Source: Beroe forskalii (taxonomy: Eukaryota; Ctenophora; Nuda; Beroida; Beroidae). From it: a DNA stretch of 64,000 nt. Below, in pieces: positions 1 to 64,000 of this stretch. Each line of letters starts with the position of its first letter. Position 1 is the first letter of the stretch. The notes under the pieces were generated by a model, which saw nothing but the letters and a program-made list of their open reading frames with translations, did no database searches and was not told the DNA's origin. The position numbers and the translations under genes were made by a program. Location: positions 1 to 64,000 of the forward strand of contig WFMF01000299.1 of NCBI GenBank assembly GCA_011033025.1, in the 5' to 3' direction.

Positions 1-1451
1 TCAAAGTTAAAATTTTATGAGGAAAAAAAATTGGGAATTAGGGGCCCTTTGTTAATTCAATTACTTTTATTTCGAATGAATGGAATTGAGGAATGAACGG
101 AACTCAGGGAAAATAAGTGCAGGTCAACCTGGAATGATTAATTCAACCGTTGATATTGCGACCCCAATCCCCGGAACATGGGAGGACTGAGCAAAAACCC
201 GGCATAAAAACCGCATCTATTATGGGGGGCCAATATTAACAAAACCCATAAAAATATTTGTGCCCACTTCCTATAAATTTAAATTTTATTTTTTTGGCAA
301 AAAAGTTGATTGATGGCCCTATTTCGGGTTGATTATAAATACCTGAACCTCGGAAAAAGCGATAAAACCCCTTAAAAACCCACCAATATGATTAAGTATT
401 AATAATTAAGGTGTTTGGTGGAAATTTTAAAAATGTACTATTATGTAGCAGTGTTTTGTGTGATTTTCAAAAGCATTTTTTTAAATATTTGCGTCGAACA
501 CTTGTTATTTGTTATCGATTTCATTATTTTAAACGAATTAAATCTACGAGTATATTGTCTTCAAAATAGTTGACGTAGTTGTATGTATTTCGACGTTGAC
601 TGTAAAACTTTATTAGTAGTTAATCAGAAGCTTTTCTTATTGTGTTAACTGATGGAACAAAGTGGTTCTTTGCAGGCCACTACTAGTGCGACATACCTTA
701 GGAATGCATCACGTGAATGTTGCGCACTTTAAGATGGGCGCACTTGATTAGATTTTACAGAATTTGTAACTATATTAGATAGTGGGCGGAAATTTCACAA
801 TTCATAAGCATTAGAATTCTAATTCTAATTCTAATTCTAAGCATCCATCCGAAAAGATGGCGCGCAATGAAATACGTTCTACTACTGTCAAAAGTAAGGT
901 ATCAAAAGTAAGGTAATTTAACAATTTAACTTACCCACTGATAGTTCTAGTCAACCAATCCTGGAAAATGTCCCCATTCCAATCCTGGAAAATGTCCCCA
1001 TTCCAACTCTGGAAGATGTCCCCAACCTCATCAGGTGATATCCCACTCCAATGTAATCTCCAGGACATGCCCCTATTGTCAAGGTGATAGTTGAGTTATT
1101 AACAGTAAAACCCCGCTAATCTTTGATGCCATAGCAAATAAACCAGAGGGCATCAAATTCGAGTGTAATATAAAAGTATAAACAGAGTGAAGCTCAAAAG
1201 TGCTAAATCTCTGATTGCCAAAGAAATCTTAGCCAGAATCCAAATCCAAAATTGAATGATTTTAATAGCTACCAATTCACTGTTATTACTATTATGGTAT
1301 TGATCGCGGCTGAAAATCATTTCTCTCGTTATAATGATCTAATAACTAACTGAGGACTATCCTGATCACAATTAAAAGCATCAGAGTTATTAGAAATGAT
1401 AATTTGTACAATCAAAAAGTAAAGGGCCACAGATAAAATGAATTTAAATGG
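1..1451. other. AT-rich intergenic DNA, no gene seen
   Basis: I see no supported coding exon here. The first 400 bases have many short homopolymer runs and may be of lower sequence quality. A short TTCTAA microsatellite lies at 812-840. Confidence 0.5.
955..1023. repeat. 24-bp tandem repeat, three copies
   Basis: Three consecutive units at 955-978, 979-1002 and 1003-1023 share the core CTGGAAAATGTCCCC. The first two are identical and the third has diverged and is truncated. Confidence 0.85.
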
Positions 1452-1570
1452 CTGTGGCGACCCTGACCTGGTTATGCACCGCGCAATGGATCTGACAAGG
1501 CGGCGAGCGCCGCATTTCCATTGCGCGGCGCAGTATTACGCTGCGGCATAACCCGGCCAGGACACCACAG
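1452..1570. repeat. GC-rich palindromic mini-element
   Basis: The ends CTGTGGCGACCCTGACC and the complement of GGCCAGGACACCACAG pair, as do GCGCAATGGA and TCCATTGCGC inside. The 119-bp block is far more GC-rich than its flanks and would fold as one long hairpin. I see no clear target-site duplication. It is probably a small foldback or MITE. It creates a short open frame on the minus strand that is not a gene. Confidence 0.65.
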
Positions 1571-2378
1571 TAAAGAATTATGTACAACTTTACAACTGAA
1601 AGTCTCGGAAAATGTTCTAAAAGTGCCAAAATGATATAAATTTACTGTGCATTCCCAGACAAAAAAAGATTGATAAAACTAAGCATAACTGAATAGCATG
1701 CTTACCCAGAAAGTGGAAGTGAAGTAAATCAGGATATTAAAGGGATAGTGTAGTTTTGGTCAAAAAAATAAATTTCCTTTATTATGGCCTGAATGTGACC
1801 GAAATAGCATACAAAGAAGTATGCAATGTATCTCAGACCGCAAGATCCGCCCTGCGTCCGCTAATTAATTGATTTACAACGGAAATAGATACTCTGAAAA
1901 GGCACGCAGTCTACACTGTAATATAACACTGCGTTATATAGGGCACATTAATCAAATGATTGTGACGATACCATGCATGTTTATACAACCAAATTTTTTT
2001 CAGTATGTCAATAATTAACTAGAGAAACATTTTTCAGACTTGATCTATTACCAAAACCGATGGTTTTCTCATGAAAACCATTTTTATGAACATCACGGTA
2101 TAATGTAATACACTATTACCTTTATTGAATGATTGAATTACATGAAGATTCAACGTATGTTACATCGTATTTAGCGTTTCATTAATTGACCAGAGAAATA
2201 GATTCTATACATGATTTCTTACTAAAACCAATGGATATCTCATAAAACCATTTTTATGACAACATGAAATACATGAAAAACATGGAAAATTGCGTCCAAC
2301 GAATACATGAACACCACAGTTTGAAAAATTACCTTCTACTTGATTGAGTGCCCGAACGTCTAGAACAACCACCAACTA

Positions 2379-2785
2379 CCTTATTGGCCTTTATTAAGCC
2401 AGCCTTTTTTTTAACCGGCCCTTTTTTAGCCCTATGGACAAAAATGGACCCTTTTTGAACCATTTTATTCGGCCCCTTGGACAAAAAATTCTTCAAGCAG
2501 TTGAAAAACCCAGAAATTTAAGCAAAAAAGCCATGAAAACCAATTTATACTCAGCAAATTGCATCAAAAACCAAAATTCCAGTATGTTGTCATCATCTAA
2601 GCCCTTATCTGTGAACTATACAATGACGGTTAAATGAATTTAACAGTGCATAAGCCAAGTAACATTGGCCCAAATTATCTGGCCTTTAATTTAATTGGCC
2701 CCATTTTAACCGGCCCTTTGGAAAAAAATCTCAAAGTCGTTTTTGTCCTTAATAAGGGCCGGTTAAATAAGGGCCAATAATAAGG
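2379..2785. mobile_element. TA-flanked MITE, CCTTATT termini
   Basis: The block starts CCTTATTGGCCTTTATTAAG and ends with the complementary GGGCCAATAATAAGG. Both ends abut TA, which fits a TA target duplication of the Tc1/mariner kind. Motifs resembling AACCGGCCCTTT recur just inside both ends. The interior shows no transposase, so this is a non-autonomous element. It shares its terminal bases with the element at 9699-10378. Confidence 0.6.
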
Positions 2786-2787
2786 TA

Positions 2788-3640
2788 CCTAGGACGAATC
2801 CATGAGAATTAGGACTGAGGATATTAGTATTTAACTTAATGCACTGAAGCACTGACTAACATAGAAAATTGAAATATGCTGGACATCAGCAATCATTAAT
2901 TGACAAATAATAAGAAAATTCGAAAATAATTTCAAATTTTATCCTGATGGTTGAAATTCAGAATAAGCCTAAAACAAGCCCCATTTATCGAGTTTTTAAC
3001 GTCAATTGAACATAATATGATCCATCCACCTTACCTAAATAAGTACATTACATATTCGCATATTACATGCTTACATGGTTTATGAGACCTAACGACGTTT
3101 TTTTTCGGTGAACATTACCAACTAACACATTGGGAAACAATAATTTTAAGTGGTTTCACAATAATATTTTTGAAACGCAAGTACAGCGGCAATTAAACGG
3201 AAGATACAGCACACGTTATTAAAGTGAAATACAGGGAGCAAAAGGACTGCCGCTCTCTCCTCGCCTTTTCATATCCGGGCGTGACAAATTACCGCAGCCC
3301 TAATTGAGTTATTTCAGGGCGTGTTTACACAAACAAACGCTTAGAGTATCATTACAGGTCATGTAGTACCTATTTTTACCGGAATAAGAGAAAATTAAAA
3401 TTTTGCATCTGAAAACTACACCATCCCTTTAAATCATGCAAAACACCCTTTTCAGAGAGGAAATCTCTGTAGCTAGGTAGAAAAAGCAGATCAATGAGGA
3501 AATAAAATGAATTCAGTCAATTAGGAATCACACCAATGTCCTCAATCACCAAAATGGTCAACATTGTCAATCTGAACTTCACAATTACAGTTCGATTATT
3601 TCATTAAACCCGAACAATACTTTAGAACCCCAACAATTAA
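2788..3640. other. Intergenic AT-rich DNA, no gene seen
   Basis: No exon, RNA gene or clear repeat was recognised. It separates the MITE from the 3' end of the CR1-type LINE. Confidence 0.4.
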
Positions 3641-3699
3641 TTGGCAAGTTTCCAGGACATGTACATACATTTTTTGATACATTTTGAAGGGTTTAGCAG

Positions 3700-5830
3700 G
3701 GATCGCAGCTGGGATCAGTGATGTCCACGTACTCCATCTCCTCGTTCACAGCTCCAGTCGAGTAAGAAGTTGCTGTTTGGCGGTGTGTAACCCGCAACCA
3801 ACGTGGCTTATCCGGGTATTGGGTGAGGAAGTCTCAAGGCTATCTTGAATGCCTCTAGCTCCTTAACTGAGGAGTTGACTTGCTTAGGAAGCAAGTTCCA
3901 GAGACGAGCTGATTTAACCCCAAATGAATTGTCGTAAGCAGTGGAAGTGGACACCGAGCGCTGTGCCTTGTAGTTAAATGGAAGAATTTTCGCTCGGACA
4001 CCAAGACGTTCACTGTTGTAAAAATTCCAAACTTGTGCTGTTCGGAGCCTTTTCCTGCAGAATCTTCCATGTATGAATTATGGTGTACCGTTCTCTTCTG
4101 CGTTGGAGAGAGACATCAGCTTCAGCTTTTCAGACGGTCCCAGTAGTCCATATCCTTTGTCCCAGCAATGCGTTTGGTAAAGTATCGCTGGATTGATTCG
4201 ACTGCTTGGATGTCCTTGATCAGATGAGGATCCCAGATAGGGCAACAATACTCCAGTCTACTCCTCACTAAGGACTTATAGAGAGTCAGCATTGTCAGTT
4301 CCGATCTATCCCGGAAAGTCCCTTATAGGACCCACGATGCTATTTTACGGGAGTCTGTGACAACATTGTTAATCTGCAGAGTCCAGCCACAATCGTCTGA
4401 TATTAAGACCCCAAGATCTCTAACAGATGATGTTGGTTGGAGGATGTTACCATCAGGTGTTGTGTACTGTCTCAGCTCTGCAGTGAAGGGTAGGTTTCTC
4501 AGAGGTATGAGTTATTGAGGCAGAAATTCATGACCTCAAACTTGTCCTGGTGGAGCACCATATTGTTGTTCAATGACCAACTGACGACTTGATCCAGATC
4601 ATTTGGAGCAAAACCTTGCATAACATGGTTATAATCTGGTGCAGGAGCTTGGTGTCATCAGCAAAGCGAGTGGTTTTGATGAGGCCATTTGATGATCATG
4701 TCCACCACGTAGAGGGGATGAAAAAATATTGGCCCCAGTACAGTGCCCTGAGGGACGCCACTTTCCACGTTAGCGAACTGTGATTTTATTTCCATCAACC
4801 ACCACGGCTTGACGTCTATTCGAGAGGAAGTCTTCTATCCACTTTAAGAGCTTGCCTTTGATGCCGTAATGCTCCAGTTTGGCTAGAAGTATACGATGGT
4901 CTACCTTGTCAAAAGCTTTGCTGTAAATCCAGATAGATGACATCAACCTCTTTACCCTCGCTGTTGAGGCTCTTGAGCACGTAGTCCACATGTTCCAGTA
5001 GTTGAGTCAAGCAGCTCTAGTTTTTTCTGAAACCGTGTTGGCTGTCCGGGAGAATGCCATTAGTTTCAAGATGGTCCATAATTAGCGCGTTGTGATGACC
5101 CTTTCAAAGACCTTGACTATGGGATGTACGGAGACAGGGCGGTAATTTGCAGGATCAGTCTTGTTGCCTTTCTTAAAGATCGGCGTGATGTACTGCAACT
5201 TGAGCTCTGCCTGTATCTGGCCATTTGCCAGTGAGCTGTTCCATAGCAGCCAGAGTGGGAGAGAGAGAGGGTGTCTTTACAGCTGCATAGAATCTTAGCT
5301 GGGATATCGTCATCTGAAAGGTAGAGTAAGGGTCTAGCTCTCCCCTATGGCTGCATGTATGTCCTCGACTGAGAACTCAATGTCACAGAGTTATTGCAGT
5401 TGACGGGTCACCTAGTGCTGCTACATGCTTGGGGACCACATTAGCTGGGTCGGAACACACTGGTATATTGAGATTGGAGGATTCTGCTTTCTCCACTGGA
5501 TCTGTGCTGAGGATCCACATGCCTTCCTTAGCGGTGCAACACTTGACTTGCATTTAGCATACTTTTTGCACGTAGCTGAAAAAAGTACTTGGGGTTGCTC
5601 TTGATAGTGCTGACTGCATAGGACTCCCGCTGGTTTAGGTGGGCAAGAATTTCATCCTTGATTGCGTAAGATATCAGACTTACTTCTTTCTCAAGTCCAG
5701 GGATGAGCATGGAAGAGGGATTGTTCGCATTCAAGTCATCAATCTTCCTGTTGAGCTTTCTTCTCTTCATTTTCAGAGAGTTAATGCTTGGCATTGAAGA
5801 TTTACTGCTGCTTGTTTTCCCGCCGACCTT
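3700..5830 (-). pseudogene. CR1 ORF2 linker and reverse transcriptase
   Basis: Minus-strand order: a basic linker (AVSTIKSNPKYFFQLRA near 5600), the motif DPANYRPVSVHPIVKVFERV near 5130, SFDKVDHRILLAKLEHYGIK near 4900, then IEDFLSNRRQAVVVDG near 4820. RFADDTKLL lies near 4660-4680. The thumb and C-terminal part ends with KSARLWNLLPKQVN near 3900. These are finger and palm blocks of a CR1 reverse transcriptase. Many stops and frameshifts separate them. Confidence 0.75.
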
Positions 5831-6229
5831 TTTAGGAGGAGCCATCAGTAAGGTCACCTGTAGGACAGTCAGTACTATGAGGCGCTTGAAGAGGGTGCCA
5901 TCTGAATCTTCCTCACCATCACACAGCATCTTCAGGTGATACCAGTCTATCTCTCAACATGTCGTTCATTGCATCAAAGTTGCTGTGGTGGAAATTTACT
6001 GCCCTGAACGAGGTGTGGGTCTATGACAACATCTTGGTTGTCTTTGATTGAGATAGGGTTGTGGCCGATCAGACCTTCTACAAGCAGGTGGTCTGAGACA
6101 CCAACCAGAGTGGCTTGCCAACCTTAATTTCCACTACAGTTTGGGGGTTGTTGGGTAAGGATGAGGTCAGGGTGTTCGTTCCCCGTGGGTTCCGTGACGA
6201 GCTGATTGAGGAAGTTGCAGTCCATGAAG

Positions 6230-6905
6230 TCACGGAGTTGATGACAGGCTTGTGGAGGGGCCAGAGTCTATAGTGCCGGTTGTCCAGTTATATTCTGGTA
6301 GGTTGAAATCTCCTATGAGGTAGATTTCTGGGACTCTGTTATCAGATGAATGTACGTCGATGCAGTTCTGTAACTCAGCCATTAGTTTAGCGAAGTCTGC
6401 ATAAGGTGAGTCTGGTGGGCGGTACAAAAACAGCTACAATTGTATGAAGTGATGCAATGTATACGACCACCAAGTTATTACAGTTGTCGCTGAAGCTGCT
6501 GTACTCTGCAGTAACTGTAAGCTGTTTGTGCACAGAGGATACATCCACCCTCCTGTTCGTTCTTTCCTGTCTGATCTGAAGCTGTCGTACCTTGGTATTT
6601 CCACTTGAGCGTCGGTGAAGTGGGGGGCGAAGCCATGACTCAGTGATACCAAAGAAAAAGTGTTGGAGGAGCTTTGATTCTCAAGCAGGGTACTTTGGAG
6701 GTACGGTAGCTTCCATCTCGTGTCTCCCCGAGGCTGCCGGGGAGATACTTCTTGCGTTTAGCAGAAGTAGCCTGGAAACTGGGCTGGGAAGCTCTGCTGG
6801 TTCTGGAAGGGTGCAGTCGGGGAGGCCGGTTAGAGACTGCAATGGCTGTGCTGGCATGAATCGCTGAGGGGGTTGTGTAGACTGTCTCATCTGCTCCTGA
6901 ACCAT
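6230..6905 (-). pseudogene. CR1 ORF2 endonuclease domain
   Basis: The minus strand gives LLLLNARSISP near 6820, a usual start of the apurinic endonuclease domain. Further on come MYRPPDS, PEIYLIGDFNLPEYNW and the catalytic-type GDFN motif near 6270-6330. This domain nicks target DNA to prime reverse transcription. Stops and frame changes between the two blocks make it non-functional. Confidence 0.7.
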
Positions 6906-7089
6906 TGAGGGGCAGGGACGACTGGAGCTCCAGTATCCTCTCCGACATCTGTCCTGATCCCTCCTTCATGTTCTCCAGGAGCTGCAATAAAAAAGCACTC
7001 GGCTCTTCTACTGCAGTTGGGGCGGGTCGAGCCACGCTGGCGTAGCTCTGCTTGATGGTTGGTGGGAAAGGGGTCGTGAGCGAGGCATA

Positions 7090-8054
7090 ACTGTCAAACC
7101 TCATCTTCAGCCCAGCTTTGTTGACCTGAACCTGTGGGGCCGACTCCTTGGTGCCTCTCTTTGTTCCTGCGGGTAAATTTGAGGTGATCAAATTTGAGGT
7201 CCCTGTTGAAACATTCTCGCTTTGTGAGTGAGTCTCTGCAAATCCTCGGGTGATAGTACTTGCAGTTTTGGCCTTTAACACACCCTAAGCGTTTGTTGTC
7301 ACCATGCTTGCTGAAGCGGAAGCATCGTGGAGGTGACTTTTCTCACAGGGCTTGCCATTAATGAGTTTTTTCCCTGTGAGACCATGAGGCAGTTCCTAGC
7401 CTTGTAGGCACTGCAGATTTGGGTGGGGTTATTCTGCAGGTTCTGTCGGTTCCTCCTGGGGCTTCCTCTTTCCTCCTCTGCTTGAGGAGGATCATCATCT
7501 TCCCCTTCTTCTTCCTCCTCTCGTCTTCAGCCGCTAATTCCTCCTCTGCAGGGGGCTCAGCTGGAGTGGTGGCAGAAACAGGTAGAAGTGACAGGTTGTT
7601 TTTCTTCAGGCAGCCAGAACACAACCATACCATTCCAATGAGTCTCAGGGTTTCAGGGACTTCGTTCAAAGCTTCGAAGCGTTCCTGACCTTTGGGCAGT
7701 TGTGTGAGCCCTGAAGGCACAGCTGACAGGTAAGCAGTGGCTTGTCAGTCAGCTTCTTGTTAGTGTAATTATCCCCGCAGTCATTACACTGTGTCTCGAA
7801 GAGGCTTCTATCTTCAAGATAATCCTGTCACAAAAAGAACAGTCAGGTTCTTAAGAAGCTTCTTGTTCGCTGCTCCACACAGTGAAACCAAGGAAAGTGG
7901 CAGCGGCTTCAAGATGGTTGGCATCGAACTTCTTCAAGTTTTGCAGGTTCCCGTTGTAAGTGGCATCATAGTTGTATGCAGAAACAACTTTCTTAGACAG
8001 GGGGTCTGCACGGTTCAGAAGGTCTCCGATAGCAACTTTGTGAGAGTCTGCCAT
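7090..8054 (-). pseudogene. CR1 ORF1-like zinc-finger protein
   Basis: The likely start is the ATG at 8054 (MADSHKVAIGDLLNRADPLS). Near 7680-7800 a PHD-like cysteine pattern appears, CNDCGDNYTNKK followed by CQLC, a histidine, and WLCSGCLKK. Near 7150-7340 a second cluster, CFRFSKHGDNKRLGC followed by CKYYHPRIC, resembles the CCCH-type finger seen in ORF1 of many CR1 elements. ORF1 proteins bind element RNA. The segments sit in different frames, so the gene is broken by at least two frameshifts. Assignment rests on motif order and on position just upstream of the endonuclease. Confidence 0.6.
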
Positions 8055-8399
8055 GATGCTGTCAGGACACCGGTTTGAAGGTTACACCAAACAGCAATAG
8101 TGATATCTGGCAGCAACTGTCCTGAAATGACACCGCGGCAGAAGGACGTTGTGAAGTGGGTTAGAGCAAGGGAGTATTGCTCCCAAATTCAATGTCAATT
8201 TAAGTCTGAACACTGAAATAGGGAGTACTGCTCCTCACTCAACACAGAAAGAGGTAACACGTGTAATGAAGCACTCCAAACAACACTTCCTCACCAAGTG
8301 GCAATTGCCAATGAGTCTTTGGGAAGTGGTGTTTATAGTCAGTAGCCTATCTATGACCCTGGCGGCTGACTCTGCCTTATCACATGCTATCGAGGCTCA

Positions 8400-9698
8400 G
8401 CGTCCTCAAATTTGATTGTATAAAGTAGTGTTGTAAAGTTTAAGATGATTGCTACCCAAGGAGCACCCGACGCATTCTGTTATCAGAACTGCTGTGAGCT
8501 GACGACGTTCCTTCCACGATGGGATGTGGCGAGCAAATGTAGTGAAAATATGTACACGTTATTATGCAAATACAGTGTTTTATTATTTTCGTTTTATATT
8601 GGTTAATTCAGGAAAATTCAGACTTTCGGAGTTCTTATGCTTTCAGAGTTTTTAAAATGGGGAAATTCAGTCAACAGTTATGAGAATATGCCCATTTCAA
8701 TGATTCCTTTTACCATGGGTGGGGCAGGAGCTGGAGACAGGGATTTTAACCTGGCTCTATTTATGGAAGCGGGGAATTGTATCATTTTCCCCGGCTCATA
8801 TTTGACGAAATTTAAACCTCATTGTCCAGCTTTGAGCCTTATTTTCAAGTTACACTTTCTGGCGATTCTATAATTGTGTAAAAATCGCTTTTGTTATTTC
8901 AAGGGTACTTTACCTCGACCAAATACGAATATGACCATCATTAACGGATACAAACTAGATTCAGTGTGGTTACACGACTCTTTCATTTGATAGGCGGTTT
9001 TACCAATCGGAAATCCAGTGCGATAACACAATATTATGTCACTTCCATATGCCTATCATTTTTGATGTGCTATAACATGAGAAGATGCAGATATTGGTCC
9101 GACCTAATCGCTTTAGGAAAACAAACATCCTTGGGACTTGGAGTCTGGAGTGGGAAGCTAATGTTTCATGCAGCTAAGTTACTGGTTTTCTTTTGTGATC
9201 AAAAATGTTGTTGGAGTTTGGACTGCTATAATTAAATTACCATAATTCTATTAGTGTTAACTTTCGAGTGAAAAATTCCCTTGCTCGAAAATCATCTTTG
9301 TTCCACCGATGCCTTTCATTCTTAAACCAAGTTTAACAGAATTTTTAGATGTAAGTCTCAAAGGCTTCGATTTGCGTAGCGCGCTAAATCAATTACACAC
9401 TAACACGCACTAAGCGCGTCGCGTAATTGCTTCCACAGCGCGAAAGCGTCTACATGAAGGTAAAATTATTTTCGCGCCTTCCAGACACGTTCGCGTTCAG
9501 AATCCATTTCCCACGCCGAACGACAGTAGAACTTTCACATAGGCCATGGGTTGTGTGCGAAATGTAGGCGGTTCAACGTCATAAACTTACTCAGTTTCTA
9601 GATAGATACTGATGCATCTTATCTGACTGCGCGCCCACGTAAACTATGGTATCACGTTACAGTATGTGAGATGAATATTTTCTTTAACATCAAGCATA
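8400..9698. other. Intergenic DNA, no gene seen
   Basis: Short open frames occur (for example near 8640-8870) but they lack motifs, splice context or repeat support. A GC-richer patch with GCGC words lies at 9370-9540. Confidence 0.4.
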
Positions 9699-10378
9699 CC
9701 TTATTGTAGGAAATTAAGCACTCAGAAAATTAAGCACCAATGCCTCGAAAAGGGCTTAATTTCATGGTGCTTAATGACATGCTGGCTTATTTTTTGTATA
9801 CCTTAATTTTCGAATAATTTTGGGATTTTTAAATGTCAAAAAATGTTCGATATTTTGCTATATTATATGTACAGTGCTAATTTAGAACAATGGAAGTAAA
9901 GAATTTAAATAATAATTTAATGATGAATTGAAAATAGTGGAATAATCAAATATCCTCGCCATAAGCCTCGCCATAAGCCTCCGTCTTGGTTCTACATCCT
10001 TTTGAATCATTCTTGTCAGATCTTTCAAAGCTGTAGCTCTCCTTGATGTACGCACAAAACACCAAAAACTTAATCTTTACTTCAACTGACCATTCAAGTC
10101 TGACCTGGCTCCTGATCTACAGCCCTCCTTGTGTGATTGGTGGCCGGAACTGTTCTTCTGTCAGGACTTAAATCTGTTTTACATAACAGACGCACATTAC
10201 AATTTGCGTTTCATTTGTATAAATTGTGAAAAATTTAATTAAGCCTACAAGTAATTAGGCCTACCTGAAATCAAGCTTACACGTTATTAAGCACCAGATG
10301 TGTTAAAAGGGCCTAATTTCATGGTGCTTAATGACGTGTAGGCTTAATTTTTTGAGTGCTTAATTTCCTACAATAAGG
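9699..10378. mobile_element. TA-flanked MITE with long imperfect TIRs
   Basis: The left end reads CCTTATTGTAGGAAATTAAG and the right end is its complement, with about 40 bp of matching terminal inverted repeat. TA lies immediately outside both ends (9697-9698 and 10379-10380). AATTAAGC and GGTGCTTAAT repeats fill the subterminal zones on both sides. No coding capacity is visible. It shares the first bases with the element at 2379-2785, so both may depend on one TA-targeting transposase. Confidence 0.75.
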
Positions 10379-10651
10379 TAAGTGTTATTGGAAAGTAAAA
10401 ATAGAACGTATTGTGTATCTAAACCATTAACTTCAAATATCAAAATCAGTTTCACTTCACTTTTTCTTTATTAACCCCGTCATTGTATAAAATGCAGTGC
10501 TCTTTTGATGCAAGCCACGCGGCAACGAAGCACTCTCCATTGCAGGTACCATTCATACTTCAATTCACTGATCAGAACCAGGAAATAAGGAAATTCCTGA
10601 AATTCTTTCTCTCCAATTACCACAAGAATTTTATATGGAACGGTGAGTGTG

Positions 10652-10880
10652 CGCAAATCAGTATTCGTCATACGTCATTGAATACGAATGGTGTCAACGT
10701 CATAAGGGATGGAATGTGGCGCGAGCATTCGTCATACGTCATTAGCTACGAATGGTGTCAACGTCATATGGCTGGAATGTGGAATGCGTACGAATCGAAA
10801 TACGTCATACGTCATAGCATACGAATGGTGTCAACGTCATATGGTTGGAATGTGGAATGCGCGCATTCGTCATGGTTGAT
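10652..10880. repeat. Tandem units rich in ACGTCA motifs
   Basis: Three units of about 65-72 bp and a partial fourth follow one another. Each full unit holds CGTCATACGTCAT, then TACGAATGGTGTCAACGTCA, then GGAATGTGG. ACGTCA is the half-site core of the CRE/ATF family. The array ends just upstream of a TATA box, so it may be an upstream regulatory array. Confidence 0.75.
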
Positions 10881-10898
10881 TGGGTGTCAACAGGCACA

Positions 10899-10935
10899 TA
10901 TATAAAGCCCCCCGCTGCGGGTGGAGTCATTATTC
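10899..10935 (+). promoter_or_regulatory. TATA-box core promoter candidate
   Basis: TATATAAA at 10899-10906 is followed about 25-30 bases later by an initiator-like TCATT (10927-10931). The tandem ACGTCA array lies directly upstream. A transcript from here would run into the 44-bp minisatellite. The promoter call is inferred from motif spacing only. Confidence 0.45.
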
Positions 10936-10950
10936 ATTTCATTTGTTGAC

Positions 10951-12318
10951 CACTCCTACTCCTACTACGCCTTCCTTGACGAGTGATGACCAGCCCCTCC
11001 TACTCCTACCACGCCTTCCTTGACGAGCACTGATGACCAGTCCCTCCTACTACGCCTGCCTTGACGAGTGATGACCAGCCCCTCCTACTCCTACCACGCC
11101 TTCCATGACGGGCGATCACCAGCCCCTCCTACTTCTCCACGCCTTCCATGACTAGTGATGACCAGACCCTCCTGCTCCTACCACGCCTTCCTTGATGATT
11201 GATGGTCAACCCCTCCTACTCCTACCACGCCTTCCTTGACGAGTGATGACCAGCTCCTCCTACTCCAACCACGCCTTCCTTGACGATTGATGACCAGCTC
11301 CTACTCCTACCACGCCTTCCTTGACGAGTGATGACCAGCCCCTCCTGCTCCTACCACGCCTTCCTTGATGATTGATGGTCAACCCCTCCTACTCCTACCA
11401 CGCCTTCCTTGACGATTGATGACCAGCTCCTACTCCTAACACGCCTTCCTTGACGAGTGATGACCAGCTCCTACTCCTACCACGCCTTCCTTGACGAGTG
11501 ATGATCAGCCCCTCCTACTTCTCCACGCCTTCCTTGACGAGTGATGACCAGACCCTCCTACTCCTAACACGCCTTCCTTGACGAGTGATGACCAGCTCCT
11601 CCTACTCCAATCACGCCTTCCTTGACGAGTGATGACCAGCTCCTACTACTACCACGCCTTCCTTGACGAGTGATGATCAGCCCCTCCTACTTCTCCACGC
11701 CTTCCTTGACGAGTGATGACCAGACCCTCCTACTCCTAACACGCCTTCCTTGACGAGTGATGACCAGCTCCTACTCCTACCACGCCTTCCTTGACGAGTG
11801 ATGACAAGCCCCTCCTACTCCTACTACGTCTTCCTTGACGAGTGATGACCTGTCCCTCCTACTCCTACCACGCCTTCCTTGATGATTGATGAACAGCTCC
11901 TCCTACTCCTACCACGCCCTCCTTGACGAGTGATGACCTGCCCCTCCTACTCCTACCACGCCTTCCCTGATGATTGATGGTCAACCCCTCCTACTCCTAC
12001 CACCTCTTCGTTGACGAGTGATGACCAGGCTATCCTACCACACCTTCCTTGACGAGTGATGACCAGCCCCTCCTACTCCTACCACACCTTCCTTGAGGAC
12101 TGATGACCAGACCCTCCTACTCCTACTACGCCTTCCTTGACGAGCGATGACCAGCCCCTACCACGCCTTCCTTGACGAGTGATGACCTGCCCCTCCTACT
12201 CCTACCACGCCTTCCTTGACGAGTGATGACCAGCCCCTCCTTCTCTTACCACGCCCTCCTTGACGAGTGATGAACAGCTCCTCCTACTCCTTCCACACCT
12301 TCCTTGACGAGGGATGAT
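10951..12318. repeat. 44-bp minisatellite, about 30 copies
   Basis: The consensus unit holds CACGCCTTCCTTGACGAGTG followed by ATGACCAGCCCCTCCTACTC. I count roughly 30 units with substitutions (GACGATTGATGACC and GATGATTGATGGTC variants recur) and small deletions. Because 44 is not a multiple of three and TGATGA recurs, no frame stays open, so it is not coding. Inverted partial copies follow at about 12440-12515. Confidence 0.9.
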
Positions 12319-12520
12319 CTTCAGGCTATCAATTTGAAACATCTGTGATGCTGTGTATCTAGGGTCTGTTAGAAGGACCTAACCAAATCCTCTGTCCCAT
12401 GAGATATGCAGTAACAGTTGGAACTTTTATAGCCTGAAGATCAACACTTGTCAAGGAAAGCGTGGTAGGAGTTGGAGAGATTGGTCATCACTCGTCAAGG
12501 ATCAAGGTGTGGTAGGAATA
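12317..12520. repeat. Snapback block with inverted minisatellite copies
   Basis: GATCTTCAGGCTAT at 12317 is matched by its complement ATAGCCTGAAGATC at about 12428. Beyond it, TGTCAAGGAAAGCGTGGTAG and TCATCACTCGTCAAGG are inverted copies of the minisatellite unit. A transcript through the array could pair with this block. Confidence 0.65.
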
Positions 12521-12698
12521 GTACGAGCCACAGTATTACAGTAACCAAGAAAAAATGCACAGTAATTAAGAAAAACTATGAAATGAAGAAAAACTGATGA
12601 CCAACCCTTAAACTTCCTTGTGATGCTGTATATCTAGGGTCTGTTAGATGGACCTAACCAAACCCTCTGTCCCATGAACTAGATATACAGTAACAGTT
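12345..12698. repeat. Direct repeat pair of about 75 bp
   Basis: Copies at 12345-12419 and 12620-12698 share TATCTAGGGTCTGTTAGA, GGACCTAACCAAA and CTCTGTCCCATGA. The second copy also carries the inverted ends TGTATATCTAG and CTAGATATACA and would form a hairpin. Confidence 0.8.
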
Positions 12699-12784
12699 TT
12701 TTACTATTTTCTATTTGGTGTTTTCAGCATATTTCGGCCAGAAGGCAGATATAGCTCTCAGAGCTTCACTTTACGTTCGGCAAG

Positions 12785-15700
12785 CTAAAGAATGAGTTCG
12801 TCTCGTCGAAACGAATCAGAATAACTCTTGGGTTGTCCGAGTTCCAGAAAATACTGACGCTGAAAAGCATGGCTTAAGTGCCATGAGGAAGATGACTTAC
12901 TAGCTGTATCTTCCTTACTTACGTGGTGCAGAGGTACTCGGTACAATCCGCAAAAGTCAACGAATTCGACGTCCTGGACCCTGTGGATAAGTTGATGCGT
13001 CAAACTACCTATGTAATGTGTAATACTGTTGCAATACTGTCCAATACAGAAAAATATTTCAATGATTCTAGTTTATATCAGAGTTCAATTATAGAATGGC
13101 AGCAAACTTTTCTGCAATATTTATATATCAATCTGAAAGCGCAAATTATAGATCAAGAAATAAACATAAAGTTTGCCTAGTGTCGAAGTAGACACAATCT
13201 CGGCTAGGGTTAGTATAGGGTCATAAGGGGGTCAGCAGGGAGTCATTAAGGGGGGGTTCATTGCTATACTATACACATTTTATACCTGTCGTCGAAGTAG
13301 ACGCAGTCGCAGAGGGGGTTGACACAACGCTTAGCTGAGTTGAGGTAGTCAACTAGAGGCCCTGGCAGCGTCTCACGCGAGTAGAAAATGTCTGAAAAGG
13401 TGGAAGTCACGGTAAATTGAGTGATCCGTTGAGGCCAGTATCACGCCAGTATCGCGCCAGTATCAGGCCAGTACCACGCCAGTATCATGCCAGTATCGCG
13501 CCAGTATCAGGCCTACCTCACGCCGTTATCGCGCCAGTATCACGCCAGTATCGCGCCAGTATCACGCCAGTACCGCGCCAGTACCGCGCCAGTAGCACGC
13601 CAGTATCACGCCAGTCGAAACTAACTTAAAGCTAGGACGCCAGTAACACGCCAGTATATGATCTTATACTGGCGTCCTGGCTTTAAGTTAGTGTCGACTG
13701 GCGCGATACTGGCGTGATACTGGCGCGGTACTGGCATAATACTGGCGTAATACTGGCGCGATACTGGCGCGCTACTGGCGCGCTACTGGCGTGCTACTGG
13801 CGTGCTACTGGCGCGATACTGGCGTGATACTGGCGCGATAACGGCGTGAGGTAGGCCTGATACTGGCGTGATACTGGCGTGATACTGGCGTGGTAGTGGC
13901 CTGATACTGGCGCGATACTGGCGTGATACTGGCCTCGACGGATCGCTCAATTTACCGAAGTCACTTGAAAATTCAGACATTAGATGCATCATATCCAGTC
14001 AAAACATTCTTGCTTGAATATATTAATTCATGGTATTGTAAATTGGTGGAAAAAATTAATTCGTTTCTCAATGAAATGTGTTTCTCCGGGCCACCTGACA
14101 CCAGTATATATTTTTCGGTCCAAATATCGGTCATTCCAAATAATCAAATTACTTTGCACACTGGCCACTGCACAGTGCAAAATCTACGAAGAAAAAAACA
14201 TAATATACACGGATCAAATCACAGCACTCCGTTACTGTGGTTTGTAGATTCTAAAATGCTGACCGTTGTTTTTGATGATTCTCCCAGCTACTTCCTGCAA
14301 GGAAGGTGGTCCGACTGGCAGCTTCCTCACGAAGTCCTGTACCAGAGGGTTCTGCCTGAAAAACAACAAATTAATTCGTCGTTACTGCAAGTAGAAACTA
14401 GCCGAATCAAGCCGATTAACAAGCCGAAACGAGTCGAAACAAGCAAATTAACCCGAATCAACCTGGGTAACAGTTAGTGTGCGGGTTGATTCGGGTAAAT
14501 TCGGGTTCATTCGCTTGTTTCGGATCGTCTCGGCTAGTAGGTGACGAGAAAGAACGGAGAGGTTTCGGCCCACCGTACCCCTCATAGCTTACAACTGCAA
14601 GGCTGGGCCATCCCAAACTCCAGAATTGTAAGCATCACAGTTTAATAGAGAGAAAGAGGGGAGTGGACATGGAAGTGGAAGTATAGCAATAAAGTTTTCG
14701 TTTTTCAAGTTTTTGAAGCTCAGCTTACTCTTCATATCTTTGGTTAGAATTTTACAGTTTTTTGTCTTTTTTAAGAACTTAATCCACCTGATGGTGAGGG
14801 ACTCTAGGTTCTTGAGATTGAGGAGGTCTCGCGGCAGAGAGGACAAGTTGTTCCGATGCAGAGTCAGAGTTTTCAGCTGCCTTAGGTACCTGAATGAGGG
14901 TGGTGTTTAGTAAAATCACCACTAAGGGTTTTGTAACTTTATAACTTGAATTTAGTTTGTATTAAGCTATATTCTGCAAAACAGTGCAGATACCAGAAAA
15001 TAGCGAGGAAGTTCTGCAAATCATTGCGGATACCTGAAAGTAGCGGGGATGTTCTGCAAATCATTTCAGGTACCTGAAAGTAGCGGGGATGTTCTGCAGG
15101 CTGTTGTTGTGAAGGTAGAGTGCAGAGAGTCGCGGCAGGTAACCCATCTCTTCGGGAAGGTAAGTGAGTCTGTTTCCTCCAACGTACAGGTACTCCAAAC
15201 TGCGATATTCAAGACGTTATAAACATGTACTCCAAACTGTGATATTCAAAAAGTTATAAACAGGGCCTCCAAACTGTGATATTCAAGAAGTTATAAACAG
15301 GTACTCCAAACTTTGATATCAATTCAAGAGGTTATAAACCCTATTTATATAATACAATTCATGTTCAAATTTCCACCCACCCTCCCCCCTGCATGGCTGC
15401 ATAATTAATTGATAATTAAATGCTATGTCTCTCAATAACCAAGTACTCAACTACTTAAAATCACAATTGTTATATGATCAAAGGAATTTGTGTTTGAATC
15501 ATGGTGTAATGTGCTACAAAATGTAAATTACTTGTTTTATTAAAATTATTTGTTTTATTTTTTATTGATGATAGTCCATTTTAAGGTACTTTTAGATGTG
15601 GATTGATTTGTAGGATTGTACTGCTCACATGGACTTACAGGTTTAGAGCATGGAAAATGGTGATGACAAGTACCCTCAAAAGGGGCTCCTTACAAAGTCC

Positions 15701-16414
15701 TAAAGAAGCTGAATATTAAACTCTAATGATCATAATTCATGAAATTGAATTTATTCCACATAATGGCAAGGCTACCTTTACCTCATAAGATAGGATATCG
15801 TTTTTGGAATAATCGAGATGCAGTTTGATCCTAAGTTCAAGTGCACAAGCCTGGTAAGCATTGTGAACTGAATTGGTATTTCTGGCAGCTTGTTTCCTGC
15901 AATTTGAGTTCATGTTAAGATATAATACCTGAATTAAAATTAGACTAAATTAAAATTGAAATGTAATACGAAGGGGTCATATGTCAAACTGGTGACCCCA
16001 TAACACAACTTACATGGTCAAGGAAAAGCAAAGACTTTGAAATTTGTTTTGTGGACACTGCATGCCAAGTTCATTATTGAACTTGCAAGCCGACTTCGAG
16101 TTATATATAGTTAGAATCAAACCTGCAAGATTTAGCTTTTCAATTGATTGAGATCTTCCAAAATCAAGAGCTACACTCTTGATGAGATTTTTCTTGATTA
16201 CAAGAGTTTTCAGAAACTTAAGGCACTTCATCTCTGATGATAAGAATGTTATCTGATTGTCTGACATGTCCAAGTGCTCTAATCTCTTTAGCTTCTTGAA
16301 AACTTCACTAATTTCTGAAAGCTCGTTTTTTGAAAGATCAAGAGACCTTACAGACGCCAGAATGTCTGTATAAGTAAGATGCTTCAGCTGTTTTCCTACA
16401 AGACTAATATCCAT
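12785..16414 (-). CDS. LRRC58: LRRC58 orthologue (leucine-rich repeat protein 58)
   Basis: Exons on the minus strand: 16123-16414, 15782-15896, 15074-15199, 14788-14889, 14264-14355, 13286-13391, 12923-12980, then a last exon from 12785. Every junction is GT-AG and codon phase is kept (1,2,2,2,1,2,0). The product is about 321 or 342 residues depending on the last intron; human LRRC58 is about 370. Residues 20-210 form leucine-rich repeats such as SLDLSKNELSEI, HLNLGSNCISIIP and LEYLYVGGNRLTYLP. The diagnostic C-terminal part follows: NPLVQDFVRKLP, GPPSLQEVAGRIIK, LPGPLVDYLNSAKRCVNPLC, VYFDDR and FVDFCGLYRVPLHH, in the same order and spacing as I recall for vertebrate LRRC58. The mammalian protein has been reported as a ubiquitin-ligase substrate receptor; that role here is inference. 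The ATG at 16414 is the first suitable start. The usual Cys/Ser-rich tail after PLHH is replaced by a different sequence. Confidence 0.9.
12860..12922 (-). other. LRRC58: 63-nt optional intron at the LRRC58 3' end
   Basis: The donor GTAAGTAAG is near-perfect and the acceptor CATGCTTTTCAG is good. The interval is 63 nt with no in-frame stop, so it can be removed or retained without changing frame. If retained, 21 extra residues including KEDTASKSSSSW are added. If spliced, RQYFLELGQPKSYSD follows PLHH directly. Confidence 0.55.
13387..13981. repeat. 595-bp palindrome of 11-bp repeats in LRRC58 intron 5
   Basis: The left arm (13387 to about 13660) and right arm (about 13670 to 13981) are inverted copies. 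Each is built from 11-bp units of the type CCAGTATCACG, 15 or more per arm, with variants such as GCCTACCTCACGCCG in both arms at matching positions. Both outer ends carry AATGTCTGAA and GGTAAATTGAG. The centre is CCAGTATATGATCTTATACT. The open frames it creates on both strands are a by-product of the repeat. Confidence 0.92.
14385..14545. repeat. Foldback repeat in LRRC58 intron 4
   Basis: Left: CTAGCCGAATCAAGCC, CGAAACAAGCAAATTAACCC and GAATCAACC. Right: GGTTGATTCGGGTAAATTCG, CGCTTGTTTCGG and TCGGCTAG. They pair around a short centre near 14470-14485. It lies between exon 5 (14264-14355) and exon 4 (14788-14889). Confidence 0.8.
14971..15098. repeat. 40-bp tandem repeat copying the exon 3 donor site
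   Basis: Three exact-period units lie at 14971-15010, 15011-15050 and 15051-15090. On the minus strand each carries an acceptor-like TTTGCAG, about 20 bases (AACATCCCCGCTACTTTCAG in the best copy), then a donor-like GTATC or GTACC. The LRRC58 exon 3 donor is the one at 15073/15074. Confidence 0.85.
15191..15342. repeat. 37-bp tandem repeat copying the exon 3 acceptor site
   Basis: Units start at 15191, 15228, 15265 and 15302. On the minus strand each contains GAATATCACAG then TTTGGAG. The first unit has the true acceptor ATATCGCAG at 15199/15200. The second and third keep a usable AG, and the fourth has ATCAAAG. Confidence 0.85.
15976..16080. repeat. Diverged copy of the three-way-junction repeat in LRRC58 intron 1
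   Basis: This stretch keeps CATATGTCAAACTGGTGACC, CAACTTACATGGTCAAGG, then CATGCCAAGTTCATTATTGA. It matches the order of motifs in the tandem repeats at 39.4-40.3 kb, with the outer stem decayed. Confidence 0.55.
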
Positions 16415-17160
16415 AGCTACCTATACAAGTATGGATTGTGAGCAAATAATATGTGTTTCTGCAAACATATCATAATTAATCGAAAATTCTTTGATGATCC
16501 TTCAAACTGAATCCATTTCTTTCCCTCTTATTTGCCTTCTCGTAAAAAAGAGCAGGTTGAAAAGGGAAAAATCAATGAAGAAGTATAAACACATGAGCAG
16601 TCAAATTGAATGAAGGGTGAAATGGTCTATACCATAATTAATCTTCCCAACTGTAAGCAAATTTTGAACCTTAATGGCTTTTTCAAAGAAGTATGATAAA
16701 ATAAAATAAAATAAACAATTTTGATATTACATCAACAAATTTCACACAACTGTTTCTATGATTCACTAGGCATTAAACTGGATCTTCCAGACCACATTAA
16801 GTATAGAAAATTAACATTAGGAAAAAAGGCAAGCCTACAGCTAACAAAAGTACCAGATTCATTATGGAACTCACAAACTTATGAAATTATAAAAAGTTAA
16901 AAAGCTTTACCATGAGCATGCATAAAAATAAATACTTGAGAATAAATAAATTAAATTATTGAAATAAATTAAAGAGCAGTCAGAGATTAATAGTACTGTT
17001 ATGAAATTATAAATAAAAATAAAAAGTTTGCCTCATATACAAAAATGAAAATGTTGATTATAGTAAATATTTAATTACCAAAGCAACAATGAAAGATAAG
17101 ACCTTACTAATACCGTAAGTTGAAAGACTTCTTCTTTGCAATGAATGGATTTTCTCTTAA
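16415..17160. other. Upstream region of LRRC58, no gene seen
   Basis: AT-rich DNA between the LRRC58 start and the 3' end of a CR1 copy. The LRRC58 promoter should be here, but I see no firm TATA box or CCAAT cluster. Confidence 0.35.
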
Positions 17161-18395
17161 AAAATCAACCTGTTTAGATCTACTCTATAAATACCCAGGA
17201 GTTTCAATCTTGGATAATAACTCATTTGAAACATTCCAATAATGCCCTTCAGAGGAAATGCCTTCACTCAAACAAATGGATTTAAACAATTCTAGGTTAC
17301 ATTTAAACTTGATCACTGAATCAGACAAACGGACATATGAGGGTAATTTGTTCCAAAGTTCTCTTACTCCGTCTGTTAGAAACCTTCTATGTAACTTTTC
17401 GACACCATTAGAAACATTATTCCTTGTTTTCAAACAGGAAACAATCTTACTTCTATGACTACTGAACTTAAAAATGTGCTTCAACCCATTTATATCATTA
17501 TAAGCCTTAAAAGTTTCAATAAGATCACCACGGAAACGGCGCTCAGCAAGAGTTGTCAGCTGTAGACACCCAAGTCTCTCTGAGTAAGGGAGGTGGCCCA
17601 TCCCATCAATGAGGCGTGTGAAACACCTCTGGACACCTTCAAGTCCAAGAATCAGAGAACAGTTTCCATGCTCAGGAGATGGGCACCACAGCTGAACTCC
17701 ATACTCAAGATGTGGTCTTATCAAAGCTTTGTATATCTTAAGCATAACATTCTTTTCTCGAAGAGTAAAATTTCTAATTATCCAATTCAACATTTGATTA
17801 GCTTTACTAATAGACTTGTTTATCTCATCATTCCAAAGAAGGGAGTCTGAGATGAGGACTCCCAAATCTTTTTCCTGATGAGATATTTCCATAATTTCAC
17901 CATTCAAACTATAACTATTCATTGGATTATTATTGTAGTTTAAATGCATAACTTTACATTTGGATGCATTGAAGTTCAAAAGCCTAATGGCTTTCCCATC
18001 TTTTCCCATCTTTCTAATTGTCTAAAATCATCATTGATTGTCTTGGCACTGTTTGCCCTGCCAATCAATTTTAAATCATCCGCAAACAATTTAACAGTAT
18101 TAATCATATTTTCAGGCAAATCGTTGATAAATAGAATGCACAATAAAGGGCCTAGAACTGACCCTTGTGGTACCCCTGACAAAACTTTCCTGACTGAAGA
18201 GTACTTTCCATTCACATAAACTCTCATACTTCTATCACTAAGAAAACTCCTCAACAGCTCAAGAAGTTTACCTGTAATACCTAAATTTTCTAGCTCGCTT
18301 AAAAGTCTATAATGAGGCACTGCATCAAAGGCCTTGAGAAAATCTAAATAAAAAACATCAACAGCCTCTCCTTCTTCTAGAATATTAATTATGAT
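17160..18395 (-). mobile_element. 5'-truncated CR1-type LINE, RT and C-terminal part
   Basis: Minus-strand frames at 17976-18365 give DFLKAFDAVPHYRLLSELEN, VLSGVPQGSVLGPLL and LFADDLKLIG, which are reverse transcriptase blocks including the catalytic DD. The second frame at 17185-18009 gives NASKCKVMHLN, DLGVLISDSLLW, ALIRPHLEYGVQLWCPS, GDLIETFKAYNDING and ELWNKLPSYVRLSDSV, the thumb and C-terminal part. The break between them is a 10-bp duplication of TTTCCCATCT at 17992-18011. The 5' end stops abruptly near 18395, the usual 5' truncation of LINE insertions. It is less decayed than the 3.6-8.4 kb copy. Confidence 0.88.
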
Positions 18396-19122
18396 TATAT
18401 TGCCCCAGTACCCAATAACCTACGACACCGTTACGACACAGTATAACACCGCTATGACATAGTAACACCGTTACGACTCATTAACACCGTAGGTTTCAAG
18501 ATGGGGACACTTGGCGTCCTCGGCCCAACCCAGCCAGTCTGCCGAGTTGTGAGTCAGCAACTCGGTGGTCTCACCTCACTCACCCACACCTCAGCTGGCC
18601 CACATGTCAGAATGCCAGACTGACCGCCCCGCTCTTGAAGCTTTGAAAATCCAAAAAAACCTTTGGCTGGGTGCACGCCATGTGTACTTCACACCAGCCT
18701 CAACACTCAATCAGCACATCTCCATCTCTCCCTTACCCTCCGTATCCTTTTCTCTGAACGTATCTAAATAGTATTTCATACTTTCTCCCTTTTTCCCCTC
18801 GCTTTCAGACAAGAGTATTACCCCCCCTCCGCCCTATAGTCGAGCCTTGTTCTTCTAGACTCCATTCTGATTCCCGATCCCAGCACTGTTTTTCATTCCT
18901 ATCCGCTTCCCCTTAATCTATTTTCCCCAAGTTATGTGAAACTCTACTCATAATTAGACTTGACAATAATTTGATTTGTCATTTTCGTCTGCTTATGGTT
19001 CTCTCTATATATTATGGTTACATTCTTTTATTAAGAGGATGCATCACATAGATATTTATTCTGTTTATTGTTCATTGGGGTCACATTAAGGAGCGGGTTA
19101 TACCCTGTGTATAACTTAATGG

Positions 19123-19185
19123 ATTTATTAATTAATTAATTGACTGATTGATTGATTAATTAATTAACTAATTAATTAGCTGACT
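19123..19185. repeat. ATTA-rich microsatellite
   Basis: An imperfect run of ATTA/TTGA words lies within the 5' region of the LINE. Confidence 0.7.
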
Positions 19186-19227
19186 AAGTGATCAACCACA
19201 ATAACATAACAATTCCCTATGTGTTAT

Positions 19228-20183
19228 CAGCTTAACACAGTACCCCAGATAGCCAAGTACATGCCAGAGACCAAACCTCATGGGCGCAACCTGTGGACCT
19301 CTTTGAGAAAGAACTCCTCCCCATCAAGCCATGCTACCTTTGCAACAACTCCCTCTTGCCATCCATCCCAGGATGCAGAGCCACAGGATTTCCCTCCCGT
19401 CCAGGTATGTAAGGCGCAACAGGTCTTACCTCATGTTGTCGTTTCTCTCATGGTTTCCCCACCTACTGTCTCCTTTTCCACACATTCTTTCCCCTCCTGC
19501 TCCTTCGCAGGCAGGATTTCTCTCCCTCCGAGCCTTTCACACCACTTAAGTCGCCCTACCCCCTTCACACTGTACTCTCTGCCTCTTCAGGGTATTTAAC
19601 CGACTCCTTACCTCCCCCTTTAGACACGTTTTATCTACCTTTTTATCTACTTGCTTCTCGGAACACCCTTCCCTTATGTTACCAGAGTATGCTCACCATC
19701 AATGCATCCCAACAGCTTAAATGGCATTATTTTTCTCCTCTCTGCTAGTTTTCTGACTTTATCTAGGCGTGTTAGATATGTTCTATTTTAATTAATTACT
19801 AGCTTCCCCATGGATTGCTACCTTCGCTGTTCCTGTTCTCTTTCCTTGTTCTCTCTTAGTTGAGCCAAATTCATAGCTTTTGTCATCATTAACTGCTATC
19901 ACTTACTCTGACTCACTTTTTCGTTCCCCTTTCTGTACCAAACGCCAACTCAAGCCTACCTTAAAAACCGCCATACCTAGTCTATTACCATAACAGCTTA
20001 ACACAGCGCCCCAGCTGGACAGCAAAGCGCAACCTGTGGATTTTCCTGGAAAAACAACCCTCCCTCACAAATCTGGCTCACACTGCAGCGACCCCCTCAA
20101 GCCGCTGGTGCATGGACTCACAGCCACATGACCTCTCTCCTACGCAGGTATGGAAGGCGCGACAGTTTTGCTCTTATTCAGAT
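19228..20183 (+). repeat. 5' region direct repeats of the LINE
   Basis: Two diverged units begin CAGCTTAACACAG at 19228 and 19993 and share GCGCAACCTGTGGA. Each ends with a CAGGTATG-GAAGGCGC-like segment. Repeated 5' monomers are common in LINEs and may carry the internal promoter. The region contains no supported gene. Confidence 0.6.
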
Positions 20184-20671
20184 CTCTGATCCCACAGTCA
20201 TCTCCCAATCTTTTCAGAACGTGCGCATGCGCGCTCACTTTTTCGTTTGCTCTTAACCAATCCCACATGACCCGATCACATGATCATCATTTTATGGTCA
20301 GATGCACTGTCTAACACCATATCCCAAGTCACGTGCACGCCCTATACCTTTCCAGATTCCTCAACACCAACACGTGATAACCCTATGACTTGCAACCACC
20401 GACCCTTCACAATCTGTCACCCTTTCATTACCACTCTTCGTTTCGTTGATTCTGGCTGTTGCCCCGTTTTCCTCATTCGTGAGATTCATTCACTCTCTGT
20501 TTTTTTTCGCCTCTTATTTTTTACCTCACCCCCATCTCGAGCTCATTTTACCCCTGACCTTTCGTAGACCCATACTCACCTAGTTCCTCCGTTGCTCTTA
20601 CCCCTTTTTCTGGGGGCTTCCCGCTCAGCCCTGTACCTACCCCTCTAATCCCTCACCTACCCCAGCTAAAC

Positions 20672-21982
20672 ATGCCTAAAAGCAAGAGAGAAGAAGACCC
20701 CCAAGAACCCTCCGGCCCACCTCGAAAGAGGAACAGTTCATCCTCCAACTCCATTTCGATAGAGGAGATCGATGAAATCATTGCAGAAATCCAGGCAAAG
20801 AAAGCAGAAGATCTGGACTTCTCCGATATCCCTTGTGAAACCTGGCCGGTAATCGTCATGCAGCAGGAAGAACACCAGACGCTTCTCATCTCTCCACCAG
20901 CGTTGCAGTTGCATCAAGCCAGTGAGGAACATGATGCGACGATCACGGATGACCCCCAAGTTACAGGAGTTACCCACGCCGATCTTCCCTCACTCAAATT
21001 CACCCCCCTCAACTACCCAAAACCAAATCTGCACCAATCAGAATCAGGTACACCCCATCCAAGCAAACCTACCGATTCCTCCACTGACCTCCACGACATG
21101 GACTCCACTCCAAAGAGACCCATCAAAGTCCCGAACAACGCATCCCCCTCATCTTCTAGAGACCCTAGAACACCACCAGCTCTGAGTACCCGCAAGCCCG
21201 ACGATTCCCCAGCTGCTGATCTTCCCACCGGTGTCCCTCCCTCCCTCACAGAGATGGAAGAACTTCCCCTCTCCTCGGCAGGCCCTCCTTCCAGCGTGAC
21301 CCAACCATCAGTTAGCCCCGAGGCCACCCAGTCAAGCTCCACAGCACAAGTGGCCCGCCCAGACGCTGACATCTTCACCATCTACATTTTCAAGAGCACA
21401 GCAGTTGATATACCCAAGGAGGAGATTAACAAGATGCAGGACGACCTCCTGGTCTATCAGTTGGAGCACGATCTCGCTCTCGACATTAGAAACATGTTCT
21501 ATAACGAGCAGCGTCGCGCACTCACAATGAAAACATATGATGAAGAATCTGCTTCTACTGTACTTAATTTATTCTCCACAGGCACCTTCCCTTCCTATCA
21601 TGCTAGTTCACCCCAGCTTACCAGTTCTGCTGAACATGCCCTTCGTGTTACCACCATCATCCCCAAAGTATTAAGACAGATGCTTGACACAGGACTAATC
21701 CTAAAGATTTTCCGTTTAGGTTGCAAGGGCTTCGCGGGGCTCAGTAATCTTGACCGGCACTTAAGCCTTATTCTCCCCCCCAAACTGCTGGCCCATAACA
21801 GAACTTCATTGGTCCTGGACCTTTCCCCCGCGTTTGCGGATTATATTTTCGGGGTCAAGCAAGGAAGGCTCTCCCTGCTTGGCAGGAACTTCCGCATCGT
21901 AAAATGCACGGACATTAAAGTCCGAAGGTCCATAAATGGTGACCTGGCTGACAATTTAGGTGACCTTGAGTTAGACAGTTAA
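20672..21982 (+). CDS. LINE ORF1 protein, 436 aa, intact frame
   Basis: The frame runs from ATG (MPKSKREEDPQEPSGPPRKR) to TAA without interruption. The first 230 residues are rich in Pro, Ser and Thr with a short acidic helix-like stretch (EEIDEIIAEIQAKKAEDLDF, residues about 30-50). The last 190 residues look folded, with LRVTTIIPKVLRQ and a final RTSLVLDLSPAFADYIFGV block. LINE ORF1 proteins bind their own RNA and often end with a similar beta-rich segment; I do not recognise a standard zinc knuckle here. It starts 466 bases before the next frame and fits as ORF1 of the 18.4-31.9 kb LINE. Its intactness contrasts with the heavily broken RT. Confidence 0.65.
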   Translation: MPKSKREEDPQEPSGPPRKRNSSSSNSISIEEIDEIIAEIQAKKAEDLDFSDIPCETWPVIVMQQEEHQTLLISPPALQLHQASEEHDATITDDPQVTGVTHADLPSLKFTPLNYPKPNLHQSESGTPHPSKPTDSSTDLHDMDSTPKRPIKVPNNASPSSSRDPRTPPALSTRKPDDSPAADLPTGVPPSLTEMEELPLSSAGPPSSVTQPSVSPEATQSSSTAQVARPDADIFTIYIFKSTAVDIPKEEINKMQDDLLVYQLEHDLALDIRNMFYNEQRRALTMKTYDEESASTVLNLFSTGTFPSYHASSPQLTSSAEHALRVTTIIPKVLRQMLDTGLILKIFRLGCKGFAGLSNLDRHLSLILPPKLLAHNRTSLVLDLSPAFADYIFGVKQGRLSLLGRNFRIVKCTDIKVRRSINGDLADNLGDLELDS

Positions 21983-22064
21983 CTAAATAGGTTTGTGCCT
22001 TAGTTAGTTGTGAGATTTGTTAATTCTTGTCTTGTTCATGGGCTAACTTTTAGCCGAGTCTCTT

Positions 22065-22081
22065 GTCTGACGTCGTCAGAC
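22065..22081. repeat. 17-nt near-palindrome shared with 43164-43180
   Basis: GTCTGACGTCGTCAGAC is followed by a T-run, CAG and AACGCCTGAC. The same motif with a downstream ACGCCTGAC occurs at 43164. It lies between ORF1 and the next frame of the LINE. Confidence 0.6.
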
Positions 22082-22271
22082 CTTTTTTTTTTTCAGGCAA
22101 CGCCTGACTTAGTTTCATGGGGTTGGTTTTTCTTTCGGCCTCGACCTCCGGGTTGAAAGGTCGCCACTTGTTATATTTAATAGTTTTTAACCTTCATTTT
22201 TTTCATTCTATTCGATTGTCTTCTCTGACTCCCTTTCGTTTCGTTCTTCGGGGTGCGCTCTGTTTGCCCCC

Positions 22272-22310
22272 CCCGTCGGGCGTGCGCGCATTGTGCGCGC
22301 GCCCGTCGGG
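22272..22310. repeat. GC-rich hairpin in the ORF1-ORF2 spacer
   Basis: CCCGTCGGGCGTGCGCGCA pairs imperfectly with TGCGCGCGCCCGTCGGG around a TTG-type loop. Composition is sharply different from the T-rich flanks. Confidence 0.7.
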
Positions 22311-22447
22311 ATGGGAGGTGAGCGTCTTTTGGTTAATGCTTTGGCGAGTGCTGCTTCCCCCCCTTTTTTTTTTCTCTTTTACCGAGCGCCTCAAGCGTGT
22401 TTGGGCTCAGTTTCTTGACTAACCCACTCTTCCCTTACAGGTAGGAT

Positions 22448-23722
22448 ATGTCCAATACCACATCATCCCATTCACCTCCACCTGCTGACTATGATCAGCC
22501 GAAAATCTCTGAAAATAACCAAACATTATCGCAAATACCTGAAACACAAAACACCAACACACCTTACACTTGCCTGATCACTCAATCATCTGAACCAGAT
22601 AACTATGAACCAACACTGACTTCGGATTCACCAAATCGACCTTGCAATACACCCTCAGCCAACGAACCTCATGCACCACACACAGCCAACAGTAAACCAT
22701 CCATATCATCAAGTGCCACCCATCAAGGAGGTTTCAAACTCAAACGCTCACAATCCACGATGTTTTCCTTCGCAAGAAACGTTTACAATACTAGAACAGG
22801 TGAAAAAGTAAAAAAGCGCGCGCACCGCACTGGTTTCCCAAAGCTGATTTTCAAAAAGCCCCCTGGTGCCACGAGCAATTCCAACTGCAACCCCAGAACT
22901 AACACCCCCTGGACACAAAGCAAGCTCCGCCTTAGAGACGCGCTGACTCACAAAGAGACAGACACCACTCACCTGCCCCGCCCAAACGCAGCACAAAAAC
23001 ATGCACCCACGACGCGCCTATCAAAAGAAAATGCCCCAACTGCGCCCGCGCGCACACCAGCAAAGCCCCAACCCATCAAATTGCTACGTAATTGCGCTTC
23101 AATATCTAACCGTAAATTTGTCGAAATGACCAAAGGCAAATTTAAAGACACAGCACCATACCCACTACACACAACAGTTACAAACCCTAACGACTCACCT
23201 CAACCCTACCATGGCGCGCGAGCACCCCCGACCATATATTCGCAGTCACACAAAAACACGCCGCCTCAGACCAAAAACCGCCACTCCACTTTTGCACCTG
23301 CCCCACAGTTAAACTCCCAACATCGGGTCGGCTCTTCGCCAATCACATTTGCTGGAAGTTGCCTGACCCCCTCGCGTTCGGCGGGCGCGCGCGCAGTGCG
23401 CGCGTGTCCGCCGGGGGCGGCGGGCTCGCGCGGCTCTACCAAGAGACCCGAAACCCTTCAACTCAAGCTAAACATTGGCAAGAACAAAATCTCTCCAAAT
23501 CATATCCCAACAACTCCAGCGTCAAAATTGAAAGAAAAAGTTATCCAAACACCGACTAATTCTCCCTTCAGAAGAAGAATCTTTCCCATAGTTCTCACAG
23601 AGAAAGGAAATGATGCCAAACAGAATTACCCAGCACAGAAAACGAACATAATAACCAATAACCTAAACCTCCCCGTAATTAAAATGAGAAACCCATACTC
23701 TAAACACAAACCAACCCCAAAT
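22448..23722 (+). pseudogene. N-terminal part of the LINE's long frame, cut by insertion
   Basis: The frame starts at ATG just after CTTACAGGTAGGAT (MSNTTSSHSPPPADYDQ) and stays open for 425 codons to the insertion point. It is rich in Asn, Thr, Pro, Ser and Lys with no recognised domain. A GC-rich hairpin lies inside it in frame. After the inserted element and its 2-bp duplication, the same frame resumes at 27062. Removing 23723-27061 (3339 bases, 1113 codons) leaves the frame continuous. The extra residues past 23722 are read-through into the inserted element. Confidence 0.6.
23380..23412. repeat. GC-rich hairpin inserted in frame in the LINE coding region
   Basis: GGCGGGCGCGCGCGCA and its imperfect complement CGCGCGTGTCCGCC flank a GTG-type loop. 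Translation switches from an Asn/Thr/Lys-rich run to SAGARAVRACPPGAAGSRG and back. A related hairpin lies at 22272-22310. Confidence 0.7.
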
Positions 23723-24430
23723 AATACAGCCGATTTTTGCAAAAATCGGGATGGACCTGGAACTGTTTTATAACAATTCATTTTCGGTTTCAGGGGCCAG
23801 TACAGGGTCTCAGGAAACCACAACAGAAAGTTCAAGATCCCAGCTAATGGGGGCGATGGTTTTCTGGGCCACGCCCTTTTTACAGGTGACGCGTAAGCCC
23901 TAAAAATTGAAATCTTTATTTTTTGTCCGATTTTGTTGAGTTTGGTGTCTGAAGAGGGGTATTTTGATACGAGAAAAACGATGGAAATGATATTGTTTAC
24001 TTTTGGGCATGATTTCACGTCCTAAAATTCAAAAAATGTGATTTTATGTTGTTTTTGGCCACTCCGGTAGCCCAGCCAAAGTCAGTATCCAATATCCGAG
24101 CAGAGAGTTTCTCAACGGTTTTTGATAGATCTTAGGGTCCTTTATCGGAAAAAATTTGCTGCCCTCCCGTGAATCGACGTCCTTATGGGTGCTGGTGCCA
24201 CGCCCATTTTTCCACTGAGGCAGCGTATGGGTTTAAACCCATAACTTGGCTCAGGAAGGTCGTACAGACTCCGTTTTGGGCTCAAACGAATCGCAATGGC
24301 CATGTTTATATACGACTTGTCAATAAACATATGCCCTAAAATGCTCACAAACCAAGTTATGGACGAAAAACTGATTTTGAGCCCAAAGCGCAAGCCAAAA
24401 TTTGGCTCTTTCTCATAATTTGTGCCAGGA
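23723..24430. repeat. Left terminal inverted repeat, PIF1 element copy A
   Basis: Reading inward it shows GACCTGGAACTGTTTTATAA, CAGGAAACCACAACAGAAAG and GGAAGGTCGTACAGACTCC, then CTCAAACGAATCGCAATGG. All appear complemented at 26350-27059. The GGAAGGTCGTA to GTTATGGAC segment (about 24255-24365) is also related to modules in the 43-46 kb foldback element. Confidence 0.9.
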
Positions 24431-24812
24431 ATGTCTAAATCTAAATCTTGGCTGTATAATCACATTCAAATGCATAATAGCAATGTCCTCATTTACAGTA
24501 TATAAAAAACGCAATTATCATGTTTACATTTATCATGAGAATAAAAATACAAAAAACTAGGTAACAGACCAAAAGCTGGATTTTGATCACATAAATTGCA
24601 ATGCAATACCTATCATGGGTTCATTCAGCCTCGGAAATCTGTATGCTATCAAGTTATTAAAGGTTAACATTGATCAATTACTTTACAATTGAGTTGCTGA
24701 AAGAGCCCTGACAGGACTCTAAATATTCCAATGAAGAGATCTTTGGCATATGTGGCTTCTTCAAGCCGAACAATCTGCCAAGTTACCAACTAACCAATGT
24801 CAGTACACTTCC

Positions 24813-26181
24813 ATGACCGGGGAGCAGCGAGCTTTTGTTGATCGGGTATTCGAGCTGATGAGTTGGCTGATCTCAATGTCAATGGGAGATTCCTATACCT
24901 GGAAGCTCTTCTGGTGCAGGCAAGTCCTACACCATGAACACCATCATAGATCGGTGTCAGGCTGAAGGAATTGGCTACGCTGCAACGGCTATGACAGGTA
25001 TGGCTTCACTGCTCATCTCCGATGGTAGAACTGCACATTCTACTTTTGAAATTCCTATCCCCTGTACGAGTTCGAACAAGTGCGACGACGCACCTGACCC
25101 CCCCCCCCCCCTGGGAGAAAAGCTCCGGGCGTGTGAATTTCTGGCATTGATGAAGGATCAATGATAACCATATTTCACACAGATGCCATTGATAGGATGC
25201 ACAGGGATATTAATGGGAACAGACAGACACCTTTCGGAGCCAAAGTGCTCGTGATTATGGGTCAGTTTGATCAGACTCTATGTCTCTATGTGTCGTCCCA
25301 GGGGTGACGGAGGGCGAGGTGCAGAGAACGTGCCTATTCAGTCATCCCGAGTAATGGCCTCTGGTCCGTCGGTATACGTTCACACGTAACATGCGTGCTG
25401 ATGCCAACAGTCCAGATGTCGTAAGTTGGAATAACTGGCTAAGTCAGGTCTCTCAGGGTACTACACCTCAACGCTCTTCTGACCCCCTCCCCGGGCAGAT
25501 TGATATCCCTGAGGAATGCCGTTCAATTCATCTAGATACAGGGGATATAATTGGGGAAGTGTTTGGCAATTTTGAGGAGGATGACAAACGTGGTATTCTT
25601 GCACCGCTTAACTACCACACTGACAATATGAATGAACGGATACTTAGGTTGTACACGGCTTACAATATTCAATAAGGTTAATTGGGATGGCTACAATCAC
25701 CTGTAACACCAGAACAAATGGCCCAAGTGAAATTTGGAAGTCTTCCTTCTCACAAATTTAACGTTATGGTCGGTGGCATAGTGATGTTGGTTAGGAAGTA
25801 GGAACCTGGACAGTAGGCGAGGCCTCACAAACGGTGTTCGTCTTAGGGTTGTTGAGCTTGGCGAGCATGTAATTAAGGTTAGAACGTAGACAGGGATCAC
25901 CGGAATTAAGAGACCTTCATCCCCAAAGTTACTCTGGATGCCACCCCAGATCAGGCTCAGAGGCTTGGCTTCAACACGAGCTGGACGAAGTTAAGCTTGC
26001 CTGGGCTATGACAATCAACAAATCAAACTCTCGAGCGTGTTGGCCTAATGCTACCAGAGCCTGTTTTTGGCAAGGCCTGTTCTATGTTGCTTTCAGCAGA
26101 ACCCGAGGTTATGATCGCTTCGTGGTTGCCATTGAGCCATTCACAATGGTTAAGTTAATGATCAATTTTAACATTTATTAA
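24813..26181 (+). pseudogene. PIF1-family helicase remnant, copy A
   Basis: Fragments in several frames follow the PIF1 motif order. The start is MTGEQRAFVDRVFELM, an initial motif of PIF1/RecD-type helicases. Next is the Walker A region SSGAGKSYTMN at about 24910-24940, then YAATAMTGMASLLISDGRTA and HSTFEIPIPC. A Walker B-like IDEGSM lies at about 25148-25165, then PFGAKVLVIMGQFDQT. Later come FEEDDKRGILAPLNYHTDNM near 25570-25630 and, near the end, WAMTINKS and FYVAFSR, the motif V and VI signatures. These enzymes unwind DNA using ATP and occur in Helitron RepHel proteins. No Rep nuclease precedes it. Frameshifts at Walker A and Walker B make it dead. Length, about 456 codons, suits a stand-alone helicase. 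Confidence 0.82.
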
Positions 26182-26349
26182 CATAATGTGGATTTTGGAT
26201 GCTGAATGGTCCCAATATTGGATTGCAATTTATGTAACCAAAATCTTGTTTTTGCTTGATTTGTGTGCAATGCACACACTGTGCATTTTAGAGCAAATAT
26301 TATTTTCAAGATAGATGTAAACATGATAATTAAAAATCTTTTGAACTAT

Positions 26350-27059
26350 TAAGTAATTACTTTAGACATTCCTTGCACAAGTTGTGAGAAAGAGCCGAAT
26401 TTTGGCTTTCGCATGGGCTCAAAATCAGTTTTTCGTTCATAACTTGGTTTGTGAGCATTCTGGGGCATATGTTTGTTGACAAGTCGTATATAAACATGGC
26501 CATTGCGATTCGTTTGAGCCCAAAACGGAGTCTGTACGACCTTCCTGAGCCAAGTTATGGGTTTAAACCCATACGCTCTCAGCGGAAAAATGGGCGTGGA
26601 ACCAGCACCCATAAGGACGTCGATTCACGGGAGGGCAGCAAATTTTTCCGATAAAGGACCTAAGATCTATCAAAAACCGTTGAAACTCTCTCTCTGCTCG
26701 GATATTGAATACTGACTTTGGCTGGGCTACCAGAGTGGCCAAAAAACAACATAAAATCCACATTTTTTGAATTTTAGGACGTGAAATCATGCCCAAAGTA
26801 AATAATATCATTTCCATCGTTTTTCTGCATCAAAATACCCCTATTTAGACACCAAACTCAACAAAATCGGACAAAAATAAAGATTTCAATTTTAGGGCTT
26901 ACGCGTCACCTGTAAAAGGGCGTAGCCCAAAAACTATCGCCCCATTAGCTGGGATCTTGAACTTTCTGTTGTGGTTTCCTGAGACCCTGTACTGGCCCCT
27001 GAAACCGAAAATGAATTGTTATAAAACAGTTCCAGGTCATTTCAAAAATCGGCTGTATT
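26350..27059. repeat. Right terminal inverted repeat, PIF1 element copy A
   Basis: The complement of the left repeat, ending ATCGGCTGTATT. The match extends into the interior as CATGATAATT-type sequence near 26320. Confidence 0.9.
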
Positions 27060-27061
27060 AT

Positions 27062-30000
27062 AAAGACACCAAGACCATAAAAATAGGACAAATTAAGACC
27101 CAAGACCTGAGTTTGGCCACGGAACCAAGTAACAAAATCACAGACACTGTATCACAAACAGATTTAGATTATCCCATTCAGTGTAATCAAAACTTAACTT
27201 TGACAGCCCACATCACTGACAGCCCCCAAAAAAATGTGCAGCTGGATACTCCCCCAATCACCAGCGTGCAAAAGAATACAACCCAATCAATTAAATCAGA
27301 CTCAGACATACCAACCAATCCAAAAGTAGAACTCCCCACCAGGCAAGATAAACTCACAGCAAAAATCTTAAGAGAATACCTAAGAAACCAGACCACAAAC
27401 AAGAAGACTGAACCCACAATCTGTAACCCAAACCATGCACCAGAAAAATCTACAGAAAAATCCACAGAAAAATCAACTAACCCCTCCCAAACTGATTCTG
27501 GAGACCCAAATGCAACAGACCATTTAATAACAAATATGGAAATCACCAATAACACAAATTCACCCCAGAATTCACAGACACAAAAAACAGATTCAAGGAA
27601 AAAAACACAATCCCTCATAACAGACATGATAAAACAGAAAACACATAATTTGGACATTACACCCCAAAACACATCAAATAAGAATAACAAATCAACCCTT
27701 AACTCAAAAATTGTCTCACAAGACCCCAAGGTAAAAACCAACCCAAAAAAGGATGAAAAAACAGAAAAAATTGACATGCAAAAGGAAAAAGTCCAGGAAC
27801 ACATAAACAAATCAAAACAAGCCAGAGGCCACACCACAAAAATTCACTTTGATAGTCATAAACCAAAAACAAGAAACATGGAATTCACACAGATAAATCT
27901 TCAGCATGCACATGAACCATCACTAACACTGAAGGAAAACATTGAATACTCACTAGACACTTCCTTACCCCATGCAATTTGCATACAGGAACCACTATGT
28001 AACATGTCCAACAAGTCAACAAATGTCCCATGGACATCCCAGATACATACACATGCCACTATAAATTAACTGAAAACCAAACCCCCAGAGCCATTATACA
28101 CACCTCAAAAATACTCCATGAAAATTGCTTGTACCATGATGAATTCTCTGACCGTGATACATGCACAATCTCAATAAAGATCCCTCAGATCAAAATAAAA
28201 GGCTATTCATCTGCTCTTCATACATGCCATATGAGAAAATCAAAGACGGATTATTTCTCCACCTTATCAATAAAGCAAACCAGTCAAAACAAGTGTCATC
28301 CTCTGTACTGACTCAAATGCTCAAAAGCACCAGATGGGGAAACAACTCGACAAATAACACAGAGGCAAACAACTTGAAGAAATAATTGATGACTATAACC
28401 TCACTATTCACAAATAAACTCGACTCCCCCACCTGAATCTGCAAGGGGGAAAACCTCAATTATTGACCTTACAATTACAAACATTTATGCACCAACTATC
28501 CCCAACTGGAATTGCCATCTAAACATGTCCACATCTGATCATCACTATATCCAATTCTCCTCAAATACAAACTCTAAACCAGCCAATTCAACATAGATTT
28601 AACATGAAAAAATGTGACTGGGTCCTATATAAAAAACACTAGAAGAAACTATCCTCAATCCAGTATTAGAGAAAATCCCAAAAAACAAGTGTGGACTAGA
28701 CTTCTGCACATCAAAACTAACCAATCTCATGAACAAAGCTTGAAAATCTTGTCCAAAAATAAAAGCACAAAATACACCCAAAAAGAAACCCTCAGAAACT
28801 CTCAATGCATTAGAAAGACCATAACAGGAAGCTTAGAAAAAATTCAAACCAAAAAGACACACCAGAAGGACTGAGACAAATGGAAATGAAGTGAAAAATA
28901 ACTATAAGAAAGGCAAAATCCTTTAATAAACTAATTAGAAAAGCAAGAATCAAAGCTTGGAAAAAGTATGCATCAAACATTGAATCAGTAAAAGAAACAG
29001 CAAGAATAACAAAAATCCTCAATAAAGGATACACAAGCCCCCTTGGAACTCTCAAAAACAAAGATGGGAACATAACACAAACTCCAATAGACACCCTCAC
29101 CACTCTGGCAGATGACCTCCTTGGCAAAGAGACTCTCAAAAAACCGGACCAAAATATTGAAAAGAACCTACACATTGAAGACATCAAAAAATTTATTAAC
29201 CCCTCAAGACTAAGAAAGCCATCAACCTTCTTAAAAGAATAAATCACCTGGACATGATGGAATCACAAATGAAATGATTAGAAATTCCCAGATAAAATAC
29301 AAGAGTGCCTCCTGAACATATAGCATATACCATGAACACATCCCTCTCACCTGGCAAATTGCCAACTCAGCAATCATTGCTAAACCAGGCAAAGATGATT
29401 ACTCAAAAACCAAATCCTAGAATAATCTCCACTTCTAACCTCCTAAAACTCCTCGAAACACTAGTCCTCTGGCACTTACAAGAAGACCTAAAATAGAAGA
29501 ATCACTTAACCCAAACCAATATGGTTTCCGCAGTGGGCACTCAACTGAAGCCATAATCACAAAAGTAGTTAACAAAATCCAAACAGCACTAAAACATGGA
29601 GATCATGCGCTAGGCATCTTCCTAGATATTCAAGGCATTTGACAACCTACCTATTCAAACCATAAAAGAAACTCTTGACAAAACTCCAGCAAAGGGCAAA
29701 ATTAGTAACTGGATCACCAACATGGTAACAACAGATACATTATCCTCCAGTTAGCTAATGAAAACATAGTTAGACTTATCCCAAAGGCTGCCCAAGGGGA
29801 GTCTTATCCCATTTCTTTGGAATTTAGTAGTTAACGACCTCCTCAACTTCTTCAAAGTTAGATAATCTCTAGCTTATGCAGACAGACTTACTTATACATA
29901 CACACAGGCTGCAGACAGAGACATCATCTTAGAAACCGCAGCTATATATTAAAAAGATTAACTCATGGTGCAATTCTAAAGGCCTAGAAATATGCTATAT

Positions 30001-31131
30001 TAAAACTCAAATAGTCTTCTGGACTAGAAATAACACAATCAAGAAACCAGAACATTAATATAAACAACATATCCATTGATGTAAGCAAAAAACAAAATAT
30101 CTAGGTATTACACTAGATGACAGATTCAACTGGAATGAACATATAGCTCAACAAATCAAAAAATACCAAAATATTTTCCTTCACAAAAAAAGAGCAATTG
30201 GAAAGACCTGAGGCCTGAAAGCCCTGACCACTATATGGATATACAATGCAATCATATTGCCAAAACTCAGCTATGAAAGGTGCTGCCTGGGCCATGACCC
30301 CAAACAAAACCCAAAAGAGACAGACTACTCTCTCTTCAAAATCTGATACTAAAATCAGCTCTTGCTCTGCCTCCAGTACCCCAGAATAGCATAAACTCAA
30401 TCATTACAAACAGCCTCCCACTGGACCTCTACTTAAAACAAAAATGCTTAACCCGATGTGCTTCCCTTGTTGCTGAAAATCACTGGACACTCAAAACTCA
30501 CACACACCGCAAGACTAACTACAAAACACATATGGAAGTAGCAGATGGTGAACTCAGACGAATCCTGGGAAAACTATATCACGAAATTTCAGATAAAACA
30601 AGACCTACATTAAATATCGAACAAAATTTGCAACTCAAATCACTCCAAAGGAACAGATTTAAGTTAGCACAAAAGAAAACACAATACAAATCTACACAGA
30701 TGGCTCAAAAGATTCAGAAGAAAACACAGGTTACGATTTACTACATTATGTTTGGAAAAGCAGGATACTCAGAATTTGGCCGTCTCAGAAACTTCAACTC
30801 AGTCTTCAGGCAGAAGCCCACAGCATCACTGCCAGTGCACAAAAACTCCTCTCATGGAACACAAAACAAAACATCATATTCTACAGTGACTCCCAAGCAT
30901 CTATTAAATCACTACAAAAAAACAAAATTAACCTCTAGAACCATTATGAAATGTAATGCCACACTTAATGAACTAGCCAGAAAAAACAACCAAGTATCCC
31001 TAAACTGGATCCCAGGTCATAGTGACTTTGATGGAAATGAAATCGCAGACTCACTTGCAAAAATGGGAAGCCCTCTGACAATCAATATAACATCATCAAA
31101 ATACCACACAAAACAATCATATCTAAACTGA
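27062..31131 (+). pseudogene. LINE ORF2: extension, endonuclease, RT, RNase H
   Basis: From 27062 to about 27875 the frame is again Asn/Thr/Lys/Ser-rich with no domain. Near 27875 NMEFTQINLQHAHEPSLTL and PHAICIQEPLCN mark the start of an apurinic-type endonuclease as in R1/I elements. After the stop at 28069 the gene is fragmented. RT blocks follow: KSPGHDGITNEM (about 29240), NQYGFRSGHSTEAI (about 29515), HALGIFLDIQ (about 29605) and an ADDL-like remnant (about 29880). RNase H ends with WIPGHSDFDGNEIADSLAKM (about 31003-31060). The sense strand is strongly A-rich and G-poor. Confidence 0.75.
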
Positions 31132-31139
31132 AAAATTAT

Positions 31140-31915
31140 TACACTGAGGGCCCATCTAAATAGATGGCAAATCAACAATCTACACTACGACTGTTCCTAC
31201 CTATAAGCTGTCTACTAAAAAAATGACTACAACCTCACAAAATTAAGCTACATAATCACAACTTCCAACAAAATCTCTACGCATTCTGCTAAAAATTATC
31301 ACTGGACACAACAGCCTCAACAGTCACCTTTACAGGAATGGAACATGGCACTAGAACCATCCTGTGAATATTGTGACCTTCAAAACTCAGGGTGGACTCG
31401 TTTTTCTGCCCAGACAGAAACAGCAATACACATTATCGAACTGCCCAGCCTTTGACATACTAAAATTCGCTATTTCGAAGATTTCAAAATCAAACTGAAG
31501 ACATCATAAACAGCAACCAACCACTTCCAAAAACACTCAATAACCTCACAAGATTCTTTGTCAAATCTGACTGCTTCAATAAAATCCCACAACCACTGAA
31601 CCAATTTCACCAGAAGATAGACCAACTTGGAACAACAACAACAACTATCTCTTCAACAACAACAACAACAAACACAACCACAACAATAACAACAACAACA
31701 GCAACAATTACAACATCAACAACAATCGTTTCCCTCTGTTCCAGGCAGTATCCTGGAACTGGGCTTTGCCCATTGAGCCCAGTTAAATCCTAATCAATGG
31801 GAATGCCTAATTTTTCACAGTCTGGCTGGGTCAGACCTCCCTGTGACCCGTCCTAGACGGGGAGGTGGTACACATAGCCACCTTCGGCAAGATCTCCGAC
31901 TTAATCAGCATGCAA
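31140..31915 (+). other. LINE 3' region with CAA repeats and stem-loops
   Basis: A C-x2-C segment (SCEYCDL, about 31360) is the remains of a C-terminal knuckle. A CAA-rich microsatellite spans about 31628-31730. Then come consecutive hairpins: TTCCAGG with CCTGGAA, CTGGGC with GCCCAG (31742-31785), and TCACAGTCTGG with CAGACCTCCCTGTGA (about 31816-31853). Such 3' structures can be recognised by LINE reverse transcriptases. Confidence 0.5.
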
Positions 31916-31919
31916 TGCT

Positions 31920-33540
31920 TTTTTTTGGGGGCTGATTTATCCCACCTTGGCGTTGGGCAACTAAACGGTCCCCCGAGGAAAAGGGGTCTGGAAAAAAAGG
32001 GGTTAACCCCCGGGCCCAGCTAAGGGATATTTTGGCATTTCCCGGGAAAAATTTTTTTTAAAAAAAACCCCACCCCCAGGTTTTCCCCCCCCCAAACCGG
32101 GGGGGTTGGGGCCCCTAGTTTTTTTGGGGAAAAAGTTTCTTTTTACTTTTTTAAAAAAACAAAAAAAAAAAAAGGGCTTTGGCCCCTTTTCTGTAACAAA
32201 ACCCCCAAAAAACCCAAAAAATTTAAAAAAAAACTTAAACTCAAAAATGTTTCCCTCGCCAGGGAACTTAAAAGGGCTTTGCCTTTTTTTAAAAAATAAA
32301 ACAATTTTAAAAATTTTCAACCCCCCTTTTCCCCCAGCGGGGGGGTCAAAAAACCCCTTCCCTTAACAGAGAAGCCCCTTGGCCATTTATCCCACCCACC
32401 CCTCAAGGGGACAAGGGCCCCCCACTCGTTTTCCCCGGGGGGCAAAAAAACCCGGGTTCCCCCCTTGGGCCCAAAAACTTTTAGGGATATTTATGTAGGG
32501 GCCCCGGCCTTTTAAAAAGATGGCTCTCAAGACTTTCCCCTTTTTGGGATGTCCCCCCCTCCCCCGAACAAATTTTCCCCCCCGAAAACCCGGGGCAAAG
32601 GGGGGAGAAATCCTCAAAAAAAATTTATTATTTTTTCAATTCCCGTTGGCCTAGTTTGATATTTTTCAATGTGCTTTTAAAAAATGCTTTTTTAAAAAAA
32701 AAAATTTTTTCCCTGAAATTCGTATGTAAAAAAAGGAAAAAAATGTTAAAATTTTTGATTTTGAAAAAAATCGAATAAAGGTTTTTATTCATAAATTTGA
32801 CGGGGGTTCTGTCTATTTTTTCGACTGGATATGGATGTCTTTTTTCAGCGAAAAAAAATTTATCTCCCCTATAAACGGGCCCAGTGACTACAGATCTAAA
32901 CGTCAATTTTCTTTTTAAAAACCCTTTTCCAAAAACCTAACTTTAAACCCCCCTAACCAACAAATCGTACCTAATCCCCTAACCTAGTCCCAAAGCCCAG
33001 GTGCGCTTAATTATTTTTTTGAGGACCATTTTATGGGGGGTACCCCTTCTTCCTCATCCCCCATGGATGGTGTGTCTGTAGCACGGTTTTTTTGCTAAAA
33101 AAGATCCCCGGTTATCGTCGCCGCGCGGCCCTTTTAAAACCCCCACACCAATCGGGGGAAGCCTTTTCTCACCAGATCCCCAGTTTTACGCGCGCGCCAT
33201 GCACCTTGCTCCCTTCAAAACCCCCCCGGGGGGTTTAAAGCCGCCGGCCCCGGGGGCGGGGGGCTTGTAAACCTTTCCCTTTTTCATTGCGCGGCGCCTT
33301 ACAACAAGGAAGGCCCGGGGACCCAGGATAACGTGAGCAATGCCAAAAAAAAGCCCCATAAAGGGGAAAAACGCCCCGTGACATCGGGATATTTTATGAC
33401 AGCAGCTGTTATCCCAGCTCATCTATCTTCCCCGTTTTTAAAAAATTCAGGCGTTTAAATTTTACAATTTTTGAGATCCCGGGGGTACAAACAGGGGATG
33501 GTTTAAAATTAAGAATGAATACATTTAAACCAACATCTTT
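31920..33540. other. Homopolymer-rich stretch, probably low-quality sequence
   Basis: Runs of A, T, C and G follow one another (for example GGGGGGTTGGGGCCCC and CCCAAAAAACCC), with no repeat period, conserved motif or sensible reading frame. This pattern is typical of base calls at the poor end of Sanger reads. No annotation inside this interval can be trusted. Confidence 0.65.
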
Positions 33541-33621
33541 TCATGAAGCTCATCTATATTGTTTTTTTTTCTTTTTATAGAGTGGGCTGTAGACACAGCT
33601 AAATTTTCTATTCATTCTAAG

Positions 33622-35375
33622 AAGCAACTACAAACGGTTAGCAACTACAAACGGTAAGCAACTACAAACGGTTAGCAACTACAAACGGTAAGCAACTACA
33701 AACAGGCAACCAAACGGCAAGTTAAACCACAAACGGTAAGCAACTACAAACGGTAGCAACCACAAACGGTAAGCAACCACAAACGGTAAGCAACCACAAA
33801 CGGTGTTAATCACAAACGGTAAGCAACCACAAACGGTAAGCAACTACAAACGGTAAGCAACTGTAAGCAACTACAAACGGTAAGCAATCACAAACGGTAA
33901 GCAACTACAAACGGTGTTAACTACAAACGGTAAGCAACTACAAACGGTAACTACAAACGGTAAGCAACTACAAACGGTAAGCAACTACAACGGTAAGCAA
34001 CCACAAACGGTAAGCAACCACAAACGGTGTTAACCACAAACGGTAAGCAACCACAAACGGTAAGCAACTACAAACGGTAAGCAACTACAAACGGTAAGCA
34101 ACTACAAACGGTAAGAACAAACGGTAAGCAACCACAAACGGTAAGCAACTACAAACGGTAAGTTAACCACAAACGGTAAGCAACCACAAACGGTAAGCAA
34201 CCACAAACGGTAAGGAACACAAACGGTAAGCAACTACAAACGGTAAGCAACTACAAACGGTAAGCAACTACAAACGGTAAGCAACTACAAACGGTAAGCA
34301 ACTACAAACGGTGCAACTACAAACGGTAAGACTATTAAACGGTAAGCAACTACAAACGGTAAGTTAACCACAAACGGTAAGCAACTACAAACGGTAAGCA
34401 ACCACAAACGGTAAGCAACTACAAACGGTAAGCAACTACAAACGGTAAGCAACTACAAACGGTAAAGCGTCCACAAACGGTAAGCAACTACAAACGGTAA
34501 GCAACTACAAACGGTAAGCAACTACAAACGGTAAGCAACTACAAACGGTAAGCAACCATAAACGGTAAGCAACTACAAACGGTAAGCAACTACAAACGGT
34601 AAGCAACTACAAACGGTAAGCAACTACAAACGGTAAGCAACTACAAACGGTAAGCAAGCAACTACAAACGGTAAGCAACTACAAACGGTAAGCAACCACA
34701 AACGGTAAGCAACTACAAACGGTAAGCAACTACAAACGGTAAGCAACTACAAACGGTAAGCAACCAAACGGTAAGCAACTACAAACGGTAAGCAACTACA
34801 AACGGTACAACTACAAACGGTAAGCAACTACAAACGGTAAGCAACTACAAACGGTAAAGCAACTAAAACGGTAAGCAACCAAACGGTAAGCAACTACAAA
34901 ACGTAAGTAACTACAAACGGTAAGCAACTACAAACGGTAAGCAACTACAAACTACAAAGGGTAAGCAACTACAAACGGTTAGCAACTGCAAACGGTAAGC
35001 AACTACAAACGGTAAGCAACTACAAACGGTAAGCAACTACAAACGGTAAGCAACTACAAACAGTAAGCAACTACAAACGGTAAGCAACTACAAACGGTAA
35101 GCAACTACAAACGGTAAGCAACTACAAACGGTAAGCAACTGCAAACGGTAAGCAACTACAAACGGTTAGCAACTACAAACGGTAAGCAACTACAAACGGT
35201 AAGCAACTACAAACGGTAAGCAACTACAAACGGTAAGCAACTACAAACGGTAAGCAACTACAAAGGGTAAGCAACTACAAACGGTAAGCAACTACAAAGG
35301 GTAAGCAACTACAAACGGTAAGCAACTACAAACGGTAAGCAACTACAAACGGTAAGCAACTACAAACGGTAAGCA
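33622..35375. repeat. 17-bp minisatellite, about 100 copies
   Basis: The unit GCAACTACAAACGGTAA repeats almost without interruption, with variants CCACAAACGGTAAG, GGTGTTAAC and GGTTAGC. Variants with CCAC and GTGTTAA concentrate in the first 600 bases, and the last 700 bases are nearly uniform. It ends about 115 bases before PIF1 element copy B. Confidence 0.95.
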
Positions 35376-36572
35376 GTTTTACAAAGCTTCTCCCTGGTCA
35401 CTAAGCTCAGGAGGAAGTCTTTAAATTTTAAGATTTGAAGTTAATTGAAGCTTGTTAAACTGAACGAACATAAAACTAAATGAACATTAATAATACAGCC
35501 GATTTTTGCAAAAATCGGGATGGACCTGGAACTGTTTTATAACAATTCATTTTTGGTTTCAGGGGCTAGTATAGGGTCTCAGGAAACCACAACAGAAAGT
35601 TTAAGATCCTAGCTAATGGGGCGATGGTTTTTGGGCCACGCCCTTTTACGGGTGACGCCTAAGCCCTAAAATTAAAATCTTTATTTTTGTCCGATTTTGT
35701 TGAGTTTGGTGTCTAAATAGGGTATTTTGATACGAGAAAAACGATGGAAATGATATTATTTACTTTTGGGCATGATTTCACGTCCTAAAATTCAAAAATG
35801 TGATTTTATGTTGTTTTTGGCCACTCCGGTAGCCCAGCCAAAGTCAGTATTCAATATCCGAGCAGAGAGAGTTTCTCAACGGTTTCTGATAGATCTTCGG
35901 GTCCTTTATCGGAAAAATCTGCTGCCCTCCCGTGAATCGATGTCCTTATGGGTGCTGGTGCCACGCCTATTTTTCCGCTGAGACACGTATGGGTTTAAAC
36001 CCATAACTTGGCTCAGGAAGGTCGTACAGACTCCGTTTTGGGCTCAAACGAATCGCAATGGCCATGTTTATATACGACTTGTCAATAAACATATGCCCTA
36101 AAATGCTCACAAAGCAAGTTATGGACGAAAAACTGATTTTGAGCCCAAGCGCAAGCCAAAATTTGGCTCTTTTTTTCATAATTTGTGCCAGGAATGTGTA
36201 AATCTAAATCTTGGCTGTATAATCACATTCGTCGCAATAGCAATGTCCTCATTTATATAAAAAACTTAATTATCATGCAATTGCTTACATTTATCATGAG
36301 AATAAAAATACAAAAACTGGGTAACAGACCAAAAGCTGGATTTTGATCACATAAATTGCAATGCAATACCTATCATGGGTTCATTCAGCCTCGGAAATCT
36401 GTATGCTATCAAGTTATTAAAGGTTAACATTGATCAATTACTTTACAATTGAGTTGCTGAAAGAGCCCTGACAGGACTCTAAATATTCCAATGAGGAGAT
36501 CTTTGGCATATGTGGCTTCTTCAAGCCGAACAATCTGCCAAGTTACCAACTAACCAATGTCAGTACACTTCC

Positions 36573-37941
36573 ATGACCGGGGAGCAGCGAGCTTTTGTTG
36601 ATCGGGTATTCGAGCTGATGAATCCCCCTCAACATGAGTTGGCTGATCTCAATGTCAATGGGAGATTCCTATACCTGAAAGCTCTTCTGGTGCAGGCAAG
36701 TCCTACACCATGAACACCATCATAGATCGGTGTCAGGCTGAAGGAATTGGCTACGCTGCAACGGCTATGACAGGTATGGCTTCACTGCTCATCTCCAATG
36801 GTAGAACTGCACATTCTACTTTTGAAATTCCTATCCCCTGTACGAGTTCGAACAAGTGCGACGTCGCACCTGACTCCCCCTGGGGCGAAAGCTCCGGGCG
36901 TGTGAATTTCTGGCATTGATGAAGGATCAATGATAACCATATTTCACACAGATGCCATTGATAGGATGCACAGGGATATTAATGGGAACAGACAGACACC
37001 TTTCGGAGCCAAAGTGCTCGTGATTATGGGTCAGTTTGATCAGACTCTATGTGTTGTCCCAGGGGTGACGGAGGGCGAGGTGCAGAGAACGTGCCTATTC
37101 AGTCATACCGAGTAATGGCCTCTGGTCCGTCGGTATACGTTCACACGTAACATGCGTGCTGATGCCAACAGTCCAAATGTCGTAAGTTGGAATAACTGGC
37201 TAAGTCAGGTCTCTCAGCTCAGGGTACTACACCTCAACGCTCTTCTGACCCCCTCCCCGGGCAGATTGATATCCCTGAGGAATGCCGTTCAATTCATCTA
37301 GATACAGGGGATATAATTGGGGAAGTGTTTGGCAATTTTGAGGAGGATGACAAACGTGGTATTCTTGCACTGCTTAACTACCACACTGACAATATGAATG
37401 AACGGATACTTAGGTTGTACACGGCTTACAATAAGGTTAATTGGGACGGCTACAACCACCTGTAACACCAGAGCAAATGGCCTAAGTGAAATTTGGAAGT
37501 CTTCCTCCTCACAAATTTAACGTTATGGTCGGTGGCATAGTGATGTTGATTAGGAAGTAGGAACCTGGACAGTAGGCGAGGCCTCACAAACGGTGTTCGT
37601 CTTAGGGTTGTTGAGCTTGGCGAGCATGTAATTAAGGTTAGAACTTAGACAGGGGATCACCGGAATTAAGAGGCCTTCATCCCCAAAGTTACTCTGGATG
37701 CCACCCCAGATCAGGCTCAGAGGCTTGGCTTCAACACGAGCTGGACGAAGTTAAGCTTGCCTGGGCTATGACAATCAACAAATCACACTCTCGAGCGTGT
37801 TGGCCTAATGCTACCAGAGCCTGTTTTTGGCAAGGCCTGTTCTATGTTGCTTTCAGCAGAATCCGAGGTTATGATAGCTTCGTGGTTGCCATTGAGCCAT
37901 TCACAATGGTAAAGTTAATGATCAATTTTAACATTTATTAA
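36573..37941 (+). pseudogene. PIF1-family helicase remnant, copy B
   Basis: Same motif series as copy A. MTGEQRAFVDRVFELMNPPQ retains six residues lost from copy A. Walker A is ESSSGAGKSYTMN at about 36677-36715. YAATAMTGMASLLISNGRTA follows, then IDEGSM and PFGAKVLVIMGQFDQTL with CVVPGV. RGILALLNYHTDNMNERI lies near 37360, and WAMTINKS with FYVAFSRIRGYDSFVVAIEP near 37765-37900. Several frameshifts coincide with those in copy A, including the one before Walker B, so part of the damage predates the duplication and these copies were probably mobilised in trans. Confidence 0.82.
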
Positions 37942-38099
37942 CATAATGTGGATTTTGGATGCTGAATGGTCCCAATATTGATTGCAATTTATGTAACCAA
38001 AATCTTGTTTTTTGCTTGATTTGTGTGCATCTTAGCGCAAATATTATTTTCAAGATAGATGTAAACATGATAATTAAAAATCTTTTGAACTATTAAGTA

Positions 38100-38810
38100 A
38101 TTACTTTAGACATTCCTTGCACAAGTTATGAGAAAGAGCCAGATTTTTGGCTTTCGCATGGGCTCAAAATCAGTTTTTCGTTCATAACTTGGTTTGTGAG
38201 CATTTTAGGGCATATGTTTATTGACAAGTCGTATATAAACATGGCCATTGCGATTCGTTTGAGCCCAAAACGGAGTCTGTACGACCTTCCTGAGCCAAGT
38301 TATGGGTTTAAACCCATACGCGTCTCAGCGGAAAAATGGGCGTGGCACCAGCACCCATAAGGACGTCGATTCACGGGAGGGCAGCAAATTTTTCCGATAA
38401 AGGACCCGAAGATCTGTCAAAAACCGTTGAGAAACTCTCTCTGCTCGGATATTGAATACTGACTTTGGCTGGGCTACCGGAGTGGCCAAAAACAACATAA
38501 AATCACATTTTTTTGAATTTTAGGACGTGAAATCATGCCCAAAAGTAAATAATATCATTTCCATCGTTTTCTCGTATCAAAATACCCCTATTTAGACACC
38601 AAACTCAACAAAATCGGACAAAAATAAAGATTTTAATTTTTAGGGCTTACGCGTCACCCGTAAAAAGGGCGTGGCCCAAAAAACCATCGCCCCCATTAGC
38701 TAGGATCTTAAACTTTCTGTTGTGGTTTCCTGAGACCCTATACTAGCTCCTGAAACCGAAAATGAATTGTTATAAAACAGTTCCAGGTCATTTCAAAAAT
38801 CGGCTGTTTT
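38100..38810. repeat. Right terminal inverted repeat, PIF1 element copy B
   Basis: The complement of 35492-36200, with the same internal landmarks as copy A. CATAACTTGGTTTGTGAGCA and GATTCGTTTGAGCCCAAAAC mark the module shared with the foldback element at 43-46 kb. Confidence 0.9.
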
Positions 38811-39051
38811 ATAAACTAAATGAACATTAAACTAAATGAATATAAAACTATAAAAGTTAAATACTATCAGGGAGTTTGCAAAGCTAGCCTCAGTCCTGGG
38901 ACCACTCTCAAAGGAAATCATTTGGGACACCACCTACATTAACGGTTAGATGCTGTTTTGAATTTACTTTTAGTTGCTTGGTTCGGGTAAATCGGGTTGT
39001 TCCTGATTTTATTATCAGCACTTGAAATAATTATAGTAGTCTCATTAGTTA

Positions 39052-39374
39052 GGAGCCATCCATAAAGGACGTCCGCAAAATTTCGGCTTTTTTAGACCCC
39101 TCCCTCCCCCCTTGTCCGCAAACGTCCGCATTTCAGAAACCCCTCCCTCCCCCCAGGACGTCCGCATTTTTCTTAAAAATCTTTTGAGTCATTATTGTGG
39201 GCCCGAAATTTCACGATTTTCTTGTGAAATAACCGTCAAATCGACCAAAATTTCCAAAAATTGCGGACGTCCGCATTTGGCCAAACACCCCCCTCCCCCC
39301 TATGTCCGCAAACATCCGCATTAGCCAGACTCCCCCCTCCCCCCTCATTGCGGACGTCCTTTATGGATGGCCCC
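39052..39374. mobile_element. Harbinger-like MITE, TTA target duplication
   Basis: Ends GGAGCCATCCATAAAGGACG and CGTCCTTTATGGATGGCCCC are inverted, and TTA lies outside each (39049-39051, 39375-39377). A 3-bp TTA duplication fits the PIF/Harbinger superfamily. Inside, CCCCTCCCTCCCCCC tracts and GTCCGCA words recur near both ends. There is no coding capacity. Confidence 0.75.
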
Positions 39375-39397
39375 TTATAGTAGTACCATTATTAAGC

Positions 39398-40525
39398 GGT
39401 TACATGTCGAACTCACGAAGTGGTGACCGTATACCGCAACTTACATGGTCGAGGCGACAGCCGAGACTGTGTAAGTAATAAGTTGGATAATGGACGAGGC
39501 GTGCCGAGTTCATTATCGAAGGTATACGGTCACAGCTGAGATCATGGAACCGGATTATACCCTGACCGGAAACAGCTAGGACCGACTATTCTCCGACCAA
39601 ACAACAGTATTTCTTCTCACTCGGGTCTGACGACCCTCGTCGGGATTCAATGCTTAAGTAGATTTTTGAGTGCTCCTTTATAAAATCAAATTTCATTTTT
39701 AAGCGTATTTGCACTGTAATTTAGTGGAGACCGTATAATAAGCCGTACATGTCGAAGTGGTGACCGTATACCGCAACTTACATGGTCGAGGCGACAGCCG
39801 AGACTGTGTAAGTAGGATAATGGACGAGGCGTGCCGAGTTCATTATCGAAGGTATACGGTCACAGCTGAGATCATGGAACCAGATTATACCCCGACCGGA
39901 AATAGCTGTGAACTTCTATTCTCTGACCAAACAACAGTATTTCTTCCCACTCGGGTCTGACGACCCTCGTCCGGATTCAACGCTTAAGTAGATATTTGAG
40001 TGCTCCTTTATAAAATCAAATTTCATTTTAAGCTTTTTTGCACAGTTATTCAATGGAGACCGTATAACCAAACTTACACGGTCGCTAAAACAAGCTTGGG
40101 AGGGGTATAACCAAACTTACACGGTCGCTAAAACAAGCTTGGGAGGGGTATAATAAGCGGTTACATGTCGAAGTGGTGACCGTATACCGCAACTTACATG
40201 GTCGAGGCGACAGCCGAGACTGTGTAAGTTTGATAATGGACGAGGCGTGCCGAGTTCATTATCGAAGGTATACGGTCACAGCTGAGACCATGGAACCGGA
40301 TTATACCCCGACCGGAAACAGCTGGGACCGACTATTCTACGGCCAAACAACGATATTTCTTCCCACTCGGGTCTGACGACCCTCGTCCGGATTCATCGCT
40401 TAAGTAGATTTTTGAGTGCTCCTTTATAAAATCAAATTTAATTTCAAGCTTTTTCGCACTGTAATTCAATGAAGACCGTATAACCAAACTTACACGGTCG
40501 CTAAAACAAGTTTGGGAGGGGTATA
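39398..40525. repeat. Tandem repeat with three-way-junction fold, three copies
   Basis: Three units of about 340-420 bp begin near 39398, 39740 and 40155. Each has a structured core (39422-39533, 39760-39863, 40175-40278) followed by CAAACAACAGTATTTCTTC or a close variant, CACTCGGGTCTGACGACC and AGTGCTCCTTTATAAAATC. Short extra segments with CCAAACTTACACGGTCGC lie at about 40064-40154 and 40475-40525. Open frames in the second and third units are by-products. Confidence 0.9.
40175..40278 (+). other. Three-way-junction core, best copy
   Basis: Outer stem: GACCGTATACC pairs with GGTATACGGTC. Arm 1: ACTTACATGGTC pairs with GACTGTGTAAGT around a GAGGCGACAGCCGA loop. Arm 2: GATAATG pairs with CATTATC around GACGAGGCGTGCCGAGTT. 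Compensating positions are conserved in the other two copies. The fold is deduced from base pairing by eye. Confidence 0.7.
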
Positions 40526-40626
40526 ATAAAAGTTAAACCATTTATATTACGTACGTACACACGGAGAGGGAATTTCAGATGGCGTTCTCGCGGCATTCTC
40601 TTTGAGATAAGGCGCCTGCATCGTTC

Positions 40627-40755
40627 CGAATGGACTGATCAAATGAAAAACGCACAAAATTGCTCGGCTCGCGCTGTTTAATTTTTGCGCGGACGTCATC
40701 GTGATGTGCGCGTTTTAGTTTTACTTTTATAATTTTCCATTTGATCAGTCAATTC
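40627..40755. repeat. Short palindrome
   Basis: CGAATGGACTGATCAAATG and CATTTGATCAGTCAATTCG are inverted around about 90 bp. AAAACGCACA and TGTGCGCGTTTTA also pair inside. Confidence 0.65.
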
Positions 40756-41308
40756 GAATTTCGATGGACGCGGAACGAATAAGGATGATACCACCTGACA
40801 ATCCTTACTTTAGAATAAGAGGGTTACTCACCGTCACAGTTCTTTTTTCTTCAGAGTACATTGCTGCCGGGGGCAAAGAAGAGAGGCACGAGGTGGCTTT
40901 CCGAGTCATGGCTTCTTGATCTCACTCTCAGGGTGGCTTCTTGATCTCAGAGTGGCTTTGCAAAGGCTGCCACCGCATAGGAAACATGGAACCAATAACA
41001 CCATATCCCTAGCAATTAGGACAGATGTAAGACTCAATGACTCATAATATAGTGGCAGACTGATGCTGATCGCTAAATATTAAAAGTTTAATGCTGGCAT
41101 TGTCAACTTTCAGTTTTTGCAAGGTTTGAGAAGTGACTCACAAGAATTCTATCATTATTAATAATTACATTGATTTGACATCCAAACTACGATATTTTAA
41201 TCACTTTGTTTTATAAAAAGAATTTTACATTGCAATCAGCTCGATTTTAATAAGGTTAAAAGATTAATCTCGAGCACATACTGAAAAGTAGCTCTATAAG
41301 AGTATATA

Positions 41309-42292
41309 AGTAGTCTCACGACAAGTTTTGACCGATTTAAAGGGTAGTACTATATGCGTAGAGTCGTGTTCTACACGCGTTTTATAATTATCATGTGTCT
41401 GTTATGACTTGCAACTTTATTAAATGTAAATCTATGCGACCTTTGTATTTGCGTTACAAAAATGTGCATATCTCCGAGGTTTTTTGAGCAAACTTGATGA
41501 AACTTTCAGGATATTTAGAGCTAGATATGAGCAACATCTCAGTGAAGTTTAGATTCATTTTTGAGCCCCAGAAGCGGAGTTATGACCGAAAAGCCACTTA
41601 TTAAGCGGTAACTTTAAAACAAAACACCAGGTCATTTGTCATATCTCAATTTCTGGAGGTCAAAAATGTTAGCTACTCCAGGATTATATTGGTCATATCT
41701 TGCCCGTAATATCCTGAAGGTTTGATCAAAATTGCTCAAAAAACGGCTGAGTTATGCGCTTTTTGTTTTGTGTAAAGAAGCATTTTTTATTATTACCATA
41801 TAGTAGTCTCACGACAAGTTTTGACCGATTTAAAGGGTAGTACTATATGCGTAGAGTCGTGTTCTACACGCGTTTTATATCATGTGTCTGTTATGACTTG
41901 CAACTTTATTAAATGTAAATCTATGCGACCTTTGTATTTGCGTTACAAAAATGTGCATATCTCCGAGGTTTTTTGAGCAAACTTGATGAAACTTTCAGGA
42001 TATTTAGAGCTAGATATAAGCAACATCTCAGTGAAGTTTAGATTCATTTTTGAGCCCCAGAAGCGGAGTTATATATGACCGAAAAGCCACTTATTAAGCG
42101 GTAACTTTAAAACTAAACACCAGGTCATTTGTCATATCTCAATTTCTGGAGGTCAAAAATGTTAGCTACTCCAGGATTATGTTGGTCATATCTTGCCCGT
42201 AATGTCCTGAAGGTTTGATCAAAATTGCTCAAAAAACGGCTGAGTTATGCGCTTTTTGTTTTGTGTAAAGAAGCATTTTTTATTATTACCAT
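41309..42292. repeat. Direct duplication of a 490-bp element head
   Basis: Copies at 41309-41801 and 41802-42292 both start AGTAGTCTCACGACAAG and end ATTATTACCAT. Internal sequences such as GTGCATATCTCCGAGG and CAAAAAACGGCTGAGTTATG recur in a third copy at 56125-56606. No protein is encoded. Confidence 0.9.
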
Positions 42293-42405
42293 TCGACGGG
42301 CGATGTCCGTCCCTTTCTTCTGACTTGTTGTTGGACAAGGCGCAAAGTGACGTCCAAATGTGGAACGTTGCGCCGCGCGCGCGAGGGTAGGGTAACATCC
42401 TACGA
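42293..42405. mobile_element. Mutator-like MITE copy 1, 9-bp duplication
   Basis: The 113-bp insert (starts TCGACGGGCG, ends CATCCTACGA) is flanked by TATTACCAT on both sides (42284-42292 and 42406-42414). A 9-bp duplication is typical of MULE/Mutator elements. It is absent from the homologous site at 56606, which confirms an insertion. Confidence 0.85.
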
Positions 42406-42477
42406 TATTACCATATAAGGTAATGTGTGCTTGTTGTGTACAGGGTGTGTCTTGTGTACACCGTTCGACTACTATAG

Positions 42478-42653
42478 TACTCAAACTCACCGCAGAAATA
42501 TGATTTAGAGCACTCGGCTCAGCTTCGCTTCGCCTCGCACTCTAAATTATTTAAATGTCTCCAGCTTCGCTGTCGACATTTAAATATTATATAGAGCCCT
42601 GCTCGCGCAGGGCTCTATATGGTCTGCGTGTTCGTCTTACGCCTCTAAAGTAC
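42478..42653. repeat. Cloverleaf repeat, copy 1 (outer stem damaged)
   Basis: Three successive hairpins follow the same layout as at 42838-43018, but the left outer stem has lost TTTAGAGGC. The third hairpin, AGAGCCCTGC with GCAGGGCTCT, is intact. Confidence 0.75.
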
Positions 42654-42696
42654 ATATAAGGTAATGTGTGCTTGTTGTGTACAGGGTGTGTCTTGT

Positions 42697-42807
42697 TCGT
42701 AGGATGTTACCCTACCCTCGCGCGCGGCGCAACGTTCCACATTTGGACGTCACTTTGCAACTGATAGCCATCCAGTCAGAAGAAATAGACGGGGCAACGT
42801 CCGTCGA
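42697..42807. mobile_element. Mutator-like MITE copy 2, inverted, 9-bp duplication
   Basis: The same element as 42293-42405 in the opposite orientation (starts TCGTAGGATG, ends CGTCCGTCGA), flanked by GTGTCTTGT at 42688-42696 and 42808-42816. It interrupts the stretch preceding the second cloverleaf copy. Confidence 0.85.
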
Positions 42808-42837
42808 GTGTCTTGTGTACACCGTTCGACTACTATA

Positions 42838-43018
42838 GTACTTTAGAGGCTCAAACTCACCGCAGAAATATGATTTAGAGCACTCGGCTCAGCTTCGCTT
42901 CGCACTCTAAATTATTTAAATGTCTCCAGCTTCGCTGTCGACATTTAAATATTATATAGAGCCCTGCTCGCGCAGGGCTCTATATTGTCTGCGTGTTCGT
43001 CTTACGCCTCTAAAGTAC
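42838..43018. repeat. Cloverleaf repeat, copy 2 (complete)
   Basis: Outer stem GTACTTTAGAGGC / GCCTCTAAAGTAC (13 bp) encloses three hairpins. These are ATTTAGAG...CTCTAAAT (42873-42912), ATTTAAATGTC...GACATTTAAAT (42914-42950, apex CAGCTTCGCTG) and TATAGAGCCCTGC...GCAGGGCTCTATA (about 42955-42985). All stems are near perfect. Confidence 0.8.
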
Positions 43019-43163
43019 ATATAAGTATACGTATTAGTACAATAAAAAAGGATGATTTGGCTCAATTATTCTAAATCTATAATGACAAATACTTAGCCCA
43101 ACTGATCATCACAAAATGAAAAATTAGTATATTAAACATGCCTTACCTCTCCTATAAAATCTT

Positions 43164-43180
43164 GTCTGACGTCGTCAGAC
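43164..43180. repeat. 17-nt near-palindrome shared with 22065-22081
   Basis: GTCTGACGTCGTCAGAC, preceded by CTT in both places and followed downstream by ACGCCTGAC. Confidence 0.6.
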
Positions 43181-43237
43181 CCATTATTTAAAATTTTAAA
43201 CGCCTGACAAATAAAATCACATTCTTTGTATTATAAT

Positions 43238-46200
43238 TTACTCTAGTAGCAGGGTGTAGTTGAGTGTGCACTTCGTTGGCCACAAAGTTTCTCGGTTCAA
43301 GGTCGTTTATTATGTTATTCTGCACCAGAATCACCTAGGTACGCAATTTGTATCGCTACTATGGACCCTGTGGGGCCATTTTTGTAATCCCCCTCAGGCG
43401 CGTATAGTGAAAATTCATATCTCCGTCCAGGAAGGTCGTAGAGACTTCATTTTTAGCTCAAACGAATCGCAATGACCATGTTTTTATGCAATTTTTATCG
43501 CGAATATGCCTTAAAATGCTCAGGAAAAAAGTTATGGACCAAAAACTGGTTTTTTAGTGTATCGCTAGCAAATTACACATGTTGATTCCATATCTCGGTC
43601 CAGGAAGGTCGTAGAGACTTCGTTTTGAGCTCAAACAAATCGCAATGACCATGTTTTTATACAATATTCAATGTAAATATGCCTTAAAGTGCTCAGAAAA
43701 GTAGTTATGGGCCAAAAAGTGGTTTTTCAGTGTAGCGCAAGCCTATATAATGCTGCATACCAATGGGGATTTTGCATCTCAGTTCAAGAAATACCTCCAG
43801 ATTCCATCTTAACCTAAACACAGGGTGGTTGAATGTTTATAAAGCAAAATTTTAAGCCAGATTCACTCAGGTACCTACTGTATGCAATTTTATTGCTGTT
43901 CAGATCCCTGGTAATCTATTTTCTTAATTGCCCTATGTTGCTTACTGCATAGTGAGAATTTGCATCTTGGTTCAAGAAGATCATAGAGACTTGGTCTTAA
44001 GCTTGAAAATCTGGAATGGCCATGCTATTCATATTCAATTTGTTATAACATTAGTAAGTATGTTAAACATAGAAGGACTCAGGGAAATGTTATGGAGGAT
44101 TCTTGTAAATTGTTCCAGGAGCACATGAGACTTCGGTTCTTGTACTATGGAGGATATTTTAGGCAATTCTGCTATTCTGAACCCGAATCACCTAGGTAGC
44201 TAGATAAACCCTGGACTGTGTCCTTTTTTCTTAGTTGCCCTTTGGCATGTCTTAAGACCTTAAGTTTTACAGAAATAAATAAAATTCATATCTTGGACCA
44301 GTAAGATCCAAGGTAGTACAGAAATAAACATTCGCCTCATATACTGTACCAATCAAGGAACTTCCTAGCTAGTTTGTCACTTCGTCCTTCAAAGTGACTC
44401 TTACTCCTCTATCAAAGTTTCTTCTTGCTCAGATTATTCATGAAATTCAACTAGCTAGGTTAAACTTTCGAGAACTAGCAATAAAACGTAGCTAGGAGAT
44501 CCTAGAAGGTACTTCCTTGCTAGGATCCCCAAGCTGGTTTTCTTGCTAGTTCTTCCAGGAATTTAGTTGACTTCGTTTCTTGCACTTCAGAGGATTTTTA
44601 GGCAATTCTCAATCAGAATCAGCTGGGACCTCCTAGCTACGGTTTTATTGCTTGTTCTCGAAAGTTAAACCCAGCGAGTTGAAATTCATGAATAATCTGA
44701 GCAAGAAGAAACTTTGATAGAGGAGTAGGAGTCACTGAACTTTTGAAGGACGAAGTGACAAACTAGCTAGAAGACGCTAGCTAGGTGATCCTAGCTAGGA
44801 GGCCTTAGCTAGAAAGTTCCTTGATGGGTACAGTATATGAGGCAAATGTTTATTTCTGTACTACACTTGGATCTTGAAAAAACAAGATATTTGAAGAAAA
44901 CAAGATATTTAAATTTCATACTGGTCCAAGATATGAATTTTATCTATTTCTGTAAAAGTTAAGGTCTTAAGAAATGCCAAAGGGCAACTAAGAAAAAAGG
45001 ACACAGTCCAGGGTTTATCTAGCTACCTAGGTGATTCGGGTTCAGAATAGCAGAATTGCCTAAAATATCCTCCGTAGTACAAGAAACGAAGTCTCATGTG
45101 CTCCTGGAGCAATTTACAAGAATCCTCCATCACACAGGTTGGCCAAAGCAAATGTTCCAAATTAAAAGTAAATATCATGAGTACCTACTTAATAACATTT
45201 CCCTGAGTCCTTCTATGTTTAACATACTTACTAATGTTATAACAAATTGAATATGAATAGCATGGCCATTTCAGATTTTCAAGCTTAAGACCAAGTCTCT
45301 ATGATCTTCTTGGACCAAGGTGCAAATTTTCACTATGCAGTAAGCAACATAGGGCAATTAGGAAAATAGATTACCAGGGATCTGAACAGCAATAAAATTG
45401 CATACAGTAGGTACCTGAGTGAATCTGGCTTAAAATTTTGCTTTATAAACATTCAACCACCCTGTGTTTAGGTTAAGATGGAATCTGGAGGTATTTCTTG
45501 AACTGAGATGCAAAATCCCCATTGGTATGCAGCATTATATAGGCTTGCGCTACACTGAAAAACCACTTTTTGGCCCGTTACTACTTTTCTGAGCACTTTA
45601 AGGCATATTTACATTGAATATTGTATAAAAACATGGTCATTGCGATTTGTTTGAGCTCAAAACGAAGTCTCTACGACCTTCCTGGACCGAGATATCAAAT
45701 CAACATGTGTAATTTGCTAGTGATACACTGAAAAACCAGTTTTTGGTCCATAACTTTTTTCCTGGGCATTTTAAGGCATATTCGCGATAAAAATTGCATA
45801 AAAACATGGTCATTGCGATTCGTTTGAGCTATAAAAATGAAGTCTCTACGACCTTCCTGGACGTAGGGGTGTCACAACGCGTACTTGCGCACAAAGTACT
45901 AGCACGAAATTACGATAAAAAGTGTAACACATTTTTTCGCATAAAAAGTGTCCTAACTCAAGATGTATAAATGTGTTCTGTCTGAAATTTGGATATATGC
46001 CATAGAACACATAGACCGAGCATCCGGATTAATTTTTTCCGGAAATTTTGCTCCTAACGGAAGTTATGGCCTAAAATGACGCATTTACAAAATTTGTGTA
46101 CACAAATGCTCATATCTCGTCTCATGATTCGATTTTCAGAAAAATTTAATCCGGATGGCTGTTAATTATGTTTTTCAACTTTTCTGAAAGTTTCATGATG

Positions 46201-46994
46201 ATTCGATGAAAAATGGGGAAGATAGAAATTTGACAAAACCCATTTTTTCACCGGGACTCGCGAAACTGACAAAATATACCCAAACAACGAAACTAATCAG
46301 CGCGCACGTGCTACGCTTCAACATTTAGAATTGCGCGCACCGTGGGAATGCACGGGGGCGCTTGCGAGCTATCAAACAGTGTTTTCAGATTTGTTTTACG
46401 TCTATCCTGAGCCGAGTTATGGACGAAATACGTCGGAATTTTGACCAGTTGACTTTGGAGATTGATAATTCTACTTCTACATAATGTATTTCCCTGAAAA
46501 TTCCAAGAAACGTTAGAGAAAGGATTAAGCTTTGATTTCCATGCTTTATCTTGTAATTTGAGCGATGATTTTCCATTCAATCGCGTTTTTTGTGAGGACA
46601 GTAGATGTGCGTAATTTCAAGCGAAATTTCGTCGTTGCACATTTTGAGCGCGGCTCCTTGCCCACGTGCAGCCTATAACTCTCTTAAATTATCGAGAAAA
46701 CCAATAAAACTTAGTTTGTTTGAAAGAACTCATCGTGCTGATCATTTTGGTACCATTTTTGTGGGGAATCTTCCAAGTTGATTTTTCATGTGACCCCCCT
46801 AGTTGACGGAGATATGAATTTTCACTATACGCGCCTGAGGGGGATTACAAAAATGGCCCCACAGGGTCCATAGTAGCGATACAAATTGTGTACCTAGGTG
46901 ATTCTGGTGCAGAATAACATAATAAATGACCCTGAACCGAGAAACTTTGTGGCCAACGAAGTGCACACTCAACTACACCCTGCTACTAGAGTAA
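43238..46994. mobile_element. Giant foldback element, arms about 1.3 kb
   Basis: The left arm (43238 to about 44510) starts TTACTCTAGTAGCAGGGTG and the right arm (about 44625-46994) ends with its complement. The spacer is only about 100 bp. The arms match closely along their length, apart from a 938-bp hAT-like insert in the right arm. TTATAAT and TTATCAT flank the ends as a possible 7-bp duplication. Each arm contains several diverged modules of about 150-180 bp with GGAAGGTCGTAGAGACTTC and AATCGCAATGACCATGTTT. No protein gene is recognisable. Confidence 0.88.
45864..46801. mobile_element. hAT-like MITE nested in the foldback element, copy 1
   Basis: It starts TAGGGGTGTCAC and ends GTGACCCCCCTA, short inverted termini like those of hAT elements. 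The foldback left arm, which lacks it, shows the empty site (TCCGTCCAGG). TGGACG and TTGACG flank it as an imperfect short duplication. There is no transposase. Confidence 0.8.
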
Positions 46995-47119
46995 TTATCA
47001 TTATTATTATTTTGTTCGTCGTAACGTCTGTAGTATGGATACACTTACAGGTGCGCGCGTTGCACGCTTTCATTTCTGTTAAACGCTGTTTTGGTCTCGT
47101 TGCTCATCACTTTTGATCT

Positions 47120-47260
47120 GATTGAAATTTTTGACGCGGTAAAAATATTCAATCAATTTGAATCGTATTGTTTAAAATTTGCAAACGAGGTGCTGCGAGT
47201 GCGTAGCAACGCCGTGTGAGTTGTTTTTAGAATTAATTTGCAGGCTCAACGGGCTTTATA
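47120..47260. repeat. Repeat shared with 59740-59866
   Basis: Shared blocks: ACGAGGTGCTGCGA, a CGCCG-GTGAG segment, and GCAGGCTCAACGGGC. The other copy has a perfect terminal hairpin. Confidence 0.6.
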
Positions 47261-48971
47261 TTCACTATTCTCAATGATAAAATCACAGTTCGTGTATGTT
47301 TTCCGTCTGTTTGTCGCCCAATGGCAACGCGCGCAGAGGGAAAAGTGCACGTACTGCAGTCGAAGAGTTGCGCGAGACCGTTGGACAGTTGTCGTAGTAA
47401 TCTGATGCTAAATTGGCGTGGTCAATCTATTTTGTCCCATTCATTTTTGAAATTTGAACCAACGTAACTAACGTAGTTATAAACCTCATGCAGTCCGTAA
47501 CAACGTTATTTTAACTTGGAATAATCAAAATCGGCGTATTTTATTATTTCTACAACTCATTGACGTGAACTCACGTGCTGAAATACAACAACCGGGTTCA
47601 ATTTCGTGCATTTATCGTTTGAACTTGTTCCAATGTTATCAAGTAGAAATTGGCGTTTCAATATCAATTTCTTTAAATCGCCTAAATTCCACGTGAACTC
47701 ACGTGCTAATTCACGAGTCTATTTTGATTTCCCATCCCTATCATTATCAGCGAAACATAGAAACATGGAGAAACCATTCTCTTATCAAGTTGAAATTGGT
47801 ACCAAAATTGAAGTCCAAGTTTCAGCTTGCATTCACTTTCAGCATTGTTCCTAAAATTTAAGACGATTAGGTGGAATTTAAAGGTCTAAAAATTAGAAAC
47901 ACAAAAGTTGTATAATCTCTTATAAACCATGTCAATTGCGCTTACCTTGGAAAGTATTCCCCCTCTTTTGAAATCACGGCAGCTGGTGCATGTTGACTCC
48001 TACTTCATATCTGATGACGCGGTACTTATTTTCAATTAGATGAAGTAAAAATGTACATTGCATTCCTCAAATTGCTTGTTGTAACACATAATGCCCCCAA
48101 CTATGGAAAGACATGATCTAATTAATACATTATACAAATTTACACAATGCCTCGGACAGAACGTCTACATTGAAATAGCATTAGAAAAATATGAGCGTTT
48201 GATTCTTCTTCCAACATTTCTAAATTCAAATATCAAGGCAACAGAGAGTCGTGGAAATATAAGCACTAAACTCAAAATGGAGTTTAGAGTTGCTGGTTCT
48301 AAATTGGCAATTCGTCGATAAATTCGTATACTTGAGTACTGAGTAGGCTGCCGGACAAGTGCACATTTGGGCGCACTTGTCGTTTGTTGTATTTTGGATT
48401 AGATTCTGACTTGACTGAGCTGCAATGTGCGCAGTTGTCGTTTTCAGCATCTGAAGTGCTCACGCAGCTCAAATCATTGACAGGCCGCCCTGTTAGACCG
48501 TGGGAAATAGATTCTTATGTGCGCACTTGTCGGTAGGCCCTTGGAATTATGTCCAATTTTATAGGTTTCAGAGCTGTTTAGGGGATGGTTAAAAACAGTA
48601 AACCAGTATACCACTTATTATTATTGAACGTGATCTTCTAAAATGAAATAAAATAGGTTTTCTGCCAGTGGAGGGAGCAATGTTCAGACTAGAACCAGTA
48701 CTACCAGTACTTCGGTGTATAAACGTGTAACATGTTGGAGGATAGAGACAGTGCTGTTGAAAACACCAGCAACAGTCAATACAATAGAGCTTTTCTCACT
48801 GTAATTACCAGGCGGTTCCATCACACAAAGGATGTATATATACATTATACACAATCATAATACAATATATGTACTGCACATTATGTCCATGTCGTATATA
48901 TTGGGTGTCGAGCAAAACGTCCAGTCTCCCTTACAACTGTATAAAATGTATATAGGGTATACATTATACAG
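47260..48971. other. Intergenic DNA, no gene seen
   Basis: No exon passed inspection. A hairpin, GACAAGTGCACATTTGGGCG followed by CACTTGTC, lies at 48354-48381, and GCGCACTTGTC-like words recur to 48530. The stretch 48830-48970 is AT-rich with ATAC/TATA words. Confidence 0.4.
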
Positions 48972-49910
48972 TAGGGGTGTCACAACGCGTACTTGCGCAC
49001 AAAGTACTAGCACGAAATTACGATAAAAAGTGTAACACATTTTTTCGCATAAAAAGTGTCCTAACTCAAGATGTATAAATGTGTTCTGTCTGAAATTTGG
49101 ATATATGCCATAGAACACATAGACCGAGCATTCGGACTAATTTTTCCCGGAAATTTTGCTCCTAACGGAAGTTATGGCCTAAAATGACGCATTTAACAAA
49201 ATTTGTGTACACAAATGCTCATATCTCGTCTCATGATTCGATTTTCAGAAAAAAATTAGTCCGAATGGCTGTTAATTATGTTTTTCAACTTTTCTGAAAG
49301 TTTCATGATGATTCGATGAAAAATGGGGAAGATAAAAATTTGACAAAACCCATTTTTTCACCGGGACTCGCGAAACTGACAAAATATACCCAAACAACGA
49401 AACTAATCAGCGCGCACGTGCTACGCTTCAACATTTAGAATTGCGCGCACCGTGGGAATGCACGGGGGCGCTTGCGAGCTATCAAACAGTGTTTTCAGAT
49501 TTGTTTTACGTCTATCCTGAGCCGAGTTATGGACGAAATACGTCGGAATTTTGACCAGTTGACTTTGGAGATTGATAATTCTACTTCTACATAATGTATT
49601 TCCCTGAAAATTTCAAGAAACGTTAGAGAAAGGATTAAGCTTTGATTTCCATGCTTTATCTTGTAATTTGAGCGATGATTTTCCATTCAATCGCGTTTTT
49701 TGCGAGGACAGTAGATGTGCGTAATTTCAACCGAAATTTCGGCGTTGCAGATTTTGAGCGCGGCTCCTTGCCCACGTGCAGCCTATAACTCTCTTAAATT
49801 ATCGAAAAAACAATAAAACTTAGTTTGTTTGAAAGAACTCATCGTGCTGATCATTTTGGTACCATTTTTGTGGGGAATCGTCCAAGTTGATTTTTCATGT
49901 GACCCCCCTA
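48972..49910. mobile_element. hAT-like MITE, copy 2
   Basis: Almost identical to 45864-46801, with the same termini (TAGGGGTGTCAC and GTGACCCCCCTA). It is flanked by ATACAG on both sides (48966-48971 and 49911-49916). Confidence 0.88.
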
Positions 49911-50494
49911 ATACAGCACACATCACACACTCTTGATTCTAATTACGGATCATACCATTTCTATACACTTGAAGACGGACAATACACCAATACACTACTA
50001 CGCGTTTGAGACACACACATCGCTAACTGCTAACGTATAATTTGTTGTTTGATGAGGAGTCCTTGTTGTAACACGCCATCTTGCTATACACACTGCTACA
50101 ACACACTGCTATACACACTGCTACAACTACATATGGAATGTACAGCTGTACGCTTCAACGATGAGCTCAGATTCATCTAAATTCCATGCATTTAACGATA
50201 CACATGGTCAAATAATGACCACGTTGGTTTTGATCCTTGAGACGAGATATTGTGCGAAAAATAACAATAGTTGAGTGAAACTGTACGATCTAAAATAAGT
50301 TGGATATCCGAATTCATTAAAGCCGTCACACAGCCGAAGGCGTTACTAAACTGATGTTGAAAGAAGGACAGAGGGAGGGGTCAGGGCTTTGCTGACGTCA
50401 TTAAAAGTATTAAAATTTTATGATTTTAACCACGTTGCACTCGTATCATTACTCTGAGCAAGGAAGGGTTGGGAAAAGTGATTCAGTACTACAC
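49911..50494. other. Intergenic DNA, no gene seen
   Basis: Holds a short tandem run of ACACACTGCTACAAC words near 50087-50130 and otherwise nothing I can support. Confidence 0.4.
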
Positions 50495-50738
50495 AGTTTA
50501 CTCAGAATGGCTGAAAAACGGGTTAAGTAAAAGTGATTCAGAACTAAACAGTTTACTCAGAACTACACAGTTTACTGAGCGCTACACAGTTTACTGAGAA
50601 CTACACAGTTTACTCAGAACTACGCAGTTTACTGAGCACTACGCAGTTCACTGAGCACTACACAGTTCACTGAGCGCTACACAGTTTACTCAGAACTACA
50701 CAGTTTACTCAGAACTACACAGCTTACTCAGTACTACA
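50495..50738. repeat. 19-bp minisatellite
   Basis: The unit AACTACACAGTTTACTCAG repeats about 12 times with variants GCACTACGCAGTTCACTGA and CGCTACACAGTTTACTGAG. Confidence 0.92.
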
Positions 50739-51276
50739 GTGCATTGCACAATGCGCAGTGTACATAACATTGTGGTAGTGTTGATCTCAGGAGTAAGTGA
50801 GCTGTGTACTCTCTAGCCAAGCATTGTCCATTTGATGAGGAGCCATGTAACTGCTACTTGCTTTCTTATTAAAGAGCAAACTGCGCCGCCACTCAGAGAC
50901 TTTCTATCGCACAATACACACGCACAAACATGCTTGACTCTAGATGCGTGAAATGGTACTGTTCTTCAGTAAAAATTGATTAATTTGTTAATGAATCGTG
51001 TGGACTGTGGACAAATACGAAGGGTACAATGCTACGAAGAATCACCATATTCCATCAAACGTTCTGATATTATAAAACTTTAAAGAGCAATTATCAATAA
51101 ATCTCAAATTTTTTTGAGTTAAATTATTGGTTCAAGTGACAAGTTCTTTCCCCCAAGTGACAACGATAGACGCCAGACAGTATAAAATTCAATATATCTA
51201 TGAGAACAAAACGCAGGCAGCACTGGATGATCTCCCACACGGGCGCGCAGTGTCGCCCCGTGCTCTCACACAAGCT
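50739..51276. other. Intergenic DNA, no gene seen
   Basis: Nothing recognised apart from short low-complexity words. Confidence 0.35.
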
Positions 51277-51750
51277 TTCTACCCCCGTTCTAGCGTACGC
51301 CGTACCTCTACCCCCGTTCTAGCGAACATCTACCCCGTTCTAGCGTACCTCTACCCCCGTTCTAGCGTACCTCTACCCCGTTCTAGCGTACCTCTACCCC
51401 CGTTCTAGCGAACCTCTATCCCTGTTCTAGCGTACCTCTACCCCCGTTCTAGCGTACCTCTACCCCCGTTCTAGCGTACCTCTACCCCCAGTTCTAGCGT
51501 ACCTCTACCCCCGTTCTAGCGTACCTCTACCCCGTTCTAGCGTACCTCTTCCCCCGTTCTAGCGTACCTCTATCCCCGTTCTAGCGTACCTCTACCCCCG
51601 TTCTAGCGTGCCTCTACCCCAGTTCTAGCGTACCTCTACCCCCGTTCTAGCGTACCTCTATCCCTGTTCTAGTGTACCTCTACCCCAGTTCTAGCGTACC
51701 TCTATCCCTGTTCTAGCGAACCTCTACCCCCGTTCTAGCGTACCTCACAG
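51277..51750. repeat. 22-bp minisatellite
   Basis: The unit TTCTAGCGTACCTCTACCCC plus CG repeats about 21 times. Variants have AACCTC for TACCTC, CCAG or CTG for CCCG, and one-base deletions in the C run. Confidence 0.93.
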
Positions 51751-52199
51751 ACACTGCAGAGCACTTAATTGCACTCCCTCTCCTAACGAAGCCCAGTCCC
51801 CCTTTTGTAAAGTGCTCAGGAGCCTTCCATGAATTGTATTCTTTGTAATTTTCTCGGAATCTAACACCCTTTGTTTACGATCACAATCACTGTTGCTGTT
51901 TCAATTATAATTTTACACTATTGTATTTGACGGGAGTTGGGCCAGCTATCAAAGAATATAATTAAACTTGTAAGAACAAAATCAAGGGGGTAGCCGGGTT
52001 GTGGATGTTCAGGCGCTCACTTTTGGAAACCTATGATATTATTTTATCATGTGACTTTCAGCAAATTTGCAAGAGAGAAATCCCATCATTTCCACTTGAG
52101 ACCGTGGGCGCCCAACTCGTTGGATACTTTTGATCAAATTCTCCATGATAAAAGTGCCTCAACAAGACAAAAATACCTTAAAAGTTAAGACACAGCAGA

Positions 52200-52407
52200 T
52201 ATACCTTAGGAGGTTTATTTATAAAGGTTGTAATTTGGGGATTTTCAGAAAAATCCCCATTTTTTCACCCACCATGAAATTTCAAAATGACATCATTATC
52301 ATAATATGTTAACAAGAGTAATTACTTGAGAAATCCCCATATTTTCAACTTATCAAAATTTGAAACACCGGAATTTTATCCCACATAAATACACCTCCTA
52401 AGGTATA
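52200..52407. mobile_element. Small MITE with TATACCTTAGGAGG termini
   Basis: The left end TATACCTTAGGAGGTTTATT and the right end ATAAATACACCTCCTAAGG with TATA are inverted. ATCCCCAT with nearby TTTTCA words occurs twice inside. There is no coding capacity. The CCTTA after TA resembles the two larger MITEs at 2.4 and 9.7 kb. Confidence 0.7.
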
Positions 52408-52618
52408 CAATTTTTTCCTTCCTTAAATTTCACTCGAAAGAGGTAGCCTGATAAATTCTGTTGAGAATTGAAATGACGAAAAGCGCTCGAAACACCTTTC
52501 CCCACATCTAAACTATTTCCATGTGATCTAATGAGCTGGTGGATATACGGATACATCATGTATAATGATTAATATGTGCTGCTCCAGGGATACACATTTC
52601 TCAGGAACAAAGCTCCTC

Positions 52619-52790
52619 TGACGTCACCATACATTTGTTTTGACACGTGATCGCTCCTGACCAATGACGCGCGCGATGTAACACCTCTCGACCAATGAGG
52701 AGTGGAGCCAGAGAAAGGGTCACGTGACTCTCGCTGACCAATGAGCAAATCGGACGGGGTCACGTGAGGGTAACTGACCAATGAGCGGAG
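52619..52790 (+). promoter_or_regulatory. Promoter-like cluster of CCAAT and CACGTG motifs
   Basis: A perfect CRE (TGACGTCA, 52619), four ACCAAT boxes (about 52660, 52691, 52738, 52778) and three CACGTG E-boxes (about 52644, 52721, 52761) lie in 172 bases. GACCAATGAG recurs as a unit. Density is far above the surroundings. Orientation is inferred from the possible exon that follows. Confidence 0.5.
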
Positions 52791-52835
52791 GCCAGAAGAA
52801 GAAGGTACCGAGAAGGAGAAGAGCAGGTGTCAACA

Positions 52836-52881
52836 ATGCAGGTGGAAATAATACCTGGTGACGTCGTGTGTACGAGCTCAG
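52836..52881 (+). CDS. Possible short first coding exon
   Basis: Downstream of the promoter-like cluster an ATG opens MQVEIIPGDVVCTSS and ends at CTCAG/GTTAAA, an acceptable donor. I cannot find the next exon in the window, and the peptide is not one I recognise. It may be the start of a gene with a long first intron, or chance. Confidence 0.2.
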
Positions 52882-53652
52882 GTTAAATAGCATGATATTT
52901 GTACTCGGTTTACTACTAGTACACAGTACACATCAATAGCTCTTTCTCACTGCTGAGCAAAGTGAGTAGCTTGAGGGTAAACGTCACCAACTCAGCATCC
53001 TAAACCATAATAATGACGTCATCCAGCCACGTTACCTGTTGAGGTGTACTACTAAAACAGCTCTAGCCGTGGTAGGGGTATGTAATATATACATTGTATA
53101 AAATGCAATAGTTATAATAGACATTGATGCATCACACGGTGTGAGTGAGGGAGAGAGAGCTGTATAAGTTCAATGACAAGTTAATAAACACCAGCTCAAG
53201 TATGGTATATTTAGATATATCTAATATCGGAGCTAATCTACAATCATGCGGGACACGCCGGTTATTACTTCTAATTATTTCTATCATTTATTGTGGGAGA
53301 GAGAGGCGATACAATACATTTTACTAGAGCCATGGACTACACGTCCCCTCCCCCTAGGGAGAAGAGGGGCTGGCCTAAGGAGCTTTCAAAAGACCCCTTT
53401 GGGGAGAAAACCTGGAGTGATTCCCACATGGAATCTTGATTTTGATAGAAATTGTATTTTAACACAAAAAATAATAATGTAACCTTCAAAATTCCCTTTT
53501 TGAGGACTGACATTGCACAACGTATATTGTAATGTACAAGTTGTACAATGTACATGTATTATAACGTCTTCTCACTGACCTAAGGAATTATCGTAATGTA
53601 TACATTGCGAGTGTACAAGTTGTACATTTATTATAACGACTTCTCACCAACC
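52882..53652. other. Intergenic DNA, no gene seen
   Basis: Contains AT-rich words and the inverted/direct group GTACAAGTTGTACA at about 53535 and 53614, followed each time by TTATAACG-CTTCTCAC. These are two diverged repeats just outside the Harbinger-like element. Confidence 0.4.
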
Positions 53653-53655
53653 TAA

Positions 53656-55001
53656 GGCCCCGGTTGGAATAAAGGTTAGGCTGGTTGCCAATCCTGTGCG
53701 AGCGAAGCGAGCACGGTAGCTTTTGGTTGCGAGCGAGCGAGCAGGGGTCTGGGGGCGCAGGGGTCTGGGGGCGCAGCCCCCAGCGGGGTCCAGGGGCAGA
53801 GCCCTGGTAGGGTCTAGGGGCGAAGCCCCCGAAAATTTTTTGCTAAAATGTATAATTTTGCAGGGTTTTCCTTCATTTGAGCAAGAAAATATCCGAGATT
53901 TAAACAGCGTGTTTCATTCAAAAATCTCTAATTTTTTGATTCAGAAGCCCCGAGTAGGCTACACATTATGTAATTAATAATTATTTCCACCTGACAGACA
54001 AAATTTGAATCACTTACTCACTGCTCACTATTCTTTTACTCAACCAATTGATGAATTGTAAAAGTAAATGTTCATGTTTCAAAGATCAATTGTGTGTCAG
54101 GCTTATAACTTAATAACTAACAAATATAATCAGCTAAAAGGCTGTCGTTTGATATATTTTTATCCTAAAAAAATGGAAGCACAGATTTTTTGTTTGATAA
54201 GCGAGTCAAAACGTCACCTTTACTCATACACAGGAGTTCGAAAAAAACAAATTTCAGGCTGAATATTGATCATGATTTAATATTGTCTATGTGTCGCTGT
54301 ATCTTGAATACGAATATTAGATATACTCCTGGTTTTATTTCTAATTGGATTTTTTTGTTAAAATTAAGTCCACTCCTTAAAAGTTAAAACTCGATCAGAT
54401 CATGCCGACTGGAAGTGCAACCACCGCTTTAGAGAGCTTGCAAGTTGCTGTTCTCAGCAGCAGTGTTTTACTACAGCTCACCCTCACAATAATCTAATCA
54501 GCTGCAACCAGGATCGCAACCAGGATTGCTAGAGAGCCTTCAGGATTGTAAGCTCCGCTTACAATCCTCCGAAAAAGTAACAAGTTGGGTTGCTCTGGTT
54601 GCGCTAGCATGGTCCATGGAATTCTGGATATATGCTGGATATTATGAGGGAAGTAGATAGACTACGCATATCCCTTCTGCAGTAATTATTAAAGCGAGAA
54701 GGTGTAATATCATAATATGAATGATACCAACGTAGTATGTACGTTATTCAGTGTTTCTAATCCTGACTAGTGCTAAGAATAAAATGGAAATTTTATGCAT
54801 TGCATACTGATGGTGATACAGTGAGTAGCAAACAATGATTGCACGTTTCACTCTCCATTTTTAAAAACTGGCTGATGTAACAGTAAAATTGTAGCTGCAC
54901 ACCTAATTTTAAGTCGTTAAATTCTGAAATTTCATGGTTGCTTCAACAAATAATGTTGCCCAGCTAGGATTGCCCGGATTGCAGGATATTCCAACCGGGC
55001 C
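53656..55001. mobile_element. Harbinger-like element, TAA duplication
   Basis: The ends GGCCCCGGTTGGAATA and TATTCCAACCGGGCC are inverted, and TAA lies outside each (53653-53655, 55002-55004). TWA duplications are typical of PIF/Harbinger. A block with GGGGTCTGGGGGCGCAG and GGGGCGAAGCCCCCG repeats (53745-53835) follows the left end. GCAACCAGGATTGC-type words recur near the right end. No transposase is recognisable in 1346 bp. Confidence 0.75.
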
Positions 55002-55004
55002 TAA

Positions 55005-56124
55005 GGCATTATCAGAGACCATGTCTGTGACTTTCTAGTGAGTGCAATCGAAAATGACAATGGGGAGAGGTGCCCTTACATGGTCAAAAGCGTCACAATA
55101 CGCAGAGTACAAGTGGACACAGCGATCAGTCTACGACAAAGACTGTTACTTTCTCATTAAAATGTGTAAATGTCTATTACGGCTCAGAACGCCCCATTTA
55201 TAGCTGGGCAGGTAAATCTCAAGTACACTGTCCGAAATTATATATTCGTATTGAAAGAAATCCTGTTGGAAGAATTCCAAAGGTTAACATTAATTTAATG
55301 GTTTGAAATTCAAATCGTTAAAATTTTGAACCAACAGAGGGATGTATAAAAGTATAAACAAGGGGCAGTAAATCTTTTGGCTCTGCCACTGCACATCCAA
55401 TTAATTAACAAAATGAACAATGAACACGGAAGTTGCCGTGTCTGCGTAGCTGGAACTACGAGGGATTGAGAGTCTGAGGGAGCTAGTGTGCAGGAACTCT
55501 CCGTGCAATGCCTTTTGCAGGGTTAATTTGGGGCAATGCCTTTTGCAGGGTTAATATGGAGTAAGGGGAGAGCCTGCATTTAAAAAGGCTGTCACCTCAT
55601 GCCACCTCAGCGAACAGCAACATGTGACAAAACGCCTTAATAGATTATGTGAGGTCACCCTTGAGGACAACTTTATCTCAATATTTGCATTTAAAAGTCT
55701 GGAAATTATCGGTGTCAACCGGTGTCAAAAAACGTCTGTTTAGATATTCTAAAATACTTCAAATGGGCATAATGGCTGCCATCTTCAATCACAATTTAAC
55801 CGGTTATATTACACATAAAAAGTACAGACATACAGTGTATAATGCATTCACATGAATATTGCCTACATGCATACGTATAATACAATACACACACATGTTT
55901 ACATACGCAGTATGCATGCTACCTGCATGCATACACAATACACATGATCCATACACATTATGCATACATGAACACTACTTATACCTATTTACGAATGCCC
56001 ATGTACCACCACAGAACTTTCATTATATTGAAATTTCAAATTCACGAGCTGTCCATCCTGTATGTAGAGACGAGCTAACAGCTCTTGAGGAGTGAGTGAG
56101 AGAGAGAGCATACATCAATATTAC
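55005..56124. other. Intergenic DNA with a 29-bp direct repeat
   Basis: GCAATGCCTTTTGCAGGGTT with AAT occurs at 55504 and 55533. The rest shows CATACA/TGCATG-rich low-complexity sequence at 55840-55980 and no supported exon. Confidence 0.4.
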
Positions 56125-56853
56125 AGTAGTCTCACGACAAGTTTTGACCGATTTAAAGGGTAGTACTATATGCGTAGAGTCGTGTTCTACTCGCGCTTTA
56201 TATCATGTGTATGTTATGACACACCAATTTAAATACACATCTACGCGACCTTTGCTTTTGCGTTACAAAAATGTGCATATCTCCGAGGTTTTTTGAGCAA
56301 ACTTGATGAAACTTTCAGGATATTTAGAGCTTCATAAAAGCAACATCTCAGTGAAGTTTAGATTCATTTTTGAGCTCCAGAAGCGGAGTTATGACCGAAA
56401 AGCCAGTTGTTAAGCGGTAACTTTAAAACAAAACACCGGTTTATCTGTCATATCTCAATTTCTGAGAAATGTTAGCTACTCCAGGAATGTATTGGTCATA
56501 TCTTGCCCGTAATATCCTGAAAGTTTGATCAAAATTGCTCAAAAAACGGCTGAGTTATGCGCTTTTTTGTTTTGTGTTAACAAGCATTTTCTATTATTAC
56601 CATATAAGGTAATGTGTGCTTGTTGTGTACAGGGTGTGTCTTTTGTACACCGTTCGACTACTATAGTACTTTAGAGGCTCAGACTCACCGCAGAAATATG
56701 ATTTAGAGCACTCGGCTCAGCTTCGCTTCGCCTCGCACTCTAAATTATTTAAATGTCTCCAGCTACGCTGTCGACATTTAAATATTATATAGAGCCCTGC
56801 TCTCGCAGGGCTCTATATTGTCTGCGTGTTCGTCTTACGCCTCTAAAGTACAT
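56125..56853. mobile_element. Element with 480-bp head and cloverleaf tail, copy 3
   Basis: It starts AGTAGTCTCACGACAAG and ends GCCTCTAAAGTACAT. It is the simplest copy: one head (56125-56606), the TAAGGTAATGTGTGCTTG linker, then the cloverleaf (56666-56851). It lacks the Mutator-like inserts of the 41-43 kb copies and shows the empty sites. No terminal inverted repeats join the two outer ends. Confidence 0.8.
56666..56851. repeat. Cloverleaf repeat, copy 3 (complete)
   Basis: Outer stem GTACTTTAGAGGC / GCCTCTAAAGTAC encloses the same three hairpins as copy 2. The substitution AGCTACGCT in the second apex and TCTC for TCGC in the third loop fall in loops or change few pairs. Confidence 0.8.
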
Positions 56854-56962
56854 AAAGAACCCATGCTATGTACTCTGTCTAAATATTATAAATATAGAGG
56901 AGAGGCATACTTTTAGTTTTGAATGCAAGATCCTCGCCACTTCAACCGGTTCATTCATTGTA

Positions 56963-57085
56963 TAGGGGGGGGGGGGCAACCCCCATAAACCCCCATAAAT
57001 TTAACCCCCATAAATTTAACCCCCATTTGCCTTTTTCGATATCCACTTGGGGGTTTATGGGGGTTTAATTTTCCAGGTACTATTT
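56963..57085. repeat. C/G-tract repeat with inverted CCCCCATAAACCCCC
   Basis: A G run is followed by CCCCCATAAACCCCC words and, after TTTTTCGATATCCAC, by the inverted GGGGGTTTATGGGGG. A diverged copy lies at 59899-59980. Both strands carry tracts that could form quadruplexes. Confidence 0.75.
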
Positions 57086-57221
57086 CCAAAATGATCAAAA
57101 TTTCAAACAAAAATGGGTCAATTGTGGTGAAAATGTGTAATTCTTGCGATCCTTGCTCAATTTTAAAGGCGGTTTTAAACTAAGAAGCGAAGAAAGAAAG
57201 AAAAGTTAGGCCAAAAATCTC

Positions 57222-58535
57222 TAAAAAATGGTACCATTCTAGAAAAGGGTCGAAAATCATCAACAAAAAATGGTACCATTTCAGAAAAGGGCCAAAAATG
57301 GTACCATTTCAGAAAAGGTTCGAAAATCCGCAACAAAAATGGTACCATTTCAGAAAAGTGCCAAAAATCTTCAACAAAAAATGGTATCATTTCAGAAAAG
57401 TGTTGAAAATCATCAACAAAAAATGGTACCATTTCAAAGAAGGGCCAAAAATCTTCAAGAAAAATGGTACCATCAGAAAAGGGTCGAAAATCATCAACAA
57501 AAAATGGTACCATTTCATAAAAAGGCCAAAGATGGTGCCATTTCAGGAAAGGTTCGAAAATCCGCAACAAAAATGGTACCATTTCAGAAAAGTGCCAAAA
57601 ATCTTCAACAAAAAAGCAAAAAATGGCACCATTTCAGAAAAAGGTTGAAAATCGTCAACAAAAAATGGTACTATTTAAGAAAAGCGTTGAAAATCAACAT
57701 CGAAAAATGGTACCATTTCAAAAAAGGGCCAAAAATAGTCAACAAAAAATGGTACCATTTTTACTGGTGTAAGCGTTTGCTAGCTCGTAGAGCTATTGCT
57801 TCCCTCAGTCAGCTAACTTCGCACCTTCTTCGTCCTCTTACAGAGTTCCTCATAACTTGTCTTTTAATCTTTAAGTCCTTAACTTTGTAAGAACATTTTT
57901 AAATTGATCTCTATTTTTATGTATCAGAGGAAGAGCGATATGAAACTTTGATTGTAATCTATAATAAAATGATTATTTAATTTTTTTTAAAAAGAAAGGG
58001 TCGAAAATCATCAACGAAAAATGGTACCATTTCGGAAGAGGGCCAAAAATGGTACCATTTCAGAAAAGGTTCAAAAATACGCAAAAGTAAAGAGTACCAT
58101 TACAGAAAAATGCCAAAAATCTTCAACAAAAAATGGTACCATTTCAGAAAAGGGTTGAAAATCTTCAACAAAGAATGGTACCATTTCATAAAAAGGGTCG
58201 AAAATCCTTCATAAAAAATGGTACCATTTCAAAAAAGGGCCAAAAATCGTCAACAAAAAATGGTACCATTTCAGAAAAGGGCGAAAAATCTTCAACGAAA
58301 AATGGTACCATTTCAGAAAAGGGTCGAAAATCCTAAACGAAAAATGGTACCATTTTGGAAGAGGGCCAAAAATGGTACCATTTCAGAAAAGGTTCGAAAA
58401 TACGCAACAAAAAATGGTACCATTTCAGAAAAGGGTCGAAAATCCTCAACAAAAAATGGTACCATTTCAGAAAACGACCAAAAATCCTCAACAAAAATGG
58501 TACCATTTCGTAAAAAAGTTAAAAATCGTGAAAAA
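57222..58535. repeat. GGTACCATTTC minisatellite, interrupted
   Basis: Units of about 40-42 bp contain AAAATGGTACCATTTCAGAA and AAAATC-TCAACAAA. Arrays at 57222-57765 and 58000-58535 are separated by unrelated sequence. Because many units are 42 bp, several frames stay open for 100-200 codons on both strands (NGTISEKGRKSSTK-type). I treat these as repeat artefacts. Confidence 0.9.
57766..57995 (+). other. Insert within the minisatellite, possible retrotranscript 3' end
   Basis: Unlike the flanking repeat. It ends ATAATAAAATGATTATTTAA, then a T run and an A run. AATAAA near the 3' end hints at a processed or LINE-derived tail, but no coding match is clear. Confidence 0.3.
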
Positions 58536-58599
58536 ATCTCTTTAATATAAAGTAAAGTGAGTGTATGGGATTCGTGTCGGCGTGTGTGTGGGACTCTGT

Positions 58600-59060
58600 G
58601 TCGTTATCTTCTCGTCGTTGTTGTCGAATTTCAGCATCAGGTCACCAGCAAGGGAAGTACAGTCATCATTCTCAATCTCCAGCTCCGCAAGGCAGGTGGG
58701 GGCTCTAGGACGATGCCTGATGCGTTGAGCCTCTCTTCTTGGTAGCTTCCTCACTAGGAAGTCTTGCCCTGGTGTCGTGCGAGATTGAGTCAGTGGTGGA
58801 GCAGTGGATGAGGTAAGGATCCTTACCTCATCCACTGCTCCACAGTTTGGGTGTTCTCCGCCATATCAGCAATGTTGGACTTGGAGTCTGTATAGAGCCT
58901 TCCAATGCAGCGATCGTTCATCTTCAAGCACCTCCAAGCCTGTCTGCCATCCAAAGTAGCGGAATCTAAGGTGAATGAGGTTCTGAGATCCAGCTGTCCG
59001 CCCCCTCACTATCTTGACTTCTTCGTTGTTGAACATTGATAGGATCCTACAGAGAGGCAT
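58600..59060 (-). other. Unassigned coding-like fragments
   Basis: Minus-strand segments LPRREAQRIRHRPRAPTCLA followed by ELEIENDDCTSLAGDLMLKF, and LYTDSKSNIADMAENTQTVE, look protein-like but lie in different frames on either side of a perfect palindrome. I do not recognise the family. They may be retroelement or host-exon remnants. Confidence 0.25.
58796..58843. repeat. Perfect 48-bp palindrome
   Basis: GTGGAGCAGTGGATGAGGTA and its exact complement meet at AGGATCCT. No mismatch and no spacer. Confidence 0.95.
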
Positions 59061-59739
59061 CTCTCATACAATCTGGTTGTTTCGTCAGATGCCGAGTTCA
59101 TGTGCAATCAAGTCATAATGTTCTTCTCATGCTCTCATGGGAACGGAAGTCCGATGAGTCCTAATGAGGTCACAAGCAGTATCTACCGTACGTTCCTTAT
59201 CTCTAATCCTAATAAGGTCAGCTAACAAGCAGTATCTACCGTATGTTCCTGATCTCCGATGAGGGGTATCTGTGTTTGAGGACAAATGTCCCCTACTCCA
59301 TTACCCTAAATGCAACCGTGCCGCAGAGTGTGCCGCAGAGTCCACTCAAAAACCAAAGTGTGCCGCAGCGTCCCCCCAAAACTGAAAAGTGTGCCCACGA
59401 GTCCTGTGCCGTAGAGTCCTTTGCCGTAGGGTCCAGTGCCCTAGAGTCCTGTGCCGTAGTGTCCGAACCCCAACCGTGGGTATGGGCACTGTGTCGATGT
59501 GTGTATGGGAATCGTGTCGGCGTGTGTGTGGGACTCTGTGTCGGCATCATAGATTAGAATGGAAAAACCGTGTGTATGGGCACTGTGTCGATGTGTGTAT
59601 GGGTTTGTGTCGGCATGCACGTGCAGAGTGCGGAAAGTGGTTGCGTTGCTATGGTAACATGTGAAGTGTGTGAATTTCATTTCTTGCTTTGTTGGTTTTG
59701 TTACGCTACTCTACTGGAGTGCATAACTTTGGTTCTGGC

Positions 59740-59866
59740 TTGAATTTTTCGATGCAGTGAAATTTTTTCATAAGTTTGAATTGCATTGGTTGAAAATTGC
59801 GAACGAGGTGCTGCGAAGCAGCGCCGAGTGAGCTGTGTATTAGCAGGCCCAACGGGCCTGCTAGTC
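59740..59866. repeat. Repeat ending in a perfect hairpin then CTAGT
   Basis: ACGAGGTGCTGCGAAGCAGC is followed by GCCGAGTGAG and AGCAGGCCCAACGGGCCTGC, the last part of a 9-bp stem hairpin at 59842-59862 that runs into CTAGT. A hairpin next to CTRR-T is reminiscent of Helitron 3' ends. The copy at 47120-47260 is diverged. Confidence 0.45.
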
Positions 59867-59898
59867 TATCATAAAACAGCAAAATTTAACTAAATTAA

Positions 59899-59980
59899 GC
59901 CCCCATAAACCCCCAAAAATTAAACCCCCATTTGCCATTTTCGATATCCACCGGGGGTTTATGGGGGTTGGCCCCCCCTG
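59899..59980. repeat. C/G-tract repeat, second copy
   Basis: CCCCCATAAACCCCC, then TTTTCGATATCCACC and GGGGGTTTATGGGGG, as at 56963-57085 and in the same order. Confidence 0.75.
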
Positions 59981-59983
59981 TAT

Positions 59984-59990
<7 letters not shown>

Positions 59991-60059
<69 letters not shown>
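59991..60059. repeat. AC dinucleotide microsatellite
   Basis: About 34 uninterrupted AC units. The Cys-Val run it encodes on the other strand is an artefact. Confidence 0.98.
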
Positions 60060-60061
<2 letters not shown>

Positions 60062-60097
60062 ATAATATAATCCTACGAAACATGTACTGTAACTCCA

Positions 60098-60300
60098 ATG
60101 CATATATATCTCTTTAAAATCTTTCTTAGTGACCTCTCGAGTCTGCTTGAGATTAAAGACTGTCCTAGCTTAGCAGGGATCCCAATCAGCCACCTGTTGT
60201 GGGCAGATGACTTAATTCTTTTGGCACTTACACCAGAAGCAGCACAAAAGCAAATAAACACCCTTGCCAAATTTTGCAATGATTGGGGATCCCGAGGTCA
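60098..60300 (+). pseudogene. LINE reverse transcriptase fragment, L2-like, part 1
   Basis: LFKIFLSDLSSLLEIKD, LAGIPISHLLWADDLILLAL and TPEAAQKQINTLAKFCNDWG form the catalytic palm block with the ADD motif of an L2/CR1-related reverse transcriptase. It continues after the inserted element as part 2 at 62664. Confidence 0.8.
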
Positions 60301-62663
60301 GGGGGTCCACCAAGCCCAACGGCCAACATTGGCCGAAATTGGAAATTTTCTAGACGGTTGGCCGGTTGGCCGTTTTCTATTTTGATATTTACACCTCTTA
60401 GGGGGGGGTCCAATCAAGAAACTCCCAGAGAAAGTTGCTTGTTATAGTTCTAAGAACACACACCTGAGTACATTTGAAGACACTTGTTATCGAAATCACG
60501 AAAAATGTGGTGTTAAAGATAAATTTAGCTCAAAGAACAGGATCATCCTACTTTTAAAATCTCAATAGCTTTTCACAAAGAGGCATTGAATAGTTTCCAG
60601 TGGCCAGGAAAGTATTGGAGTGCTTGAAGGAAATGTCCTTGTATGAGCACTCCTTACTTGAACTGATGATAGGGCTTGCCAGTAAAGACTGCAGCACAGA
60701 GCTGACATTGTCAATAGACTATTGGAGCTAACTTTGGCTTCCCCAATTTCCATATCTCTGTCAACTCCAAGTCCCTGCAACCAGAGAAATCCACTCCCTG
60801 CTCCCAACGTCCGGGCATTTCCACCACTAATATCACCTTACCACAACTAATATTACCCTACTACAACAGCAGTGCTTCCTTCAGCTTCACCCTCCTGCCT
60901 CCATTCTTCCACCGCCCTTCTTTCCAGTACATTCCTATGCTCTTGCCCCTTTTTAGCCCTGAAAGTGCCCCTCTCGCGTTAGAAGTTAGTACCATGGCCT
61001 CATGATTCCTCATGACCAGCCACTGCCTCAACTTCCCTTCTGAGTCTTTTACCCAGTCTCCTTCTCAGTCTTTTCCTCCTGTTCTGTAGCCCCTTCCCAA
61101 TGGATTCCTAGTCCACTCCCCAACTGACCTCATACTGACCCCCTACTGAACCCCTGCTGGCCCCTGTTGACCTCCTACTGACCCCCCTGGTGAACCCTAA
61201 CTGAACCCTGCTGACCCCTGTTGACCCCTCTACTGACCCCTGAGCGAACCCTGGAACTGACCCCTGGTGAACCCTACTTAGCCCCTGGTGACTCCATGGT
61301 GAACTCCTACTAAAACCCCTGCTGAGCCCCTTACTGACTCCCTGGTGAATTACTACTAGTACTAACCCCTGTGAGAACCCCCACCCCCTGGGGCCTCTAA
61401 TGACCCCCACCAACCCCTACTGACCCCCCCTGATGACCCCTGTTTACCCTACCCCCCTGACCCCACTGGTCCCCTGGTGACCCCCAATTGAACCCCTGAT
61501 GTCCTGCTGACTCTCCTGACCCCTGGTGAAATCCTGCTGACTCCCTGCGAACTCTTACTGAACCCCTGCTGACCCCATACTGAACCCCTACTGACCCCAT
61601 ACTGAACCCTGCTGACTCCCCCTGGTTAACTACTGTTAGTACAACCCCTGAGACCACTGGTGAACCCCACAGACCCCCTGGTGACCTCCTACTGACCCAC
61701 TAACCCCTACTGACCCCCAGACCCCTACTACCATACTGACCCCCCCTGGTGACCCCACTATCCCCCTGGTGACCATTTTATTGAACCCCTGGTGTCCCGC
61801 TGACCCTCTGACCCCCTGGTGAATACGTGAATCCTGCTGACTCCCAGTGAACCCTACTGAACCCCCTACCCCATACTGAACCCCTACTGACCCCCTTGGT
61901 GAACTCCTATACACCGTACCCCTGCTGACCCCTGGCGAACCTAGTGACCCCTTGGTGACCCCACAACCCTAGTCCCCTCCTGACCCCCCTCTTGAAACCC
62001 CCAACTTTCTAACTACTTACTTGTGTTACTGTGTTAGTTATGTTTGTCATAACTAACAGGTACTTAATTAATAGATTGACGTCATGATAAGTTCGGTGGG
62101 GGCAGCAGGGGGCAGTAAAACCATTGAACTATAATCTTCCCTAGGTCATATAAATACGGAGACAGTCAATAGAATCGAGTGTTTCATACATGAACAGGGA
62201 AATAGTTCCAGGTGTGTGGAACCTGGAAGGTAATCAGGGATAAAGCAATATGACTAGACTATTTTGAATTGATTTATGTGACTATAAAAGCTATAACTCA
62301 GATAAGAGAAGAAAGTAAGGGATGGTCACCAATTGAACTTCCATGTCCTAGACCTTTAGAAACTTTAAAGTTCACTTTCTTTTGATTATATAAAAATGCA
62401 TGGGAGCTTGAGCCTTCTTGAAGCATAAGGGGCAATTTCAACTGTTTCAACGACCTCAGTGACATTTGACACCCCACAATTAAATTAGTGGGAAAATGTT
62501 GGTCATAGAGATTGCACAACTTTTCTCTCTCACAACTTTCAACTAAAAATGCTTCTGGCGAAACAGGGATAAAAATAGAAAAAAACGGCCAACCGGCCAA
62601 CGGCCAATTGGCCGAAACGGCAAATTTTTTAGACGGTTGGCCGTTGGCCGGTGGACCCCCCCC
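60301..62663. mobile_element. 2.36-kb TIR element nested in the LINE, AGGTCA duplication
   Basis: The left end GGGGGTCCACCAAGCCCAAC with CGGTTGGCCGGTTGGCCG nearby is inverted at the right end (CGGCCAACCGGCCAACGGCC, CGGTGGACCCCCCC). Imperfect TIRs span about 85-95 bp. AGGTCA flanks both sides (60295-60300 and 62664-62669). The centre holds a degenerate C-rich minisatellite and no transposase. Confidence 0.85.
61110..61995. repeat. Degenerate CCCCTACTGACCCC minisatellite
   Basis: Words CTACTGACCCC, CTGGTGAACCC and TACTGAACCCC recur irregularly for almost 900 bases. Glycine/valine-rich frames on the minus strand are by-products. It lies wholly within the nested TIR element. Confidence 0.85.
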
Positions 62664-63032
62664 AGGTCAATCAATCAAAGACTAAAGTTGTTGTGTTTGG
62701 GGGCTCCAGTAGCCCTAACTCAGAGCATAAATTCCATCTGCAGGGAAAAACGTTAGAAACTGTGGATTCTTACTGCTACTTAGGGATTGAACTTCATAAA
62801 CAGGTGAACTGAGGTCGGCTCAGACAGTCTTAAATCAAAAGCAATGCGGGCCTTTTCATTTCTGAACCATCATACGGTCCAAAATTTCCCAAAGCCTCAT
62901 CCAACATATTCTTTCTCTAATTAAACCAATAACTATATGGGTCTTTTTACTCCCTCCCTGCTATTTTGAAAAATCTTTTCAAATAAAAAAATAAACCATT
63001 CACAAAATTTTTTTTACCTAAGTAAGCAGATC
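62664..63032 (+). pseudogene. LINE reverse transcriptase fragment, L2-like, part 2
   Basis: After the duplicated AGGTCA the sequence gives VNQSKTKVVVFGGSSSPN, KTLETVDSYCYLGIELHKQ and SKAMRAFSFLNHH, the expected continuation of part 1. Frameshifts are present, and it runs into the assembly gap. Confidence 0.75.
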
Positions 63033-63037
63033 ACCCT

Positions 63038-63137
63038 NNNNNNNNNNNNNNNNNNNNNNNNNNNNNNNNNNNNNNNNNNNNNNNNNNNNNNNNNNNNNNN
63101 NNNNNNNNNNNNNNNNNNNNNNNNNNNNNNNNNNNNN
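63038..63137. other. Assembly gap, 100 N
   Basis: Exactly 100 unknown bases, a size often used for gaps of unknown length. The LINE 3' end may be missing here. Confidence 1.
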
Positions 63138-63290
63138 AAACACATGATTTGGCCTTAAATCCTCTAGCAGAGATCCTACTTTCATTTCAAAACCGCTTCT
63201 GCACATTTACTGGAAACAGTATTGACTTCCCCGCGTTTCCCTCGCAGGATTGTGCCTATCGTGCTCGAGGCAAGGTCTGCTGTTCACTAA

Positions 63291-63539
63291 CCCGGTGTTC
63301 TGCTCCTCTGGGGCGTGGTTTGGGAGTGGGTGCCCTTCTATACAGTGTTCTTGGTCGTGTGCCTCAGCACTATCCGTACCTTCGGGCTGCTGAGGCCCCT
63401 GCAGCTCGCTGCTATTAGGAAGAAGGCGGTGGTGGGGGTCATGGTTACGCCCTCTTCCTGGCAGTCAGACAACTCTTCTGGCTGCGGATACAGTGACTCC
63501 ATTTTGGCCCAGACTCAGGATACTGCTGGAACCATATGA
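63291..63539 (+). pseudogene. Possible GPCR fragment (TM3 to TM4 region)
   Basis: One frame gives VVWEWVPFYTVFLVVCLSTI, then RTFGLLRPLQLAAIRKKAVV and GVMV. A hydrophobic helix followed by a basic loop with RP and a second hydrophobic start resembles TM3, intracellular loop 2 and TM4 of rhodopsin-like receptors, with IRT in place of DRY. A stop lies just upstream at 63288-63290, and the frame ends at TGA at 63537-63539. It is partial at best; the family is uncertain. Confidence 0.3.
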
Positions 63540-64000
63540 AGGATGCAAGCTATCAGGTTTGAACTTTGTGGTATTTGTACCGCTCAGCATCGGTAACATT
63601 CAGGGATATATAAATATTTCATTGATAGCAGCAAGAATGTAAGGAACTGGTGACATTGGCTTATTTATACCTACATCATTTTTTCAGAATGGTTATAATG
63701 CCAATTTTTTCACATAAAAAGTTAGTTTAGACATCTGTTCTCTGTAGTGACCAAAAAATTTTTTGAATATGATATTCCCTTATTTGTGGCAACTGTGAGG
63801 TTAGGGGGGTGTTCACCAGGTCCAGTATTGCCCATGTGAGGCCTCAGAGCAAAAATGGCGTCCATAAATCAAAATTTTACCAGGAGATAGAGCTTAGTTA
63901 TTGATTGCATTCGATTCTTCTCGACAAGCTGATCATTTTAGTGTATTCATTTGTCAAAATCGGATGAAAATGGCCAAGATATGGCCTTGCGAAGCACAGG
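63540..64000. other. AT-rich DNA, no gene seen
   Basis: The last 100 bases (CGATTCTTCTCGACAAGC, GATCATTTTAGTGTATTC, GGCCAAGATATGGCC) resemble in style the non-coding modules of the foldback and hAT-like elements and may be the edge of another. Confidence 0.35.

Follow-up and report, generated by a model that had tools for sequence, protein, structure and literature searches.

Helitrons, the rolling-circle transposons in which a Rep nuclease accompanies a PIF1 helicase, are not known to have long terminal inverted repeats (TIRs) or to produce a target duplication. For Academ transposons, target duplications of 3 or 4 bp in AcademX and of 9 or 10 bp in AcademH have been described, as have lineages with an encoded helicase, for example AcademH (PMC10045372). 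Animal Pack-TIRs hold non-TE sequence between TIR ends, and 323 of the 370 cases described are hAT or Tc/mariner (PMC8277862). No paper joining Academ transposons and PIF1 was found in the literature searched, which does not imply absence from print. On captured PIF1 or Helitron helicases associated with TIRs, the publications found in a non-exhaustive search concern Helitrons and Helentrons only. Here we describe a TIR-bounded family of the ctenophore Beroe forskalii that is very probably non-autonomous, mobilised by an Academ transposase of the AcademX type, and the carrier of a captured, dead helicase of Helitron type.

The window, by which we mean the whole stretch of DNA analysed, comprises 64,000 nucleotides of contig WFMF01000299.1 (C357 in our numbering). 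An earlier note on its sequence had placed there two elements of about 3.3 kb, and the coordinates agree with ours within 1-2 bases: copy 1 (C357a) measures 3,339 bp and copy 2 (C357b) 3,321 bp. Their parts and flanks are the following.

23719..23721, no strand: left flank of copy 1, AAA, not an exact match to the TAA at right (flank comparison)
23722..27060, + strand (oriented by PIF1): copy 1, whole element (tips, arms, alignment with 21 other copies)
23722..24439, + strand: left inverted arm of copy 1 (bases 1-718 against 1-700, 93.2% identity)
24800..26200, + strand: PIF1 pseudogene core of copy 1 (95% to the core of copy 2; broken frames; PF05970)
26361..27060, - strand: right inverted arm of copy 1 (arm comparison)
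27061..27063, no strand: right flank of copy 1, TAA (flank comparison)
35488..35490, no strand: TAA target duplication, left of copy 2 (flank comparison)
35491..38811, + strand (oriented by PIF1): copy 2, whole element (tips, arms, copy alignment)
35491..36202, + strand: left inverted arm of copy 2 (bases 1-712 against 1-707, 94.4% identity)
36560..37960, + strand: PIF1 pseudogene core of copy 2 (PF05970; 95% to the core of copy 1; motifs)
38105..38811, - strand: right inverted arm of copy 2 (arm comparison)
38812..38814, no strand: TAA target duplication, right of copy 2 (flank comparison)

The inverted repeats of about 700 bp described in the earlier note were thus recovered, as arms of 700-718 bp. 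Inward of the arms another ~120 bp can be aligned at ~73% identity, which suggests that the ancestral arms may have measured ~960 bp. A ~140-bp subterminal block of the TIRs is also present in another element of the window. The only recognisable coding sequence inside the elements is PIF1, and in both copies its match to PF05970 exceeds the curated cut-off of the Pfam profile. The motifs SSGAGKSYT, IDEGSM, TINKS and FYVAFSR do follow each other in both copies in the order previously reported. They cannot be read as the single gene then proposed: they lie in different frames with stops in between, and the PIF1 "gene" is therefore a pseudogene.

The whole assembly (216 Mb, 1,134 contigs) was searched for further copies. 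The 18-base tip TAATACAGCCGATTTTTG was found at 109 sites with at most 2 mismatches, compared to 12 for the reversed control pattern. Since the tip exceeds its control to this extent and the PF05970 match lies above its cut-off, the elements are not a product of chance. Among the 53 listed sites with 0 or 1 mismatch (47 and 6, respectively), 42 are ends of 22 paired copies, and 11 lie elsewhere. A typical complete copy is 3.0-3.5 kb long, and a search with the PIF1-like core detected it in all 22 paired copies. Nineteen of these entered the core alignment, which omits C99 (too long), C802 (excluded) and C264 (in parts). The alignment separates two subfamilies. The larger has a median core divergence of 3.2% (17 copies, 136 pairs); the smaller consists of C252a and C252b, which are 3.0% apart and differ from the other aligned copies by a median of 18.5% (34 pairs). 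An unpaired tip, C427:157238, leads into sequence 95.7% identical to C252a over the part read. An extra stretch in C252a and C252b was judged by eye to be a putative tRNA-derived insert.

The earlier note had proposed a whole-genome TIR search for longer copies, and this search revealed no transposase. The 9.4-kb copy C802, considered as a possible autonomous version, was rejected: its middle is a long tandem repeat, with a period of ~52 bp by self-comparison. Extra blocks, differently sited, occur in C99, C172, C327 and C1047, and another in C264 (8.6 kb). At the unpaired tips C603, C469, C449 and C611, read over 4.6-5.2 kb each, open frames did not exceed 156 aa, and C469 and C449 have just 27-36 bp in common with the family. 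Together with C427:157238, C524 and C558, which were read in part, these make up seven of the 11 unpaired sites, the remainder (C169, C427:134941, C880 and C1069:386285) being left out. Neither the 22 paired copies nor these seven sites, as far as read, revealed an autonomous copy with tips TAATACAGCCG.

An exact 3-bp repeat flanks 18 of the 22 paired copies, and a repeat of 4-10 bp flanks none. The duplicated triplet differs by site (for example AAT, TAC, GTG, CGC, TCT, TCA, TAA and TTA). The four copies lacking an exact repeat are copy 1 of the window (AAA against TAA), C1075, C508 and C614. Copy 1 sits inside a long frame, and when its flanks are joined minus the element and 3 bp, 759 codons can be read to the first stop. 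The restored frame agrees with a 3-bp duplication, but is no proof of it, because loss of any multiple of three bases preserves the frame.

When was the helicase lost? A 259-residue PIF1 read-through used as query gave 68 matches in the assembly, and none of the family copies in this set showed an intact helicase. Besides the query itself, the family copies that span all 259 positions are C1047 and C1069, each with 1 or 2 stops; the long stop-free frames among the matches are Helitron-type or other PIF1 loci, all outside the family. The copies of the larger subfamily have PIF1 breaks in common. Three breaks lie at conserved stretches, the counterparts of QFPVK, SQGQ and HGQ in the Helitron protein. 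Scored as exact patterns, they recur in 16, 16 and 19 of the 19 aligned copies, respectively, and C252a and C252b are positive for each of them. A fourth, a short insertion, is present in 16 of the 19 copies and in neither C252a nor C252b. C35 and C252a differ at similar rates at codon positions 1, 2 and 3 (55/293, 53/292 and 48/293; chi-square p=0.73), and the comparison with C252b is likewise even (43/255, 48/256 and 42/257). The shared breaks and the lack of codon-position bias indicate that the coding function was lost before the subfamilies split. PIF1 was already dead when they diverged, and has been under no coding constraint since.

The remnant comprises nearly the whole helicase core. 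A tree was built from 14 rows of this genome. Both rows that represent the elements grouped with L001, L002, L003, L086 and L005 (100/99), apart from L078-L084; the rows L005 and L086 are both composites of two pieces, and L005 forms a long branch. L001 has the domains Helitron_like_N, PIF1 and Pif1_2B. The PIF1 tree with Helitron proteins that had been suggested as a check thus puts the elements in the Helitron group and speaks against other PIF1 lineages as donor; the relatives in that group are canonical Helitron helicases. Identity to the Helitron proteins L001-L003 is only 33-36%, so none of these is the direct donor. Relative to L001, the match of every aligned copy begins only around residue 494-538, and comparison with L001 gave no match to the Rep part. 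The assembly holds no intact close relative of the element PIF1. The protein collection yielded a 143-aa fragment at 86% and two distant proteins, one of 727 aa at 32% and one of Helitron type, with the label Lupinus albus, at 30%, in searches that prefilter candidates by length and shared words and may miss relatives.

A candidate source of the transposition machinery was sought through DUF6589, which we take to be an Academ transposase family. A DUF6589 search of the assembly led to one locus on C441 (L074) and its 1,297-aa open frame (DUF6589, E=1e-6; its Cys-rich end reaches only E=0.2). The L074 protein in turn gave 29 matches in the assembly, grouped into 13 loci. At the L074 locus, the right arm can be aligned with the PIF1-element TIR starting at base 1, with a score of 44 (best of 300 shuffles, 40.5). 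The left-arm alignment is not significant, as 20 of 300 shuffles scored equally well. One of the 13 loci, the transposase-bearing element C237:227425-233755, has arms of 273 bp that are 94.5% alike, tips TAATCCACCCG and AAA flanks on both sides; its transposase is in several pieces, one with a stop. By BLAST, the right arm of C237 matches the PIF1-element TIR from base 1 (77.6% over 268 aligned bases). The BLAST match of the left arm begins at base 30 (78.2% over 239 aligned bases), and bases 1-20 give a short match of their own. End-to-end alignments of both arms start at the tip, and the arms are ~78% identical to the PIF1-element TIR over ~262 bp. Just inside one tip there are ~10 extra bases, on the 3' arm in C237 and on the arm 5' of PIF1 in the PIF1 elements; provided that these two extended arms correspond, PIF1 would be opposite to the former transposase gene. 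None of L074, L087 and L088 contains a match to the PIF1-element core.

L074 and 29 of its 60 relatives were combined into a 30-sequence profile, which matched Exonuclease 1 chains (best E=1.1e-4). In Pfam, 11 of the 30 have DUF6589, one gives PIN_3 at 0.044, and no XPG family is among those listed for the 30. Where the source names the organism, each relative of L074 is from a mollusc, insect or sea spider.

The tips and the first ~262 bp match a transposase-bearing element and the duplication is 3 bp, which argues for a helper of the AcademX type. An Academ-type transposase of a related element probably moves the PIF1 elements; C237 itself need not be this helper, its TIR identity being only ~78%. 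A transposase made elsewhere in the genome would bind the tips common to both families, excise the element and insert it at a 3-bp staggered cut. A single event may have brought PIF1 into the family, either template switching in the course of repair or a nested insertion trimmed later, and PIF1 would since have been copied passively, with no role in transposition. Counted against this explanation are the absence of an autonomous copy from the sites read, the ~78% identity of C237 and its fragmented transposase, the non-significant left arm of L074, and the four of 22 copies that lack the 3-bp repeat. The putative equation of DUF6589 with Academ, the missing Pfam XPG and the E=0.2 of the Cys-rich end were also counted.

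That putative label gives some room to the idea that another superfamily with 3-bp duplications moves the elements, their arms having come to resemble C237 by sequence exchange, and so does the ~140-bp block, since blocks recur across elements. The likeness, however, extends to the tips and is collinear along each arm of C237, itself flanked by an AAA duplication, and the Exonuclease 1 match and the 3-bp duplication both fit AcademX; we consider such an exchange very unlikely. With PIF1 as the sole recognisable coding sequence, the elements might also be taken for a new TIR class using its own helicase today, as the earlier note had entertained. This is extremely improbable in view of the breaks common to both subfamilies, the absence of an intact family copy among the 68 matches and of codon constraint, and the homology of the TIRs to the DUF6589 transposon C237. 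The note's other proposal was a non-autonomous element that had taken up part of a Helitron gene, and the grouping of the helicase with Helitron PIF1 supports it. A further possibility is a lost Academ lineage, with 3-bp duplications, in which PIF1 of Helitron origin was formerly a functional accessory helicase, much as in AcademH, in which case the elements would be internally deleted remnants and the two subfamilies fossils of the hybrid. PIF1 does occupy the same place in both subfamilies, with its core nearly whole, and Academ lineages with a helicase are on record (PMC10045372). Against this, there is no PIF1 match within 200 kb of the 13 Academ-type loci, Pfam finds no PIF1 in the 1,297-aa frame of L074, and PF05970 is among the listed domains of none of its 60 relatives. 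The lack of coding constraint also weighs against it for the period after the subfamily split only, and overall we hold this history to be very unlikely.

Our analysis replaces a candidate new class of transposons with a testable partnership between a non-autonomous family and a DUF6589/nuclease transposase family, its probable mover. In the 22 paired copies, the enzyme core of one kind of transposon is carried inside a different kind. There is a hazard for annotation in this: a PIF1 match between TIRs resembles the element's own gene, and in this case it is a fossil passenger.

Compared to the known systems, the elements share with Helitrons the type of their PIF1 core, but differ from these Rep-PIF1 transposons in having long inverted arms, a target duplication and a dead helicase, with no Rep found; the ~700-bp arms, the 3-bp duplications and the lack of a Rep match rule out membership. 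Like Pack-TIRs, they are multicopy and have TIR ends around captured coding sequence; their passenger, however, is transposon-derived and of Helitron type, whereas Pack-TIRs are defined by non-TE sequence (PMC8277862), so that they fall outside that class despite an otherwise similar build. With AcademH they have in common the association of an Academ element with a helicase, but AcademH has 9-10 bp duplications (PMC10045372), and the PIF1 elements have 3 bp, no match of 4-10 bp and a broken Helitron-type helicase, which rules out AcademH. From AcademX they differ in the absence of an internal transposase and the presence of a Helitron-type helicase pseudogene, and their arms of ~700 bp contrast with the 273 bp of C237. 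They resemble AcademX in the exact 3-bp duplication of 18/22 copies, within its range of 3 or 4 bp, and in the homology of their TIRs to the arms of an element with a DUF6589/nuclease transposase in this genome (C237, 78% over 239 and 268 bases). With the XPG-type nuclease indicated in the autonomous relatives by the 30-relative profile, the 3-bp duplication and the Exonuclease 1-like region fit AcademX.

Among the sites listed in the genome for the 18-base PIF1-family tip, 25 two-mismatch sites carry the sequence TAATCCACCCGATTTTTG, which closely resembles the tips of the transposase-bearing element on contig C237. Judging by these tip sequences, a related family may therefore be widespread in the genome. 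A transposase locus, L074, lies on another contig:

C441:41500-50000, L074, transposase frame of 1,297 aa without a stop

The L074 transposase combines DUF6589 with a Cys-rich end, and the arms of the element, of about 316 bp, are 95% identical. From its sequence, L074 is possibly a still active element.

The 64-kb window holds a third element with long inverted repeats, at 43230-47001, whose arms pair as follows:

43230-43427 / 46805-47001, paired arm stretches, 97.5% identity
43421-44093 / 45192-45866, paired arm stretches, 97.8% identity

One arm is interrupted by about 940 bp (45867-46804), and further inverted-repeat sequence (78%) lies interior to the arms. This element and the PIF1-family TIRs have in common a block of about 140 bp (about 81%), and what could be a 3-bp ATT repeat, judged by eye, flanks it.

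When copy 1 of the PIF1 family is removed, the frame that it interrupts at window positions 22448-28069 amounts to 759 codons. Neither half of this frame had a match in Pfam, and an RNase H match was found downstream, at 30532-31128; because of this match, the interrupted frame may be part of a retrotransposon. Copy 2 starts right after the end of a minisatellite (33622-35375; 17-base unit AAGCAACTACAAACGGT, about 104 copies). Tandem-repeat blocks with a 42-base unit resembling AAAAATGGTACCATTTCAGAAAAGGGTCGAAAATC... occupy 57224-58527, and a 206-aa frame stays open through them.

Elsewhere in the genome, PIF1 matches occur within very long open frames at two loci:

C432:164473, L081, PIF1 match within an open frame of 2,814 aa
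C1099:15669, L082, PIF1 match within an open frame of 2,871 aa

The PIF1 sequences of both belong to a lineage other than the Helitron type.
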